A DNA stretch of 64,000 nucleotides. It comes from Tabrizicola soli. Lineage in GTDB: Bacteria; Pseudomonadota; Alphaproteobacteria; Rhodobacterales; Rhodobacteraceae. The stretch lies in assembly GCF_015999335.1 (NCBI RefSeq), contig NZ_JAEACP010000007.1, positions 62,001 through 126,000 of the forward strand, read 5' to 3'. Under the pieces are notes generated by a model. The model was not told where the DNA came from, searched no databases, and worked only from the letters and a program-made list of their open reading frames with translations. This document shows positions 1-64,000 of this stretch, one piece after another. A program made the translations under genes and the position numbers. Positions within the stretch are counted from its first letter, which is position 1. Every line of letters starts with the position of its first letter.

Positions 1-590
1 ACCTGCGCCTCGGCCGAGGCATGGGTGTCGAGTTCGAGGTCCCATTGGGCGTTGACCTCGGCGAGGGCGTAAGGAAGCGGTCCGTCATGCTTGGCGTCGG
101 CGTTCGGGCCGGTGACCGGGCCGTTGTGTTTCGCAATGCCTTCAAGGGTTTCCCAGGACAAGTTCAACCCGTCGAAATCCGCGTAATGGCGTTCCAGCCG
201 GGTGACGATCCGCAGCGCCTGGGCGTTGTGGTCGAAGCCGCCATAGGGGGCCATCAGCCGCTCCATCGCGTCCTCGCCGGTATGGCCGAAGGGGGTGTGG
301 CCCAGGTCATGCGCCAGCGCCACCGCCTCGGCCAGGTCGGTGTTGAGGCCAAGGACCCCGGCAATGGTGCGGGCGACCTGCGCCACCTCGATCGTATGGG
401 TCAGCCGGGTGCGGTAATAGTCGCCCTCGTGTTCGACGAAGACCTGGGTCTTGTGCTTCAGCCGGCGGAAGGCGCTGGAATGGATGATCCGGTCGCGGTC
501 GCGCTGGTAGGGCGAGCGGAAGGAGGAGAGGCCCTCGGGCCAGAGCCTGCCGCGGCTGGCGTCGGGTTGGCAGGCATAGGGGGCAAGCAT
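1..590 (-). CDS. dgt: Deoxyguanosinetriphosphate triphosphohydrolase-like protein (partial, 3' end missing)
   Basis: HD-superfamily dNTP triphosphohydrolase that hydrolyses dNTPs to the nucleoside and triphosphate. The reading frame runs off the left edge, so about 196 N-terminal residues are visible. The start is an ATG at 588-590 ([15 protein letters not shown]). Metal-binding HD motifs are visible as [14 protein letters not shown] and [17 protein letters not shown], together with the family's N-terminal arginine-rich segment ([20 protein letters not shown]). The gene is divergent from the Fe-S carrier gene at 661, with a 70-bp gap. The identification rests on the motifs. Which dNTP it prefers cannot be read from the sequence. 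Confidence 0.93.
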
Positions 591-660
591 GGCAAAACCT
601 TGTTCGGGCCGGTCGCGTCCCATATATTCGCGGCAGGGCGAGAAGGATACGGGAACAGCC

Positions 661-993
661 ATGGAACTGACGCTGCCGCCAAGGGTCACCGATCGGGCCT
701 TCGCCCGGCTGGCCGAGATCGCCGAGGCCACGGGCGAGGCCAGGCCCCTGCGCGTCGCGGTGGATGGCGGCGGCTGTTCGGGCTTCCAGTATTCGATCAC
801 GCTGGACGATCCGGCGGCCAATGACCTGGTGCTGGAGAAGGACGGCCAGCGCGTGCTGGTGGATCAGGTCAGCCTGCCCTTCCTGGCCAATGCGGTGATC
901 GACTTCACCGACGAGCTGATCGGCGCGCGCTTCGTGGTCGAGAACCCGAACGCGAAATCCGGCTGCGGCTGCGGCACCAGCTTCTCGCTGTGA
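661..993 (+). CDS. erpA: A-type iron-sulfur cluster carrier (ErpA/IscA family)
   Basis: HesB/IscA-type protein of 110 aa that delivers Fe-S clusters to apo-enzymes. The three conserved cysteines are present at C39 (GGGCSGFQY) and C102/C104 (SGCGCGTSF), the classic C-Xn-CGCG arrangement. The start was set at the ATG at 661 ([14 protein letters not shown]), which begins the family's N-terminus; an upstream in-frame ATG at 589 would add a non-homologous extension over the dgt promoter region. The gene lies between divergent dgt and co-directional xth. The choice of ErpA over IscA/SufA is by overall resemblance to alphaproteobacterial ErpA and is less certain than the family. Confidence 0.93.
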
Positions 994-1077
994 CCGGCCG
1001 GGAACCGAAGCTTCGATCCGTGACTTGAACCGGCGGGTCCGGCGGGCCTAGAAGGAACGGGCGGAGGGCCCCAGCCG

Positions 1078-1857
1078 ATGAAACTTGCGACCTTCAACAT
1101 CAACGGGATCAAGGCGCGGGGCGAGGCCCTGGCCGCCTGGCTGGCCGAGGCCGCGCCGGATGTGGTCTGCCTGCAGGAGATCAAGTCGGTGGACGAGGCC
1201 TTTCCCCGCGAGGGGTTGGAGGCGATCGGCTACCGGGTCGAGACGCATGGCCAGAAAGGTTTCAACGGGGTGGCGATCCTGTCGAAGCTGCCCCTGCGGG
1301 ATCTGCGCCGCGGCCTGCCGGGCGATGACGGCGACGAACAGGCGCGCTGGATCGAGGCGGTGGTCGAGGGGCCGCGGCCCTTGCGGATCTGCGGGCTCTA
1401 CCTGCCGAACGGCAATCCGGCGCCGGGGCCGAAGTTCGACTACAAGCTCGCATGGATGGCACGGATGGAGGCGCGGGTGCGCGAGCTTCTGGCCAGCGAG
1501 GAGCCCTTCGTCTGCCTTGGCGACTACAACGTGATCCCGCAGGCCGAGGATGCGAAGAAGCCCGAGGCCTGGGTGACGGATGCGCTTTTCCTGCCGGAAA
1601 GCCGGGCAGCCTTTCACCGGCTGGTGAACCTCGGCCTGACCGACGCGGTCCGGGCACGGATGCCGGGGCCGGGGGTCTATACCTTCTGGGACTATCAGGC
1701 CGTCGCCTGGGAGCGGAACAACGGCATCCGCATCGACCATGTGCTGCTGTCGCCGCAGGCGGCCGACCGGCTGCAGGAGGTGGGGATCGACAAGGCGGTG
1801 CGGGGCAAGGAGAAACCCTCGGACCATGTGCCGGTCTGGGTGCGGCTGGCGGACTAG
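1078..1857 (+). CDS. xth: Exodeoxyribonuclease III (AP endonuclease)
   Basis: EEP-fold AP endonuclease/3'-5' exonuclease of base excision repair, 259 aa, close to the 268 aa of the E. coli enzyme. Visible motifs are KLATFNINGIKAR at the N-terminus, VVCLQEIKS with the metal-binding Glu, CLGDYNV with the catalytic Asp, RIDHVL, and the terminal SDHVPVW with the catalytic His. The ATG at 1078 directly gives the canonical first residues. The TAG stop at 1855-1857 overlaps, on the opposite strand, the stop codon of the convergent M48 protease gene. Confidence 0.96.
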   Translation: MKLATFNINGIKARGEALAAWLAEAAPDVVCLQEIKSVDEAFPREGLEAIGYRVETHGQKGFNGVAILSKLPLRDLRRGLPGDDGDEQARWIEAVVEGPRPLRICGLYLPNGNPAPGPKFDYKLAWMARMEARVRELLASEEPFVCLGDYNVIPQAEDAKKPEAWVTDALFLPESRAAFHRLVNLGLTDAVRARMPGPGVYTFWDYQAVAWERNNGIRIDHVLLSPQAADRLQEVGIDKAVRGKEKPSDHVPVWVRLAD

Positions 1858-2540
1858 CCCAGCCAGCGCGCCTCGTTCGCCTCGATGGCGCGGATGCGTT
1901 CTTCGACCTGCGGATGGCTGAGGAGCCAGGCCGGGACGCCCTCGGCCCGGCTGCGGGTCAGGGCGTCGAGCTTGCGGAACAGCGATTTCTGCGGGCCGGT
2001 GCCGATCCCGGCCTTGATCAGCAGGGCCGAGGCATAGGCGTCGGCCTCGAACTCGTCCCGGCGCGAGAGGCGGGCCATCAGCGCGGTCGAGATCAGGTTG
2101 GCCAGCCAGATGCCGATCACCGGCAGCACGCGGTTCAGAAGCGCCGAGAGCATGACGAAGACGGCGTTCTGGCCGGTGAAGTCGATCATCCGGCGGCGCA
2201 TGTGGCCCTGGGCGACATGGCCCAGTTCATGCGCGATCACGCTGGCCAGCTCCTCGGCCGTCACCTCGCCCCGCGCCTTGCGGTTCAGGAAGCCGCGGGT
2301 CAGGAAGATGCGGCCGTCGGGGGCGGCCAGGCCGTTGATCGGCTCGACCTCGAAGACATGGACGCGGATCTCGGGCAGTTCCATCGCCGCGGCCATCCGG
2401 TCGGCAAGGCGGGTGATCGCGGGATCGGTCAGCGGCCGCGAGTTCTCGTCCAGCATCCGGCGGGTGCGCCAGACCGAGAAGCGCAGCATCGCCCAGGCGT
2501 AAAGCACAGCCAGCAGGAGGGGGAGGAGAAGCTTCGACAT
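1854..2540 (-). CDS. M48-family zinc metalloprotease (HtpX/Oma1-like)
   Basis: Membrane-anchored zinc protease of 228 aa. An N-terminal hydrophobic segment (about residues 4-20) precedes the zinc-binding HELGH at 104-108. The third-ligand region is RDEFEADAYA at about 161-170. A second hydrophobic stretch (about 126-155) lies between them. The family performs membrane-protein quality control; the substrate here is unknown. Its length is shorter than HtpX (about 290 aa), so it is probably a short M48 paralogue and not HtpX itself. The stop codon overlaps that of xth, with which it is convergent. Confidence 0.9.
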   Translation of the reverse strand: MSKLLLPLLLAVLYAWAMLRFSVWRTRRMLDENSRPLTDPAITRLADRMAAAMELPEIRVHVFEVEPINGLAAPDGRIFLTRGFLNRKARGEVTAEELASVIAHELGHVAQGHMRRRMIDFTGQNAVFVMLSALLNRVLPVIGIWLANLISTALMARLSRRDEFEADAYASALLIKAGIGTGPQKSLFRKLDALTRSRAEGVPAWLLSHPQVEERIRAIEANEARWLG

Positions 2541-2583
2541 GTCCCGGATATATGGGGTGCGGCGGGGCCGGGCAATCCGCGGA

Positions 2584-3765
2584 TCAGCGCAACCCGCGGA
2601 TCCCCCGCGCGAGGCCGTCCAGCGTCATCGGCACCATGCGGTCCTCGAAGATCCCACTGATCAGCGCGGTGGACTGGCTGCGGCGCCAGTCGCCCTCGGC
2701 CACCGGGTTGATCCAGAGGTGATGCGGCCATTGCGCCCGCAGCCTTTGCAGCCAGACCTCGCCCGACTCGCGGTTCCAGTGCTCGTTCGCGCCGCCGGGA
2801 TGGGTGACCTCGTAAGGGCTCATCGCCGCGTCGCCGACGAGGATCAGCCGCCAGTCGGGGCCATAGGTGCGGATCACGTCCCAGGTCGGCGTCTGCTGGT
2901 CCCAGCGCCGGCGGTTGTCGCGCCAGAGCCCCTCGTAGACGCAGTTGTGGAAATAGAAGACCTCGAGATGGCGGAACTCGGCCTTGGCGGCGGTGAAAAG
3001 CTCCTCCATCACCCGGACATGCGGATCCATCGAGCCGCCGATGTCCAGAAGCAGCAGCACCTTCACCGCATTGCGCCGCTCGGGCCGGGTCTGCACGTCC
3101 AGCCAGCCCTGCGCGGCGGTGGCGCGGATCGTGCCGTCCAGGTCCAGCTCCTCGGCCGCGCCCTCGCGGGCCCAGCGGCGCAACCGGCGCAGCGCAAGCT
3201 TCATCGTCCGGGTGCCGATCTCGGCCTCGCCGTCCAGGTTGCGGAACTCGCGCCGGTCCCAGACCTTGACCGCGCGGCGGTGACGGCTTTCCTCCTGCCC
3301 GATGCGGATGCCTTCCGGGTTGTAGCCATAGGCGCCGAAAGGCGAGGTGCCCGCCGTGCCGATCCATTTCGACCCGCCCTGATGCCGGCCCTTCTGTTCC
3401 TCCAGCCGTTCGCGCAGCGTCTGCATCAGCTTGTCGAAGCCGCCAAGCGCCCGGATCGCCGCGCGCTCCTCGGCCGAGAGGTGGCGTTCGGCCAGCTTCT
3501 CCAGCCAGTCCCCCGGCAGGTCCAGCGCGTCCAGCACCCGGTCCGCAGTGATCGCCTCCAGCCCCCGGAAGGCGCGGGCGAAGGCGCGGTCGAAACGGTC
3601 GATATGGCGTTCGTCCTTGACCAGCGTCAGGCGGGCGAGGTGGTAGAAGCCCTCGGCGTCGTAGATCACCAGCCCCGAGGCCATGGCTTCCAGAAAGGCC
3701 AGGAATTCGCGCAGCGAGACCGGCACCCCCTCCTCGCGCAGGGTCTGGAAGAAGGGCAGGAACAT
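2584..3765 (-). CDS. VWA-domain protein of the CoxE-like family
   Basis: 393-aa protein with an N-terminal CoxE-type region and a C-terminal von Willebrand A domain. The MIDAS motif is at 241-247 (DIGGSMD). CoxE-like VWA proteins act with MoxR AAA+ ATPases as metal-dependent chaperone pairs that insert metal centres or remodel partner complexes. The likely partner MoxR is on the same strand at 5690-6529, separated by a DUF2927 lipoprotein and a 56-aa membrane protein. That interruption is unusual, since MoxR and VWA genes are often adjacent. The client is not identifiable. Confidence 0.9.
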   Translation of the reverse strand: MFLPFFQTLREEGVPVSLREFLAFLEAMASGLVIYDAEGFYHLARLTLVKDERHIDRFDRAFARAFRGLEAITADRVLDALDLPGDWLEKLAERHLSAEERAAIRALGGFDKLMQTLRERLEEQKGRHQGGSKWIGTAGTSPFGAYGYNPEGIRIGQEESRHRRAVKVWDRREFRNLDGEAEIGTRTMKLALRRLRRWAREGAAEELDLDGTIRATAAQGWLDVQTRPERRNAVKVLLLLDIGGSMDPHVRVMEELFTAAKAEFRHLEVFYFHNCVYEGLWRDNRRRWDQQTPTWDVIRTYGPDWRLILVGDAAMSPYEVTHPGGANEHWNRESGEVWLQRLRAQWPHHLWINPVAEGDWRRSQSTALISGIFEDRMVPMTLDGLARGIRGLR

Positions 3766-3775
3766 GCGCTAACCC

Positions 3776-3843
3776 CCGGTTTCTTCGAAGAAACCGGACC
3801 GGAACCTGTGCAGGGTCCGCTGCGGAATTCTGGAAAATTCCGC
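3776..3843. repeat. Double-palindrome repeat, copy A
   Basis: A perfect 22-bp palindrome at 3776-3797 (arms CCGGTTTCTTC / GAAGAAACCGG) is followed by a second imperfect one at 3822-3843 (GCGGAATT / AATTCCGC around 6 bases). The layout matches the two-palindrome elements at 13110, 32591 and 41338. It lies between the VWA gene and the small membrane-protein gene upstream of it. It could act as an RNA processing or termination structure. Confidence 0.7.
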
Positions 3844-3854
3844 CCGCGCCATGG

Positions 3855-4025
3855 TCAGTTCAGGAGCATGCGGTCGAGGATCAGCGTCAGGAACAGGCCG
3901 AGCACCCCGAAGAGCATGGCATGGACGGCGGCCCATTGCGCCATGTCGGCGCCCTTGCCGCCCCGGCGACGCGCGGTCCAGCCGCCATAGACGATCCCCA
4001 GAAGCACCCCAGCGATGACGATCAT
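3855..4025 (-). CDS. Small membrane protein, 56 aa
   Basis: A complete short reading frame: ATG at 4023-4025, stop TGA at 3855-3857. The N-terminal segment MIVIAGVLLGIVYGG is hydrophobic, followed by a basic cluster (RRRGGK, about 19-24), and the C-terminal half (MLFGVLGLFLTLILDRMLL) is a second membrane span, so two spans with a cytoplasmic basic loop are predicted. I recall similar short proteins in Rhodobacteraceae carrying doubtful apolipoprotein-acyltransferase labels; nothing here supports an enzyme. It is co-directional with, and 30 bp downstream of, the DUF2927 gene. Confidence 0.72.
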   Translation of the reverse strand: MIVIAGVLLGIVYGGWTARRRGGKGADMAQWAAVHAMLFGVLGLFLTLILDRMLLN

Positions 4026-4055
4026 TCTGCCCCTTTCACGGGGCCGCCTGCCCCT

Positions 4056-5369
4056 TCAGCCGCCCGAAGCGCGCCCGGCCACGGCGGCGATGTCGCGCAT
4101 CCGGGCCTTGACCACGCTGTCAGGGCCGAAGCCATACCGCGCCCATGGCTGACTGTCGAGCCGCAGCGCCGCCGCCGCAGCGGGGTTGCCCAGAGCCTCC
4201 AGCGCCTCGGCCTTCACCAGCATCAGCGTCGCCAGCAGCGCCGCATTGCCGCTTTGGCGGACCACGGGCATCGCGCGGTCGGTCAGGCGGACGGCATCCT
4301 CGGGCAGGCCGCCGGCCAGCGCCATCGCGGCAAGCTGCATGTCGACATGTGCGAGTTGCACCTCGCCGCCCGGCAGGCGCGACCAGATCGCCCCGGCGCG
4401 GTCGAAGGCCTGCAGCGCGCGGACCGGATCGCTGCCCGCGGTCAGGCGGCCCACCGCGAAATGGCTGAAGGCGGCGCGGCTGTCCCGCCAGCCGGCGGCA
4501 GTCGCGATGGCAAGCGCCCGCTCGGCCGCGCCCTGGCGCGCGCCGGCCGGGCCGTCGCGCCCCAGCGCCGCCTCGATCGCCCGGACCCATTCCAGCGGGG
4601 TGTCGCTTCCGGTCCGGCCCGGCGCGACGCCCAGCCGCGCCGCGACCTCCTGCCGGGTCATGCCGGTGGCAAGCGCGGGGGAATAGGTCAGGCGCAGGAT
4701 TTCCATGTCGAAATCGGTCAGGGTCGAGTGGAAATTGTCGTCGTTGAAGACGCTGTCCGACAGCCGATAGAGGTCGTTCAGCGGCCCCAGCGCCTGGGCC
4801 AGTTCCTCATGCAGGCAGTCGCGCATCTCCTGCGGGCTGGTGTCCGAGGGGATGAAGACCGCCGCCCGCTCGCGCCGGGTGATCCGGGCCCAGTCCACCG
4901 CCGCCGTTCCCCGCGCGCGGCGGTATTCGGCCAGCGAGCCCACGTTCGGCACCACGAAACAGGCCGCCCGCGGCGCCAGCGGGCGCAGGGCCGCGCGCCG
5001 GGCGAATTCCACGGTGATCCGGGCCGGGCCCTCGGTGAGGGCGATGTCGATCCCCGCCTCGCTCCGCAGGCGCGCGACGAGTTGCTCAAGGTCGCGGCGG
5101 GCCGTGGGCGGGACCTCTCCGGCGGTGGCCAGGGTGATCGGCCCCTCGAAGCGGGTGAAGCGGGCCAGCTCCTGCCCGCTTTCCAGCGCGAAGCTGAGGT
5201 CGATGAAATCCCGGTCGGGCGAGGGGCCGCCTTGCGCCCCGGTCCAGCCCGCGCGCGGCGACAGCGCGCCGAAGCCGACGCCGGTCAGCGGCACGTCCTT
5301 CGACACCTGCGCCGGCGGCGTGCAGCCGGCCAGCGCGGCGAGGGCGAGGGCAGCAAGGGCAAGGCGCAT
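4056..5369 (-). CDS. DUF2927-domain lipoprotein
   Basis: Secreted or lipid-anchored protein of 437 aa. The start is placed at the ATG at 5367-5369, which gives a clean lipoprotein signal (MRLALAALALAALAGC) with the lipobox cysteine at residue 16; the longer frame starting at 5474 adds unlikely residues. The DUF2927 core is recognisable around SDTSPQEMRDCLHEELAQ and DNFHSTLTDFDMEILRLTYSP, with an HEELAQ segment resembling a metallopeptidase helix. The C-terminal third is alanine-rich and helical, like TPR-type repeats. It lies between moxR and the VWA gene on the same strand, so a role with that pair is possible but unproven. Confidence 0.85.
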   Translation of the reverse strand: MRLALAALALAALAGCTPPAQVSKDVPLTGVGFGALSPRAGWTGAQGGPSPDRDFIDLSFALESGQELARFTRFEGPITLATAGEVPPTARRDLEQLVARLRSEAGIDIALTEGPARITVEFARRAALRPLAPRAACFVVPNVGSLAEYRRARGTAAVDWARITRRERAAVFIPSDTSPQEMRDCLHEELAQALGPLNDLYRLSDSVFNDDNFHSTLTDFDMEILRLTYSPALATGMTRQEVAARLGVAPGRTGSDTPLEWVRAIEAALGRDGPAGARQGAAERALAIATAAGWRDSRAAFSHFAVGRLTAGSDPVRALQAFDRAGAIWSRLPGGEVQLAHVDMQLAAMALAGGLPEDAVRLTDRAMPVVRQSGNAALLATLMLVKAEALEALGNPAAAAALRLDSQPWARYGFGPDSVVKARMRDIAAVAGRASGG

Positions 5370-5689
5370 CGGCAGGACCCGGAACAGTACCCCGGCAGCC
5401 GGGGCGCAAGGCCCAGTGTCGGGGTCAGCCGCCCTGCGAGTCAATTCCGGAAAAACCGCGCATTTTCCAAGCACTATCCCTCGCGGCTGAAGTGGGTTTT
5501 CCCGCCAGATGTATTGGGTGCCCTCACGGTACCGTTGCCGTCACGCTCCCGTCGCGCGCTGCCGGGGAGGTCCAGGACGATTCGCGCGCCTGAAATCGCT
5601 CCGAAGCGCACCCCTCCTCGAGCACTTCGTGCACTCGTCGGCACCGCCCGCGAGGAGTGCACGAAGTGCTCGACGAGCCGTCCGGCGCG
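5370..5689. other. 320-bp intergenic region with a long hairpin
   Basis: No credible gene is visible. It separates moxR from the downstream DUF2927 gene on the minus strand and contains the strong inverted repeat at 5614-5676. Minus-strand transcription of the DUF2927-small ORF-VWA group probably starts here. A TTGACT hexamer occurs on the minus strand around 5440, without a convincing -10 box. Confidence 0.6.
5614..5676. repeat. 23-bp inverted repeat (hairpin) after moxR
   Basis: The arms at 5614-5636 and 5654-5676 pair over 23 positions with one mismatch, around a 17-base loop. Each arm contains the nested palindrome GCACTTCGTGC. The repeat starts 14 bases after the moxR stop on the minus strand. 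There is no T-run, so it is more likely an mRNA-stabilising or REP-like structure than a classic terminator. Confidence 0.75.
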
Positions 5690-6529
5690 CTATCGTTGTC
5701 CCCGGGCGATGAAGGCCAGCCGCTCGAACAGCTGGACGTCCTGTTCGTTCTTCAGAAGCGCGCCATGCAGCCGCGGCAGCGCGCCATGCGGAGCGCGGCG
5801 CAGCTCCTCGGGTCCGAGATCCTCGGCCAGCAGAAGCCGCAGCCAGTCCAGCACCTCGGAGGTCGAGGGCTTCTTCTTCAGACCCGGCACCTCGCGGATC
5901 TCGAAGAACCGGGTCAGCGCGGCGGTCAGGAGCTGGTCCTTGATGCCGGGGAAATGCACCCGGACGATGGCGGCCAGCGTCTCGGCATCGGGGAAGCGGA
6001 TGTAGTGGAAGAAGCAGCGGCGCAGGAAGGCGTCGGGCAGTTCCTTCTCGTTGTTGGAGGTGATGATCACCACCGGCCGGTGCCGGGCGCGGATGGTCTC
6101 GCCGGTCTCGTAGACATGGAACTCCATCCGGTCGAGTTCCTGCAGGAGGTCGTTCGGGAACTCGATGTCCGCCTTGTCGATCTCGTCGATCAGGAGGACG
6201 ACGCGGGCCTCGGCCTCGAAGGCCTGCCAGAGCTTGCCCCTGCGGATGTAGTTCGCGACCTCGTGGACGCGCCCGTCGCCCAGCTGGCTGTCGCGCAACC
6301 GGCTGACGGCATCGTATTCGTAAAGCCCCTGCTGCGCCTTGGTGGTCGATTTCACATGCCATTCGATCAGCGGCAGGCCAAGGCTCGCGGCCACCTGGCG
6401 GGCCAGCTCGGTCTTGCCGGTCCCCGGCTCTCCCTTGACCAGAAGCGGACGCTGCAAGGTCACGGCCGCATTGACCGCCAGCGCCAGATCCTCGGACGCG
6501 ACGTAACTTTCGGTCGTGGAGAATTTCAT
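5690..6529 (-). CDS. MoxR-family AAA+ ATPase
   Basis: 279-aa AAA+ ATPase. Walker A is GEPGTGKT at 33-40, Walker B is VVLLIDEID at 110-118, and the sensor-1 region is VVIITSNNEKELPDAFLRR. MoxR ATPases use ATP hydrolysis to mature or activate partner complexes together with VWA proteins; the CoxE-like VWA gene lies 2 kb downstream on the same strand. The start ATG at 6527-6529 gives the usual MKFSTTESYVASEDL N-terminus. It is divergent from dksA. Confidence 0.95.
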   Translation of the reverse strand: MKFSTTESYVASEDLALAVNAAVTLQRPLLVKGEPGTGKTELARQVAASLGLPLIEWHVKSTTKAQQGLYEYDAVSRLRDSQLGDGRVHEVANYIRRGKLWQAFEAEARVVLLIDEIDKADIEFPNDLLQELDRMEFHVYETGETIRARHRPVVIITSNNEKELPDAFLRRCFFHYIRFPDAETLAAIVRVHFPGIKDQLLTAALTRFFEIREVPGLKKKPSTSEVLDWLRLLLAEDLGPEELRRAPHGALPRLHGALLKNEQDVQLFERLAFIARGQR

Positions 6530-6701
6530 GGCGATTACAACGTCCTGATCACGGAAATTTCACAAACCCTACCTTTGGGCACAAAAACTCGCAACCGCTA
6601 GTGACAATCGGATGGGCTTGGGATAGAGCCGCGCCAACAGGAGCGCGTCGATGACAGAAGCCCACCTGTCGGAGCGATCCGGCGCCAAGGAGACAGTTTC
6701 G

Positions 6702-7124
6702 ATGAAGGCCGAGGTTTTCCTGCCCGACGATTATCGTCCCGCCGAGGACGAGCCCTTCATGAACGACCGCCAGCTGGAATACTTCCGCCGCAAGCTTCTG
6801 ACCTGGAAGCAGGAGTTGCTGGACCAGTCGGCCGAGACCATCGACAGCCTGCAGGACAGCGCCCGCAACGTCCCCGACATCGCCGACCGCGCCTCCGAGG
6901 AGACCGACCGCGCGCTGGAGCTGCGCACCCGCGACCGCCAGCGCAAGCTGGTGGCCAAGATCGACGCCGCGCTGCGCCGGATCGAGAACGGCGAATTCGG
7001 CTATTGCGAGGTCTCGGGCGAGCCGATCAGCCTGAAGCGACTGGACGCGCGCCCCATCGCCACGATGACGCTGGAAGCCCAGGAAAAGCACGAGCGGCGC
7101 GAGAAGGTGCACCGCGACGACTGA
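6702..7124 (+). CDS. dksA: RNA polymerase-binding transcription factor DksA, single-cysteine type
   Basis: Secondary-channel regulator that works with ppGpp on rRNA and amino-acid promoters. About 140 aa from the chosen start (MKAEVFLPDDYRP), which has an AAGGAG ribosome site 9 bases upstream; an in-frame ATG at 6651 (MTEAHLSERSG) also has an AGGAG and cannot be excluded. The coiled-coil tip motif DxxDxA is present (DIADRA). The C-terminal zinc-finger region keeps only one cysteine (FGYCEVSGEP), as I recall for the Rhodobacter sphaeroides DksA. It is divergent from moxR. Confidence 0.93.
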   Translation: MKAEVFLPDDYRPAEDEPFMNDRQLEYFRRKLLTWKQELLDQSAETIDSLQDSARNVPDIADRASEETDRALELRTRDRQRKLVAKIDAALRRIENGEFGYCEVSGEPISLKRLDARPIATMTLEAQEKHERREKVHRDD

Positions 7125-7197
7125 CGCCTGCCCGGCGCTTGCATTTGCGTTTGACGCCGGGCCGATGGTCCGGCGTTTTCACTTCTCGGGGGTCCGA

Positions 7198-8370
7198 ATG
7201 AGCCTGATCGGTCAAACCGTCATCATCGCCGGCGCGGGCATCGCCGGTCTTGCCGCGGCGCTGGCGCTGGCGCTGCGCGGAGCCTCGGTCACCGTGCTGG
7301 AACAGGCGGATGCGGTCCGCGAGGTGGGGGCGGGGCTGCAGGTCTCGCCGAACGGGGCGGCGGTGCTGCGGGCGCTGGACCTGCAGGCCGGGCTCGATGC
7401 CGCCTCGATGCGGGCCGAGGCGGTGCAGCTGGTCGACGGCCCCACCGGCGATCCGGTGGCGCGGCTGGACCTTGGCCGCTTGCGCCCCGACCAGGGCTAT
7501 CATTTCCTGCACCGGGCCGATCTGATCGACCTGCTGCTGAAGGCCGCCACCGGGGCCGGGGTGACGCTGCGGCTTCTGGCGCGCGTGGCCTCGGTCGATC
7601 TGTCCGGCCCCCGCCCCGCGGTGCTGCTCGAGTCCGGCGAGCGGCTGGACTGCGGGCTTCTGGTCGGCGCGGATGGCCTGCATTCGCGGGTCCGCCTGGC
7701 CCTGAACGGGCCCGAGGAGCCGTTCTTCACCCGCCAGGTCGCCTGGCGCGCGGTGATCCCGGCCGAAGCCGGCGCCGCCCCGGTGGCCGAGGTCCACATG
7801 GGCCCCGGCCGGCACCTGGTCAGCTATCCCCTGCGCGGCGGCACCCTGCGCAACCTCGTCGCGGTCGAGGAGCGCGACCGCTGGGCCGAGGAAAGCTGGA
7901 CGCTGCGCGACGATCCGATCGACCTGCGGCTGGCCTTCCAGGGCTTCTCGCCCCGGGTGCGCGGCTGGCTGGACCGGGTGGAAGACCCCTGGCTCTGGGG
8001 TCTGTTCCGGCATGAGGTGGCGGAAACCTGGGTCAGCCCGAAAGGGGTGGCGATCCTGGGCGACGCGGCGCATCCGACGCTGCCCTTCCTTGCGCAGGGG
8101 GCGAGCATGGGGCTGGAGGACGCCTGGGTTCTGGCGGATTGCCTCGGCCGCGCGGCGGCGATCCCCTCGGGACTGGCGGCCTATCAGGCCCGGCGCAAGC
8201 CGCGCGCGACCCGGATCGTCGCCGCCGCCAATGCCAATGCCCGCGCCTACCACCTTGCGGGCCTGCCCCGGCTGATCGGCCACAGCGGCCTGCGCCTGCT
8301 CTCCCGCCTGTCCCCCGGCACGATGATCAGCCGCTTCGACTGGCTTTACGGCCACGACGTGACCCGCTGA
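7198..8370 (+). CDS. FAD-dependent monooxygenase (salicylate hydroxylase-like)
   Basis: Group A flavoprotein hydroxylase, 390 aa. The N-terminal dinucleotide fold is IIAGAGIAGLAAALAL (GxGxxG at 12-17). There is a DG-type segment around VGADGLHSRVR, and the second FAD motif is ILGDAAHPTLPFLAQGASM at about residue 288. The start is the ATG at 7198, not the in-frame ATG at 7165. The substrate is probably a hydroxylated aromatic acid (salicylate or 3-hydroxybenzoate-like), but no aromatic catabolic genes are adjacent, so this remains open. Confidence 0.9.
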   Translation: MSLIGQTVIIAGAGIAGLAAALALALRGASVTVLEQADAVREVGAGLQVSPNGAAVLRALDLQAGLDAASMRAEAVQLVDGPTGDPVARLDLGRLRPDQGYHFLHRADLIDLLLKAATGAGVTLRLLARVASVDLSGPRPAVLLESGERLDCGLLVGADGLHSRVRLALNGPEEPFFTRQVAWRAVIPAEAGAAPVAEVHMGPGRHLVSYPLRGGTLRNLVAVEERDRWAEESWTLRDDPIDLRLAFQGFSPRVRGWLDRVEDPWLWGLFRHEVAETWVSPKGVAILGDAAHPTLPFLAQGASMGLEDAWVLADCLGRAAAIPSGLAAYQARRKPRATRIVAAANANARAYHLAGLPRLIGHSGLRLLSRLSPGTMISRFDWLYGHDVTR

Positions 8371-8381
8371 CCGCAGCGTAG

Positions 8382-8440
8382 GGTGCGCTACAGCGCACCT
8401 TCCAGCGCCATGCTCACCGTGCAGGCTGCGCTACGGCGCA
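8382..8440. repeat. Two short palindromes after the monooxygenase gene
   Basis: GGTGCGCT / AGCGCACC pairs at 8382-8399 inside a GTAGGGTGCGC context. A weaker TGCGC / GCGCA hairpin at 8427-8440 covers the stop codon of the convergent PIN gene. They resemble the GTAGGGTGGGC palindrome family seen elsewhere in the window. They may serve as a shared terminator for the two convergent genes. Confidence 0.6.
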
Positions 8441-8982
8441 CCGGCCCGATGCGCCTCCAGCGCCTTCGCCAGCCGATACAGCCGCGCCCGCTTCAACAGC
8501 GCCTTCAGCGCCACCGGCTGGCCCGAGATCGCCTCGGCCCTGGCCCGCACCGCCTCGACCACCCGCGCCATCGCCTCGGGATGGCGCGACTGCAACTCCC
8601 AGAGGAACCCGTCCGGATCGCGGCGCTTGAGGCCCTCGGCCGCCAGGACATGACCGGGGAAATCCTGCGCGTTGAAGGTGACGATGGCATCCGCGCCGCT
8701 GGCGATGGCGGTGGCAAGGACATGGCGGTCGTTCGGGTCTGGCAGCACCAGCCGGGCCTCGATGTCCTGGCGTTCCGCCACCAGCCCGCGCGGAAAGGCG
8801 GCGCGCAGGCCCGCCGCCTCGGCCGCCGCGATGGCCGGGGCCTCGGCGCCGAGCTTGGCGGTGGCCAGCACCCATTCCCGCAGGATGCGGTCCGAGAAGA
8901 CCGGCCGGTAAAGCCCCGCCGCGCCCGCGCCCTGCAGGATCTCGCGCAACACGGTGGGATACAGGACGCAGGCATCCAGCAC
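8431..8982 (-). CDS. PIN-domain protein (VapC50-like), no visible antitoxin
   Basis: 183-aa protein with a PIN nuclease fold. The first acidic residue is in LDACVLYPT, the second region is RILREWVLA, and the third is LPDPNDRHVLATAIASGADA followed by VTFNAQDFPG. The most plausible start is the GTG at 8980-8982, which begins just before LDACVLYP; the open frame extends upstream to 9315 only through the neighbouring methyltransferase gene. Close relatives usually begin two residues earlier, so the true start is uncertain. A palindrome lies 25 bp upstream and no antitoxin gene is adjacent. Confidence 0.78.
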   Translation of the reverse strand: MLDACVLYPTVLREILQGAGAAGLYRPVFSDRILREWVLATAKLGAEAPAIAAAEAAGLRAAFPRGLVAERQDIEARLVLPDPNDRHVLATAIASGADAIVTFNAQDFPGHVLAAEGLKRRDPDGFLWELQSRHPEAMARVVEAVRARAEAISGQPVALKALLKRARLYRLAKALEAHRAGAP

Positions 8983-9007
8983 CGCCCGCTGCGGGTCAGG
9001 CGCAAGC

Positions 9008-9035
9008 GTAGGGTGGGCAATATTGCCCACCCTAC
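9008..9035. repeat. GTAGGGTGGGC palindrome, perfect 28-bp copy
   Basis: A perfect 28-bp palindrome centred on AATATT, with arms GTAGGGTGGGCA. It covers the last codon and TAG stop of the methyltransferase gene and lies just before the PIN gene. It is the most complete copy of the family in this window; other copies are at 26851, 26908, 29475, 33743 and 33808. Confidence 0.9.
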
Positions 9036-10246
9036 CCGTCCAGCCGGAAGGCCAGGGCCTTGAGATAGGAGGATTCCGCCAGCTGCGGCAGCACCGGATG
9101 GTCCGGCCCGGCAAAGCCGGTATGGATGATCTGCCCCCGCCGCCCGCCGCGCCCGATCCCGCGTGCGCTGGCATTGCGGAAGGCCTGCAGGTCGGCCGCA
9201 TGGCTGCACGAGCACAGCACCAGATAGCCCCCCGGCGCGACCAGCGGTGCCGCCAGCCGGGCGATCCGCTCATAGGCGCGCAGTCCCGCCTCCAGCGCCG
9301 GCTTCGCGGGCGCAAAGGCCGGCGGGTCGCAGATCACCAGATCGAAGCGCGCGCCTTCGGCCCCAAGGGCCTCCAGCACCTCGAAGGCATCGCCCTGCCT
9401 TGTGGAGAACCGCTCGCCCATGCCCGAGGCCCCTGCCCCGGCCTTCGCCAGTTCCAGCGCGGCGGCCGAGGCATCGACGGCCAGCGCGCGCTCCGCGCCC
9501 CCGGCCAGCGCCGCCAGCGCAAAGCCCCCGACATGGGAGAACACGTCCAGCACCCGCCCGCCCCGCGCCAGACGGGCCGCGAAGGCATGGTTCGGCCGCT
9601 GGTCGAAGAAGAGCCCGGTCTTCTGCCCGCCCATCACATCGGCCATGTAGGTGGCGCCGTTCATCGCCACGGCGACCGGCCCCTCGGGCGCGGGCCCATG
9701 TACCACCGCCATCTCCTCGGCCAGGCCTTCCAGCCCCCGCGCCCGGCCCTGGCCGTTCTTGACCACGGTCGCGACGCCCGTCACCGCCACCAGCGCCGCC
9801 ACCAGCGCGGGCAGATGCGCCTCGGCCCAGGCGGCGTTGGGCTGCACCACGGCGACCGCGCCGAAACGGTCGATCACCACGCCCGGCAGCCCGTCGGCCT
9901 CGGCATGGACCAGCCGGTAGAAGGGCGCGTCGAACAGCCGCTCGCGCAGCGCCAGCGCCCGGGACAGCCGCGCGGCGAACCAGTCCTCGTCCACCACCGC
10001 CTCGGGGTCGCGGTCCAGCATCCGGGCGATGATCTTCGACTTCGGGTTGACCGTCACCAGCCCCAGGGGCCGGCGCTCGCCATCCTCCAGCACCGCCAGC
10101 GTGCCGGGCGCCAGCCCCTGCGTGCGCCGGTCGGTCACCAGTTCGTCGGCATAGACCCAGGGGAAACCATGGCGGATCGCCCGCGCCTCGGCCCTGGGCT
10201 TGAGGCGGACGGTCGGAATGCGGCGGGGCTCGGTGATGTCATCCAT
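9032..10246 (-). CDS. Class I SAM-dependent rRNA (cytosine-C5) methyltransferase, RlmI-like
   Basis: 404-aa enzyme with an N-terminal PUA-type RNA-binding region (VRLKPRAEARAIRHGFPWVY) and a C-terminal Rossmann methyltransferase domain. Motif I is RVLDVFSHVGGFALAA, the catalytic motif is ICDPPAFAP, and a later cysteine motif is LVLCSCS. These fit the RlmI/RlmK family that makes m5C in 23S rRNA. The start is taken as the ATG at 10244-10246 (MDDITEPRRIPTVRLK). The stop codon lies inside the palindrome at 9008-9035. It is divergent from edd. Confidence 0.9.
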   Translation of the reverse strand: MDDITEPRRIPTVRLKPRAEARAIRHGFPWVYADELVTDRRTQGLAPGTLAVLEDGERRPLGLVTVNPKSKIIARMLDRDPEAVVDEDWFAARLSRALALRERLFDAPFYRLVHAEADGLPGVVIDRFGAVAVVQPNAAWAEAHLPALVAALVAVTGVATVVKNGQGRARGLEGLAEEMAVVHGPAPEGPVAVAMNGATYMADVMGGQKTGLFFDQRPNHAFAARLARGGRVLDVFSHVGGFALAALAGGAERALAVDASAAALELAKAGAGASGMGERFSTRQGDAFEVLEALGAEGARFDLVICDPPAFAPAKPALEAGLRAYERIARLAAPLVAPGGYLVLCSCSHAADLQAFRNASARGIGRGGRRGQIIHTGFAGPDHPVLPQLAESSYLKALAFRLDG

Positions 10247-10341
10247 GCCCCGCCATAGCCGATCCGCCCCGGATGCGGAAGCCATGCCGCTGGCAAAGCC
10301 GGCCGCGCGCGCTATCCTTTGCCCGGCCCCTGCCGCCCATC

Positions 10342-10357
10342 TTGTTAGCGCTAACAA
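10342..10357. promoter_or_regulatory. LacI-family type operator upstream of edd
   Basis: A perfect 16-bp palindrome TTGTTAGCGCTAACAA lies 37 bp before the edd start codon. The core TGTTAGCGCTAACA is the classic binding-site shape of LacI/GalR-family sugar regulators such as GntR. It probably controls edd (and perhaps eda) in response to a gluconate- or glucose-derived signal. The regulator gene is not in this window. Confidence 0.8.
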
Positions 10358-10394
10358 ATGATGCTACAGGAGCGCCAGCCGCCCGGAGGACCAA

Positions 10395-12200
10395 ATGACC
10401 CTGCATCCCGTGATCGCCCGCGTCACCGACCGCATCCGTGCCCGCTCGGAGGCGACCCGGGGGCTTTATCTGGAGCGCATGGCAAAGGCCGTGTCAGATG
10501 GACCCGTCCGCGCGCATCTGAGCTGCGGCAACCAGGCCCATGCCTATGCGGCGATGGGCGCGGCCAAACCGGCGCTGGCGGCGGCCAAGGCGCCGAACCT
10601 CGGCATCGTCACCGCCTACAACGACATGCTCTCGGCGCACCAGCCCTATGAGGCCTACCCCGCCCTGATCCGCGGAGCGGCGGCGAAGGCCGGGGCGACG
10701 GTGCAGGTCGCGGGCGGGGTGCCCGCGATGTGCGACGGGGTCACGCAAGGCCAGGCGGGGATGGAACTGTCGCTCTTCTCCCGCGATGTGATCGCGCTGG
10801 CGGCGGGGGTGGCGCTCAGCCACAACTGCTTCGACGCGGCGCTCTATCTGGGGGTCTGCGACAAGATCGTGCCCGGCCTGATCATGGCGGCGGCGAGTTT
10901 CGGCCATGTCCCGGCAGTCTTCGTCCCGGCCGGCCCGATGACCAGCGGCATCCCGAACGACGAGAAGTCGAAGGTCCGCAACGCCTTTGCCGAAGGCCGC
11001 GCCAGCCGCGAGGAGCTGATGGCGGCCGAGATGGCCAGCTACCACGGCCCCGGCACCTGCACCTTCTACGGCACCGCCAACACCAACCAGATGCTGATGG
11101 AATTCATGGGCCTGCACCTGCCCGGCGCCAGCTTCGTGAACCCCGGCACCCCCCTGCGCGCGGCGCTGACCTCCGCCGCCGTCGAGCGCGCGGCGGCGAT
11201 CACCGCCCTCGGCAACGACTTCCGCCCCGCGGGCGAGATCCTGGACGAACGCGCCTATGTGAACGGCATCGTCGGGCTGATGGCGACGGGGGGCTCGACC
11301 AACCTGGTGCTGCACCTGCCCGCCATGGCGCGGGCCTCGGGCGTGATCCTAGACCTGCAGGATTTCGCCGACCTTTCCGAAGCGGTGCCGCTGATGGCCA
11401 AGGTCTACCCCAACGGCCTTGCCGACGTGAACCACTTCCACGCCGCCGGGGGCCTGCAATTCCTGATCGGCCAGCTTCTCGACGCCGGCCTCCTGCATCC
11501 GGATGCAAGGACCGTGGCCGGCGAAGGGCTTGCCGCCTACCGCCGGGAACCCGTCCTGACCGGGGGCCGCCTGGCCTGGCGCGACGGCCCCGGCGCCAGC
11601 CTGAACGACCGGATCCTGCGCCCCGCCGCCGATCCCTTCGCCGCCTCGGGCGGGCTGAAGCTCCTGACTGGCAACCTCGGGCGCGGGGTGATCAAGGTCT
11701 CGGCCGTCGCCCCCGAGCGCCATGTCGTCGAGGCCCCGGCCCGCATCTTCCACAGCCAGGAGGCGGTGAAGGCGGCGTTCAGGGCGGGCGAGTTCACGGC
11801 GGATACCGTGGTCGTCCTCCGTTTCCAGGGCCCGCAAGCCAACGGGATGCCCGAGCTTCACTCGCTGACGCCGACCCTCTCGGTCCTGCAGGACCGCGGG
11901 CTGAAGGTGGCGCTGGTGACCGATGGCCGGATGTCCGGCGCCTCGGGCAAGGTCCCGGCCGCGATCCATGTCTCGCCCGAGGCCGCCGCCGGCGGCCCCC
12001 TCGCCCGCCTGCGCGACGGCGACCTGATCCGCCTCGACGCCGCGGCGGGCACGCTTTCCGTGCTGGCCGAAGGCTTCGACAGCCGCGCGCCCGCCACCGC
12101 CGACCTTTCCGCCAACGAACACGGCATCGGCCGCGAGCTCTTCGCCGCCTTCCGCCGGGGCGTTGGCAGCGCCGACACCGGGGCCGCGCTGGTCCTGTGA
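10395..12200 (+). CDS. edd: Phosphogluconate dehydratase
   Basis: Entner-Doudoroff dehydratase converting 6-phosphogluconate to KDPG; 601 aa, the usual length. IlvD/Edd-family signatures include [38 protein letters not shown] and [19 protein letters not shown]; the cysteines in these blocks bind the [4Fe-4S] cluster. The start ATG is preceded by GGAGGA at good spacing. eda follows 260 bp downstream. The LacI-type palindrome at 10342 suggests induction by a sugar acid. Confidence 0.97.
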
Positions 12201-12224
12201 CCCGCGCGCCCCTGACAAGCCTTC

Positions 12225-12412
12225 GCCTCCGGCGGGGATATTTTAGCAAAGATGAAAGGAATCGCAGGGCAGGATGGCGGCGCGGTACAGGCGGGGACGC
12301 CGATGACCGTCAAAGGTGAAAGGCCCCCCGTCTCCCCCGGTTCTCCGGCCCGAGACGGGGGTGTCCGCCTTCCCAGCCCTTTCATCTTTGCTAAAATATC
12401 CCCGCCGGAGGC
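12225..12412. repeat. 188-bp element bounded by 35-bp perfect inverted repeats
   Basis: Positions 12225-12259 and 12378-12412 are exact reverse complements over 35 bp (outer end GCCTCCGGCGGGGATATTTT). They enclose 118 bp with no convincing gene. A related single arm occurs at 26803-26829. Inside lies a smaller hairpin (12325-12361). No transposase and no obvious target-site duplication were found. It separates edd from eda. Confidence 0.85.
12325..12361 (+). terminator. Hairpin between edd and eda
   Basis: CCCCCGTCTC pairs with GAGACGGGGG around a 17-base loop. There is no following T-run, so it is a weak candidate for a terminator or mRNA-stabilising structure rather than a certain stop. 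It sits inside the element bounded by 35-bp inverted repeats. Confidence 0.4.
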
Positions 12413-12460
12413 TTCCGCAACCTCCGCATCCCCGAAGCCGGGAAAGACAGGAACCAGACC

Positions 12461-13108
12461 ATGACCCCCGAAGCGCAATCCCTGAAGGCCGCCGAAATCT
12501 GCCGCCTGGCCCCGGTCATCCCCGTGCTGGTCATCGACGACCTCGCCCATGCAAGGCCCCTCGCCGAGGCGCTGGTCGCGGGCGGGCTGCCGGCGCTGGA
12601 GGTGACGCTGCGGACGCCGCAGGCGCTCGCCGCGATCCGGGCGATGGCCGAGGTGCCGGGGGGCGTCGTCGGGGCGGGCACGCTCCTGACCCCGGCCGAC
12701 GTGAAGGCGGCCAAAGCGGCGGGCGCAACCTTCGGCGTCTCGCCCGGCGCGACCGAAAGGCTGATCGCGGCTTGCGAGGACGAGGGCCTGCCGCTCCTCC
12801 CCGGTGCGGCGACCGCCTCCGAGATCATGGCGCTTCTGGAACGGGGCTATACGGTGCAGAAGTTTTTCCCGGCCGAACAGGCGGGCGGCGCGGCCTACCT
12901 CAGGTCGATCGGCTCGCCCCTGCCGCAGGTCGGCTTCTGCCCGACCGGCGGGATCAGCCTGAAGATCGCGCCCGACTACCTGGCGCTGAAGAACATCCTC
13001 TGCGTCGGCGGCAGCTGGGTCGCGCCGAAAGAGGCGATGGCCAGGGGCGAGTGGGAGACGGTCACCCGGCTGGCCCGCGAGGCCGCAACGCTCGCCCGCG
13101 GCGCGTAA
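12461..13108 (+). CDS. eda: 2-dehydro-3-deoxy-phosphogluconate (KDPG) aldolase
   Basis: Class I aldolase cleaving KDPG to pyruvate and glyceraldehyde-3-phosphate, the second Entner-Doudoroff step; 215 aa. Catalytic residues fit the family: E47 and R51 in [10 protein letters not shown], and the Schiff-base lysine K134 in [11 protein letters not shown]. The phosphate-binding region is [16 protein letters not shown]. It pairs functionally with edd upstream. The intervening 35-bp inverted repeats could reduce read-through from the edd promoter. Confidence 0.97.
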
Positions 13109-13109
13109 G

Positions 13110-13151
13110 CGATTTCCGAACGGAAATCGGCCCGGAATTCGTTCGAATTCC
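13110..13151. repeat. Double-palindrome repeat, copy B
   Basis: CGATTTCC / GGAAATCG around GAAC (13110-13129) is followed by GGAATTCG-TT-CGAATTCC (13134-13151). The element fills the 45-bp gap between the convergent eda and 13154-13429 genes. It is the exact inverse arrangement of copy C at 32591. It could act as a bidirectional terminator. Confidence 0.8.
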
Positions 13152-13153
13152 GG

Positions 13154-13429
13154 TTACGCCCCGGCTGCCTGCCGCCCGATCCGTCCCCCCCGCCGCCGCG
13201 CGGGCCCCGGCGCCGCGAGGGCCTGCTGCAGCACCGCCGACATCGGATGGTCGGGCGCCGCCAGCGCATAGGTCGCGATCAGGACGCGCACCGCATCGGC
13301 CTCGGCGCGGCCGATCGGGATCGACAGCGCCCAGTCCATGAAGATCGACCGGCATTCGCCGGGGGTGATCCCCTCGATCCGGTAGCTTTCCCGCACCAGC
13401 CCCTTCGGATCCGCCTCAGCCAGGTCCAT
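13154..13429 (-). CDS. Conserved hypothetical protein next to glnE
   Basis: 91-aa protein starting at the ATG at 13427-13429 (MDLAEADPKGLVRESYRIEG). It overlaps the end of glnE by 14 bp, so it is very likely translationally coupled to it. The sequence is soluble and helical with an arginine-rich C-terminus. I recognise the N-terminal block from hypothetical proteins beside glnE in Rhodobacteraceae but know no function. Confidence 0.8.
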   Translation of the reverse strand: MDLAEADPKGLVRESYRIEGITPGECRSIFMDWALSIPIGRAEADAVRVLIATYALAAPDHPMSAVLQQALAAPGPARRRGGRIGRQAAGA

Positions 13430-16205
13430 CGCCCGTCTCCCCATTCCCTGCCCCCACCAGCCGCGTCACCGCCGCTTCCGCCTCTGCCGTCGCCCGCGCC
13501 AGATCCAAGGCCAGCGCCCCGGCATCCGCCGCCCCGGTCTCGCGCAGGACGAAGGCGCGGCCGCCCTCGCCCAGCCGGTCCCAGTCCAGCGCACCCTCGC
13601 TCAGCAGGCGCGCCGCCGCATGCAGCCGCCACAGGAGCCTGTAGGCCGAAGCCAGCGCCTGCGCGTCCGAATCCGGCACAATCCGGCCCGCTCCCGCCGC
13701 GATCTGCCGTTCCACCCCGCGCGCCGGGCTGCCCGCGATCAGCGCAAGCGTCTCGGCGGCCAGTTCGATGTCCATGATCCGCCCCGGCCCGTTCTTCGCA
13801 TCCCACGCGCCCTGCGCCGGTTTCGCGGCCTGCAGTCGCGCGCGCATCCCGGCCACATCCGCCCGCACCCCCGCCCCCCGCCCCTTGGCGGCCAGCAGCG
13901 CCCGGCGGAAGGCCTCGACCTCGCCGGCGAGCGAGGGGTCCCCAGCCAGCACCCGCGCCCGGGTCAGCGCCAGATGCTCCCAGGTCCAGGCCTCGGTCTC
14001 CTGATAGGTGCTGAAGCTGGCCAGCGAGGTCGCCACCGGCCCCGCCCGGCCCGAGGGGCGCAGCCGCATGTCGACCTCGTAGAGCCGCCCCTCCGGCATC
14101 TGCGCGGTCAGCGCCGTGACCAGCGCCTGCGTCAGCCGCGCGTAATAGGGCCGCGTCGCAAGCGGGCGCGGCCCGTCCGAGCCCTCCACCCCCTCGGCGT
14201 CGTAGATCACGATCAGATCGAGGTCCGAGCCCGCGTTCAGCCGCCCCGCCCCCATCGAGCCCATGCCGATCACCACCGCGCCGCGCCCCGGCATCGCCCC
14301 GTGCTTGCGGGCGAAATCCGCCGTCACCTCGGCCCAGATCACCGCAACCACGGCCTCGGCCAGGTCGGCGTATTGCTTGCCGGCCTCGAAGCCGTCGATC
14401 AACCCGCGCAGATGGTGCACGCCGACCCGGAAATGCCATTCCTTCATCCAGCGCCGCGCCATCGACAGCCGCGCCTCGTAATCGGTGGCCCCAGCCAGCT
14501 TGCCCGCCAGTTCCGCCCGCAACCCCGCCATCCCCGGCCAGTCGCCCCAGAAACTGCCGCCGATCACCCCGTCCAGCACGGCGGCGTTGCGCGACAGATA
14601 CAGCGCCAGCGCCGGGGCCGAACCGGCGATGTCCACGATCAGCTCGATCAGCGTCGGGTTCGCCTCGAAAAGCGAGAATATCTGCACCCCCGCCGGCAGG
14701 CCCGAGAGGAACCCGTCCAGCGCCACCAGCGCCTCGTCCGGGTTGGCGGCGCGGGCCAGTTCCTTCAGGAGGCGCGGCCGCAGCCGGCGGAAGATCGCCT
14801 GCGCCCGGTCCGAGCGCAGCGCCGGATAGCTTTCCCAGCGCCGCGTGATCTCGCGCGCGGTGTCGGACAGTTCCGGTCCCTCCTCGGCCGCGCCGGGGGC
14901 GAAGAAACCCTCGGTAAGCCGGTCGGTGCGGGTCAGCCGGTCCAGCAGGTCGCGGCGGAACCCGGCCTCGTCCTGGCCGCAGAAGGCGGCGATGCGGGCG
15001 ACGCCTTCCGCCGTAGCCGGCAGGGAATGGGTCTGGGCGTCGTTCACCATCTGCAGCCGGTGCTCGACCTCGCGGTGCGCGCGGTAGAGCGCGGTCAGTT
15101 CCGTGGCGGTATCGGGCGGGACCCAGCCCTTCTCGGCCAGCGCCGCCAGCCCCCCCACCGTGGTCCGGTCGCGCAAGCCGGGGTCGCGGCCCCCGGCGAT
15201 CAGTTGGCGGGTCTGGGTGAAGAACTCGATCTCGCGGATGCCCCCGGCGCCCAGCTTCATGTTGTGGCCCTCGACCGTGATCGGCCCGTGCAGACCCCGG
15301 TGGTCGCGGATGCGCAGGCGCATGTCATGCGCATCCTGGATCGCCACGAAATCCAGGTGCTTGCGCCAGACGAAGGGGGTGAGCGCCTTCAGGAACCGCT
15401 CGCCCGCCGCGATGTCGCCGCCGCAGGGCCGGGCCTTGATATAGGCGGCGCGCTCCCAGGTGCGGCCCTCGGCCTCGTAATAGGCCTCGGCCGCCGCCAT
15501 CGACAGGCAGACCGGCGTCACGCTGGCGTCGGGACGCAGCCGCAGGTCGCTGCGGAAGACATAGCCGTCGGTCGCATCCGACAGGATCGCCGTCATCCGC
15601 CGGGTGATCTTGATGAACGACGCCCGCGCCTCCTGCTCCTCGCCGGGATAGCGGGTCTCGTCGAAGAGGCAGATCAGGTCGATGTCCGAGGAATAGTTGA
15701 GCTCTCCCGCCCCCATCTTCCCCATCGCGAGCGCCACCATCCCCCCCGCCGTCGCCGCGTCGTCGGCGGTAGCGCCGGGCAGCTTGCCGCGGCGGATCTC
15801 CTCGGCCGCCTGCGTGACCAGCGCCAGATGCACCGCCCGGTCGGCCAGCCGCGTCAGCGCCCCCGTCACCGCCTCCAGCGGCCAGACCCCGCCCAGGTCG
15901 CACAGCGCCGCCAGAAGCGCCACCCGCCGCTTGGCCTGCCGCAGGGCCAGCGCCAGCGCATCCGGCGCCACCGAGCCGGGCGCTTCAAGCGCCGCCTCCA
16001 GCGCCGCCTCGGGCGCCTCGACCGCCGCGCGCAGCCAGTCGGCCTCGCGCAGCATCAGGCCGCGCAGATAGGGGCTGCACCCGGCCGTCCCGGCCATCAG
16101 CGCCATCACCTCGGGCGCAAAGCCCGGAAGCTCCAGGCGCAGGTCCGCCGCGGCGGCGGGGTCGAAGGCGATGGGCTGGCGGGTGATGCGGGCGGCAAGG
16201 CTCAT
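13416..16205 (-). CDS. glnE: Bifunctional glutamine synthetase adenylyltransferase/adenylyl-removing enzyme
   Basis: Controls glutamine synthetase by adding or removing AMP, under PII signals. 929 aa from the start chosen at 16203-16205 (MSLAARITRQPIAFDP); the longer frame to 16430 would cover a repeat-rich intergenic region. Two nucleotidyltransferase domains are visible: GKMGAGELNYSSDIDLICL in the N-terminal (deadenylylating) half, and GSMGAGRLNAGSDLDLIVIY in the C-terminal (adenylylating) half. The last 14 bp overlap the next small gene. It is divergent from the DUF2852 gene. Confidence 0.95.
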   Translation of the reverse strand: MSLAARITRQPIAFDPAAAADLRLELPGFAPEVMALMAGTAGCSPYLRGLMLREADWLRAAVEAPEAALEAALEAPGSVAPDALALALRQAKRRVALLAALCDLGGVWPLEAVTGALTRLADRAVHLALVTQAAEEIRRGKLPGATADDAATAGGMVALAMGKMGAGELNYSSDIDLICLFDETRYPGEEQEARASFIKITRRMTAILSDATDGYVFRSDLRLRPDASVTPVCLSMAAAEAYYEAEGRTWERAAYIKARPCGGDIAAGERFLKALTPFVWRKHLDFVAIQDAHDMRLRIRDHRGLHGPITVEGHNMKLGAGGIREIEFFTQTRQLIAGGRDPGLRDRTTVGGLAALAEKGWVPPDTATELTALYRAHREVEHRLQMVNDAQTHSLPATAEGVARIAAFCGQDEAGFRRDLLDRLTRTDRLTEGFFAPGAAEEGPELSDTAREITRRWESYPALRSDRAQAIFRRLRPRLLKELARAANPDEALVALDGFLSGLPAGVQIFSLFEANPTLIELIVDIAGSAPALALYLSRNAAVLDGVIGGSFWGDWPGMAGLRAELAGKLAGATDYEARLSMARRWMKEWHFRVGVHHLRGLIDGFEAGKQYADLAEAVVAVIWAEVTADFARKHGAMPGRGAVVIGMGSMGAGRLNAGSDLDLIVIYDAEGVEGSDGPRPLATRPYYARLTQALVTALTAQMPEGRLYEVDMRLRPSGRAGPVATSLASFSTYQETEAWTWEHLALTRARVLAGDPSLAGEVEAFRRALLAAKGRGAGVRADVAGMRARLQAAKPAQGAWDAKNGPGRIMDIELAAETLALIAGSPARGVERQIAAGAGRIVPDSDAQALASAYRLLWRLHAAARLLSEGALDWDRLGEGGRAFVLRETGAADAGALALDLARATAEAEAAVTRLVGAGNGETGDGPG

Positions 16206-16380
16206 GCGCGGACCTTGCGGCGCGGCCGGGGAAGGGTCAACCACCGACCCGCGCAGGCTCGCTCTTTTTCCAAAGAGTCTTGGGGGTTTGGGGGTGAAAC
16301 CCCCATCACCCGGGGGAAAGGAAGGGTCTTCACGCGAACGCGCTCGATTCACCAGCCGTCCGAAGCCGCCCGGAAACGTG

Positions 16381-16399
16381 ATGTAAAATATCTTCACAT
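16381..16399. promoter_or_regulatory. Operator-like inverted repeat, copy 1
   Basis: ATGTAAA-N5-TTCACAT, one mismatch from the perfect copy 58 bp downstream. Two similar sites at this spacing upstream of one gene look like paired binding sites for a dimeric repressor or activator. The regulator is unknown. Confidence 0.6.
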
Positions 16400-16438
16400 A
16401 CCCCTTGATCGCAGGCCGGGGCGCGCGCATCTTCCATC

Positions 16439-16457
16439 ATGTGAAACAGCTTCACAT
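16439..16457. promoter_or_regulatory. Operator-like inverted repeat, copy 2
   Basis: Perfect ATGTGAA-N5-TTCACAT, ending 18 bp before the start codon of the DUF2852 gene, so a bound protein would block initiation there. The core TGTGA-N7-TCACA is one base wider than a standard Crp site. Confidence 0.7.
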
Positions 16458-16475
16458 CAACCTGGAGACCCGCCG

Positions 16476-16934
16476 ATGTACACCACCACCGACACCGCCC
16501 GGCCTGGCGGGATCCGCAACGCCTTCCGCCGCGGCGAGGCCTGGCTTGACCAGCGCGGCAAATGGGCCTGGATCGCCCTGATGATCCTCGGCTTCATCGT
16601 GAACCCGCTTCTCGGCCTTGCCGTCCTCGCCTACATGATCTGGGGAAAACAGATGTTCGCTCGCACCTGCGGCCAGCGCCGCCAGCATGACCAGTCCTGG
16701 GGCCGCCGGTCCGCGCAATCGACCGGCAACAGCGCCTTCGACAGCTACAAGGCCGACGCCCTGCGCCGGCTGGAAGAGGAGCAGGCGGCTTTCGAGTCCT
16801 TCCTGCAGCGCCTGCGCAACTCCAAGGACAAGACCGAGTTCGACGCCTTCATGGACGAACGCGCCCGCGCCAATGCGCCCGGGTCCGGGGCCGAACCCAA
16901 GGCCGAAGCCGACAACCGCCCCGGCGAATACTGA
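16476..16934 (+). CDS. DUF2852-domain membrane protein
   Basis: 152-aa protein of unknown function. After a short N-terminus (MYTTTDTARPGGIRNAFRRG) there is one long hydrophobic stretch at about residues 29-55 (KWAWIALMILGFIVNPLLG onward), then a polar C-terminal half rich in charged residues with coiled-coil character (YKADALRRLEEEQAAFESFL). A GGAGA ribosome site precedes the ATG. Two operator-like repeats lie upstream and a strong terminator lies directly downstream, so it is a single-gene unit. Confidence 0.85.
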   Translation: MYTTTDTARPGGIRNAFRRGEAWLDQRGKWAWIALMILGFIVNPLLGLAVLAYMIWGKQMFARTCGQRRQHDQSWGRRSAQSTGNSAFDSYKADALRRLEEEQAAFESFLQRLRNSKDKTEFDAFMDERARANAPGSGAEPKAEADNRPGEY

Positions 16935-16937
16935 CAC

Positions 16938-16980
16938 GACCGCCCCGCCCGGAGCCGCTCCGGGCGGGGTCGTTCCCCTT
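16938..16980 (+). terminator. Intrinsic terminator after the DUF2852 gene
   Basis: A 12-bp stem, CCCCGCCCGGAG (16943-16954) with CTCCGGGCGGGG (16958-16969), around a CCG loop. It is followed by a short pyrimidine tract and starts within 10 bases of the stop codon. Confidence 0.85.
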
Positions 16981-17062
16981 CCCGCCGCCGGCGTTTTCGC
17001 CGCTTGGCGGATGGCCGCACTCTTGCTAGGCTGGCGCGGTTTCCATCCCCCCCGGACCCCCG

Positions 17063-17890
17063 ATGCGCCACACGCTTCCCCTTGCGCCCCAGTTCTATGT
17101 GACGGCGCCCCAGCCCTGCCCCTATCTTCCGGGCCGGATGGAGCGGAAGCTCTTTACCGCGCTGCAGGGCGAACATGCGCAGAAGCTGAACGACACCCTG
17201 TCGAAACAGGGCTTCCGCCGCAGCCAGAACGTGCTCTACCGCCCCTCCTGCGCCGAATGTTCCGCCTGCCTCTCGGCCCGGATCCGGGTGGCCGACTTCC
17301 AGCCCTCGCGCACGCAGAAGCGAATCCTCAAACGCGCCGCCGCGCTGCGCCGCAACGCGACCAGCCCTTGGGCGACCGAGGACCAGTTCGCCCTCTTCCG
17401 CCGCTATCTCGACCAGCGCCATGCCGACGGCGGCATGGCCGACATGGACATCTTCGAATTCGCCGCGATGATCGAGGAGACGCCGATCAAGAGCCGCGTC
17501 ATCGAATACACCCGCCCGCCCGGAGAGGGCGAGCGTGGCCGCCCCCTCGCCGCCGTCTGCCTGACCGATGTCTTCGACGACGGGCTGAGCATGGTCTACA
17601 GCTTCTACGACCCCGACCTGACCGCGCTCAGCCTCGGCACCTACGTGATCCTCGACCATGTCGCCATCGCGCGCGAGGCCGGGTTGCCCTTCGTCTATCT
17701 CGGCTACTGGGTGCCCGGCAGCCGCAAGATGGGCTACAAGGCCGGCTTCTCGGGGCTCGAGATCTACAAGGGCGGCGAATGGGGGCCGATCGGCAAGCCG
17801 GCGGACCATGACGCCGACCTGCATCCGCTCTCCGTCGATCCGATCGCCGAGCAGGTCGCCCGGCTCAGCCTGCCCGACACCCGGTTCTGA
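17063..17890 (+). CDS. bpt: Aspartate/glutamate leucyltransferase (Bpt/ATE family)
   Basis: Transfers leucine from Leu-tRNA to N-terminal Asp/Glu, tagging proteins for ClpS-ClpAP degradation; 275 aa. The N-terminal cysteine motif (QPCPYLPGR), the [16 protein letters not shown] block and the C-terminal [16 protein letters not shown] are characteristic of ATE/Bpt proteins. The length fits Bpt and not the longer eukaryotic ATE1. It precedes the HxlR regulator, with a 67-bp gap. Confidence 0.95.
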
Positions 17891-17957
17891 GGGGCCACCG
17901 CTTGCCCCGTCGCCCCGCGCCCCCTATCTTCAGCCGAAGCACAGCACGGCGCGCGCC

Positions 17958-18299
17958 ATGACCCACAAGAACCGCACCCCGCATCCGATGTGTCCGCTTT
18001 CGGACTGCATGGCCTTCATCGGCGGGGCCTGGACCCCGAACATCCTGTGGCATCTCGCGACCGGCCCGCGCCGCTTTTCCGAACTGCGCGCCGACATCCC
18101 GCTCGTCTCGGCCAAGGTCCTGACCCAGCGCCTGCGCGAGCTCGAGGAGCGCGGCATCCTGGTCCGCGCCATGTCGCAGGCCAGCGCCCTGACCGTGGAA
18201 TACCGCCTGACCGAGCTTGGCCATGAATTCATGCCGGTGGTCCAGGCCATCGCCGAGGTCGGCCAGCGCCTGAAACGACGTAACGTCGCGGCAGCCTGA
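17958..18299 (+). CDS. HxlR-family transcriptional regulator
   Basis: 113-aa winged-helix protein of the HxlR/MarR-like family. Typical features are a cysteine near the first helix (MCPLSDCMAFIGGAWTPNIL) and the recognition region RRFSELRADIPLVSAKVLTQRLRELEERG. HxlR proteins often sense reactive electrophiles or redox changes through an N-terminal cysteine. It is co-directional with the TRAP permease genes 100 bp downstream, so local control is possible. Confidence 0.92.
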   Translation: MTHKNRTPHPMCPLSDCMAFIGGAWTPNILWHLATGPRRFSELRADIPLVSAKVLTQRLRELEERGILVRAMSQASALTVEYRLTELGHEFMPVVQAIAEVGQRLKRRNVAAA

Positions 18300-18399
18300 C
18301 CCTTGGGCGGTTGACCATGGGGTTTTCGCCACGCTAACCGGCTGATGACGTGATCGCAGGCCCGCAGCAGACGGGCGACAACAGGGGAGGAACCAGCCA

Positions 18400-18999
18400 A
18401 TGCAGGCTTTGCTTGGCCTCGCGCGCGGCATCGACCGCGTGAGCGGATTCGTCGGCAGATTCGTGATGTGGCTCATCTTCATCGCGGTGATCGTCAGCGC
18501 GGGCAACGCGATCGTGCGCAAGGCGGTGAACTGGTCGTCGAACTCGCTGCTGGAGCTGCAATGGTATCTCTTCGGCGCCGCCTTCATGGGGGCCGCCGCC
18601 TATACGCTGCAGCAGAACGAGCATATCCGCATCGACATCTTCTACGGCAGCCGCTCGCGCCGCACCCAGCACTGGATCGACCTCTTCGGCCATGTGCTCT
18701 TCACCCTGCCCTTCGTCGCCCTCATGGCCTGGATGCTGGTCCCCTATGCCTGGCAGGCCTTCCGCATCGGCCAGATCTCGAACAATGCCGGGGGTCTCTT
18801 GATCTGGCCGGCGCGAGCGATGCTGGCGGCGGGGTTCATCCTGCTGATCGCGCAGGTCCTGTCCGAGATCGTCAAGAAGATCGCCGTGATGCGGGGCCTG
18901 ATCGAGGACCCCCACCCCTTCGTCTCGGCGCATGAGGCGGCCGAGCTGGAGGGCGAGCAACTGGCCCGCAGCGTGGCCGAAGCGGGAGACGGACGCTGA
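18400..18999 (+). CDS. TRAP transporter small permease subunit (DctQ family)
   Basis: 199-aa integral membrane protein with four predicted spans (about residues 20-40, 55-75, 97-117 and 139-160). DctQ signatures include the ELQWYLFGAAFMGAAAYTL segment and NEHIRIDIFYG. A GGGGAGGA ribosome site precedes the ATG. The stop overlaps the start of the large subunit (TGATG), so the two are translationally coupled. With the TakP-like binding protein on the opposite strand it probably imports 2-oxo acids. Confidence 0.93.
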   Translation: MQALLGLARGIDRVSGFVGRFVMWLIFIAVIVSAGNAIVRKAVNWSSNSLLELQWYLFGAAFMGAAAYTLQQNEHIRIDIFYGSRSRRTQHWIDLFGHVLFTLPFVALMAWMLVPYAWQAFRIGQISNNAGGLLIWPARAMLAAGFILLIAQVLSEIVKKIAVMRGLIEDPHPFVSAHEAAELEGEQLARSVAEAGDGR

Positions 19000-20846
19000 T
19001 GCTGGAATTCATCGCCATCAACATGGCGCCGATCATGTTCGGCAGCCTGATCGTCTTCCTGCTGCTGGGCTATCCGGTCGCCTTCTCGCTGGCGGCGAAC
19101 GGGCTTTTGTTCTTCGCCATCGGCGTCTGGCTGGCGCCCTGGTCCGAAGGCACGATCACGCTGGACTGGCCGCTGCTCTTCACCATGCCGGCCCGGCTCT
19201 GGGGCATCATGTCGAACGAGACATTGCTCGCCATCCCCTTCTTCACCTTCATGGGCATCATCCTGGAACGATCCGGCATGGCCGAGGACCTGCTGGACAC
19301 GGTGGGCCAGCTTTTCGGCCCGGTCCGGGGCGGCCTCGCCTATGCGGTGGTGATCGTCGGCGCGCTGCTGGCGGCCACGACCGGCGTCGTCGCGGCCAGC
19401 GTGATCGCGATGGGGCTGATCTCGCTGCCGATCATGCTGCGCTACGGCTATGACCGGCGCGTCGCCAGCGGAGTCATCGCGGCCTCGGGCACGCTGGCGC
19501 AGATCATCCCGCCCAGCCTGGTGCTGATCGTGCTGGCCGACCAGCTGGGCCGGTCGGTCGGCGACATGTATGCCGGCGCGCTGATCCCCGGGCTGGTGCT
19601 GACCGGGCTCTACATGCTCTACATCTTCGCGATCTCGCTCTGGCGGCCGCACTGGGTGCCCGCGCTCCCGGCCGAGGCGCGGACCCTGGGCCACGGCGTC
19701 GTCTCGCTTTTCGTGGCGCTCGCGCTCTGCATGGCGATCGGTTACGGCGCCCATGTCGCGCTCTACCCCTCGCAGGGGCCGAATGCCGACATCCTGGGGG
19801 CCTCGGTCGGGGTGATCGTCATCTATCTCTGGGCGATCCTGGACAAGGCCACGGGGATGAACCTCTTGTCCAACCTCGCCCGGCAGGTGATCATCGTGCT
19901 GATCCCGCCGCTGGCGCTGATCTTCCTCGTCCTCGGCACCATCTTCCTCGGCATCGCCACCCCCACCGAGGGCGGGGCCATGGGCGCGCTCGGCGCCATG
20001 GTGCTGGCGGCGATGAAGAACCGCCTCAGCCTCACCGTCATCCGCTCGGCGCTGGAATCGACCACGCGGCTTTCCGCCTTCGTCATCTTCATCCTGATCG
20101 GCGCGCGGATGTTCAGCCTGGCCTTCTACGGGGTGAACGGCCAGATCTGGGTCGAACACCTGCTGGTCGGCCTGCCGGGGGGGCAGACGGGCTTCCTGAT
20201 CATCGTCTCGGTGCTGGTGTTCCTCCTGGCCTTCTTCCTCGACTTCTTCGAGCTCGCCTTCATCATCGTGCCGCTTCTGGTCGCGCCCGCCGTGGCGCTG
20301 GACATCGACCTGATCTGGTTCGGGGTGATCCTGGCGGTCAACATGCAGACCTCGTTCATGCACCCGCCCTTCGGCTTCGCGCTGTTCTTCCTGCGCTCGG
20401 TCGCGCCGCGCGGGCCCTATACCGACAAGCTCACCGGCGCGCGGCTGGCGGGGGTGACGACCGGGCAGATCTACTGGGGGGCCACGCCCTTCGTGGTGAT
20501 CCAGGTGGTGATGATCGGCATCACCATCACCTTCCCCGGAATGGTCATGCATTACAAGGGCGAGGTGGTGGACCCCGCCACGATCGAGATCAAGCTCCCC
20601 GGCATCGCCCCCCTCGCCCCTGCCGGAGCACCCTCGCCGGGCGGCCCGGCGCTCGGCACCCCGAACTTCGGCGCACCGGCCGCTGGAGAGGGCACACCCC
20701 CCGCCCTGCCGCAGCCGAATCTCGGCGGCCCGACTCTTGGCACCCCCGACTTCGGCGCCCCCGCGACCGGCGATGGCGCAACCCCCGCCCTGCCGCAGCC
20801 GAACCTCGGGGCACCGAAACTCGGCGCTCCGGTCATCAACCCCTGA
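18999..20846 (+). CDS. TRAP transporter large permease subunit (DctM family) with repeat tail
   Basis: 615-aa permease. The DctM core has many membrane spans, with typical blocks AIPFFTFMGIILERSGMAED, SGTLAQIIPPSLVLIVLAD, TPTEGGAMGALGAMVLA and MHPPFGFALFFLRSV. After about residue 525 comes an unusual Pro/Gly/Ala-rich tail made of about 2.4 copies of a 28-residue unit (LGTPNFGAPAAGEG, then PPALPQPNLGG). The core transports substrate delivered by the P subunit using an ion gradient. The tail is predicted to be disordered; its role is unknown. Confidence 0.93.
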   Translation: MLEFIAINMAPIMFGSLIVFLLLGYPVAFSLAANGLLFFAIGVWLAPWSEGTITLDWPLLFTMPARLWGIMSNETLLAIPFFTFMGIILERSGMAEDLLDTVGQLFGPVRGGLAYAVVIVGALLAATTGVVAASVIAMGLISLPIMLRYGYDRRVASGVIAASGTLAQIIPPSLVLIVLADQLGRSVGDMYAGALIPGLVLTGLYMLYIFAISLWRPHWVPALPAEARTLGHGVVSLFVALALCMAIGYGAHVALYPSQGPNADILGASVGVIVIYLWAILDKATGMNLLSNLARQVIIVLIPPLALIFLVLGTIFLGIATPTEGGAMGALGAMVLAAMKNRLSLTVIRSALESTTRLSAFVIFILIGARMFSLAFYGVNGQIWVEHLLVGLPGGQTGFLIIVSVLVFLLAFFLDFFELAFIIVPLLVAPAVALDIDLIWFGVILAVNMQTSFMHPPFGFALFFLRSVAPRGPYTDKLTGARLAGVTTGQIYWGATPFVVIQVVMIGITITFPGMVMHYKGEVVDPATIEIKLPGIAPLAPAGAPSPGGPALGTPNFGAPAAGEGTPPALPQPNLGGPTLGTPDFGAPATGDGATPALPQPNLGAPKLGAPVINP

Positions 20847-20853
20847 ACGCAAA

Positions 20854-20885
20854 ACGGCCCCGGATCGCTCCGGGGCCGTTCCCGA
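20854..20885. terminator. Bidirectional terminator between dctM and takP-like genes
   Basis: An 11-bp perfect stem, ACGGCCCCGGA / TCCGGGGCCGT, with a TCGC loop. On the minus strand it is followed by TTTT (end of the takP-like gene). It also lies 8 bases after the dctM stop. A second small hairpin, ATCCCGC-AA-GCGGGAT, follows at 20884-20899. Confidence 0.85.
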
Positions 20886-20899
20886 TCCCGCAAGCGGGA

Positions 20900-22006
<1,107 letters not shown>

Positions 22007-22146
22007 TCAGGTCTCCTCCATGTGATGCGCGATGCGCCGTCCCGGCCGGTAGGTCCCGGCGGCGCCCCGGACGAAAGCCTAGACAAGCTTTCCACGGATG
22101 AGAACCCGAAACTGCCATGTGACGCAGGGTCACCCAAAGGGAAGCC

Positions 22147-22176
22147 GGGGCCCGGCACGCGGGCCCCGCGCCGGCA
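22147..22176 (-). terminator. GC-rich hairpin after the GST gene
   Basis: GGGGCCCG and CGGGCCCC (22147-22154, 22160-22167) form an 8-bp stem with a 5-base loop, 13 bases after the GST stop on the minus strand. The downstream sequence is only moderately T-rich. Confidence 0.5.
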
Positions 22177-22179
22177 GGA

Positions 22180-22782
22180 TCAGGCCAGGCCCTCGGCCTT
22201 CAGCGCCTTCTGCACCGCCGGGCGCGCCGCGACCTTCTCGCGCAGGGCGACGACATGCGGGAATTTCGACAGGTCATGGCCCACGATCTGCGACCAGTTG
22301 GTCACGGTGAAGAGATAGGCGTCGGCCGGGGTATAGTCCTTGCCGGCGATCCATGGGCCGCGCCGGGCAAGCCGGTCCTCGACCACCTTCAGCCGCGCAT
22401 CGACCAGCGCATACTGCCTTTCCTTCGCCTCGCCCTCGATCCCGCCGAAGAAGGGGGAATAGCTCTTGTGCACCTCGGCCGAGACATAGTTCAGCGCCTC
22501 GGCCATCCGGGCGCGCTCCAGCGTGCCGGGGGCGGGCAGCGTGCCGGGGGCGGCGCTGTCCATGACATGCTGCATGATCGCCACGCCCTCGGTCAGCACC
22601 TCGCCATCGCCGAGGTCCAGCGCCGGCACCGCGCCGCGCGGGTTGATCGCGGCGAAATCCGCCCCGGTCTCGGTGCGCTTGGCGCGGATGTCCACCTTCT
22701 CGGCGGTGAAGGGCACACCGGCCTCGTTCAGGGTGATATGCGAGGCCAGCGAACAGGCGCCCGGCGAATAGTACAGCTTCAT
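22180..22782 (-). CDS. Glutathione S-transferase, beta-class-like
   Basis: 200-aa cytosolic GST. The N-terminal thioredoxin fold starts MKLYYSPGACSLASHITLNE, with the cysteine (C10) typical of bacterial beta-class GSTs, and includes the cis-proline region AVPALDLGDGEVLTEG. The all-helical C-terminal domain ends with DLSKFPHVVALREKVAARP. The start was placed at 22780-22782, which gives the canonical N-terminus; the longer frame to 22995 has no homology. Probable role: detoxification of electrophiles. The substrate is unknown. Confidence 0.92.
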   Translation of the reverse strand: MKLYYSPGACSLASHITLNEAGVPFTAEKVDIRAKRTETGADFAAINPRGAVPALDLGDGEVLTEGVAIMQHVMDSAAPGTLPAPGTLERARMAEALNYVSAEVHKSYSPFFGGIEGEAKERQYALVDARLKVVEDRLARRGPWIAGKDYTPADAYLFTVTNWSQIVGHDLSKFPHVVALREKVAARPAVQKALKAEGLA

Positions 22783-22981
22783 CCAGTCCTCCATGCCGCC
22801 CGGCAAGCTCCGGGCCATGGCAGCCAGATAGACCGCCCGCGCGCGTGTTTCACTTGCCGATCCGCGCGCAGGACCCGTGCCTTTTTGCCGCAAGTTCGGA
22901 AAGTTGCGCCGCGCGGCGATGCACCGCAACAAAAGTTCAAAATCCGGGGCCGCAAGCGACATTTTCGCATTGCAAATCCGG

Positions 22982-23010
22982 TTGACGCCCGGCATATCCG
23001 CACCTAGTGT
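22982..23010 (+). promoter_or_regulatory. Promoter of the ilv leader
   Basis: The -35 hexamer TTGACG (22982-22987) and the -10-like TAGTGT (23005-23010) are separated by 17 bases. Transcription would start near 23017, about 20 bases before the leader peptide ATG. Confidence 0.65.
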
Positions 23011-23037
23011 TCCGTCCGAACATGAAGGGATGGGCCA

Positions 23038-23085
23038 ATGGCCGGGATTCTTCTCATCGTAGGAAGGAAGCGCATGGGCCGGTGA
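23038..23085 (+). CDS. ilv operon leader peptide (15 aa)
   Basis: A short frame encodes MAGILLIVGRKRMGR then TGA. The run Ile-Leu-Leu-Ile-Val is what a branched-chain amino-acid attenuator needs: ribosomes stall there when charged Ile, Leu or Val tRNAs are scarce. An AAGGGA ribosome site lies about 8 bases upstream, the promoter at 22982 lies before it, and the terminator at 23111 lies after it. Three matching elements in order make a chance occurrence unlikely. Confidence 0.82.
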   Translation: MAGILLIVGRKRMGR

Positions 23086-23140
23086 CGGTTGACCATAGTG
23101 GTTCCCATGCGCCCCCGAAGGTAACTTCCGGGGGCTTTTT
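23071..23140 (+). promoter_or_regulatory. Transcription attenuator of ilvI
   Basis: An intrinsic terminator, GCCCCCGAAG / CTTCCGGGGGC with a GTAA loop and one bulge, is followed by TTTTT (23111-23140). It stands 25 bases before ilvI. An alternative stem pairs CGCATGGG (23071-23078, inside the leader frame) with CCCATGCG (23104-23111), reaching the base of the terminator. This is the expected layout for ribosome-mediated attenuation by branched-chain amino acids. Confidence 0.8.
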
Positions 23141-23165
23141 GTTGCGCTAAAGCGGAGAGACGGAA

Positions 23166-24911
23166 ATGTCGAAGCAGATGACCGGAGCGAGGATGGTGAT
23201 CCAGGCCCTGAAGGACCAGGGCGTCGAGGTCGTCTTCGGCTATCCCGGCGGCGCGGTGCTTCCGATCTATGACGAGATCTTCCAGCAGAACGACATCCGC
23301 CATGTCCTCGTGCGCCACGAACAGGGCGCGGTGCACATGGCGGAAGGCTATGCCCGCTCGACCGGCAAGCCCGGCGTGGCGCTGGTGACCTCCGGCCCCG
23401 GCGCGACCAATGCGGTCACCGGCCTGACCGATGCGCTGATGGATTCGATCCCGATCGTGGTGCTGACCGGCCAGGTCCCGACCTTCATGATCGGCACCGA
23501 CGGCTTCCAGGAGGCCGACACGGTGGGGATCACCCGGCCCTGCACCAAGATGAACTGGCTGGTGAAGGACACCGCGAAACTGGCCGAGACCATCCACCAG
23601 GCCTTCCATGTCGCGACCCACGGCCGCCCCGGCCCGGTGCTGATCGACATCCCCAAGGACGTGCAATTCGCCACCGCCGATTATGTCCCGGCGGAAAAGG
23701 CGAAGATCGGCCATTACCAGCCCCGCACCGAGGGCGACCCCGACCAGATTGCCCGCCTGGTCGAGATGATGGAAAATGCCGAGCGTCCGATCCTCTATAC
23801 CGGCGGCGGCGTGATCAACTCCGGCCCCCGCGCCAGCGCGCTGCTGCGGGAACTCGCGGCCGAGACCGGCTTTCCGGTGACCTCCACCCTGATGGGCCTC
23901 GGCTCCTACCCGGCCTCGGGCAAGAACTGGCTGGGGATGCTGGGGATGCATGGCCTCTACGAGGCCAACCTCGCGATGCACGGCTGCGACCTGATGATCA
24001 ACATCGGCGCGCGGTTCGACGACCGGATCACCGGCCGGGTCAAGGACTTCTCGCCCCGCTCCAAGAAGGCGCATATCGACATCGACCCCTCCTCGATCAA
24101 CAAGGTGATCCATGTCGACGTGCCGATCGTCGGCGACGTGACCAGGGTGCTCGAGGAACTCCTGCGCCAGTGGCGCGCGCGGGGGTCCCGGACCGAGAAG
24201 GCGGGCCTCGCGAAATGGTGGAAGCAGATCGACGAATGGCGCGCGGTCAGGTGCCTGAACTACAAGCCCTCGGCCAGCACGATCAAGCCGCAATACGCGC
24301 TGGAGCGGCTGGAGGCCCTGACCAAGGGCATGGACCGCTACATCACCACGGAAGTCGGCCAGCACCAGATGTGGGCCGCGCAGTTCCTGGGCTTCGAGGA
24401 CCCGAACCGCTGGATGACCTCCGGGGGCCTCGGGACGATGGGCTACGGCCTGCCCGCGTCGATCGGCGTGCAGATCGCCCACCCCGAGGCGCTGGTGATC
24501 AACGTCGCGGGCGAGGCGTCCTGGCTGATGAACATGCAGGAAATGGGCACCGCGATGCAGTTCCGCGCCCCGGTCAAGCAGTTCATCCTGAACAACGAAC
24601 GCCTCGGCATGGTCCGCCAGTGGCAGGAACTGCTGCATGGCGAGCGCTACTCCTCCTCCTGGTCGGAATCGCTCCCTGATTTCGTCAAGCTGGCCGAGGC
24701 CTTCGGCTGCAAGGGCATCAAGGTGGATCACCCGAAGGACCTCGACGACGCGATCCTGGAGATGATCCGCTACGACGGCCCGGTGATCTTCGATTGCCTG
24801 GTGGAGAAGCACGAGAACTGCTTCCCGATGATCCCGTCGGGCAAGCCGCACAACGAGATGCTGCTCTCCGCCGATGCCGAGGCCTTCCGCTCGGGTGCGG
24901 TCCTCGTCTGA
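23166..24911 (+). CDS. ilvI: Acetolactate synthase large (catalytic) subunit
   Basis: Thiamine-diphosphate enzyme for the first common step of valine, leucine and isoleucine synthesis; 581 aa. Visible blocks are VRHEQGAVHMAEGYARSTGK (catalytic Glu region), VTSGPGATNAVTGLTDALMD, FAD-domain LGMLGMHGLYEANLAMHGCD, and the ThDP/metal motif region INVAGEASWLMNMQEMGTAM ending in NNERLGMVRQWQELLHGERY. The usual GDAS is GEAS here. The gene is preceded by the leader/attenuator and coupled by TGATG to a GT87 gene. The regulatory subunit ilvH is 1.25 kb downstream. Confidence 0.96.
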   Translation: MSKQMTGARMVIQALKDQGVEVVFGYPGGAVLPIYDEIFQQNDIRHVLVRHEQGAVHMAEGYARSTGKPGVALVTSGPGATNAVTGLTDALMDSIPIVVLTGQVPTFMIGTDGFQEADTVGITRPCTKMNWLVKDTAKLAETIHQAFHVATHGRPGPVLIDIPKDVQFATADYVPAEKAKIGHYQPRTEGDPDQIARLVEMMENAERPILYTGGGVINSGPRASALLRELAAETGFPVTSTLMGLGSYPASGKNWLGMLGMHGLYEANLAMHGCDLMINIGARFDDRITGRVKDFSPRSKKAHIDIDPSSINKVIHVDVPIVGDVTRVLEELLRQWRARGSRTEKAGLAKWWKQIDEWRAVRCLNYKPSASTIKPQYALERLEALTKGMDRYITTEVGQHQMWAAQFLGFEDPNRWMTSGGLGTMGYGLPASIGVQIAHPEALVINVAGEASWLMNMQEMGTAMQFRAPVKQFILNNERLGMVRQWQELLHGERYSSSWSESLPDFVKLAEAFGCKGIKVDHPKDLDDAILEMIRYDGPVIFDCLVEKHENCFPMIPSGKPHNEMLLSADAEAFRSGAVLV

Positions 24912-26152
24912 TGCAGGAGGCCAGCGCACGGCGTGCCGCCGATGCCCGGGTCGCGGCCCTGTCGGGCAGCCGGGTCTGGCAGGTCGTGTTCCTCGGGACA
25001 AGCCTGACGCTGATCTGCGCCGGGCTGATCCACATGACGGCTTTCGTGCTGACCTCCGAGACCGGGACCCGCGCCTTGAGCATGGATTTCCGCGTCTTCT
25101 GGTCGGCCGCCCGGCTGGCCCTCGCGGGAGAGCCGCTGGCGGTCTTCGACAACGCGCGCCTTGCGGCCGAGCATGGGGTCGATACCAGGGACTGGATGCC
25201 CTGGACCTATCCCCCGGGCTATCTCCTTCTGATCCTGCCCTTCGGGGCGATGCCCTTCGCCTGGGCCTTCCTGCTGTCGACCCTGGTCTCGCTCCTGCTG
25301 ATCGCCTGGGCCCTGCGCAGCTTCACCCCCGGCGCGCCGGCGGTCTGGCTGGCGCTTTGCCTGGCGCCGGCCTACATCCCCGCGATCCTGATCGGCCAGA
25401 ACAGCATCCTCTGGCTGGCCGGGCTCGTCGCCGCCCTCGCCGCCCTGCGCGACGGGCGCTGGCTGCTTGCCGGCGTCTTCATCGGCTGCCTTACGCTCAA
25501 GCCGCAACTCGGGGTGATGGTCGCCGTCGCCCTGGTCGGCGCCGGGCTCTGGCGCAGCATCCTCGCGGCCTCCTTGACGGCGCTTGTCCTTGCCGCCCTG
25601 CCGACGCTCGCGCTCGGGCCGGAATACTGGCCGCTGCTGCTGGAACGGCTGGGCGAGCAGTCGGAGCGCCTGGTCCGTTCGATCGAGACCCTGACCCTGA
25701 TGGTCGGGCCCTACTATCTCCTCACCCTGCTGGGCCTGGCCTCGCAGACCGCGCTCTGGGTCCAGTTCGGACTGTCCGCGCTCTGCGCGGTCTTCGTCTT
25801 CCTGCTCTGGCGCAGCCGGGCGGCCGGCTTCGATGCCAAGGCGGCGGGCCTGCTGCTGGCGATCCTGCTCTCCGCGCCCTACCTCTGGTATTACGAGGCG
25901 GCGCTCATGGCGGTCGCCGGCCTCTTCCTCCTGCGGGCCGGAGTTCTCGGGGCCAGCCTGCCGCATCTCGGCCTCCTGCTGCTGCTCTGGCTCGGCGCCG
26001 CGCCGCAGGCGGTCAACGTCTTCCTGAAGTTCGGCGACGGCCGCTATCTCGGCGCGATGATCATCACGCCGGTCCTCCTCGCCAGCCTCGCCCTTCTCCT
26101 CTCCCACCTCCTTGCCGCGGGACGCGGCGCGTCGCAGACTGCGGCCTCATGA
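24911..26152 (+). CDS. GT87 (DUF2029) family polyprenyl-phosphate-dependent glycosyltransferase-like membrane protein
   Basis: 413-aa polytopic membrane protein with about ten hydrophobic spans. The first extracytoplasmic loop carries MDFRVFWSAARLALAGEPL and the DWMPWTYPPGYLLL motif, as in GT87/DUF2029 mannosyltransferase-like proteins. The start ATG overlaps the ilvI stop (TGATG), and ilvH begins 13 bases after its end, so it is co-transcribed with acetolactate synthase. The acceptor is unknown. A membrane glycosyltransferase inside ilvIH has no obvious metabolic reason. Confidence 0.85.
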   Translation: MQEASARRAADARVAALSGSRVWQVVFLGTSLTLICAGLIHMTAFVLTSETGTRALSMDFRVFWSAARLALAGEPLAVFDNARLAAEHGVDTRDWMPWTYPPGYLLLILPFGAMPFAWAFLLSTLVSLLLIAWALRSFTPGAPAVWLALCLAPAYIPAILIGQNSILWLAGLVAALAALRDGRWLLAGVFIGCLTLKPQLGVMVAVALVGAGLWRSILAASLTALVLAALPTLALGPEYWPLLLERLGEQSERLVRSIETLTLMVGPYYLLTLLGLASQTALWVQFGLSALCAVFVFLLWRSRAAGFDAKAAGLLLAILLSAPYLWYYEAALMAVAGLFLLRAGVLGASLPHLGLLLLLWLGAAPQAVNVFLKFGDGRYLGAMIITPVLLASLALLLSHLLAAGRGASQTAAS

Positions 26153-26165
26153 ACGGAAACGAACC

Positions 26166-26726
26166 ATGTCAGCACTGAACATCAAGAAGGGCTCGACCAG
26201 CCATTCCGCCTACGACCTCCGCTCCGCCCTGTCGGAGGTCGAGGAATCCCACACCCTGGCCGTGATCGTCGAGAACGAACCCGGCGTCCTCGCCCGGGTG
26301 ATCGGCCTCTTCTCGGGCCGGGGCTACAACATCGACAGCCTCACCGTGGCCGAGGTCGACCACACCGGCCACCGCAGCCGCATCACCGTCGTGACCCGCG
26401 GCACCCCGGCCGTGATCGACCAGATCGAGGCGCAGCTCAGCCGCATGGTCCCGGTCTATGCCGTCCACGACCTCACCGCCGAAGGCCCCTCGGTGCAGCG
26501 CGAACTGGCGCTGGTCAAGGTCCAGGGCCGGGGCGAGCACCGGATCGAGGCCCTGCGCCTGGCCGAGATCTTCCGCGCCAACGTGGTGGATTCGACGCTG
26601 GAGAGCTTCGTCTTCGAGATGACCGGCACGCCGGACAAGATCGACGCCTTCGCCGAGCTGATGCGCCCGCTCGGCCTGGCGGAAATCGCCCGCACCGGCG
26701 TCGCGGCCCTGTCGCGCGGGATCTGA
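26166..26726 (+). CDS. ilvH: Acetolactate synthase small (regulatory) subunit
   Basis: 186-aa regulatory subunit that binds valine for feedback inhibition and activates IlvI. The N-terminal ACT domain is clear (LAVIVENEPGVLARVIGLFS, then GYNIDSLTVAEVDHTG), and the C-terminal domain has the LALVKVQGRGEHRIEALRLA block. The ATG at 26166 was chosen over the in-frame ATG at 26112, which lies within the preceding gene. It is the last gene of the ilvI-GT87-ilvH unit. Confidence 0.96.
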   Translation: MSALNIKKGSTSHSAYDLRSALSEVEESHTLAVIVENEPGVLARVIGLFSGRGYNIDSLTVAEVDHTGHRSRITVVTRGTPAVIDQIEAQLSRMVPVYAVHDLTAEGPSVQRELALVKVQGRGEHRIEALRLAEIFRANVVDSTLESFVFEMTGTPDKIDAFAELMRPLGLAEIARTGVAALSRGI

Positions 26727-26733
26727 CGCGCAA

Positions 26734-26752
26734 GGTGGGTGAATCACCCACC
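26734..26752. repeat. GGTGGGTGA palindrome after ilvH
   Basis: GGTGGGTGA / TCACCCACC around a single A, followed by CTAC, starts 8 bases after the ilvH stop. It is a variant of the GTAGGGTGGGC family and may end the operon transcript. Confidence 0.65.
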
Positions 26753-26802
26753 CTACTCGGGGATGCCAGGGGACACCGTATCCCGGGTGGAGGTGTCGGG
26801 AC

Positions 26803-26835
26803 GCCTCCGGCGGGAGTATCTGGAAAAAGAGCAAG
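26803..26835. repeat. GCCTCCGGCGGGAGTAT repeat (single arm)
   Basis: A variant of the arm of the edd-eda element at 12225. It begins with the same GCCTCCGGCGGG and continues AGTATCTGGAAAAAGAGC. It has no inverted partner here. Confidence 0.6.
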
Positions 26836-26850
26836 TCTCCGGGCGCAGGT

Positions 26851-26940
26851 GTAGGGTGGGCAATCTGCCCACCTTCGCCAACGCCGAGCAAGCCCTGGGA
26901 CGGATGTGTAGGGTGGGCGATCCGCCCACCTTCGCCACCG
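26851..26940. repeat. Two tandem GTAGGGTGGGC palindromes
   Basis: Palindromes at 26851-26873 and 26908-26930 share the flanks GTGTAGGGTGGGC and CCACCTTCGCCA, forming a 57-bp direct repeat. The second ends just before the stop codon of the CFA-type methyltransferase on the minus strand. They fill the gap between convergent ilvH and that gene. Confidence 0.85.
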
Positions 26941-26941
26941 C

Positions 26942-28150
26942 CTAGCTGTTGCGTGCCGCATATAGGTAGTCCCGCGTCCCCGGCACGGTCAGGCGGCCCT
27001 TGGCCAGCTGCAGCTGGTGGATCACCAGATGCGCCTCGGAAAAGGCCAGTTCCGCCGATTGCAGGTAATAGCGCCACATGCGGATGAAGCGTTCGTCATG
27101 CAGCTGGCGCACCCGGTCGATGTTGCGGTCGAAGCGGTCCAGCCAGCCCTGCAGCGTCCGCTCGTAATGCCCGCGCCAGACCTCCAGGTCGGACAGGATC
27201 ATCCCCGACCGCTCCACCGCCCGCATCGCCTCGGATATCGCCGGGCAATAGGCGCCGGGGAAGATGTATTTGTTGAACCAGGGCGAGATCGTGTCGGGCG
27301 GCGACCAGCGCCCGATGTAATGGATCAGCGCCACGCCCTCGGGGGTCAGGATATCCGCGACCTTGCGGAAATAGGTGCCGAGATGCGGCAGCCCCACATG
27401 CTCCATCATGCCCACCGAGACCACGCGGTCGAAGCTCTCCGTCACCGCCCGGTAGTCCTGCAGCCGGAACTCGACCTGCCCCGCCAGCCCCGCCTCGCGC
27501 GCACGGCGCTGCGCCTCGGCCAGCTGCACCTCGGAGAGCGTGATCCCCACCACCTCGGCCCCGGTGTCCCGCGCCAGCGCCAGCGCCAGCGTGCCGAAGC
27601 CGCAGCCGATGTCCAGGACCCGCATCCCCGGCCGCAGCATCAGCTTGCCCGCGATATGCTCGATCTTCGCCGCCTGCGCCTCGTCGAGGCTCATCTCGGG
27701 CCGGCGGAAATAGGCGCAGGTGTATTGCCGCGTCGGGCCGAGGAAGAGGCCGTAGAGCTCGTCCGAGATGTCGTAGTGATGCGCCACATTGCGCCGCGCG
27801 ACGCCCATGTGGTTCCACAGCGTCCAGGACCGCACCCGCCCGGCCAGCCGCGCCATGGCCGCGACGGGCCATGGCAGCTGCCGCCCCCGCGCATTGCGCA
27901 GCGCGAAGGTGATGAAGCTGCGGATATCGTTCCCGGCGATCGTCAGGCGGCCGTCCATATAGGCCTCGCCCATGGCAAGGTCCGGGTTGCGGAAGAAGCG
28001 GCGCGGCAGGGCCGGGTCGTGCAGCGTCACCTCCACTTCTGGCGGGCCGCCGGGGCCGATCGCATGCGTCGTGCCATCCGCCAGCGTCAGACGCAACCGC
28101 CCGGTCCGAACCCCCGCACGCAAGAACGCAACCAGCAGCCGGTCCCACAT
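26942..28150 (-). CDS. Cyclopropane-fatty-acyl-phospholipid synthase family methyltransferase
   Basis: 402-aa SAM-dependent enzyme acting on unsaturated acyl chains of membrane phospholipids. Start ATG at 28148-28150 (MWDRLLVAFLRAG). Motifs include an N-terminal lipid-binding region (NPDLAMGEAYMDGRL), YDISDELYGLFLGPTRQYTC, SAM motif RVLDIGCGFGTLALALA, SVGMMEHVG and FNKYIFPGAYCP. Rhodobacterales often carry several such paralogues, so cyclopropanation is likely but not certain. The upstream neighbour encodes an enoyl-CoA hydratase. Confidence 0.92.
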   Translation of the reverse strand: MWDRLLVAFLRAGVRTGRLRLTLADGTTHAIGPGGPPEVEVTLHDPALPRRFFRNPDLAMGEAYMDGRLTIAGNDIRSFITFALRNARGRQLPWPVAAMARLAGRVRSWTLWNHMGVARRNVAHHYDISDELYGLFLGPTRQYTCAYFRRPEMSLDEAQAAKIEHIAGKLMLRPGMRVLDIGCGFGTLALALARDTGAEVVGITLSEVQLAEAQRRAREAGLAGQVEFRLQDYRAVTESFDRVVSVGMMEHVGLPHLGTYFRKVADILTPEGVALIHYIGRWSPPDTISPWFNKYIFPGAYCPAISEAMRAVERSGMILSDLEVWRGHYERTLQGWLDRFDRNIDRVRQLHDERFIRMWRYYLQSAELAFSEAHLVIHQLQLAKGRLTVPGTRDYLYAARNS

Positions 28151-28206
28151 CGCCGCCCCCCCGGATGACCCGAAGCCATCAACGCGCCAGGGACCGCGCC
28201 GGTTCC

Positions 28207-28977
28207 CTACCGCCCGCAAAAATCCGGCACGCGCTTTTCCAGGAAGGCCGCGACCCCCTCGCGGAAATCCGCGCTCGCGCCGCAGAGGCCCTGCAACCGC
28301 GCCTCCAGCGCCAGCTGCGCCTCCAGCGGCTGGTCGAAGGCCCCGCGCAGCGCCTCTTTCAGCGCGGCATAGGCGCCCGTCGGCCCCTGGGCCAGCTTTG
28401 CCGCCCGCGCCGCCACCACCTGCTGCAACTGCGCGTCCGGCACCGCCTCCCAGATCATCCCCCAGGCCTCGGCCTGCCGCGCGCCGACGGGCTCGGCCAG
28501 AAGCGCCGCCCCCATCGCGCGCTGGAACCCGACCCGGCGCGGCAGGAACGAGGTGCCGCCCGCATCCGGGATCAGCCCGATCCGGGCGAAAGCCTGGATG
28601 AAGACCGCGCTTTCCGCCGCGATCACCAGGTCGCAGGCCAGCGCCAGGTTGGCCCCCGCCCCGGCCGCCGCCCCGTTCACCGCCGCGATCACCGGGACCG
28701 GAGCCTCGGTGATCGCGCGGATCATCGGCACATATTCCCCGTTCAGCGTGGCCTCGAACCCCGCCTCGTCCAGCCCCTCTGCATCCGTCAGATCCTGGCC
28801 CGAGCAGAAGGCCCGCCCCGCCCCGGTCAGCACGATCACCCGCGCCGCATGGCCCGCGCGCAGGGCCGCCGTCAGCTCGGCCCGCAGCGGCCGGTTCAGC
28901 GCGTTCATCACCCCGGGCCGGTTCAGCGTGATGCGGCAGATGCCGCCCTCCGTTTCCACCCTGACCAGATCGCCCAT
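28207..28977 (-). CDS. Enoyl-CoA hydratase/isomerase, PaaG-like
   Basis: 256-aa crotonase-fold enzyme. Oxyanion-hole segments are VLTGAGRAFCSGQDL and NGAAAGAGANLALACDLVIA; the active-site region is ARIGLIPDAGGTSFLPRRVG, which resembles PaaG (ring-opening isomerase of phenylacetyl-CoA catabolism). No other paa genes are present, so a fatty-acid or unknown role is also possible. The start is set at 28975-28977 (MGDLVRVETEGG). It lies between the ccm genes and the CFA-type gene on the same strand. Confidence 0.9.
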   Translation of the reverse strand: MGDLVRVETEGGICRITLNRPGVMNALNRPLRAELTAALRAGHAARVIVLTGAGRAFCSGQDLTDAEGLDEAGFEATLNGEYVPMIRAITEAPVPVIAAVNGAAAGAGANLALACDLVIAAESAVFIQAFARIGLIPDAGGTSFLPRRVGFQRAMGAALLAEPVGARQAEAWGMIWEAVPDAQLQQVVAARAAKLAQGPTGAYAALKEALRGAFDQPLEAQLALEARLQGLCGASADFREGVAAFLEKRVPDFCGR

Positions 28978-29042
28978 GCCGTCCTCCCCGCTGCCCTGCC
29001 ACTCTAGCCGGGCGCGGGGTCGAGCCAAGCCGGAACGCCGCG

Positions 29043-29516
29043 TCACTTCTTCAGGATTTCCTCCAGCCGCGCCTCCTCCGCCTCCGAAAGCGCCGCCTCG
29101 GGCACCATGCCCCGCCGCCGCCCCGAGGCGACCGCGACGCCCACGCCCACCAGCAGAAGCGCCGGCCCCGCCAGCCAGAGGATCAGGTTCGACCCCGTCG
29201 CGCGCGGCTTAAACAGCACCCCCTCGCCATAACGGGCGACGATGTAGTCCACCGCCTCCTCGTCCGTGTCCCCGGCCACCAGCCGCTCGCGGATGATGAT
29301 CCGCAGGTCGCGGCTGATCGGGGCATTGCTGTCGTCGATCGTCTCGCCCTGGCAGACCGGGCAGCGGATGTCGCGGCTGATCTCGCGGGCGCGGGCCTCC
29401 AGCACCGGATCGGCCAGCATCTCGTCAGGCTGCACGGCCGCCACCGGCGTCGCGAGCAGCAGGAAGGCGAGGATGTAGGGTGGGCAATCTGCCCACCATC
29501 GCTGCAAGCGTTTCAT
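29043..29516 (-). CDS. ccmH: Cytochrome c-type biogenesis protein CcmH/CycL
   Basis: 157-aa periplasmic thiol oxidoreductase subunit that reduces apocytochrome c for heme attachment. The CxxC motif is C52/C55 (DIRCPVCQGETIDDSN), followed by RDLRIIIRERL and a C-terminal membrane anchor (about 109-129). The N-terminal signal is unusual: residues 7-14 (WWADCPPY) are encoded by a copy of the dispersed GTAGGGTGGGC palindrome. The start ATG overlaps the ccmF stop by 4 bases (ATGA). Confidence 0.94.
   Translation of the reverse strand: MKRLQRWWADCPPYILAFLLLATPVAAVQPDEMLADPVLEARAREISRDIRCPVCQGETIDDSNAPISRDLRIIIRERLVAGDTDEEAVDYIVARYGEGVLFKPRATGSNLILWLAGPALLLVGVGVAVASGRRRGMVPEAALSEAEEARLEEILKK
29475..29497. 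repeat. GTAGGGTGGGC palindrome inside ccmH
   Basis: The copy GTAGGGTGGGCAATC... with the mirrored arm GCCCACC lies wholly within the ccmH coding sequence, in frame, and supplies signal-peptide residues 7-14. Other family copies in the window are intergenic or cover stop codons. Confidence 0.85.
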
Positions 29517-31483
29517 TCCGCCGGCACCCCCACCGCCCCGCGCCGCGCGCCGGCCGCGACGCGGTAGCGCCGGTCGGTCAGGCTCAGCACGCCCCCCAGC
29601 GCCATGATGATCGCCCCGCCCCACAGCCAGTTGGCGAAGGGCTCGATATAGCTCCGCACCGCCCAGCCGCCCGAGGCCTGGCGGTCCCCCAGCACCAGAT
29701 AGATGTCGCGCAGGAAGCCGTAGTCGATCGCCGCCTCGGTCGTCGGCATGGCCGCCACCGGATAGACCCGCTTTTCGGGCGACAGCACCGCCACCACGGC
29801 GCCGTTCCGCATGACCGTCATCCGCCCCATGGTCGAGACATAGTTCGGCCCCTCGACCTCGTGCACCTCGTCCAGCCGCACCTCGTAGCGGCCCAGCGGA
29901 TAGGTCTCGCCCAGCTGGACCACGCGGATGTCCTCGACCTTCCAGGACAGCATCGCCGCCACCGCGAAGATGGTGATGCCCAGCCCGCCATGCGCCAGGA
30001 CCCGGCCCCAGTCCGCACGCGGCAGCCGCGAAAGCCGCGCCAGCCGCGCGCCGATCCCCTCGCGCCCGGTCCGCGCCCAGAGGTCGGTCAGCGCGCCAAG
30101 GACCACCCAGGCCCCCAGCATCAGCCCCACCGGCCCCAGCGCCGAGCGCCCGGTCTGCATGGCAAAGGCCAGCGCCCCCAGCGCCAGGGCCAGCGCCAGG
30201 GCCGGGAGCAGGCCGCGCAGGGTCCGCCCCAGCGCGCCGCGCTTCCAGGCCAGCATCGCGCCGACCGGCAGGATCGTCGCAAGGCCGACCATGAAGGGGG
30301 TGAAGGCCGCGTTGAAGAAGGGCTCGCCGACGCTGACCGCCCGGCCAAGCGCCAGCTCGGCGACCAGGGGCCAGATCGTGCCGACGAAGACCACGAAGGC
30401 CGCGACCGTCAAGAGGATGTTGTTCGCGACCAGCGCGGTCTCGCGGCTGACCATGGCGAAGACCCCCTTCGCCTCCATCACCCCGGCGCGGGCCGCGAAC
30501 AGGACCAGCGCGCCGCCGGTGAAGAAGCCCAGGATCATCAGGATGAACACCCCGCGCTCGGGGTCGTTGGCGAAGGCATGGACCGAGGTGATCACGCCCG
30601 AGCGCACGATGAAGGTGCCGATCAGGGAAAAGCCGAAGGCCAGGATCGCCAGAAGGATCGTCCAGGCCTTCAGGCTCTCGCGCTTTTCCACCACGATGGA
30701 ACTGTGCAGGAGCGCGGCGGCCAGAAGCCAGGGCATGAAGCTCGCGTTCTCGACCGGGTCCCAGAACCAGAACCCGCCCCAGCCCAGCTCGTAATAGGCC
30801 CACCAGGAGCCGAGCGCGATGCCGATGGTCAGGAAGATCCAGGCCGCCAGCGTCCAGGGCCGCACCCAGCGCCCCCAGGCGGCATCGACCCGCCCCTCGA
30901 TCAGCGCGGCCACGGCAAAGCTGAAGGCCATGCTCAGCCCGACATAGCCGAGGTAGAGGAACGGCGGATGGAAGGCGAGACCGGGGTCCTGCAGAAGCGG
31001 GTTCAGGTCCTGCCCGTTCATCGGCGGCACGTCCACGCGCCAGAAGGGATTCGAGGTCCAGAGCAGGAAGGCCAGGAAAGCCACCCCGATCAGCCCCTGC
31101 ACCGCCAGCACCCGCGCCTTCAGCCGCGTCGGCAGCCCCTGCCCGAACAGCGCCACCGCCGCGCCATAGACCGCCAGGATCAGCACCCAGAGGAGAAGCG
31201 ACCCCTCATGGTTCCCCCAGACCCCGGCCACCTTGTAGAGCATCGGCTTCAGCGTGTGCGAGTTGTTCACCACCACGATCAGCGAGAAATCCGAGACCAC
31301 GAAGGCCCAGGTCAGCGCCCCGAAGGAGGCCGCGACCAGCACCGCCTGCATCAGCGCCGCGGGTTCCGCCAGCGCCATCAGCCGCGCATCGCCGCGCTGC
31401 GCGCCCCATAGCGGCAGCGTGGCCTGCACCAGCGCCACCATCAGCGCCAGGATCAGCGCAAAATGCCCAAGCTCGACGATCAT
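29513..31483 (-). CDS. ccmF: Heme lyase subunit CcmF (cytochrome c maturation)
   Basis: 656-aa polytopic membrane protein that ligates heme to apocytochrome c together with CcmH. It contains the tryptophan-rich heme-handling motif GWGGFWFWDPVENASFMPW, the SNPFWRVDVPP and TGTIWPLVAE-like blocks, and conserved histidines (LAFHPPFLYLG, VITSVHAFAND). The start at 31481-31483 gives MIVELGHFALILAL; the longer frame to 31684 is antisense to arginase. It is first of the ccmF-ccmH pair; ccmI, ccmE and ccmABCD are not nearby. Confidence 0.96.
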   Translation of the reverse strand: MIVELGHFALILALMVALVQATLPLWGAQRGDARLMALAEPAALMQAVLVAASFGALTWAFVVSDFSLIVVVNNSHTLKPMLYKVAGVWGNHEGSLLLWVLILAVYGAAVALFGQGLPTRLKARVLAVQGLIGVAFLAFLLWTSNPFWRVDVPPMNGQDLNPLLQDPGLAFHPPFLYLGYVGLSMAFSFAVAALIEGRVDAAWGRWVRPWTLAAWIFLTIGIALGSWWAYYELGWGGFWFWDPVENASFMPWLLAAALLHSSIVVEKRESLKAWTILLAILAFGFSLIGTFIVRSGVITSVHAFANDPERGVFILMILGFFTGGALVLFAARAGVMEAKGVFAMVSRETALVANNILLTVAAFVVFVGTIWPLVAELALGRAVSVGEPFFNAAFTPFMVGLATILPVGAMLAWKRGALGRTLRGLLPALALALALGALAFAMQTGRSALGPVGLMLGAWVVLGALTDLWARTGREGIGARLARLSRLPRADWGRVLAHGGLGITIFAVAAMLSWKVEDIRVVQLGETYPLGRYEVRLDEVHEVEGPNYVSTMGRMTVMRNGAVVAVLSPEKRVYPVAAMPTTEAAIDYGFLRDIYLVLGDRQASGGWAVRSYIEPFANWLWGGAIIMALGGVLSLTDRRYRVAAGARRGAVGVPAE

Positions 31484-31664
31484 CGCGCCCCCTTTGTTGC
31501 CGCCATGATAGGGCTTTGCCCCGCCGGGGGAAATCCCCTGCGCCCTTCCGCCGCGCAGAAGCGGCGATCTGCCGGAACCTGGCCCGCCGCGCCGCCGGAT
31601 TGCCGGTTGCCACGCGCGCGCCCCTCCCCTTACATCTGAAGGAACCAGGCGAGCGGAGACCCCC

Positions 31665-32588
31665 ATGCCCAAGACCATCCTCATCGGCGCCCCGATCGAC
31701 AGCGGCCAGCAGCGCCCCGGCTGCCTGATGGGCCCCGCCGCCTACCGCGTCGCCGGCCTTGCCCGCGAGATCGCGGCCGAGGGCCACGGGGTCGAGGACT
31801 GGGGCGACCTGACGCTCCCCCCGCTGCGCGAGGTCGCCTGCCCCAACCCGGCCGTCCATTCCCTGGCCGAAACCGTCGCCTGGACCGAGATCCTGATGGA
31901 CCGGGTCGACGACGCGCTCTCCGGGGGCGGCTTTCCCATCGTCATGGGCGGCGACCATTCCCTTGCCCTCGGCTCCGCCGCCGGCGCCGCCGCCTTCGCC
32001 CACCGCCAGGACCGGCCGCTGTTCCTGCTGTGGCTCGACGCCCATTCCGACTTCCACACGCCCTTGACCACGACCTCCGGCAACCTGCACGGCACGCCCT
32101 TGGCCTATATCAACGGTCGCGACGGCTTCGACGCGCTGCCGCCCTTCCCCACCCCGGTGCCCGCGCACCGGATCTGCATGTTCGGCATCCGCTCGGTCGA
32201 CCCGGCCGAGCAGGCCGCGATGCAGGAGCGCGACATCCAGGTCAACGACATGCGGGTGATCGACGAACGCGGCCTCGTCGCGCCCTTGCGCGAATTCCTC
32301 GACGCGGTCCGGCGCGAGGGCGGGATGCTGCACGTCTCGCTCGACGTCGATTTCCTCGACCCGTCGATCGCCCCCGCCGTCGGCACCACCGTCCCCGGCG
32401 GCGCCACCTTCCGCGAGGCGCATCTGGTGATGGAGCTTCTGCACGAATCCGGCCTCGTGACCTCGCTCGACCTGGTGGAGCTGAACCCCTTCCTCGACGA
32501 CCGCGGCATGACGGCAAGGCTGATGGTCGATCTGGTGGGCAGCCTCATGGGCAAGAAGGTCTTCGACCGCCCGACCCGCGCGAAGTGA
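31665..32588 (+). CDS. rocF: Arginase
   Basis: Mn-dependent ureohydrolase making ornithine and urea; 307 aa, the usual length. Metal-binding motifs [21 protein letters not shown] and [20 protein letters not shown] are intact. It is divergent from ccmF and convergent with the KamA-like gene; the 67-bp gap after it holds double-palindrome copy C. The preference for arginine over agmatine is inferred from family resemblance. Confidence 0.95.
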
Positions 32589-32590
32589 AC

Positions 32591-32632
32591 GGAATTCGAA
32601 CGAATTCCGTCACGATTTCCGTTCGGAAATCG
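32591..32632. repeat. Double-palindrome repeat, copy C
   Basis: GGAATTCG-AA-CGAATTCC (32591-32608), then CGATTTCC-GTTC-GGAAATCG (32613-32632). This is copy B at 13110 in reverse orientation and again lies between two convergent genes, directly after the arginase stop. Confidence 0.82.
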
Positions 32633-32655
32633 CCGTCGCGCCGGTTGTCGCCGGC

Positions 32656-33690
32656 TTACAGGTCCCGGTAACGGTGCTCGGCGCCCTGCGGGTCCGTCAC
32701 CACCCAGCCCTCGCCCTCGCGCCGCAGGTAGCCCGGCCCCACCGGCACCTTGCCATGCCCGCCGGGAATATCCAGCACATAGAGGGGCTGCGCGATCCCG
32801 GTCAGCCGTCCGCGCAAGCTGGCCATGATCGCCTGCCCTTCCGCCAGGGTCAGGCGAAAATGCCCGGTCCCCTTCGCCAGGTCCGGGTGATGCAGGTAAT
32901 AGGGCTTCACCCGGTTGCGGATCAGCTTGCGGAACAGCGCCTCCAGCGTATCGGGATCGGCATTCACGCCCTTCAGCAGCACCGTCTGCGACAGAAGCGG
33001 CACCCCCGCCCGGTTGAGCCGCCGGAGCGCCGCCGCGGCCGCTTCGGTGATCTCGTCGGCATGGTTCGCATGGACCACGACCCAGACCGGCAGCGCCCGG
33101 TCCAGCGCCGCGGCCAGGGCGCCGGTCACCTTCTCCGGCGCCACCACCGGCACCCTGGTATGGAAGCGCACGGATTCCAGGCTCTCCACCGCCTCCAGCC
33201 GGTCCAGCATGGCGCCGAGCCGCCGCGCCGACAGGACCAGCGGATCGCCCCCGGTGAAGATCACCTCGCGCACCGCCGGATGGCTGCGCAGATAGTCCAC
33301 CACCCGGTCGAACTCGGCCTCGGCCAGGGTTCCCGTCTCGCCCACCGTCTCGCGGCGGAAGCAGAAGCGGCAATAGACCTCGCAGGTCTGGGTCGCATGC
33401 AGGATCGCCCGGTCGGGATAGCGATGCGTCAACCCCGGCACCGGCCGGTGCGCATCGTCGCCGATCGGGTCGGCCAGCTCCTCGGGCCGCACCGCCAGCT
33501 CGCGCGCATCCGGCACGAACTGCGCCCTGACGCCCGCCGAGGCGAGCCCGGCCATCACCGGCGTGATCCGCACCCGGAACTCCGCCGCCACCGCCTCCAG
33601 CGCGTCGCGGTCGCCCGGCGCGACCAGACCGAGGTCTTCCAGCGCATCGACGCCGGTCAGGGCCGCGGGTATCGGAAGGGGGCTTTTCAT
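32656..33690 (-). CDS. Lysine 2,3-aminomutase-like radical SAM protein (KamA family)
   Basis: 344-aa radical SAM enzyme. The cluster motif CxxxCxxC is CEVYCRFC; other family blocks are [36 protein letters not shown], and [16 protein letters not shown]. Length and the C-terminal [13 protein letters not shown] region fit KamA/YodO-type aminomutases. It could also modify EF-P (EpmB role), but no efp or epmA is nearby. The start ATG is at 33688-33690; the frame continues upstream through two repeat palindromes and is not used there. Confidence 0.9.
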
Positions 33691-33742
33691 GCGCCACGCC
33701 CCTACCCAAAGCCGCCGCCCCGCGCAAGGCACAGGCGCAGGC

Positions 33743-33770
33743 GTAGGGTGGGCAATATTGCCCACCTTAC
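33743..33770. repeat. GTAGGGTGGGC palindrome
   Basis: A 28-bp copy nearly identical to that at 9008 (centre AATATT, one arm CCACCTTAC). It lies between the KamA-like and usg genes, upstream of the KamA-like start. Confidence 0.85.
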
Positions 33771-33807
33771 CGCGACGCCAGACGCACAACCGACCCACCG
33801 AGGACGC

Positions 33808-33830
33808 GTAGGGTGGGGTTCCACCCCACC
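33808..33830. repeat. GTAGGGTGGGGT palindrome variant
   Basis: GTAGGGTGGGG / CCACCCCACC around TT, 38 bp after the previous copy. It ends 10 bases before the usg stop codon and may serve as the usg terminator. Confidence 0.8.
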
Positions 33831-33839
33831 ACCACCCGG

Positions 33840-34109
33840 TCAGTGAATCCGGAACTCGCCCACCACGTTCCGCCACTCGCCCGGAGCGATCAGCTTGCGA
33901 TGGGTGAAGCGCACCGAATGCAGCGGCCCCTCGATCCTTTCCTGCCAGAACTCGATGAAGCGGAAAAGCTCCGGGTAGTCCGGCGCCAGATCATACTCCT
34001 GCCAGATGAAGCTGTTGAGAACATTGCGATAATCCGGCATCCGATAGTAAAGCTCGGCCGTGGTCAGCCCGTATCCCTTCAGCATCAGCTCCGTCTCGCG
34101 CCCCGCCAT
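33840..34109 (-). CDS. usg: Usg family protein
   Basis: 89-aa protein of unknown function. The sequence (LMLKGYGLTTAELYYRMPDY, then NSFIWQEYDLAPDYPELFRF and EFWQERIEGPLHSVRF) matches the Usg family, named for a gene upstream of trpF in Caulobacter. No trp genes are adjacent here. The start is at 34107-34109 (MAGRETELM). It is divergent from gyrA. Confidence 0.88.
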   Translation of the reverse strand: MAGRETELMLKGYGLTTAELYYRMPDYRNVLNSFIWQEYDLAPDYPELFRFIEFWQERIEGPLHSVRFTHRKLIAPGEWRNVVGEFRIH

Positions 34110-34226
34110 GCCTGCCCCCTTTCTGGTTGCGCATGGGGGAATCATGCCAGCTATGGCTTAAAAATCAATGAAAACCGATATTTGACACTCTGCCCTCATG
34201 GCTGCCGACCCAGGGTGCCCCCGCCA

Positions 34227-34256
34227 TTGCACCCAACAGCTTGGATGGTGTATCTT
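34227..34256 (+). promoter_or_regulatory. Possible gyrA promoter
   Basis: TTGCAC (34227-34232) and TATCTT (34251-34256) with an 18-base spacer, about 45 bases before the gyrA start. Pattern match only. Confidence 0.4.
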
Positions 34257-34300
34257 CCCGCCTGCTACATCTTGTTCCTGCACGGAAGGCGCGCGCCCTC

Positions 34301-37017
<2,717 letters not shown>

Positions 37018-37021
<4 letters not shown>

Positions 37022-37314
37022 CCGCGCTTGAAACCCGTCTCGCGGCCCTCGCGGCCGCGGGCGAGACCATCCCCTACGGCGCCCTCGCGCGCGAGCTCGG
37101 CCTCAGGATGGCCGAACTCACCGCCCAACTCGAAACCCTGATGGAGGAGGACGCCGCCGGGGGCAGACCCTTCCGCGCCGCGCTCCTCCGCCAGCGCCTC
37201 TCGCCCGAAGGCCTCCCCGCCCCCGGCTTCTTCCTCAAGGCCGCCGCGCTCGGCCATCCGGCCGACGATCCCGCCGCCTTCACCCGCGACCAGCGCCGCC
37301 GCCTCTTCGGCTGA
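37018..37314 (+). CDS. Conserved hypothetical protein coupled to gyrA
   Basis: 98-aa protein beginning at GTG 37018, whose GTGA overlaps the gyrA stop. The N-terminal part ([21 protein letters not shown]) looks like a small winged-helix or helix-turn-helix; the C-terminal part has [20 protein letters not shown] do not recognise a characterised family. Tight coupling to gyrA suggests a real gene. Confidence 0.7.
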
Positions 37315-37428
37315 CCTGTGCAGCAGCGCAGATCGGCCCTGCCCCGGCACGGAATTTGCGCAAATCGGCCCCCATGCGACAAGCCCGCATCCGGCACAAG
37401 ACCGGCCCAACGCGTTCAAGGGATCCTC

Positions 37429-37806
37429 ATGGAACAGTTCAAGACCTACGCGCCGCTTCTCGCGCGCCTCTTCCTCGCCATCATGTTCATCCCCGCCGGC
37501 TTCGCCAAGACGGGCGACGTGGCCGGGTTCGCCGGCTACCTGGCCTCGGGCGGCCTGCCCGCCTTCCTCGCCTGGCCCGCGATCCTGTTCGAGATCCTGC
37601 TCGGCCTCTCGATGCTGCTCGGCTTCCAGGCCCGGATCATGGGCCTTCTCGGCGCCGGCTTCTGCGTTCTGGCCGCGCTCCTCTATCACTTCGTCCCGGC
37701 CGACCAGATGCAGATGGTCATGTTCTACAAGAACCTCGGCGTCGCCGCGGCCTTCCTGATGATCTTCGCCCATGGCGCGGGCAGGCTGGCCATCGACAAG
37801 GCCTGA
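37429..37806 (+). CDS. DoxX family membrane protein
   Basis: 125-aa protein with four predicted membrane spans. It has the family N-terminus ARLFLAIMFIPAGFAKTGD and a second half with LLYHFVPADQMQMVMFYKNL. DoxX-family proteins are linked to quinone-dependent thiosulfate oxidation or oxidative-stress complexes, but most members are uncharacterised. The start ATG at 37429 avoids a non-homologous extension. A clear terminator follows. Confidence 0.9.
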   Translation: MEQFKTYAPLLARLFLAIMFIPAGFAKTGDVAGFAGYLASGGLPAFLAWPAILFEILLGLSMLLGFQARIMGLLGAGFCVLAALLYHFVPADQMQMVMFYKNLGVAAAFLMIFAHGAGRLAIDKA

Positions 37807-37812
37807 TCCTGC

Positions 37813-37847
37813 CGCCGGGGGCGCCCGCAGCCCCCGGCTTTCCTTTT
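37813..37847 (+). terminator. Terminator after the DoxX gene
   Basis: GCCGGGGGC and GCCCCCGGC form a 9-bp stem with a short loop, followed by TTTCCTTTT, 7 bases after the stop codon. Confidence 0.85.
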
Positions 37848-37873
37848 CCGCCGATCCGGCCTAAATCCGGGCC

Positions 37874-39205
37874 ATGAGCGAACCCCTTCACATCATCGGC
37901 GGCGGCATGGCTGGCTCCGAGGCCGCCTGGGCCGCCGCGAACCTGGGCGTCCCCGTCGTCCTGCACGAGATGCGGCCGCAGGTCGCCACCTTCGCGCACC
38001 GCACCGGCGACTTCGCCGAGATGGTCTGCTCCAACTCCTTCCGCTCCGACGACCACGAGCGCAACGCCGTGGGCCTGATCCATTGGGAGATGCGGCAGGC
38101 GGGCAGCCTGGTCATGGAAATGGCCCAAAGGCACCGCCTCCCGGCCGGAGGCGCCCTTGCCGTCGACCGCGACCCCTTTGCCCGCTCCGTCACCGAACGC
38201 CTGAAGTCGCATCCGCTGATTTCCACGTCCTATGAAGAGATTACCGACCTTCCCTCATCCGGTCACTGGATCATCGCCACCGGCCCGCTGACCAGCCCGG
38301 CGCTGGCGGAAGCGATCCGCGCCGCCACCGGGGCCGAGGCGCTCGCCTTCTTCGACGCCATCGCCCCCATCGTCTATACCGAGAGCATCGACATGTCGGT
38401 CGCCTGGCTGCAAAGCCGCTACGACAAGGGCGAGACCGAGGACGAGCAGAAAGCCTATATCAACTGCCCGATGACCCGCGAGCAGTACGAGGCCTTCATC
38501 GACGCCCTTCTCGCGGCCGAGAAGACCGAGTTCCACGAGGGCGAAACCGCCGCCTATTTCGACGGCTGCCTCCCCATCGAGGTCATGGCCGAGCGCGGCC
38601 GCGAGACGCTGCGCCACGGCCCGATGAAGCCCGTGGGCCTCACCAACGCCCACCAGCCCGACCGCAAGTCCTATGCCGTGGTCCAGCTGCGCCGCGACAA
38701 CAAGCTCGGCACGCTGCACAACATCGTCGGCTTCCAGACCAAGATGAAATACGGCGCGCAAACCTCTGTTTTCAAGCTGATTCCAGGGCTGGAGAACGCG
38801 AGCTTCGCCCGCCTCGGCGGCATCCACCGCAACACCTTCATCAACTCGCCCACGCTTCTGGACGACCGGATGCGGCTGAAATCCCGCCCGCATCTCCGCT
38901 TCGCCGGCCAGATCACCGGGGTCGAGGGCTATGTCGAATCCGCCGCCATGGGCCTCCTCGCCGGGCGCATGGCCGCGCACCAGCTTCTCGGCCGCGACCT
39001 GCCCCCGCCGCCCCCGCAAACCGCGATGGGCGCGCTGGTGACCCACATCACCGGCGGGGCCGAGGCAAAGAGCTTCCAGCCGATGAACGTCAACTTCGGC
39101 CTCTTCCCCCCGATCGACGCCAAGGGCGGGCGAAAGGGCCGCAAGGACCGCTACAAGGCCTATACCGACCGGGCGAAGGAAGCCTTCACCGAATGGCTTT
39201 CGTAA
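37874..39205 (+). CDS. trmFO: Methylenetetrahydrofolate-tRNA-(uracil-54-C5)-methyltransferase
   Basis: Folate- and FADH2-dependent enzyme making ribothymidine at position 54 of tRNA; 443 aa. The N-terminal FAD fold is [20 protein letters not shown]. Other family blocks are [44 protein letters not shown], and the C-terminal NVNFGLFPP. The last 13 bp overlap gluQRS, so two tRNA-modification enzymes form one unit. Confidence 0.96.
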
Positions 39206-40116
39206 CCCGCTTCGCGCCCAGCCCGACCGGCCCGCTGCACCTCGGCCACGCCTATTCCGCGATCCTCGCCCACGACATGGCCCGCGCCGCCGGCGGCCGG
39301 TTCCTGCTGCGGATGGAGGATACCGACCTCGACCGCTGCCGCGCGGAATACGACGCGCTGATCCAGGAGGACCTGGCCTGGCTCGGCCTGACCTGGGACG
39401 GCGCGATCCATCGCCAATCCGAACATATCCCGCAGTATAATATCCGCCTCGAAACCCTTGAAGAAAAAGGGCTTCTCTATCCCTGCTCCTGCACCCGCGC
39501 CGACATCCGCGCGGCCCTCTCCGCCCCGCAGGAGGGCGTCGCCTTCGCCGTCTACCCCGGCACCTGCCGCGGGCGCGGCATGGCCAGCCGCCTGCCCGGC
39601 GACGCGCTCCGCCTGAACCTCGCCGCCGCCCTCGCGTTCCTTGCGGCGGAACCTCCCCCAGCCGGGCGCCTCCCTCCCCCCGCGTGGCGGAGGGCTGGGG
39701 AGGGGGGGCCGCCGCCGGACATCCCGCGCCTCGCCTTCGTCGAAACCGGCCCGGCCCATGCCGGCCGCCACATCGTGGATTCCGCGCGCGCGCTGCGGCA
39801 GATCGGCGACGTGGTCCTTTCCCGCAAGGGCGAGGATATCGTCGCCTATTTCCTGGCCTCCGCCTTCGACGATGCCGACCAGGGAATCACCCATGTGGTC
39901 CGGGGCGAGGACCTCTTCGACTTCACCCCGGTCCAGGTGATCCTCCAGCACCTCTTCGGGCTGCCGACGCCCCTCTACCACCACCACCGCCTGATCCGCG
40001 ACGATCGGGGCAAGCGGCTGGCCAAACGCGACGACGCCCGCGCCATCGCGAAATACCGCGCCGAGGGCGCGACCCCCGCCGACATCCGCCGGATGGTCGG
40101 GCTGCCAGCCCCATGA
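39193..40116 (+). CDS. gluQRS: Glutamyl-Q tRNA(Asp) synthetase
   Basis: Truncated GluRS paralogue that attaches glutamate to queuosine in the anticodon of tRNA-Asp; 307 aa, without the anticodon-binding domain. The HIGH-type motif is [11 protein letters not shown], the KMSKS-type motif is [10 protein letters not shown], and a zinc-site region is [10 protein letters not shown]. Residues about 153-171 (a Pro/Gly-rich segment around [19 protein letters not shown]) are encoded by a palindromic repeat inserted in frame. It overlaps trmFO by 13 bp and is convergent with hisI. Confidence 0.93.
39652..39703. repeat. Palindromic repeat inserted in gluQRS
   Basis: CCTCCCCCAGCC (39652-39663) pairs with GGCTGGGGAGG (39693-39703) across a C/G-run core. 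The element keeps the reading frame and adds about 20 Pro/Gly/Arg-rich residues. It is unrelated to the GTAGGGTGGGC family. Confidence 0.78.
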
Positions 40117-40138
40117 CGCCCCAGCCAAGCCATTGAAT

Positions 40139-40157
40139 TAAAAAGCGGCCTCGCCGT
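40139..40157 (-). terminator. Terminator after hisI
   Basis: On the minus strand CGGC-GAG-GCCG is followed by CTTTTT, directly at the hisI stop codon. A short but well-formed intrinsic terminator. Confidence 0.6.
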
Positions 40158-40520
40158 TCAGGCGTGGACAGGCGCCATGATCTCGACCTCCTCGCCCTCC
40201 CGGACCGCCGTATAGAAGCAGGACCTCCGGTTGGTATGACAGGCCGGCCCCTCCTGGCGGACCAGGGCCAGCAGGCAGTCCCGGTCGCAGTCCAGCCGCA
40301 GTTCGACCAGCCGCTGGTGGTGCCCCGAACTCTCCCCCTTCACCCAGAACGCCCCGCGCGAGCGCGACCAATAGGTGACCTTCCCGGTCTCCAGCGTCCG
40401 CCGGACCGCGCCTTCGTTCATCCAGGCCAGCATCAGCACCTCGCCCGAGACCGCATCCTGCGCCACGCAGGGGATCAGCCCGGCGGCGTCATACTTCAGT
40501 GAACCGGGATCGAAAGGCAT
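40158..40520 (-). CDS. hisI: Phosphoribosyl-AMP cyclohydrolase
   Basis: Third step of histidine synthesis; 120 aa, monofunctional (no HisE domain fused). Zinc and substrate motifs are intact: LMLAWMNEGAVRRTLETG, WSRSRGAFWVKGESSGHHQR, DCDRDCLLALVRQ and PACHTNRRSCFY. The start is at 40518-40520 (MPFDPGSLKYDAAG). It stands alone here, divergent from the IscU-like gene. Confidence 0.96.
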   Translation of the reverse strand: MPFDPGSLKYDAAGLIPCVAQDAVSGEVLMLAWMNEGAVRRTLETGKVTYWSRSRGAFWVKGESSGHHQRLVELRLDCDRDCLLALVRQEGPACHTNRRSCFYTAVREGEEVEIMAPVHA

Positions 40521-40581
40521 GGCACTCTCCTTGGCAGCCGGACGCGCCGGGTCTACATACGGGGTCAGCCAAGGGAATGCC

Positions 40582-41019
40582 ATGAGCGACAGCGACCTCA
40601 TCAAGCTCTACTCCACCCGTATCCTGGGCCTCGCCGCCGATATCCCGCATCTCGGCCGGCTGAAGGCCCCGCAGGGCAGCGCCCGCCGCCGCTCGCCGCT
40701 CTGCGGCTCGACCGTGACGGCGGATGTGGTGCTGCAGGACGGCCGCGTCGCCGAATTCGCCCAGGACGTCAAGGCCTGCGCTCTCGGCCAGGCCTCGGCG
40801 GCGGTGCTGGGCGGGGCGGTCCTCGGCCGCAGCCTGCCCGAGCTGCAAGCCGCCCGCGACGCGCTGCGCGCCATGCTCAAGGACGGCGGCCCGGTCCCCG
40901 CAGCCCCTTTCGACGGCTACGAGGTCCTCCTGCCCGCTCGCGACTACAAGAACCGCCACGCCTCGATCCTGCTCGCGCTGGAAGCCGCCTGCGAGGCGAT
41001 GGAGGCCGCCGCCGCATGA
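40582..41019 (+). CDS. IscU/SufU-like iron-sulfur cluster scaffold protein
   Basis: 145-aa NifU N-terminal-fold protein. The three candidate ligand cysteines are C41 (SPLCGSTVTADV), C66 (VKACALGQASAAVL) and C137 (ALEAACEAM), matching SufU-type spacing. It would assemble or carry Fe-S clusters; no isc or suf genes are adjacent. The gene ends at the terminator shared with the opposite-strand small ORF. Confidence 0.88.
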   Translation: MSDSDLIKLYSTRILGLAADIPHLGRLKAPQGSARRRSPLCGSTVTADVVLQDGRVAEFAQDVKACALGQASAAVLGGAVLGRSLPELQAARDALRAMLKDGGPVPAAPFDGYEVLLPARDYKNRHASILLALEAACEAMEAAAA

Positions 41020-41053
41020 AAAAACCGCCGCGCATCCGGAGGGATGGCGGCGG
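41019..41053 (-). terminator. Terminator of the small SOS-box gene
   Basis: On the minus strand CCGCCGC-CATCC-CTCC-GGATG-C-GCGGCGG is followed by TTTTTT: a long two-part stem with a perfect T-run. It ends the transcript that begins upstream of 41245. Confidence 0.88.
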
Positions 41054-41122
41054 CAGGAGCGCCTCTGGATCGGACGGCGGGCAAAGGCCGTCACCGGGGG
41101 GACAGAGCGCGGGGCAGAAACC

Positions 41123-41245
41123 TCAGGCCAGGCCGGGCAGCGACAGCACGGCGAACACAAGCACGACAAGAGCGGTCAGCCCGACCAGATCCTCGGCCGC
41201 GCCGCGCGGGCTGTGGGTCAGCAGGGTCTTCATGGCGTCTTTCAT
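41123..41245 (-). CDS. Putative SOS-regulated single-span membrane peptide (40 aa)
   Basis: A short frame with a strong GGAGG ribosome site 5 bases before the ATG at 41243-41245, and stop TGA at 41123-41125. The N-terminal half is charged (MKDAMKTLLTHSPRGAAEDL) and the C-terminal half is one membrane span (VGLTALVVLVFAVLSLPGLA). A LexA-type box lies 54 bases upstream and a strong terminator lies downstream, so it is a complete one-gene unit. By size and topology it recalls SOS-induced division inhibitors such as Caulobacter SidA, but I see no sequence match. An ATG at 41257 is an alternative start. Confidence 0.68.
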   Translation of the reverse strand: MKDAMKTLLTHSPRGAAEDLVGLTALVVLVFAVLSLPGLA

Positions 41246-41299
41246 CGCATCCTCCATGCTTGTTGCCGAATTGTTCTCACAAGAACCCGACCCTGTAAA

Positions 41300-41314
41300 G
41301 AACTTTTTAAGAAC
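41300..41314 (-). promoter_or_regulatory. LexA (SOS) box, alphaproteobacterial type
   Basis: The minus strand reads GTTC-TTAAAAA-GTTC, an exact match to the GTTC-N7-GTTC operator known for LexA of alphaproteobacteria including Rhodobacter. It precedes the 40-aa membrane peptide gene. A TTTACA / AACAAT pair with an 18-base spacer just downstream could be the promoter. A second palindrome, GTTCT-CACA-AGAAC, lies at 41273-41286. Confidence 0.75.
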
Positions 41315-41337
41315 AAACGCGAACCCATGCGGAACGT

Positions 41338-41379
41338 CGATTTCCGAACGGAAATCGTCCCGGAAATCGTCCGATTTCC
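41338..41379. repeat. Double-palindrome repeat, copy D
   Basis: CGATTTCC-GAAC-GGAAATCG (41338-41357), then GGAAATCG-TC-CGATTTCC (41362-41379). The first half is identical to copy B. It lies 11 bases after the recG stop and separates recG from the SOS-box gene. Confidence 0.8.
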
Positions 41380-41389
41380 GGCGCCCGGT

Positions 41390-46348
<4,959 letters not shown>

Positions 46349-46399
46349 TTACCTTTTACTCCGCTCCGTCACATCGTTAACGACATTGGGCGTCAATGG

Positions 46400-46414
46400 T
46401 TAACACGCGGTTAC
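46400..46414. promoter_or_regulatory. CtrA-box-like site upstream of ctrA
   Basis: TTAA-CACGCGG-TTAC, one base from the TTAA-N7-TTAA consensus, 52 bp upstream of the ctrA start. Another TTAAC half-site lies at 46375. Confidence 0.6.
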
Positions 46415-46441
46415 TTTGCCAGAGCGCGAGCCGTAAACAAT

Positions 46442-46720
46442 CTAAAGTTGTCTGCATTTCTGGATCGCGGTGACCTTCAGCCCCTGGTCGCCATGCTTTT
46501 CCGCCGCCGTGCGCCAGAGCGTGAACTCCTCCTCGGACAGCGCATAGCGTTCCAGCGCCTCGGACTGGGGAATCAGCCCGTAGACCACCGCCTTGACCAC
46601 CACCGCCTTGCGGCTGGCGACCCAGCGCCGGGTGTCCGCCGGCGGCAGGTCGGCGCGGGTGAGAATGCTGCCATCCGGCAGGGTGACCTGCCGGGGCCCG
46701 TCGACGCGTTTCAGAAACAT
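46442..46720 (-). CDS. sciP: DUF1153 protein, SciP (CtrA inhibitor)
   Basis: 92-aa helix-turn-helix protein. DUF1153 signatures include the LPPADTRRWVASRKAVVVKAV block and GLIPQSEALERYALSEEEF. In Caulobacter SciP binds CtrA and blocks activation of its promoters. Its position directly upstream of ctrA on the same strand, with a 93-bp gap, supports the same partnership. The start was set at 46718-46720 (MFLKRVDGPRQVTL). Confidence 0.93.
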   Translation of the reverse strand: MFLKRVDGPRQVTLPDGSILTRADLPPADTRRWVASRKAVVVKAVVYGLIPQSEALERYALSEEEFTLWRTAAEKHGDQGLKVTAIQKCRQL

Positions 46721-46846
46721 GGCCAATCCCTCGTTCGTGCCGCACAAGACTGCCGGATCAGCCTTAATCATTCCTGAAACGGGGGATTGAGAGTGCAGAG
46801 CATTTTCATATATTGCCAGACAACCCCCATTCCCGGATCCTGACCC

Positions 46847-47983
46847 ATGCCGCGCGACCTGGCCCTGAACTCCCTTGGTTTTGCCAAGCCCCCTTCCGAG
46901 ACGCGGGTCGTCGTCGCCATGTCCGGCGGCGTCGATTCCAGCGTCGTGGCGGCGGTTCTGGCCGAGGAAGGCTACGATGTCGTCGGCGTCACGCTGCAGC
47001 TTTACGACCATGGCGCGGCCCTTGCCAAGAAGGGCGCCTGCTGCGCGGGCCGCGACATCCATGACGCGCGCCGGGTGGCCGAGACCATGGGCTTCCCGCA
47101 TTATGTCCTTGATTACGAAAACACTTTCCGCGAGGCCGTGATCGAGGAATTCGCCGACGCCTATCTCGCCGGTGCCACACCCGTTCCCTGCATCCGCTGC
47201 AACGAGCGGGTGAAGTTCAAGGACCTGCTGGCCACCGCCAGGGACCTCGACGCCGATTGCATGGCGACCGGCCACTACATCCAGCGGAAAGTCGGCGCGC
47301 AGGGGCCGGAGCTGCACCAGGCCGCCGATCCCGCCCGCGACCAGAGCTATTTCCTGTTCTCGACCACGCCCGAGCAGCTGGATTACCTGCGATTCCCGCT
47401 CGGCCATCTCGCCTCCAAGGCGGAAACCCGCGCATTGGCGGCGAAATATGGCCTGCCGGTCGCGGACAAGCCCGACAGCCAGGACATCTGCTTCGTCCCG
47501 AACGGCAATTACGCCGCGGTGATCGAGAAGCTGCGCCCCGGCGCCGCCGACCCCGGCGAGATCGTCGACCTCGACGGCAACGTGCTGGGCGAACATCGCG
47601 GCGTGATCCACTACACCATCGGCCAGCGCAAGGGCCTCGGGATCGGGGGCCTCGGCGATCCGCTTTACGTCGTGCGGCTCGACCCGGAAAGCCGCCGGGT
47701 GATCGTCGGCCCCAAGGCCGCGCTTTCCACCCGGATCATCCCGGTGCGCGAGATCAACTGGCTGGGCGACGCGCCCTTCGACAGCCGCCCCGAATGGCAC
47801 CTCAAGGTCAAGGTCCGCTCGACCCGCCCCCCGCGCGAGGCGATCCTGCGCCCGACCGGCCCGACCACCGCCGAGGTGGAGCTTCTCGCCCCCGAGGACG
47901 GGGTCAGCGCCGGGCAGGCCTGCGTCTTCTACGCCCCCGAAGGCGGCCGCATCCATGGCGGCGGCTGGATCTGGAAAGGTTAG
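46847..47983 (+). CDS. mnmA: tRNA-specific 2-thiouridylase MnmA
   Basis: Makes s2U at the tRNA wobble position using sulfur relayed from a cysteine desulfurase; 378 aa. The PP-loop is [20 protein letters not shown]. The catalytic cysteine pair lies in [13 protein letters not shown] and in [13 protein letters not shown]. The family motif [14 protein letters not shown] is present. It is divergent from sciP and slightly overlaps or abuts the DUF2059 gene downstream. Confidence 0.97.
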
Positions 47984-47987
47984 ATCC

Positions 47988-48482
47988 TTGAAATCACTGG
48001 TCCTTGTGGCGGCCCTCCTGCCGCTCTCCGCCCTTGCCGAAACGCGCGAGGAGCGGGTGGCGGTGGCGGCGGACTATGTCGACCTCGCCCTGGCCGAGTT
48101 CGACCTGACTGCGGTGATCGAGACGCTTTACCAGCCGATCCTGCAACAGGTCGCGGCGGGCGGCCAGACCCTGACCGAGGCGCAGGTGGCCGCGATCCGC
48201 GCGCTCTACCTCGACGCCTTCCGCCAGCCGATGACCGACCTCATGCGCGAGCAGGCCGGGCTCATGGCCGACATGATGACCCTGGCCGAGATCACCGCGC
48301 TGCGCGACTTCTACGCCACGCCCGAGGGGCGCTCGGCGATGGCGAAGCTGCCGCAGCTGACGGCGGCGCAGCAGCCGGGGCTGATGCAGCTGGTCGGCTC
48401 CACCTCGGAACGGCTGATGCCGCAGGTGCTGGCGATCATCAACGGCGACGAATCGCCCGCAGCACCGACCGCGCAGCCCTGA
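47988..48482 (+). CDS. DUF2059-domain secreted protein
   Basis: 164-aa protein of unknown function. I favour the TTG at 47988 as start: it has GGAAAGG upstream and gives a short signal peptide (KSLVLVAALLPLSALA, cleavage near AETREE). An ATG at 47955 inside mnmA would give a longer, less typical leader. The mature protein is helical with the DUF2059 block TALRDFYATPEGRSAMAKLP. It overlaps the convergent lpxB end by 44 bp. Confidence 0.82.
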   Translation: MKSLVLVAALLPLSALAETREERVAVAADYVDLALAEFDLTAVIETLYQPILQQVAAGGQTLTEAQVAAIRALYLDAFRQPMTDLMREQAGLMADMMTLAEITALRDFYATPEGRSAMAKLPQLTAAQQPGLMQLVGSTSERLMPQVLAIINGDESPAAPTAQP

Positions 48483-49584
48483 GGCCGGGGGCCTCGCCGC
48501 CCTTGCCCAGCCGCTCCATCGTAAGGGCCATCGCCGCCTGTTGCGCGGAAGGATCGGCCAGAAGCGCCTCCAGCGCCGGGACGATCTTCGCCGCCCGGGC
48601 CGCGGGGCCGATGAACTCGGGCACGGTGCGGGTCTCGCTGACCAGGTTGACCAGCGTCACCGTATCGATCCGCGCCGCCCGCCGCATCAGCCACAGGGTC
48701 AGGGGATGCATGTCATAGGCGATGACCATCGGGCAGCCATTCGCCGCCAGCTCCAGCGAGACCGTGCCGGAGGCCGCCAGCGCCACATGCGCCGCCGCGA
48801 AGGCGCCGCGCTTGGCCGCGGGGTCCTCGATGATCTCGGGCCGCACCGCCCAGCCCGAGGTCAGCTCGCGCACCAGCCCGGCCACGCCGCGCACCGTCGG
48901 CAGCGCCACCCGCAGCTCCGGGTGCCGCGCCTTCAGCCCGGCCACCACCTCGCCGAAGATCGGCGCCAGCCGCGTGACCTCGCCCCGACGCGACCCCGGC
49001 AGCGCCAGCAACAGCGGCCCCTCGCCCGCAAAGACCGCCTTCTCCGCCGCCGAGGCCAGGGGTTCGGCCACCACCGGATGCCCGACGAAATCGCAGCTCA
49101 TCCCGGCGGCGGTCATCCAGGGCGGCTCGAACGGCAAGAGCGCCAGCACATGATCCACCACCCGCGCCATCCTCAGGGCCCGCCCCGGCCGCCAGGCCCA
49201 GACCGAGGGCGCGACGTAATGGATCACCCGCATCCCCGGCCGCGCCGCCTTGACCAGCGCCGCGACGCGCAGGCAGAAATCCGGGCTGTCGATCGTCACC
49301 AGCGCCTCGGCGCCCGAGGCCAGCGCCGCCTCGGCCGCCTCGCGGATCCGGCGCTTCAGCCGGCGATACTTCGGCAGCACCTCGGCGATGCCCATCACCG
49401 AAAGCTCTTCCATCGGAAACAGGCTCGCCATGCCTTCGGCCTGCATCAGGGGCCCGCCCACGCCCGCGAACTCCACCGGCCCCAGCGTCCTCAGCCCCGC
49501 CATCAGCGCGGCGCCCAGCCGGTCGCCCGAAGGCTCGCCCGCGATCAGGAACAGCTTCACCGCCCCGTTCACCGCCTCGCTCAT
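48439..49584 (-). CDS. lpxB: Lipid-A-disaccharide synthase
   Basis: GT19 glycosyltransferase joining UDP-2,3-diacyl-GlcN and lipid X in lipid A synthesis; 381 aa. Typical blocks are LFLIAGEPSGDRLGAALM, FAGVGGPLMQAEGM, TIDSPDFCLRVA, HYVAPSVWAWRPGR and LLALPGSRRGEV. It is the last gene of the pyrH-lpxB block and is convergent, with a 44-bp overlap, with the DUF2059 gene. Confidence 0.96.
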   Translation of the reverse strand: MSEAVNGAVKLFLIAGEPSGDRLGAALMAGLRTLGPVEFAGVGGPLMQAEGMASLFPMEELSVMGIAEVLPKYRRLKRRIREAAEAALASGAEALVTIDSPDFCLRVAALVKAARPGMRVIHYVAPSVWAWRPGRALRMARVVDHVLALLPFEPPWMTAAGMSCDFVGHPVVAEPLASAAEKAVFAGEGPLLLALPGSRRGEVTRLAPIFGEVVAGLKARHPELRVALPTVRGVAGLVRELTSGWAVRPEIIEDPAAKRGAFAAAHVALAASGTVSLELAANGCPMVIAYDMHPLTLWLMRRAARIDTVTLVNLVSETRTVPEFIGPAARAAKIVPALEALLADPSAQQAAMALTMERLGKGGEAPGLRAARSVLRAIRRR

Positions 49585-49660
49585 CGCTTGTCTGCGACCG
49601 CTCTTCGCAACGGCCCCCCCGGCGAGGAGCGCCGCGAAGCAAGCGAGGAGCGTTCCCCGC

Positions 49661-50464
49661 TCATCCCCGCGCCCAGAGGAACAGGCCCAGTCCGCCCGCC
49701 AGCCGCACCATCTCGGGCAGGTCGAGGCAGATCACCGACCCCGCCTCGAAGGCCACGCCGCCCAGGCCCGCCGCCGCGACCCCGCGCAGGGTCTCGGGGC
49801 CGATGGTCGGCAGGTCGATCCGCCGGTCCTGCCCCGGCTTCGCGGCCTTGTAGAACAGGCCCCGCCCGCGCGCCGGATCGGGGCGCAGCGCGCCGATCCC
49901 CGCCACCTCGGCCAGCATCGCATCCGTCCCCGGCAGCGCCTCCACCGCCAGGCAGAGGCCCTGCGCCACGACCGCGCCCTGCCCCACATCGACTGCGCCA
50001 AGCGCCGCGACGATCGCCGCCGCCCGCGCCGCATCGGCCTCGTCGTGCGGGCTCACCGATCCCGCCAGCACCCCTGCCCCCGGCAAGAGCGCGGGCGCGA
50101 TCGCTTCCACGCCCACGACCGAAAAGCCGGATTCCTCGAACAGCTCGATCACCACCCGCAGCGTCGCATCGTCGCCCGCCGCCATCGCCGCCATCAGCCG
50201 CGGCAGAAGCGAGGCCGTCGCCTCGTCCAGCAGCGCCGGGTCCAGCCGGGGCCGCGTCACCGCGCCGGCAAAGATCACCTGCCCGACCCCGTCGCGCTCC
50301 AGCGCGCGCAGGAAGGGCACCAGCCGCTCGACCCGGAAGCGCAGGTCCACGGTCAGACCCTCGGGGGCCGAGCCGTCCATCGCCGCCACCAGCGGCGGCT
50401 CGGCCATCCCGGCCGCCAGCGCGGCGGGCAGCCGCCCCTCGCCGGCGATGATCGCGGTCCTCAT
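49661..50464 (-). CDS. lpxI: UDP-2,3-diacylglucosamine diphosphatase LpxI
   Basis: 267-aa LpxI/DUF1009-family enzyme that hydrolyses UDP-2,3-diacylglucosamine to lipid X; it replaces LpxH in many alphaproteobacteria. Recognisable blocks are TAIIAGEGRLPAALA, QVIFAGAVTRPRLD, and the C-terminal AKPGQDRRIDLPTIGPETL. The start ATG overlaps the lpxA stop by 4 bases. The position between lpxA and lpxB is the usual one. Confidence 0.94.
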   Translation of the reverse strand: MRTAIIAGEGRLPAALAAGMAEPPLVAAMDGSAPEGLTVDLRFRVERLVPFLRALERDGVGQVIFAGAVTRPRLDPALLDEATASLLPRLMAAMAAGDDATLRVVIELFEESGFSVVGVEAIAPALLPGAGVLAGSVSPHDEADAARAAAIVAALGAVDVGQGAVVAQGLCLAVEALPGTDAMLAEVAGIGALRPDPARGRGLFYKAAKPGQDRRIDLPTIGPETLRGVAAAGLGGVAFEAGSVICLDLPEMVRLAGGLGLFLWARG

Positions 50465-51267
50465 CTGCCGCCTTTCGGGGTCAGGAAGCTGCGGTCCGAT
50501 TTCGCCAGGATGAATTCGGCAATCTCGCGCACCAGGGGCAGGTCGCTCTCCTCGGCCAGCTTGCGGGCACGGTCCTGGAAGCTGCCGTCGTCCTGCGCCA
50601 GGGTCTGATAGGCGGCGCGCAGCGCGGCGATCTCGGCCCGGTCCACGCCACGGCGCTTGAGCCCGACCAGGTTCAGCCCGTCCAGCTCGCCGCGCGGGGC
50701 CTGCACCAGGCCGTAGGGGATCACGTCGTTCGTCACCATGGTCAGCGCGCCAATGATCGCACCCTGGCCGATGCGGACCCATTGGTGCACCCCCGACAGG
50801 CCGCCGACGATCACGTCATCGCCCAGCACGCAATGGCCGGCGATGGCGACATGGTTCACCAGGATCACCCGGTCGCCGATCTGCGCATCATGGCCGACAT
50901 GCGCCCCGGTCATGATCAGGCAGTCATCGCCCACCCTTGTCACCCCGCCGCCGCCCTCGGTCCCGGTGTTCAGCGTCGCGCCCTCGCGGATGCGGGTGCG
51001 CGCCCCGACGACCAGCCGGGTGCGCTCGCCCTTGAACTTCAGGTCCTGCGGCACTTCGCCGACACAGGCGAAGGGCCAGACCGTGCAATCGTCGCCAAGC
51101 TCGGTCCAGCCGGTGATCACGGCATGCGACTTCACCATCACCCGGTCGCCCAGCACCACCTCGGGGCCGATCACCGCGAAAGGGCCGATGTGGCAATCCG
51201 CGCCGACGGTCGCGCCATCCTCGACGAAGGCCGAGGGGTGGATGACGGCGGTGCCGTGAACCGCCAC
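50461..51267 (-). CDS. lpxA: Acyl-ACP-UDP-N-acetylglucosamine O-acyltransferase
   Basis: First step of lipid A synthesis; 268 aa with hexapeptide repeats forming a left-handed beta-helix (IHPSAFVEDGATVGADCHIG, GTEGGGGVTRVGDDCLIM, HVGHDAQIGDRVILVNHVAI). The catalytic histidine lies in the last block. It starts at a GTG (51265-51267), 3 bases after the fabZ stop, and overlaps lpxI. Confidence 0.96.
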   Translation of the reverse strand: MAVHGTAVIHPSAFVEDGATVGADCHIGPFAVIGPEVVLGDRVMVKSHAVITGWTELGDDCTVWPFACVGEVPQDLKFKGERTRLVVGARTRIREGATLNTGTEGGGGVTRVGDDCLIMTGAHVGHDAQIGDRVILVNHVAIAGHCVLGDDVIVGGLSGVHQWVRIGQGAIIGALTMVTNDVIPYGLVQAPRGELDGLNLVGLKRRGVDRAEIAALRAAYQTLAQDDGSFQDRARKLAEESDLPLVREIAEFILAKSDRSFLTPKGGR

Positions 51268-51270
51268 GGC

Positions 51271-51732
51271 TCAGGCCTTCGCCACGTCGAACATGGCCAT
51301 GAAGGTGGCCTCGCAGGCCAGCTCGCCCTCGACCATCGCGCGGCCCTCGAACTTCCAGACCCGCCCGCCGCCGCGCACCGCCTTCACATGCAGCTCCAGC
51401 ACGTCGCCGGGAACGACCTTGCGGCGGAACTTCACCCCGTCCACGCCCATGAAGAAGACCTTGGCGTTCTTGTCGACGAGGTCCATCGACAGCCCGACCA
51501 GCACGCCGCTCGTCTGCGCCATCGCCTCGATGATCATCACGCCGGGGAAGATCGGCATCCCCGGGAAATGGCCCTGGAACTGCGGTTCGTTCAGGGTGAT
51601 GCACTTGATGCCGACGCAGGACTCGTTGACCACGATGTCCCGGACCTTGTCGATCAGGAGGAACGGATAGCGGTGCGGGATGATCCGCTGGATCAGGTCC
51701 AGATCGGCGGTCGTGGCACTGCTGGCATCCAT
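51271..51732 (-). CDS. fabZ: 3-hydroxyacyl-ACP dehydratase FabZ
   Basis: Hot-dog-fold dehydratase of fatty acid synthesis, 153 aa. The catalytic histidine is in [20 protein letters not shown], preceded by [14 protein letters not shown]. By consuming hydroxyacyl-ACP it balances phospholipid and lipid A synthesis, which fits its place beside lpxA. lpxD, often found just upstream, is absent. Confidence 0.96.
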
Positions 51733-51800
51733 GGTCTCACCCCTTCGCTTGGCCCTTGCGCCCGTAGCTAGCAAGTCGCGGCACGGGTGACAAGTTGCCG

Positions 51801-52364
51801 CTATGGCGCCGGCGGCGCGACGGTCAGGACCGCATCCACCCTGGCGATCGCCTCGTCCGTCACGTCGATCATCGAGAGCGACAGGATGATCCCGGTCTTG
51901 TCCAGGATCGCCACCGCCTTGCGCTCTCCAAGAAGCTCGCCCAGGACCGGGATCGCGGCCTTGAGAAAGGCCTGCCGGTCGGTGTCGCGGGCCTTGGTCA
52001 GCTCTTCGGCCTTGCTGTCCTGCGCGTCGCGGATCTGTTCGACCTTGCGGTCGAAGGCCTCGGCCTGGGCGGTGAACTCGGCCTGCGGCAGGGTGCGGCG
52101 CAGCTCGGTCAGCGCCTGCTCCTCGGCGATCAATTCGGCCTCGATTCGCTTGTTCTCCTCGTCCAGCGCCCGCAGCGCCTGGCGCTCGCGCTCCAGCGAG
52201 GCGCGGCCGAAGGCGGATTCGGTGAAGAACCGCTCCTGGTCCAGGGTGAGGACCGGCATCGCCTGCGGCGCGGGCGGCTGATCCTGCGCGACAGCGGCGG
52301 CGCCGAGGGCCAGCGCCACGAGCGCCCAAGCGGCCGCGCGCCGGAAGGGCCGCAGCGCCGCCAT
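51801..52364 (-). CDS. OmpH/Skp-family periplasmic chaperone
   Basis: 187-aa protein with a cleavable signal ([20 protein letters not shown], about 26 residues) and a long helical coiled-coil middle ([20 protein letters not shown] onward), the Skp tentacle architecture. It holds unfolded outer-membrane proteins for BamA, whose gene lies 2 bases upstream on the same strand. Confidence 0.92.
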
Positions 52365-52366
52365 GG

Positions 52367-54715
52367 TCAGAACCGCGTCGAGATGGTCAGGTCGAAGCTC
52401 TGTTCCTTGTCGTAGTCTTCCTTCTTCAGCGCATGGCTGAAGTTGAAGCGCAGGGGGCCGATCGGCGTGCTCCAGAAGATCGACAGGCCGACCGTGGCGC
52501 GCGGGATGAAGCTGTCGTCCACCTCGACGCCGCCCGCCCCGGTCGTGTTGTCCAGGCTCCAGACCGAGCCGACGTCCAGGAACGCCCCGCCGGTGATCCC
52601 GTATTCCTCGGGCAGGCCCAGCGGGAAGTCGGCCTCGAAGCGGGCGACCGCGAACAGGTTGCCGCCAAGCGCATCCTCGTTCACCGCGTTCAGGTCGCGC
52701 GGGCCGATGCCGTTCGGCTCGAAGCCGCGGATCTTGCCGTTGCCGAAATAGCGTTCGGTCACCCGGCTGGTGGTGTCGCCCAGCGAATGGATCGCCCCGC
52801 CCTCGAAGATCGCGCGGACGGTGACTTCCTCGTTCATGATCTTGGTCTCGGCCAGGGCCAGCGCCGTGGTCTCGATATATTCGGTATCGCCCCCCAGCCC
52901 GGCGAAATCCTGGCCAAAGCGCAGAAGCACGCCGCCCTTCGGGTTCAGCCCGGTGATGCGGTTGTCGTATTCATAGGCATAGCCCAGCGAGAAGGTCTTC
53001 AGCGCCGGGATGATCGCCTCGTCCTGGATGATCGGAGAGCTGTCGGCGTCGACATTGTCCAGCTTGTCCTCCGAGACGCGCAGCCGCAGGTCCAGCTTCG
53101 ACTGCTCGCCCACCGGAAAGCCGATGCCGGTGGTCAGCCCGATGTTGCGGGTGTCATACTTGGCATTGTCGTATTCGCTGATCCGGTAATACCCCCCGAC
53201 CGAGAAGCTCAGGTCGCGGCCCAGCAGCGCCGGCTCGGTGAAGCTGAAGCTGGAGTTCTGGTTGCTGACCCCCGAGGCCAGCGACAGCGACAGCGCCTGC
53301 CCCCGGCCCAGGAAGTTCTTCTCCGAGAAACCGATGTTGAACCCGGTGCCGCTGGCCACCGAATAGCTCAGGCCGAAGGTGAGAGAGCCGGTCGGCTGTT
53401 CCTCGACATCGACGTTCACCACCACCTGGTCGGGCGAGGACCCCGGCTGGGCGTCGACCTTGGCGTCCGAGAAGAAGCCGAGCGCCCGGATCCGTTCCGC
53501 CGACTGGCGGATCTCGCGCGGGTTCAGCGGATCGCCCTCGACGGTGCGGAACTGGCGGCGGATCACCTGGTCCAGGGTGGTCGCGTTGCCCTCGATGTCG
53601 ATGCGCTCGACGAAGACGCGCTCGCCGCGGACCACGGCGAACTCGATGTCCACCGCCTGGTTGCGGTCGTCGCGGGTGACGCGCGGCTCGACCCGGACGA
53701 AGTTCAGGCCCTGCTTCAGCGCCAGCGTCTCCATCCGGGTGATGTTGTTGTCGATCAGAAGCGGCGAATAGGTCTGGCCGGTGCGGATCCGGGCCGCTTC
53801 CTCATAGGCGGCGGCATCCACCCCCTCGACCTCCGAGACGACGGTGACCTTGCCGATCTTGTAGGGCAGGCCCTCGCGGATGGTATAGGTGACGAAGGTG
53901 GCGTCCCGCTCGCGGCTCAGCTCGGCGCTGGCATCGGTGACCTGGACGTCGATATAGCCGCGCGACTGGTAGAAGTCGGTCAGCATCTTCTTGTCCAGCT
54001 CCAGCCGCTCGGCCACGAAGGTGTCGCGGCGGATCAGGTTGCGCAGGAAGCCGGCCTGCTTGGTCTCGAGCACCTGGCGCAGGCGGCGGTCGCTGAAGGC
54101 GCGGTTGCCGACGAAGGAGATCCGCTCGTTCTCGACCACCTTGCCCTCGGCGATCTCGAACACCAGGTCCACCCGGTTTTCCGACCGGCGGATGATCTTC
54201 GGCGTGACCGAGGCCGCCAGGCGGCCCTGGACGCGATAGGCCTCGGCGATGGCGGCGGCGTCGGATTCCGCCATGGTCGGCGAATAGACCCGGCGCGACC
54301 GGCTTTGCACCAGCTCGGCCAGCTGCTCGTCCTTGATCCGCTTGTTGCCCTCGAAGTTGATGACGTTGACGATCGGGTATTCCGTGACCCGGATCACCAG
54401 GGTCGAGCCCTGCGGCACCAGCTCGACCTTCTCGAACAGGCCCGAGTTGGCGATGCGCTGGTAGGCGTCGTTCAGCGCCGCGGCCGAGACCTCCTGCCCG
54501 CGGCTGATTCCGGCATAGTTCAGGATCGTGGCGGCATCGACGCGCTCGTTGCCCTCGATGGTCACGTTCGAAAACGAAAAGACCTGCGCAAAGGCCGGGC
54601 TGAGGAACGGCTGCGAAGCCGTTGCCCCGCCGATAAAAAGCGCAGTCGCCAGCAGACGCGCCCGTGCCTTGGCCCTGGACGACCGTTCCGTGGCCGCGCG
54701 ATGGGTCTTATGCAT
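52367..54715 (-). CDS. bamA: Outer membrane protein assembly factor BamA
   Basis: 782-aa Omp85 protein inserting beta-barrels in the outer membrane. It has an N-terminal signal ending near [19 protein letters not shown] domains ([20 protein letters not shown] begins the first), then a 16-strand barrel with the substrate-exit motif region ([18 protein letters not shown]) and a C-terminal aromatic end (FDLTISTRF). It lies between rseP and skp. Confidence 0.97.
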
Positions 54716-54850
54716 GTCGGGTCCTCGCCGTAAATCTGCTTTGCGAATTGACTAGCGGGAAAGGCAAGCCTTGTCAAAAGCCTGCGCTTGCTCCGGGCCA
54801 CTTTCCCAGATGTTGTGGTGAGGATGCCCAGGGCGCCGGCCCCGCCCGCC

Positions 54851-56188
54851 TCAGACGCAGAGCAGATCGCGCGACAGCGCAAACAGCATGATGCCGATGA
54901 CGATGGTCATCCCCGCCATCATCAGCGCCTTCAGCGCCCGGTCCGGCGGCGGGCGGCGCATCACCGCCTCATAGGCGTAGAACACCAGATGCCCGCCATC
55001 CAGCACCGGGATCGGGAACAGGTTCAGGATCCCCACCCCCAGCGACATGACCGCCAGCATCAGGATGAAGCTCTCGCCCCCGATCCGCGCCGCATCGCCC
55101 ATGCTTTCTGCCATGCCGATGGGCCCCGAAAGGTTGCAGCTGGTGATCTGCCCCGAGACGATGTTCCACAGCCCCGAGAAGGTCGAGCCGACCATCCCCA
55201 CCACCTGGTTGCCCGCCAGCGTCACCGCCTCCCAGGGGCCGACGCTGCGGGTGGCGAATTCGAAGGCGAGGCCGGCGAAGATGCCGATCTGGTAGCGGTC
55301 GACCAGCTGCCCGCCCTCGTCCTCGGTGGTGCGCAGGCGCGGGGTCAGCGTCAGGTCGAAGGTCTCGCCCTTGCGCCAGACCTGCATCGGCAGCGCGCGG
55401 CCCTCGCTTTGCTGCACGATCTCGCGCAGCTGCAGGAAGGTGGTGATCTCATGCCCGTCCAGCGACAGGATCACGTCGCCCTCCTCGAGCCCCGCGTCGA
55501 TGGCCGCCGAGCGGATCACGACCGAGCCGACGATGGGCGCGTGCAGATGCGGTCCCTCGACCTCCAGCGTCTGGTCTCCCCTCCGGACGGTGTAATGCAT
55601 CACCCGCTCGACCGGCAGGTTCTCCATCGCGGCGCCGAAGGCGGCGGCGTCGGGGGTCGGCCGGCCCTCGATGGCGGTGATCACGTCGCCCGGTTGCAGC
55701 GAGGGGCCCTGGAACGGGAAGGCGCGGACCTCGCCCACGGTCGGCTCCTCGCGCGGGACGCCGAAGGCCACGGCCATCGAGATCAGAAGCGCGAAGGTCA
55801 GGATGAAATTGGCGACCGGCCCCGCCGCCACGGTCGCTGTCCGCGCCCAGAGCGGCGCGCCCGCCATCGTGTGCCGTTTCTCGCCGGCCGTAAGGCCCGA
55901 GACATCGCCCTGCCGGACCGAGCTTGCGTCGGCATCGCCCAGGAACTTGACATAGCCGCCGAAGGGAATGGCCGCGATCTGCCATTGCGTGCCGCGCCGG
56001 TCGCGCCGCGCCCAGACCACCGGGCCGAAGCCCAGCGAAAAGACCTCGGCATGGATGCCCGACCAGCGGCCGACGATGTAATGGCCGTATTCGTGCACGA
56101 AGACGATGACCGACAGCGCCAGGATGAAGAAGAAGGTCGTCCAGGCCGTGCCGCCGACCGCCGCGCCGAGGGTTGCGAAGAAATCCAT
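54851..56188 (-). CDS. rseP: RIP metalloprotease RseP (site-2 protease)
   Basis: 445-aa intramembrane zinc protease. HExxH is at 32-36 (IVFVHEYGHYIVG). There is a PDZ domain in the middle (VGSVVIRSAAIDAGLEEGDV), and the second catalytic motif near the C-terminus is IPVLDGGHLVFY. It cleaves anti-sigma factors or remnant signal peptides. It is 3 bases downstream of dxr and upstream of bamA. Confidence 0.96.
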   Translation of the reverse strand: MDFFATLGAAVGGTAWTTFFFILALSVIVFVHEYGHYIVGRWSGIHAEVFSLGFGPVVWARRDRRGTQWQIAAIPFGGYVKFLGDADASSVRQGDVSGLTAGEKRHTMAGAPLWARTATVAAGPVANFILTFALLISMAVAFGVPREEPTVGEVRAFPFQGPSLQPGDVITAIEGRPTPDAAAFGAAMENLPVERVMHYTVRRGDQTLEVEGPHLHAPIVGSVVIRSAAIDAGLEEGDVILSLDGHEITTFLQLREIVQQSEGRALPMQVWRKGETFDLTLTPRLRTTEDEGGQLVDRYQIGIFAGLAFEFATRSVGPWEAVTLAGNQVVGMVGSTFSGLWNIVSGQITSCNLSGPIGMAESMGDAARIGGESFILMLAVMSLGVGILNLFPIPVLDGGHLVFYAYEAVMRRPPPDRALKALMMAGMTIVIGIMLFALSRDLLCV

Positions 56189-56191
56189 GCC

Positions 56192-57376
56192 TCAGCGGCC
56201 TCCTGCGATCCGGGCGGCGATCTCGCCGGCCCTCTGCCTTGCGAGATGGTCCATCCCCAGCACATCCTCAAGGCCCTGCGGCAGATTTGCCGGGCCCATC
56301 TCGGGCTCCAGCACCTCCAGCGCGGCCTCGACCACGGCCGCCATGTCCATGAAACCGATGGCGCCGGCCAGGAACTGGTCCAGCGCCGCCTCCTTGGCCG
56401 CGTTGAACGCCGCCCCCGCCAGCCCGCGCCGCGCCATCACCTCGCGCGCAAGGCGCAGCGCCGGATAGCGCGCCTCGTCCGGGGCGCGGAAGGTCAGGCT
56501 CGCCACCTGCGCCAGGTCCAGCCGCGCCACCGGCAGCGCCTCGCGCCGGGGCCAGTTCAGCGCATAGCCGATCGAGTGCCGCATGTCCGGCGCCCCCATA
56601 TGCGCCATGATCGCCCCGTCGCGGAAGCCGACCAGCGAGTGGACCAGGCTTTCGGGATGGAGGATGACCTCGACCTGCCCCGGCTCGACCCCGAAGAACT
56701 CGCGCGTCTCGATGACTTCCAGCGCCTTGTTGAACATCGAGGCGCTGTCGATGGTGATCCGCTGCCCCATCGCCCAGTTCGGATGCGCCAGCGCCTCGTC
56801 GACCGTGGCCCCCGCCAGCCGCTCCAGCGGCCAGTCGCGCAAGGCGCCCCCGCTCGCGGTCAGGATGATCCGCTCGACCGCCGCGATCTCCTCGCCCGCC
56901 AGCGCCTGGAAGATCGCCGAATGCTCGCTGTCCACCGGCAGGATCCGCGCGCCATGCGCCGCCGCCTCGGCCATCAGCAAGGGCCCCGCCGTGACCAGCG
57001 ATTCCTTGTTCGCCAGCGCCAGCACCCCGCCGTGCCGCAGCGCCCGCAGCCCCGGCACCAGCCCCGCCGCGCCGACGATCGCGCTCATCACCCAGTCGGC
57101 CGGGCGGTCCGCCGCCTCGGCGATCGCCGCCGCCCCGGCCGCCGCCGCCACGCCCGAACCCGCCAGCCGCTCGCGCAGCTCCGCCAGCCCGCCCTCATCC
57201 GCGCAGACCGCCACCTCGGCCCGGAACTCGCGCGCCGCCTCGGCCAGGGCGGCCAGGTTCCGCCCCCCGGTCAGCGCCACCACCCGGAACGCCCCCGCCC
57301 CGCCGGCGCGGCGCAGAAGGTCCAGCGTCTGCGCCCCGATCGAGCCGGTGACCCCGAAGACCGACACGCTGCGCAT
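56192..57376 (-). CDS. dxr: 1-deoxy-D-xylulose-5-phosphate reductoisomerase
   Basis: Second step of the MEP isoprenoid pathway, 394 aa. The NADPH-binding N-terminus is VSVFGVTGSIGAQTLDLLRR; catalytic and metal blocks are ALANKESLVTAGPLL, LPVDSEHSAIFQAL, TASGGALRDWP, and HPNWAMGQRITIDSASMFNK. The start overlaps the cdsA stop by one base. Together with uppS it feeds isoprenoid supply for the cell wall. Confidence 0.97.
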   Translation of the reverse strand: MRSVSVFGVTGSIGAQTLDLLRRAGGAGAFRVVALTGGRNLAALAEAAREFRAEVAVCADEGGLAELRERLAGSGVAAAAGAAAIAEAADRPADWVMSAIVGAAGLVPGLRALRHGGVLALANKESLVTAGPLLMAEAAAHGARILPVDSEHSAIFQALAGEEIAAVERIILTASGGALRDWPLERLAGATVDEALAHPNWAMGQRITIDSASMFNKALEVIETREFFGVEPGQVEVILHPESLVHSLVGFRDGAIMAHMGAPDMRHSIGYALNWPRREALPVARLDLAQVASLTFRAPDEARYPALRLAREVMARRGLAGAAFNAAKEAALDQFLAGAIGFMDMAAVVEAALEVLEPEMGPANLPQGLEDVLGMDHLARQRAGEIAARIAGGR

Positions 57377-58215
57377 CAGCCGGCCACCGTCCCCGGCAGG
57401 GGCAGGTTGAAGAACAGTCCCAGCACCATCACCGCCACGATGGCCAGGATCAGCGCATCGAAACGGTCCAGCACCCCGCCATGGCCCGGAATCAGGCTGG
57501 AGGCATCCTTCACCCCGCAGCGCCGCTTGATCCAGCTTTCCCAGATGTCGCCCATCTGCCCGGCCAGGGCGACCAGCGCCGACAGCAGCACCAGCCCCGG
57601 CCCGCCATGTCCCAGCGCCCAGAAGCCAAGGCCCACGCCCGCCGCCCCGATCCAGCCGGCCAGGGTGCCGCTCCAGGTCTTCTTCGGGCTGATCCTCGGC
57701 CAGAACTTCGGCCCGCCGACGATCCGGCCGACGAAATAGCCCAGCACGTCCGAGGCCATGACGATCAGCACCAGCCACAGGATCGCCGGCGTCCCCGCCG
57801 TCGCCCGCAGATCGACCAGCCCGTAGCCCGCCACCATGATCGCGACCGAATAAAGGCTGGACAGCCGCCGGTCGCGCCGGTCGGTCAGCGCGATGGCCAG
57901 CGCCGGCACCAGCAGCAGCACCGTGGCGAAGGGATCGTCCAGCCAAAGCTCCGCCGCCAGGCACAGGCCCGCCAGCCCGCCCAGGGCCAGCGGCGTCAGC
58001 CGATGCTCGGGCGCGGTCATCGTCGCCAGCTCCCAGACCATCGCCCCGATCAGAAGCACCACCAGCGCCGCGAAGGACGGCCCGCCCAGCCAGATCTCGG
58101 CCCCGCCGACCGCGACCAGCACCACGGCCGACAGCACCCGCTTGCGCAGGTCCTCCCAGCGCCCGACCGGGCGGCCGGGGGGGATCGAGCCCGACGAAGG
58201 GTCCATGCCGGTCAT
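57376..58215 (-). CDS. cdsA: Phosphatidate cytidylyltransferase
   Basis: 279-aa membrane enzyme making CDP-diacylglycerol for phospholipid synthesis. It has multiple spans, and the CdsA signature region runs from FWPRISPKKTWSGTLAGW to KRRCGVKDASSLIPGHGGVL and LDRFDALILA. The start ATG at 58213-58215 overlaps the uppS stop by 4 bases. Confidence 0.96.
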   Translation of the reverse strand: MTGMDPSSGSIPPGRPVGRWEDLRKRVLSAVVLVAVGGAEIWLGGPSFAALVVLLIGAMVWELATMTAPEHRLTPLALGGLAGLCLAAELWLDDPFATVLLLVPALAIALTDRRDRRLSSLYSVAIMVAGYGLVDLRATAGTPAILWLVLIVMASDVLGYFVGRIVGGPKFWPRISPKKTWSGTLAGWIGAAGVGLGFWALGHGGPGLVLLSALVALAGQMGDIWESWIKRRCGVKDASSLIPGHGGVLDRFDALILAIVAVMVLGLFFNLPLPGTVAG

Positions 58216-58946
58216 TTCAGCACGCCTCCGAACCGGCGCTCGCGGTTGCCGAAGCGCGCGATGATGCCGGCCAGTTCCTCGGGCGTGAAATCGGGCCAGA
58301 GCGTGCCGGTGAATTCGTATTCGGAATAGGCCGCCTGCCAGGGCAGGAAGTTCGAGGTCCGCGTCTCGCCGCTGGTGCGCAGCACCAGGTCGGGGTCCGG
58401 CAGGCCCGCCGTGTCCAGCCGCCCGGCAAGGGCGCCCTCGGTCAGGTGGCGCGGGTCCAGCAGGCCCGCGGCCACATCCTCGGCGAGCTTGCGGGCGGCG
58501 CGCAGGATCTCGTCCCTTCCGCCGTAGTTCACCGCCACCGTCAGGTTCAGCCGCTCGCAGCCGGCGGTCCGCGCCTCGATCCCGGCCATCAGCCGCTGCA
58601 ACCTTGGATCCAGCCGCCCCCGGTCGCCGATGAAGCGCATCCGCACCCCGGCCTTGGCCAGCCGGTCGGCCTCGCGCTCGATATAGCGGGCGAAGATCGC
58701 CATCAGGCCCAGCACTTCCTCGGTCGAGCGTTTCCAGTTCTCGGTCGAGAAGGCGTAGAGCGTCAGCCACTTCACCCCGAGGTCGGGGGCGGCCTTGACG
58801 ATCTCGCTCACCCGCGCGGCCCCACGCCGGTGGCCGACCAGCCGCGGCAGGCCGCGATTGGTGGCCCAGCGGCCGTTGCCGTCCATGATGATCGCCAGAT
58901 GATTGACCGGCCGCAGGGCGGCGTCGCTTGCCAGATCCTTCGACAC
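58212..58946 (-). CDS. uppS: Isoprenyl transferase (undecaprenyl diphosphate synthase)
   Basis: 244-aa cis-prenyltransferase making the lipid carrier for peptidoglycan and LPS. Motifs are HLAIIMDGNGRWATNRG (catalytic Asp), HRRGAARVSEIV, TLYAFSTENWKRS, and the C-terminal DLVLRTSGETRTSNFLPWQ. It begins at a GTG (58944-58946), 15 bases after the frr stop. Confidence 0.96.
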   Translation of the reverse strand: MSKDLASDAALRPVNHLAIIMDGNGRWATNRGLPRLVGHRRGAARVSEIVKAAPDLGVKWLTLYAFSTENWKRSTEEVLGLMAIFARYIEREADRLAKAGVRMRFIGDRGRLDPRLQRLMAGIEARTAGCERLNLTVAVNYGGRDEILRAARKLAEDVAAGLLDPRHLTEGALAGRLDTAGLPDPDLVLRTSGETRTSNFLPWQAAYSEYEFTGTLWPDFTPEELAGIIARFGNRERRFGGVLK

Positions 58947-58961
58947 CCGCCCGACCCCGCC

Positions 58962-59528
58962 TCAGACCTGCATGATCTCGGCCTGCTTGGCCTCCAGCGC
59001 CTTGTCCACGGCGGCGATGGCCTTGTCGGTCATCTCCTGCACTTCCTCGGACCAGATCTTCTGGTCGTCCTCGCCCATGCCGGCGGCCTTGGCCTTCTTG
59101 ATCTGGTCCATCCCGTCGCGGCGCACGTTGCGGATCGCGACCTTGGCGCTTTCGGCATAGCCCGCCGCGACCTTGGACAATTGCTTGCGGCGCTCCTCGT
59201 TCAGCTCGGGGATCGGCAGGCGGATCAGCGGGCCGTCGGTCACCGGGTTGATGCCGATGCCGCTCTCGCGGATCGCGCGCTCGACCTTGCCGATCATCGC
59301 CTTGTCCCAGACGTTGATCACCACCATCCGGGGTTCCGGCACGTTCACCGTGCCCAGCTGGTTGATCGGGGTCATCTGGCCATAGGCGTCCACCTGGATC
59401 GGATCGACGATCGAGGCCGAGGCGCGCCCGGTGCGCAGGCTGGCGAATTCGTGCCGCAGCGCGGTCATCGCGCCATCCATCCGGCGCTGCAGGTCGTCGG
59501 TGTCGATCTCGATCTCTTCATGTGCCAT
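58962..59528 (-). CDS. frr: Ribosome recycling factor
   Basis: 188 aa, the standard size; splits post-termination ribosomes together with EF-G. Family blocks [54 protein letters not shown] and [11 protein letters not shown] are clear. It lies 208 bp downstream of pyrH on the same strand. Confidence 0.97.
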
Positions 59529-59674
59529 GGGACATGTTCCTTACCTTCACTGCCGGGATCGGCCCGGCGGTTTTCCGGCTCTATAGCAGAGCCACGGGCC
59601 TCGGGTATAGGCCAAAGCGCCGGTTCGGCGCGGCCCGGATCGCGATCCGGTTAACGCGGGTCGCGGCGCGCAGG

Positions 59675-59707
59675 TGCCAGACGGATGCCAGACGGATGCC
59701 AGACGGA
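59675..59707. repeat. Three tandem 11-bp repeats between pyrH and frr
   Basis: TGCCAGACGGA occurs three times in a row. The last copy can pair with a following GTCCGGC-type sequence to form a hairpin after the pyrH stop. Probable replication-slippage repeat with a possible terminator function. Confidence 0.7.
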
Positions 59708-59736
59708 AGGCAGCCGTCCGGCGCTTTCCGGCCGGA

Positions 59737-60459
59737 TCAGCCCTGCACCCGGGTATAGGTCCCCTGCCCCGAAAGGATTCCCCGGAAGCCGCCCGGCTCG
59801 TCCAGGCTGAAGACGATGATCGGCAGGTCGTTGTCGCGGGCCAGCGCGATGGCGGTGGCATCCATCACGCCCAGGTGCTTCTCCAGCACCTCGTCATAGG
59901 TGACATGCTCGTAACGCTTTGCATCGGCGTGCTTTTTCGGGTCCTTGTCATAGACCCCGTCCACCTTGGTGCCCTTGAAGATCGCCTGGCAGGCCATCTC
60001 GCTGGCGCGCAGCGTGGCCGCGGTGTCGGTGGTGAAATAGGGGTTGCCGGTGCCCGCGGCGAAGATGCAGACCCGCTTCTTCTCCAGGTGCCGGACCGCG
60101 CGGCGGCGGATATAGGGCTCGCAGACCTGGTCCATCGGGATCGCGCTGATCACCCTGGTAAACACACCGATCGCCTCCAGCGCCGACTGCATCGCCAGCG
60201 CGTTCATCACCGTGGCCAGCATCCCCATGTAGTCGGCCGTCGTGCGCTCCATCCCCTGGGCGCTGCCCTGCAGGCCCCGGAAGATGTTGCCGCCGCCGAT
60301 CACCATGCAGATCTCGACCCCCATGTCGCGGACCGACTTCACCTCCTCGGCGATCCGGGCCACGGTCGGCGGATGCAGGCCATAGCCCTGGTCTCCCATC
60401 AGCGCCTCGCCCGAGATCTTGAGCATCACACGGCTGTATTTGGTGGCCTGTTCGGACAT
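59737..60459 (-). CDS. pyrH: UMP kinase
   Basis: 240-aa bacterial UMP kinase (amino-acid kinase fold) supplying UDP. Blocks are [53 protein letters not shown] and [19 protein letters not shown]. It heads the minus-strand block and is divergent from miaA. rpsB and tsf, its usual upstream neighbours, are not beside it. Confidence 0.97.
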
Positions 60460-60540
60460 GGCACCCTCTGCATATCGTTTTGTGTTTGGACTGCGCCGCA
60501 AAATGTCGCAAAACCGCGGCGGGTTCAACGGGGGATCGGC

Positions 60541-61407
60541 TTGCGGATCGACGACATCTCGCGCGAGGCGCCGGTCCTGATCGCCGGCCCCACCGCCAGC
60601 GGCAAATCCGCCCTGGCGATGGAGCTTGCCGCGCGCGACGGGCGGCTGATCGTCAATGCCGATGCGCTGCAAGTCTATGAAAACTGGCGGATTCTCACCG
60701 CCCGCCCCTCTCTGGCCGATGAGGCGGCCCTGCCGCATGCGCTTTACGGCCATGTCGCCCGCGACGCGCCCTATTCCGTCGGCCACTGGCTGCGCGAGGT
60801 GGCGCCGCTTCTGGCCCGGCCCGTGGTGGTCGTGGGGGGAACCGGATTGAATTTCAACGCCTTGACCCGTGGCCTGGCCGAGATCCCCGAAGTCCCGCCC
60901 CCGGTCCGGGCCGAGGCCGACGCCCGGATGGAGGCCGAAGGCCGCGCCGCACTCCTGGCCGAACTCGACCCCGAGACGCGGGCCCGGATCGACCCCCTGA
61001 ACGGCGTCCGCGTGCAGCGCGCCTGGGAGGTCTGGCGCGCCACCGGCCGGGGCCTTGCGGCCTGGCAGGCCGAGACGCCGGCCCCGCTCTTGCCGCTCGG
61101 GCAGGTGGAAGCCCTTGTTCTTGCACCGGAAGTTCCCTGGCTGAACGACCGCATCGACCGCCGCTTCGCCGCCATGCTGGCCGAAGGCGCGGTCGAGGAG
61201 GCGCGGGCGAACCTGGCCGGCTGGAACCCCCGCCTGCCCTCCTCGCGCGCGATCGGGGGGCCGGAGCTGGTGGCGCATCTGCGCGGCGACCGAACCCTGG
61301 ACGAGGCGACCGGGGCCGCCCGGCTGGCCAGCCGGCAATATGCCAAGCGGCAGCGGACCTGGTTCAGATCGAACATGAGGGACTGGCGTCTGATTTCCCT
61401 GCCCTGA
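60541..61407 (+). CDS. miaA: tRNA dimethylallyltransferase
   Basis: Adds a dimethylallyl group to A37 of tRNAs; 288 aa. The Walker-type motif is [18 protein letters not shown], the uridine/DMAPP region is [13 protein letters not shown], and the C-terminal tRNA-binding block is [14 protein letters not shown]. No ATG lies at the N-terminus; I take TTG 60541 as start, preceded by GGGGGA. The frame is open far upstream but is antisense to pyrH there. Confidence 0.92.
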
Positions 61408-61444
61408 CATGGCGTTGCGGCGCGACCTTTACGCGGATTTCCGC

Positions 61445-61453
61445 TTATCCACA
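61445..61453 (+). promoter_or_regulatory. Consensus DnaA box
   Basis: A perfect TTATCCACA, followed 3 bases later by TTGTGCACAG, in the gap between miaA and the AraC regulator. A single strong site, not an origin array; it could influence the regulator gene. Confidence 0.5.
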
Positions 61454-61576
61454 GGGTTGTGCACAGAAAATCACGATTTCGGTGGACAAGTCCCCGGCCG
61501 GGCTGCGGATTTCCCTTGGGATCGCGGACCGGGGCTGCTTTACTTGCGCAAGCTCCACCATCCGGGTCCCAGCGCG

Positions 61577-62377
61577 ATGAACATCCCGTCGCCCACCTCC
61601 TCTGTCCGCCTCGTCGCCATCCCCCGCCTCTCCGCCGGCGGCCGCTGGCGGGTCGAGGCGATGCGCTCGCTGTCCGAACCCTGCCTGCTGTGGTTCACCA
61701 AGGGCCAGGGCCGGATCACCATCGCGGGCGTCACGCGGGGCTATACCACGAACAACGCGATCTTCATTCCGGCCGGGGTGATGCACGGGTTCGAGGCCGG
61801 GCCGCAGGTCTTCGGCACGGCGGTCTTCTTCGGCCGCGACAGCGAGGTCGTCCTGCCACAGACCCCGCTGCACCTGCGCATCCGCGAGGTCCATGCCCAG
61901 CAGGAGGTCAATGTCCTGCTCGATTCGATCCTGCGCGAGCTGGAGAGCGACACCCCCGCGCACGACCGGGCGACGACGCATTACCTGGGCCTCCTGGGCG
62001 TCTGGCTGGAACGCCAGGCCCGCAAGGCCGACCCGGCCGAGGCGGCGCGGCCGACGGCGACACGGCGGCTGGTCACGCGCTATACCTCGCTGCTGGAGCG
62101 GAACTTCCGCACCGGCATGGGCGTGGCCGATTTCGCCGCCGCCCTCGGCGTCACCCCCACCCACCTGACGCGCTGCTGCAACGCCGCCTGCGGCCGCCCC
62201 GCGAGTGCGCTTCTGCAGGACCGCCGCATCTTCGAGGCGCGCAAGCTCCTGTCCGAGACGCGGCTGCCGGTCGGGCGCATCGCCGAACAGCTCGGCTTCA
62301 ACTCGGCCGCCTATTTCACCCGCGCCTTCCAGCACCTGACCGGGAAGTCGCCTTCCGCCTTCCGTCGCGGCATCTGA
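61577..62377 (+). CDS. AraC-family transcriptional regulator
   Basis: 266-aa regulator with an N-terminal cupin sensor domain (GQGRITIAGVTRGYTTNNAI, FIPAGVMHGFE) and two helix-turn-helix motifs at the C-terminus (VADFAAALGVTPTHLTRCCN and VGRIAEQLGFNSAAYFTRAF). The start at 61577 avoids an unlikely 56-residue extension. It is followed by an ABC transporter binding-protein gene in the same direction, which it may control. Confidence 0.92.
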   Translation: MNIPSPTSSVRLVAIPRLSAGGRWRVEAMRSLSEPCLLWFTKGQGRITIAGVTRGYTTNNAIFIPAGVMHGFEAGPQVFGTAVFFGRDSEVVLPQTPLHLRIREVHAQQEVNVLLDSILRELESDTPAHDRATTHYLGLLGVWLERQARKADPAEAARPTATRRLVTRYTSLLERNFRTGMGVADFAAALGVTPTHLTRCCNAACGRPASALLQDRRIFEARKLLSETRLPVGRIAEQLGFNSAAYFTRAFQHLTGKSPSAFRRGI

Positions 62378-62613
62378 CTGCAATCCCTGCGTGAAAGGGC
62401 GGAATTCCGACCCTGCCGCATGTCGCGTTCGTTACGAGAAGCGACGAAAGCAGCCGTTGACGTGAGGGCCAAAAAGTTGCGCAATGCAGGCCGGGGACGC
62501 GCGGAGACGCGGCTGGCCTGACCTGGGGTTCGCGCCCCGGCGCCGGGGATTGCCGATGGTTCGGGCAACCGGAAACAAGAACGATAACGATACAGCCAGT
62601 CAGGGAGAGACAT
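62378..62613. other. Intergenic region before the ABC binding-protein gene
   Basis: 236 bp. A TTGACG hexamer near 62457 may be a -35 element, but the -10 box is weak. No repeat or gene is supported. Confidence 0.4.
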
Positions 62614-64000
62614 ATGACCCATCAGACCGATTCCGCCCGGATCCACCCGGCCGCGCGGATGCATGCCGAGGAATTCGCGGCCGGCAAGCTTAGCCGGCGC
62701 GAGTTCCTGGCCCGCTCGACCGCGCTTGGCGTCTCGGCCGCAGCCGCCTACGGCCTGATCGGCCTGCCCGCCCCCGCTCAGGCGCAGGAGGCGAAGATCG
62801 GCGGCGTGATCCGCTGCGCGATGGAAGTGAAGGGCACCAAGGACCCGCGCACCGCCGACTGGCCGCAGATCTCGAACATCTACCGCGGCTGGCTGGAGTA
62901 CCTGATCCAGTACAACGCCGACGGCACATTCGAGGGACGCCTGCTGGAAAGCTGGGAGGCAAACGCCGACGCGACCCAGTACACGCTGAAGGTGCGCCAG
63001 GGCGTCAAGTGGAACAACGGCGACGATTTCACCGCCGATGACGTGGTGCGCAACTTTGCCCGCTGGGCCGACGGCACCGTCGACGGCAACTCGACCGCGA
63101 GCCGCTTCCTGGCGCTGGCCGACGAGACGACCAAGCAGCTGCGCGAGGGCGCGGTGGTCAAGGTGGACGATGCCACGGTCCAGCTGAACCTCTCCTCCTC
63201 GGACGTGGCGATCGTGCCGAACCTCTCGGACTATCCCTGCGCGGTGATGCATTCCAGCTATGTCGACGGCTCGGATCCGGCGACCAACCCGATCGGCACC
63301 GGGCCCTATGTCCCGCAGGAGGTCTCGGTCGGCCAGAAGGCGATCCTGGTGCGCGCGCCGAACCATAGCTGGTGGGGCGGCACCGCGCCCCTGGACGAGA
63401 TCCACTACATCGACTTCGGCACCGACCCCTCGACCATGGTAAACCTTGCCGCCGCGGGCGAGGTCGACTGCAATTACGAGACCACCGGCGACTTCATCGA
63501 GCAACTCGACGCCCTGGGCTGGAAGAAGCTCGAGGTCGTCACCGCGGCCACCCTCGTGGTGCGGATGAACTCGGCCAGTTCGGACCTCTACAAGGACAAG
63601 TCCGTGCGCCAGGCGATCCAGCTCGCGGTCGATCCGAAGGTCGTGCTGGAACTGGGCTACAACAACCTGGGCACCACGGCCGAGAACCACCATGCCTGCC
63701 CGATCCACCCGGAATACGCCGCCCTGCCGCCGCAGGTGATCGACCCGTCGAAGCTGATGCCCGCGGTGCAGGCCGCCGGCCTTGGCGATGCCGAGTTCGA
63801 GGTGATCTCGCTGGACGACGGCTTCGAGGCCGCAACCACCGCCGCCGTGGTGGCGCAGCTGAAGGATGCCGGCCTGAACGTGAAGCATACGGTCATGCCG
63901 GGCTCGACCTTCTGGAACGACTGGCAGAAGTATCCGTTCTCCTCGACGACCTGGAACCACCGGCCGCTGGCGGTGCAGAACATGAGCCTCGCCTATACCA
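62614..64000 (+). CDS. ABC transporter substrate-binding protein, family 5 (peptide/oligosaccharide type; partial)
   Basis: The first 462 residues are visible; the gene runs off the right edge. It has a twin-arginine signal ([20 protein letters not shown], cleavage after APAQAQ). The mature domain has family-5 features: [39 protein letters not shown], and [26 protein letters not shown] precedes the ATG. The ligand is unknown; the permease genes presumably lie beyond the window. Confidence 0.92.

Follow-up and report, generated by a model that had tools for sequence, protein, structure and literature searches.

We found that the stretch of DNA analysed here (the window, 64,000 nucleotides) carries on its minus strand a real, self-contained unit that recurs across the Rhodobacteraceae and consists of an operator array, a gene for a 40-residue peptide, and a structured 3' RNA (Table 1). 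The unit, its conservation, its coding frame, and its RNA fold were computed from the DNA. As a whole, we read it as a regulated, damage-responsive unit in which a LexA-like array would control a membrane peptide together with a C-rich regulatory RNA, and we give this reading a probability of about 0.5.

The original prediction had listed an exact GTTC-N7-GTTC box on the minus strand, a strong GGAGG site, a 40-codon frame, and a terminator with six Ts, and each of these is present. Its claim that they make up a complete transcription unit also held: the small-protein gene is real and has its own sigma-70-like promoter and terminator. The list was accurate in every part named, but it omitted the structured 3' RNA and the second operator site.

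Table 1. Positions of the parts of the unit and of the ctrA gene upstream, in window coordinates.
Feature	Position	Strand	Remark
Upstream extra exact GTTCN7GTTC	41321..41335	-	Matrix score 12.8
Second GTTC of the extra box	41324-41321	-	Conserved half-site, 10 bp from the main box
Main GTTCN7GTTC box, GTTCTTAAAAAGTTC	41300..41314	-	Abuts the start of the -35; matrix score 9.0
-35-like hexamer TTTACA	41294..41299	-	Promoter scan; invariant in 28 genus loci
-10-like hexamer AACAAT	41270..41275	-	Promoter scan
Second LexA-like site GAAC-N7-CAAC	41262..41276	-	Overlaps the -10; orientation as in recA/lexA boxes
Shine-Dalgarno GGAGG	41251..41255	-	SD-like motif in 101/104 loci
Membrane-peptide gene, 40 aa (predicted)	41123..41245	-	ATG at 41245; stop 41125-41123 included
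Structured 3' RNA including terminator	41019..41122	-	Fold z -3.62; without an Rfam family
Closing stem, 5' arm, GCGCTCTG	41103..41110	-	Fold and genus alignment
Closing stem, 3' arm, CAGAGGCGC	41059..41067	-	One bulged base; fold and genus alignment
Intrinsic terminator	41019..41054	-	Bulged GC-rich stem, then six T; seen in the fold
ctrA (NCBIfam RespRegCtrARhodob, 430 bits)	45638-46348	-	Upstream of ligA-recG and the unit

The Peptide Gene and Its Conservation

A search of 32 genomes of the same genus recovered the peptide in 31, and the one in which it is missing is only 59% complete. Thirty of these loci (L001-L030) were taken further, the 31st match being left out, and 28 entered the alignments after L023 and L029 had failed the frame rule. 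Among the 27 relatives with names, 10 are Tabrizicola and 5 Rhodobacter, and the others carry the names of higher taxa. All 28 aligned genes have 40 codons. Third codon positions, which the original prediction had singled out as a check, are the most variable, with a nucleotide diversity of 0.426 compared with 0.223 and 0.099 at the first and second positions. Similarly, the pN/pS ratio of the 28 genes is 0.313 in frame versus 0.962 and 3.275 in the two shifted frames. Judged by these codon statistics, the frame is under purifying selection at the amino-acid level.

Searched with the genus profile, 104 of 295 genomes of the family, about one per genus, gave matches, some of the weakest of which may be due to chance. 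We examined 40 of the 104, mostly the best ones; in these 40 loci from other genera, the choice between a 39- and a 40-residue start was partly manual. The gene recG lies upstream in 37 of them. In the other three (L081, L103, and L106), recG was not found within the stretch and the SufU-like neighbour is retained, so the unit seems to stand alone. A 50-row profile run across the class matched 5 of 385 genomes, a set in which the share of the family is unstated, and all five are Rhodobacteraceae. The small gene is a core chromosomal gene, not a sporadic one, given its presence through the genus and the family-wide promoter pattern described below.

As the original prediction had proposed, the peptide has a single hydrophobic stretch at its C-terminal side (19 residues with a mean Kyte-Doolittle value of 2.44). 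In the predicted structure (mean pLDDT 80.6, pTM 0.44), a short N-terminal helix (residues 2-10) is followed by a long helix (12-35), and the model thus has the feature of a short, single-span inner-membrane peptide. Pfam, NCBIfam, and PHROGs gave no convincing match, the best being single members of the 50 at E values of 0.025-0.074, and the PDB chains gave no match at E values up to 1. We regard the product as a predicted membrane peptide, for which a SidA-like role is, by analogy, a candidate at most.

The Promoter Pattern and the Neighbourhood

The hexamer pair TTTACA-18-AACAAT (41299-41270) was the sole promoter-like match to the consensus within the 501 bp scanned; shuffled sequences gave 0.0 on average. 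Under its simple terminator rule, the same promoter-scan tool reported no terminator in the window unit, presumably because the stem, which the fold shows, is bulged. The window promoter contains four phased GTTC half-sites with spacers of N7, N6, and N7. Exact GTTCN7GTTC boxes number 97 in the 4.68 Mb genome; a box alone is therefore weak evidence, and conservation decides. Two other exact boxes on the minus strand of the window, at 667-653 (score 9.0) and 32601-32587 (score 2.1), are probably due to chance.

Written as one long exact pattern made up of two GTTC, the -35, GAAC, and CAAC, the promoter was matched in 171 of the 295 family genomes, with at most one match per table row, and the reversed control gave 0 matches. 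By this comparison, no other piece of the unit is as well conserved as the promoter. At 36 of 37 loci found through the pattern only, a peptide-like hydrophobic frame of 38-42 residues follows, under a rule (36-48 residues, hydrophobic) that favours the expected answer and in a set sharing six genomes with the 40 loci above; all 36 have recG upstream. The remaining locus, L198 (in genome G282), has the promoter pattern without a frame that satisfies the rule downstream, which may reflect a loss or an altered start.

The conservation of frame and box in relatives, which the original prediction had named as a test, was seen both within the genus and in other genera: GTTCN7GTTC is present in 28 of 28 genus loci and in 39 of 40 other-genus loci (in the promoter alignment, the register is shifted in rows L080 and L086), and within the genus the terminator, box, and frame are all conserved. 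The promoter set comprised 104 loci from 98 genomes, six of which are represented twice. Of the 101 anchored loci, 90 have a GTTC half-site at 10 bp upstream of the box and 34 a further GTTC at 20 or 21 bp upstream, and the spacing from the third GTTC to GAAC is 23 nt in 93.

Upstream of the unit in the window stand recG, ligA, and ctrA, each above the curated cut-offs. The order ctrA-ligA-recG precedes the unit in 10 of the 12 genera checked; a search of the 9-kb stretch in G065 and G206 found none of the three. The linkage to recG-ligA that the original prediction had noted is thus correct as far as it went, but the presence of ctrA in the same cluster and the family-wide range had been missed.

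LexA as a Possible Reader of the Operator

Could LexA be the protein that reads this array? In the family genomes, the box runs GAACN7GAAC relative to the gene in 30 of 30 lexA promoters and in 29 of 29 mapped recA promoters, i.e., in a fixed orientation. For each gene, these control loci were taken from 30 of 41 genomes (L168 being without a mapped recA start), and the 30 lexA and 29 recA promoters were used to build a LexA matrix. Each of the 104 peptide promoters scored higher than the 99% level set by 1482 background segments. Their median score is 15.1, compared with 26.4 for recA/lexA boxes that had been left out (lowest 11.0). The two sites in the window score 12.8 and 9.0, versus 15.0 for the uvrA box of the same genome, where the exact boxes also include those of ImuA-like (23.7), Y-family polymerase-like (19.8), radical SAM (20.4), and photolyase-like (22.5) genes; except for radical SAM, these gene identities come from matches that do not reach the curated cut-offs, in part owing to truncation of the proteins. 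The boxes in front of the radical SAM gene (rSAM_PA0069) and the photolyase-like gene (L031 and L035) mark these as possible SOS members, and three more sites in this genome (L034, L036, and L039) have a similar matrix score.

Genomes without a detectable lexA bear on the same question. The gene was not found in 13 of the 295 family genomes, 11 of which have recA; to these we added G181, in which the only match of the lexA search is weak and UmuD-like (L227, an interpretive label). In six of these 12 genomes, the exact recA box is kept, which suggests that lexA is simply missing from the assembly there, and in G039 the recA start is unclear. The exact recA box is absent from the other five (G181, G198, G060, G188, and G059). 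The peptide promoter pattern was kept in two of the five (G181, with its first half-site lost, and G059) and not found in three, which is to be read against the background of 171/295 and is confounded by incomplete genomes. G059 is 86% complete and fragmented. G181 is nearly closed (3 contigs), and the persistence of the pattern there makes LexA less likely to be the sole reader. The UmuD-like gene of G181 lies beside a polymerase-like gene (L227, L220, and L222), in what appears to be a natural loss of lexA. As for the LexA control proposed in the original prediction, the sites rise above the background, but they score below genuine boxes, and the pattern survives in two genomes lacking both a detected lexA and an exact recA box. 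We consider LexA control of the peptide promoter plausible on these sequence comparisons, at slightly better than even odds.

A Structured RNA Downstream of the Frame

The 3' RNA of the unit is ~100-220 nt long. Between the stop codon and the terminator, the genus keeps the block CTGCCCCGCG-TCTG...CCAGA-GCGC nearly unchanged. The fold z-score given for the window in Table 1 compares with a median of -4.6 for 27 RNAs from the genus and one of -4.2 for 31 from other genera, and 30 of the latter 31 lie below -2. By rule, the terminator was not found in one genus locus (L027) nor in 9 of the 40 other-genus loci. Covariation within the genus is nearly absent (one of 20 predicted pairs changed on both sides) because the closing stem hardly varies. 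Between genera, the arms clearly covary: the mean pairing energy is -22.3 kcal/mol for arms from the same locus and -16.05 (sd 0.44) after permutation, and 0 of 5000 permutations reached the real value. This calculation covered 55 of 57 loci, two with short arms being omitted.

The RNAs of other genera are rich in two C-rich motifs. In 34 of them, we counted 37 copies of CTGTCCC (0.9 expected) and 44 of CTGCCTG (0.7 expected), and 75-76% of the motif positions are unpaired in the predicted folds, compared with 42% overall. The 28 genus RNAs hold 24 copies of CTGTCCC (0.8 expected) and 0 of CTGCCTG, and the window RNA has one CTGTCCC. With about one CUGUCCC per RNA and no CUGCCUG in the genus, the repeated loops are a trait of other genera, a point that weighs against the overall reading given at the outset. 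Rfam 15 yielded no family at the gathering score; its three sub-threshold matches, the best at an E value of 0.29, lie on the other strand. We also considered whether the RNA hides the unit's own Shine-Dalgarno site and rejected this, as the predicted accessibility is 0.23, 0.22, and 0.22 with the RNA and 0.20, 0.24, and 0.23 without it. The apparently unhidden ribosome site makes action in trans, or a bound protein, more likely.

Proposed Mechanism and Alternatives

These features suggest a sigma-70 promoter flanked by LexA-like half-sites, with a phased GTTC array reaching the -35 and an opposite GAAC-N7-CAAC lying over the -10. Expression would be held low by a repressor, LexA being the most likely one, and DNA damage would relieve the repression. 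If transcription starts near the conserved CAAC, one transcript of ~260-330 nt would result. We infer that its 40-residue inner-membrane peptide most likely slows division or energy use during DNA repair, and that the unpaired, C-rich loops of the 3' RNA would act in trans on G-rich sites of mRNAs, perhaps after release by RNase E, as with other Rhodobacter 3' UTR sRNAs. More tentatively, and at less than even odds, the whole may be a bifunctional, family-specific transcript tied to ctrA-ligA-recG, in which the peptide works at the membrane or divisome and the C-rich RNA on many mRNAs or a protein, so that one array couples damage to both division and post-transcriptional control.

It is also conceivable, with a probability somewhat short of even, that the GTTC array is read by another regulator that oligomerises on 10-11 bp repeats and that the link to damage is incidental or secondary. 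G059 retains the whole promoter pattern and G181 most of it, and neither has a detected lexA or an exact recA box; upstream of the main box, successive GTTC copies lie 10 bp apart versus 11 bp in LexA boxes; and the spacer is nearly fixed as TYAWAAA, whereas the spacers of recA/lexA boxes vary and end in T. On the other hand, the half-sites are extended to TGTTCYCR as LexA boxes are, and the recA/lexA boxes agree in spacing and orientation with the site over the -10 (which in L112 and L096 is an exact GTTCN7GTTC on the other strand). Moreover, the incomplete, fragmented state of G059 weakens its testimony, and the loss of lexA in G181 could be recent.

The remaining alternatives concern the products. 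The 3' RNA might be the main one, a trans-acting sRNA, and the peptide a minor or regulatory frame whose translation, for example, controls processing. Its covarying arms and unpaired C-rich motifs would fit this, as would the processed 3' UTR sRNAs that R. sphaeroides is reported to make from small-ORF mRNAs (PMC9779115, PMC8625941). We nevertheless think it unlikely, given that the peptide is conserved in its amino acids and over the family. Still more doubtful is a type I toxin-like arrangement, in which the peptide is a membrane toxin and the RNA structure limits its translation. A small hydrophobic peptide behind an SOS-like promoter does recall TisB, but no antisense RNA was identified in the sequence, the 3' RNA leaves the predicted accessibility of the ribosome site unchanged, and the gene is core chromosomal rather than sporadic. 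Finally, the abundance of exact boxes in the genome might suggest that a chance frame has come to lie behind a chance box. A chance open frame is ruled out by its presence through the genus, the codon statistics, and the family loci, and with the family-wide promoter pattern added, the likelihood of the combined coincidence is practically nil.

If the damage-responsive reading is true, the family gains a candidate damage-response peptide, with an RNA arm added to the response, and the conserved element behind the ctrA-ligA-recG cluster is accounted for. In any case, the combination of a core gene and a structured RNA is found repeatedly in a widespread family, is without a match in the protein and RNA libraries searched, and is open to experiment in R. 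sphaeroides and other model strains. We found no description of the unit in the open PMC papers searched, where an sRNA listed only in supplements could be identical.

Comparison with Known Systems

E. coli TisB is a short hydrophobic membrane peptide made from an SOS-type promoter. The unit described here differs from it in being a conserved core gene, for which an antisense antitoxin is not known.

Caulobacter SidA, a 29-residue inner-membrane peptide that is described as SOS-induced and as inhibiting division by acting on FtsW (PMC4211646), resembles the unit by analogy: both involve a short, single-span hydrophobic peptide in an alphaproteobacterium, with LexA control a candidate in our case. 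However, the peptide of the unit has 40 residues, an RNA structure is part of the same transcript, and there are two LexA-like sites. The same report describes Caulobacter DidA, a small membrane division inhibitor that is SOS-independent and driven by DriD (PMC4211646). DidA shares with the unit the small membrane protein, and a non-LexA damage regulator of this kind would suit the alternative that a protein other than LexA reads the array.

The RNA can be compared with Sinorhizobium EcpR1, a stress-induced trans-sRNA with a GC-rich loop that targets gcrA and dnaA, and which shows that alphaproteobacterial cell-cycle mRNAs can be targets of an RNA with a C-rich loop (PMC4414408). Both are alphaproteobacterial RNAs whose structure leaves a C-rich loop unpaired, both have a terminator, and a cell-cycle link is suspected for the unit, too. 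EcpR1 differs in its loop sequence, its position downstream of divK-pleD, and its occurrence in Rhizobiales, and the available text of that paper describes no coding frame for it and has recG only as a cloning fragment (PMC4414408).

A like architecture is seen in R. sphaeroides RSP_7527-UdsC, a small ORF with a 3' UTR sRNA that is reported to be RpoHII-dependent (PMC9779115, PMC8625941, PMC6238624): here, too, a small ORF is followed, within a transcript of ~300 nt, by a 3' RNA that closes with a terminator. We considered whether the two are identical and rejected this. The published 5' end of UdsC (1,289,874) falls in L120 of G082, on a small-ORF unit of this kind with another ORF, whereas the relative of the unit lies near 1,264,770 in G082, ~25 kb apart, and the ORF and RNA are both different. 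Given these separate loci, UdsC and the relative of the unit are different genes with a like architecture.
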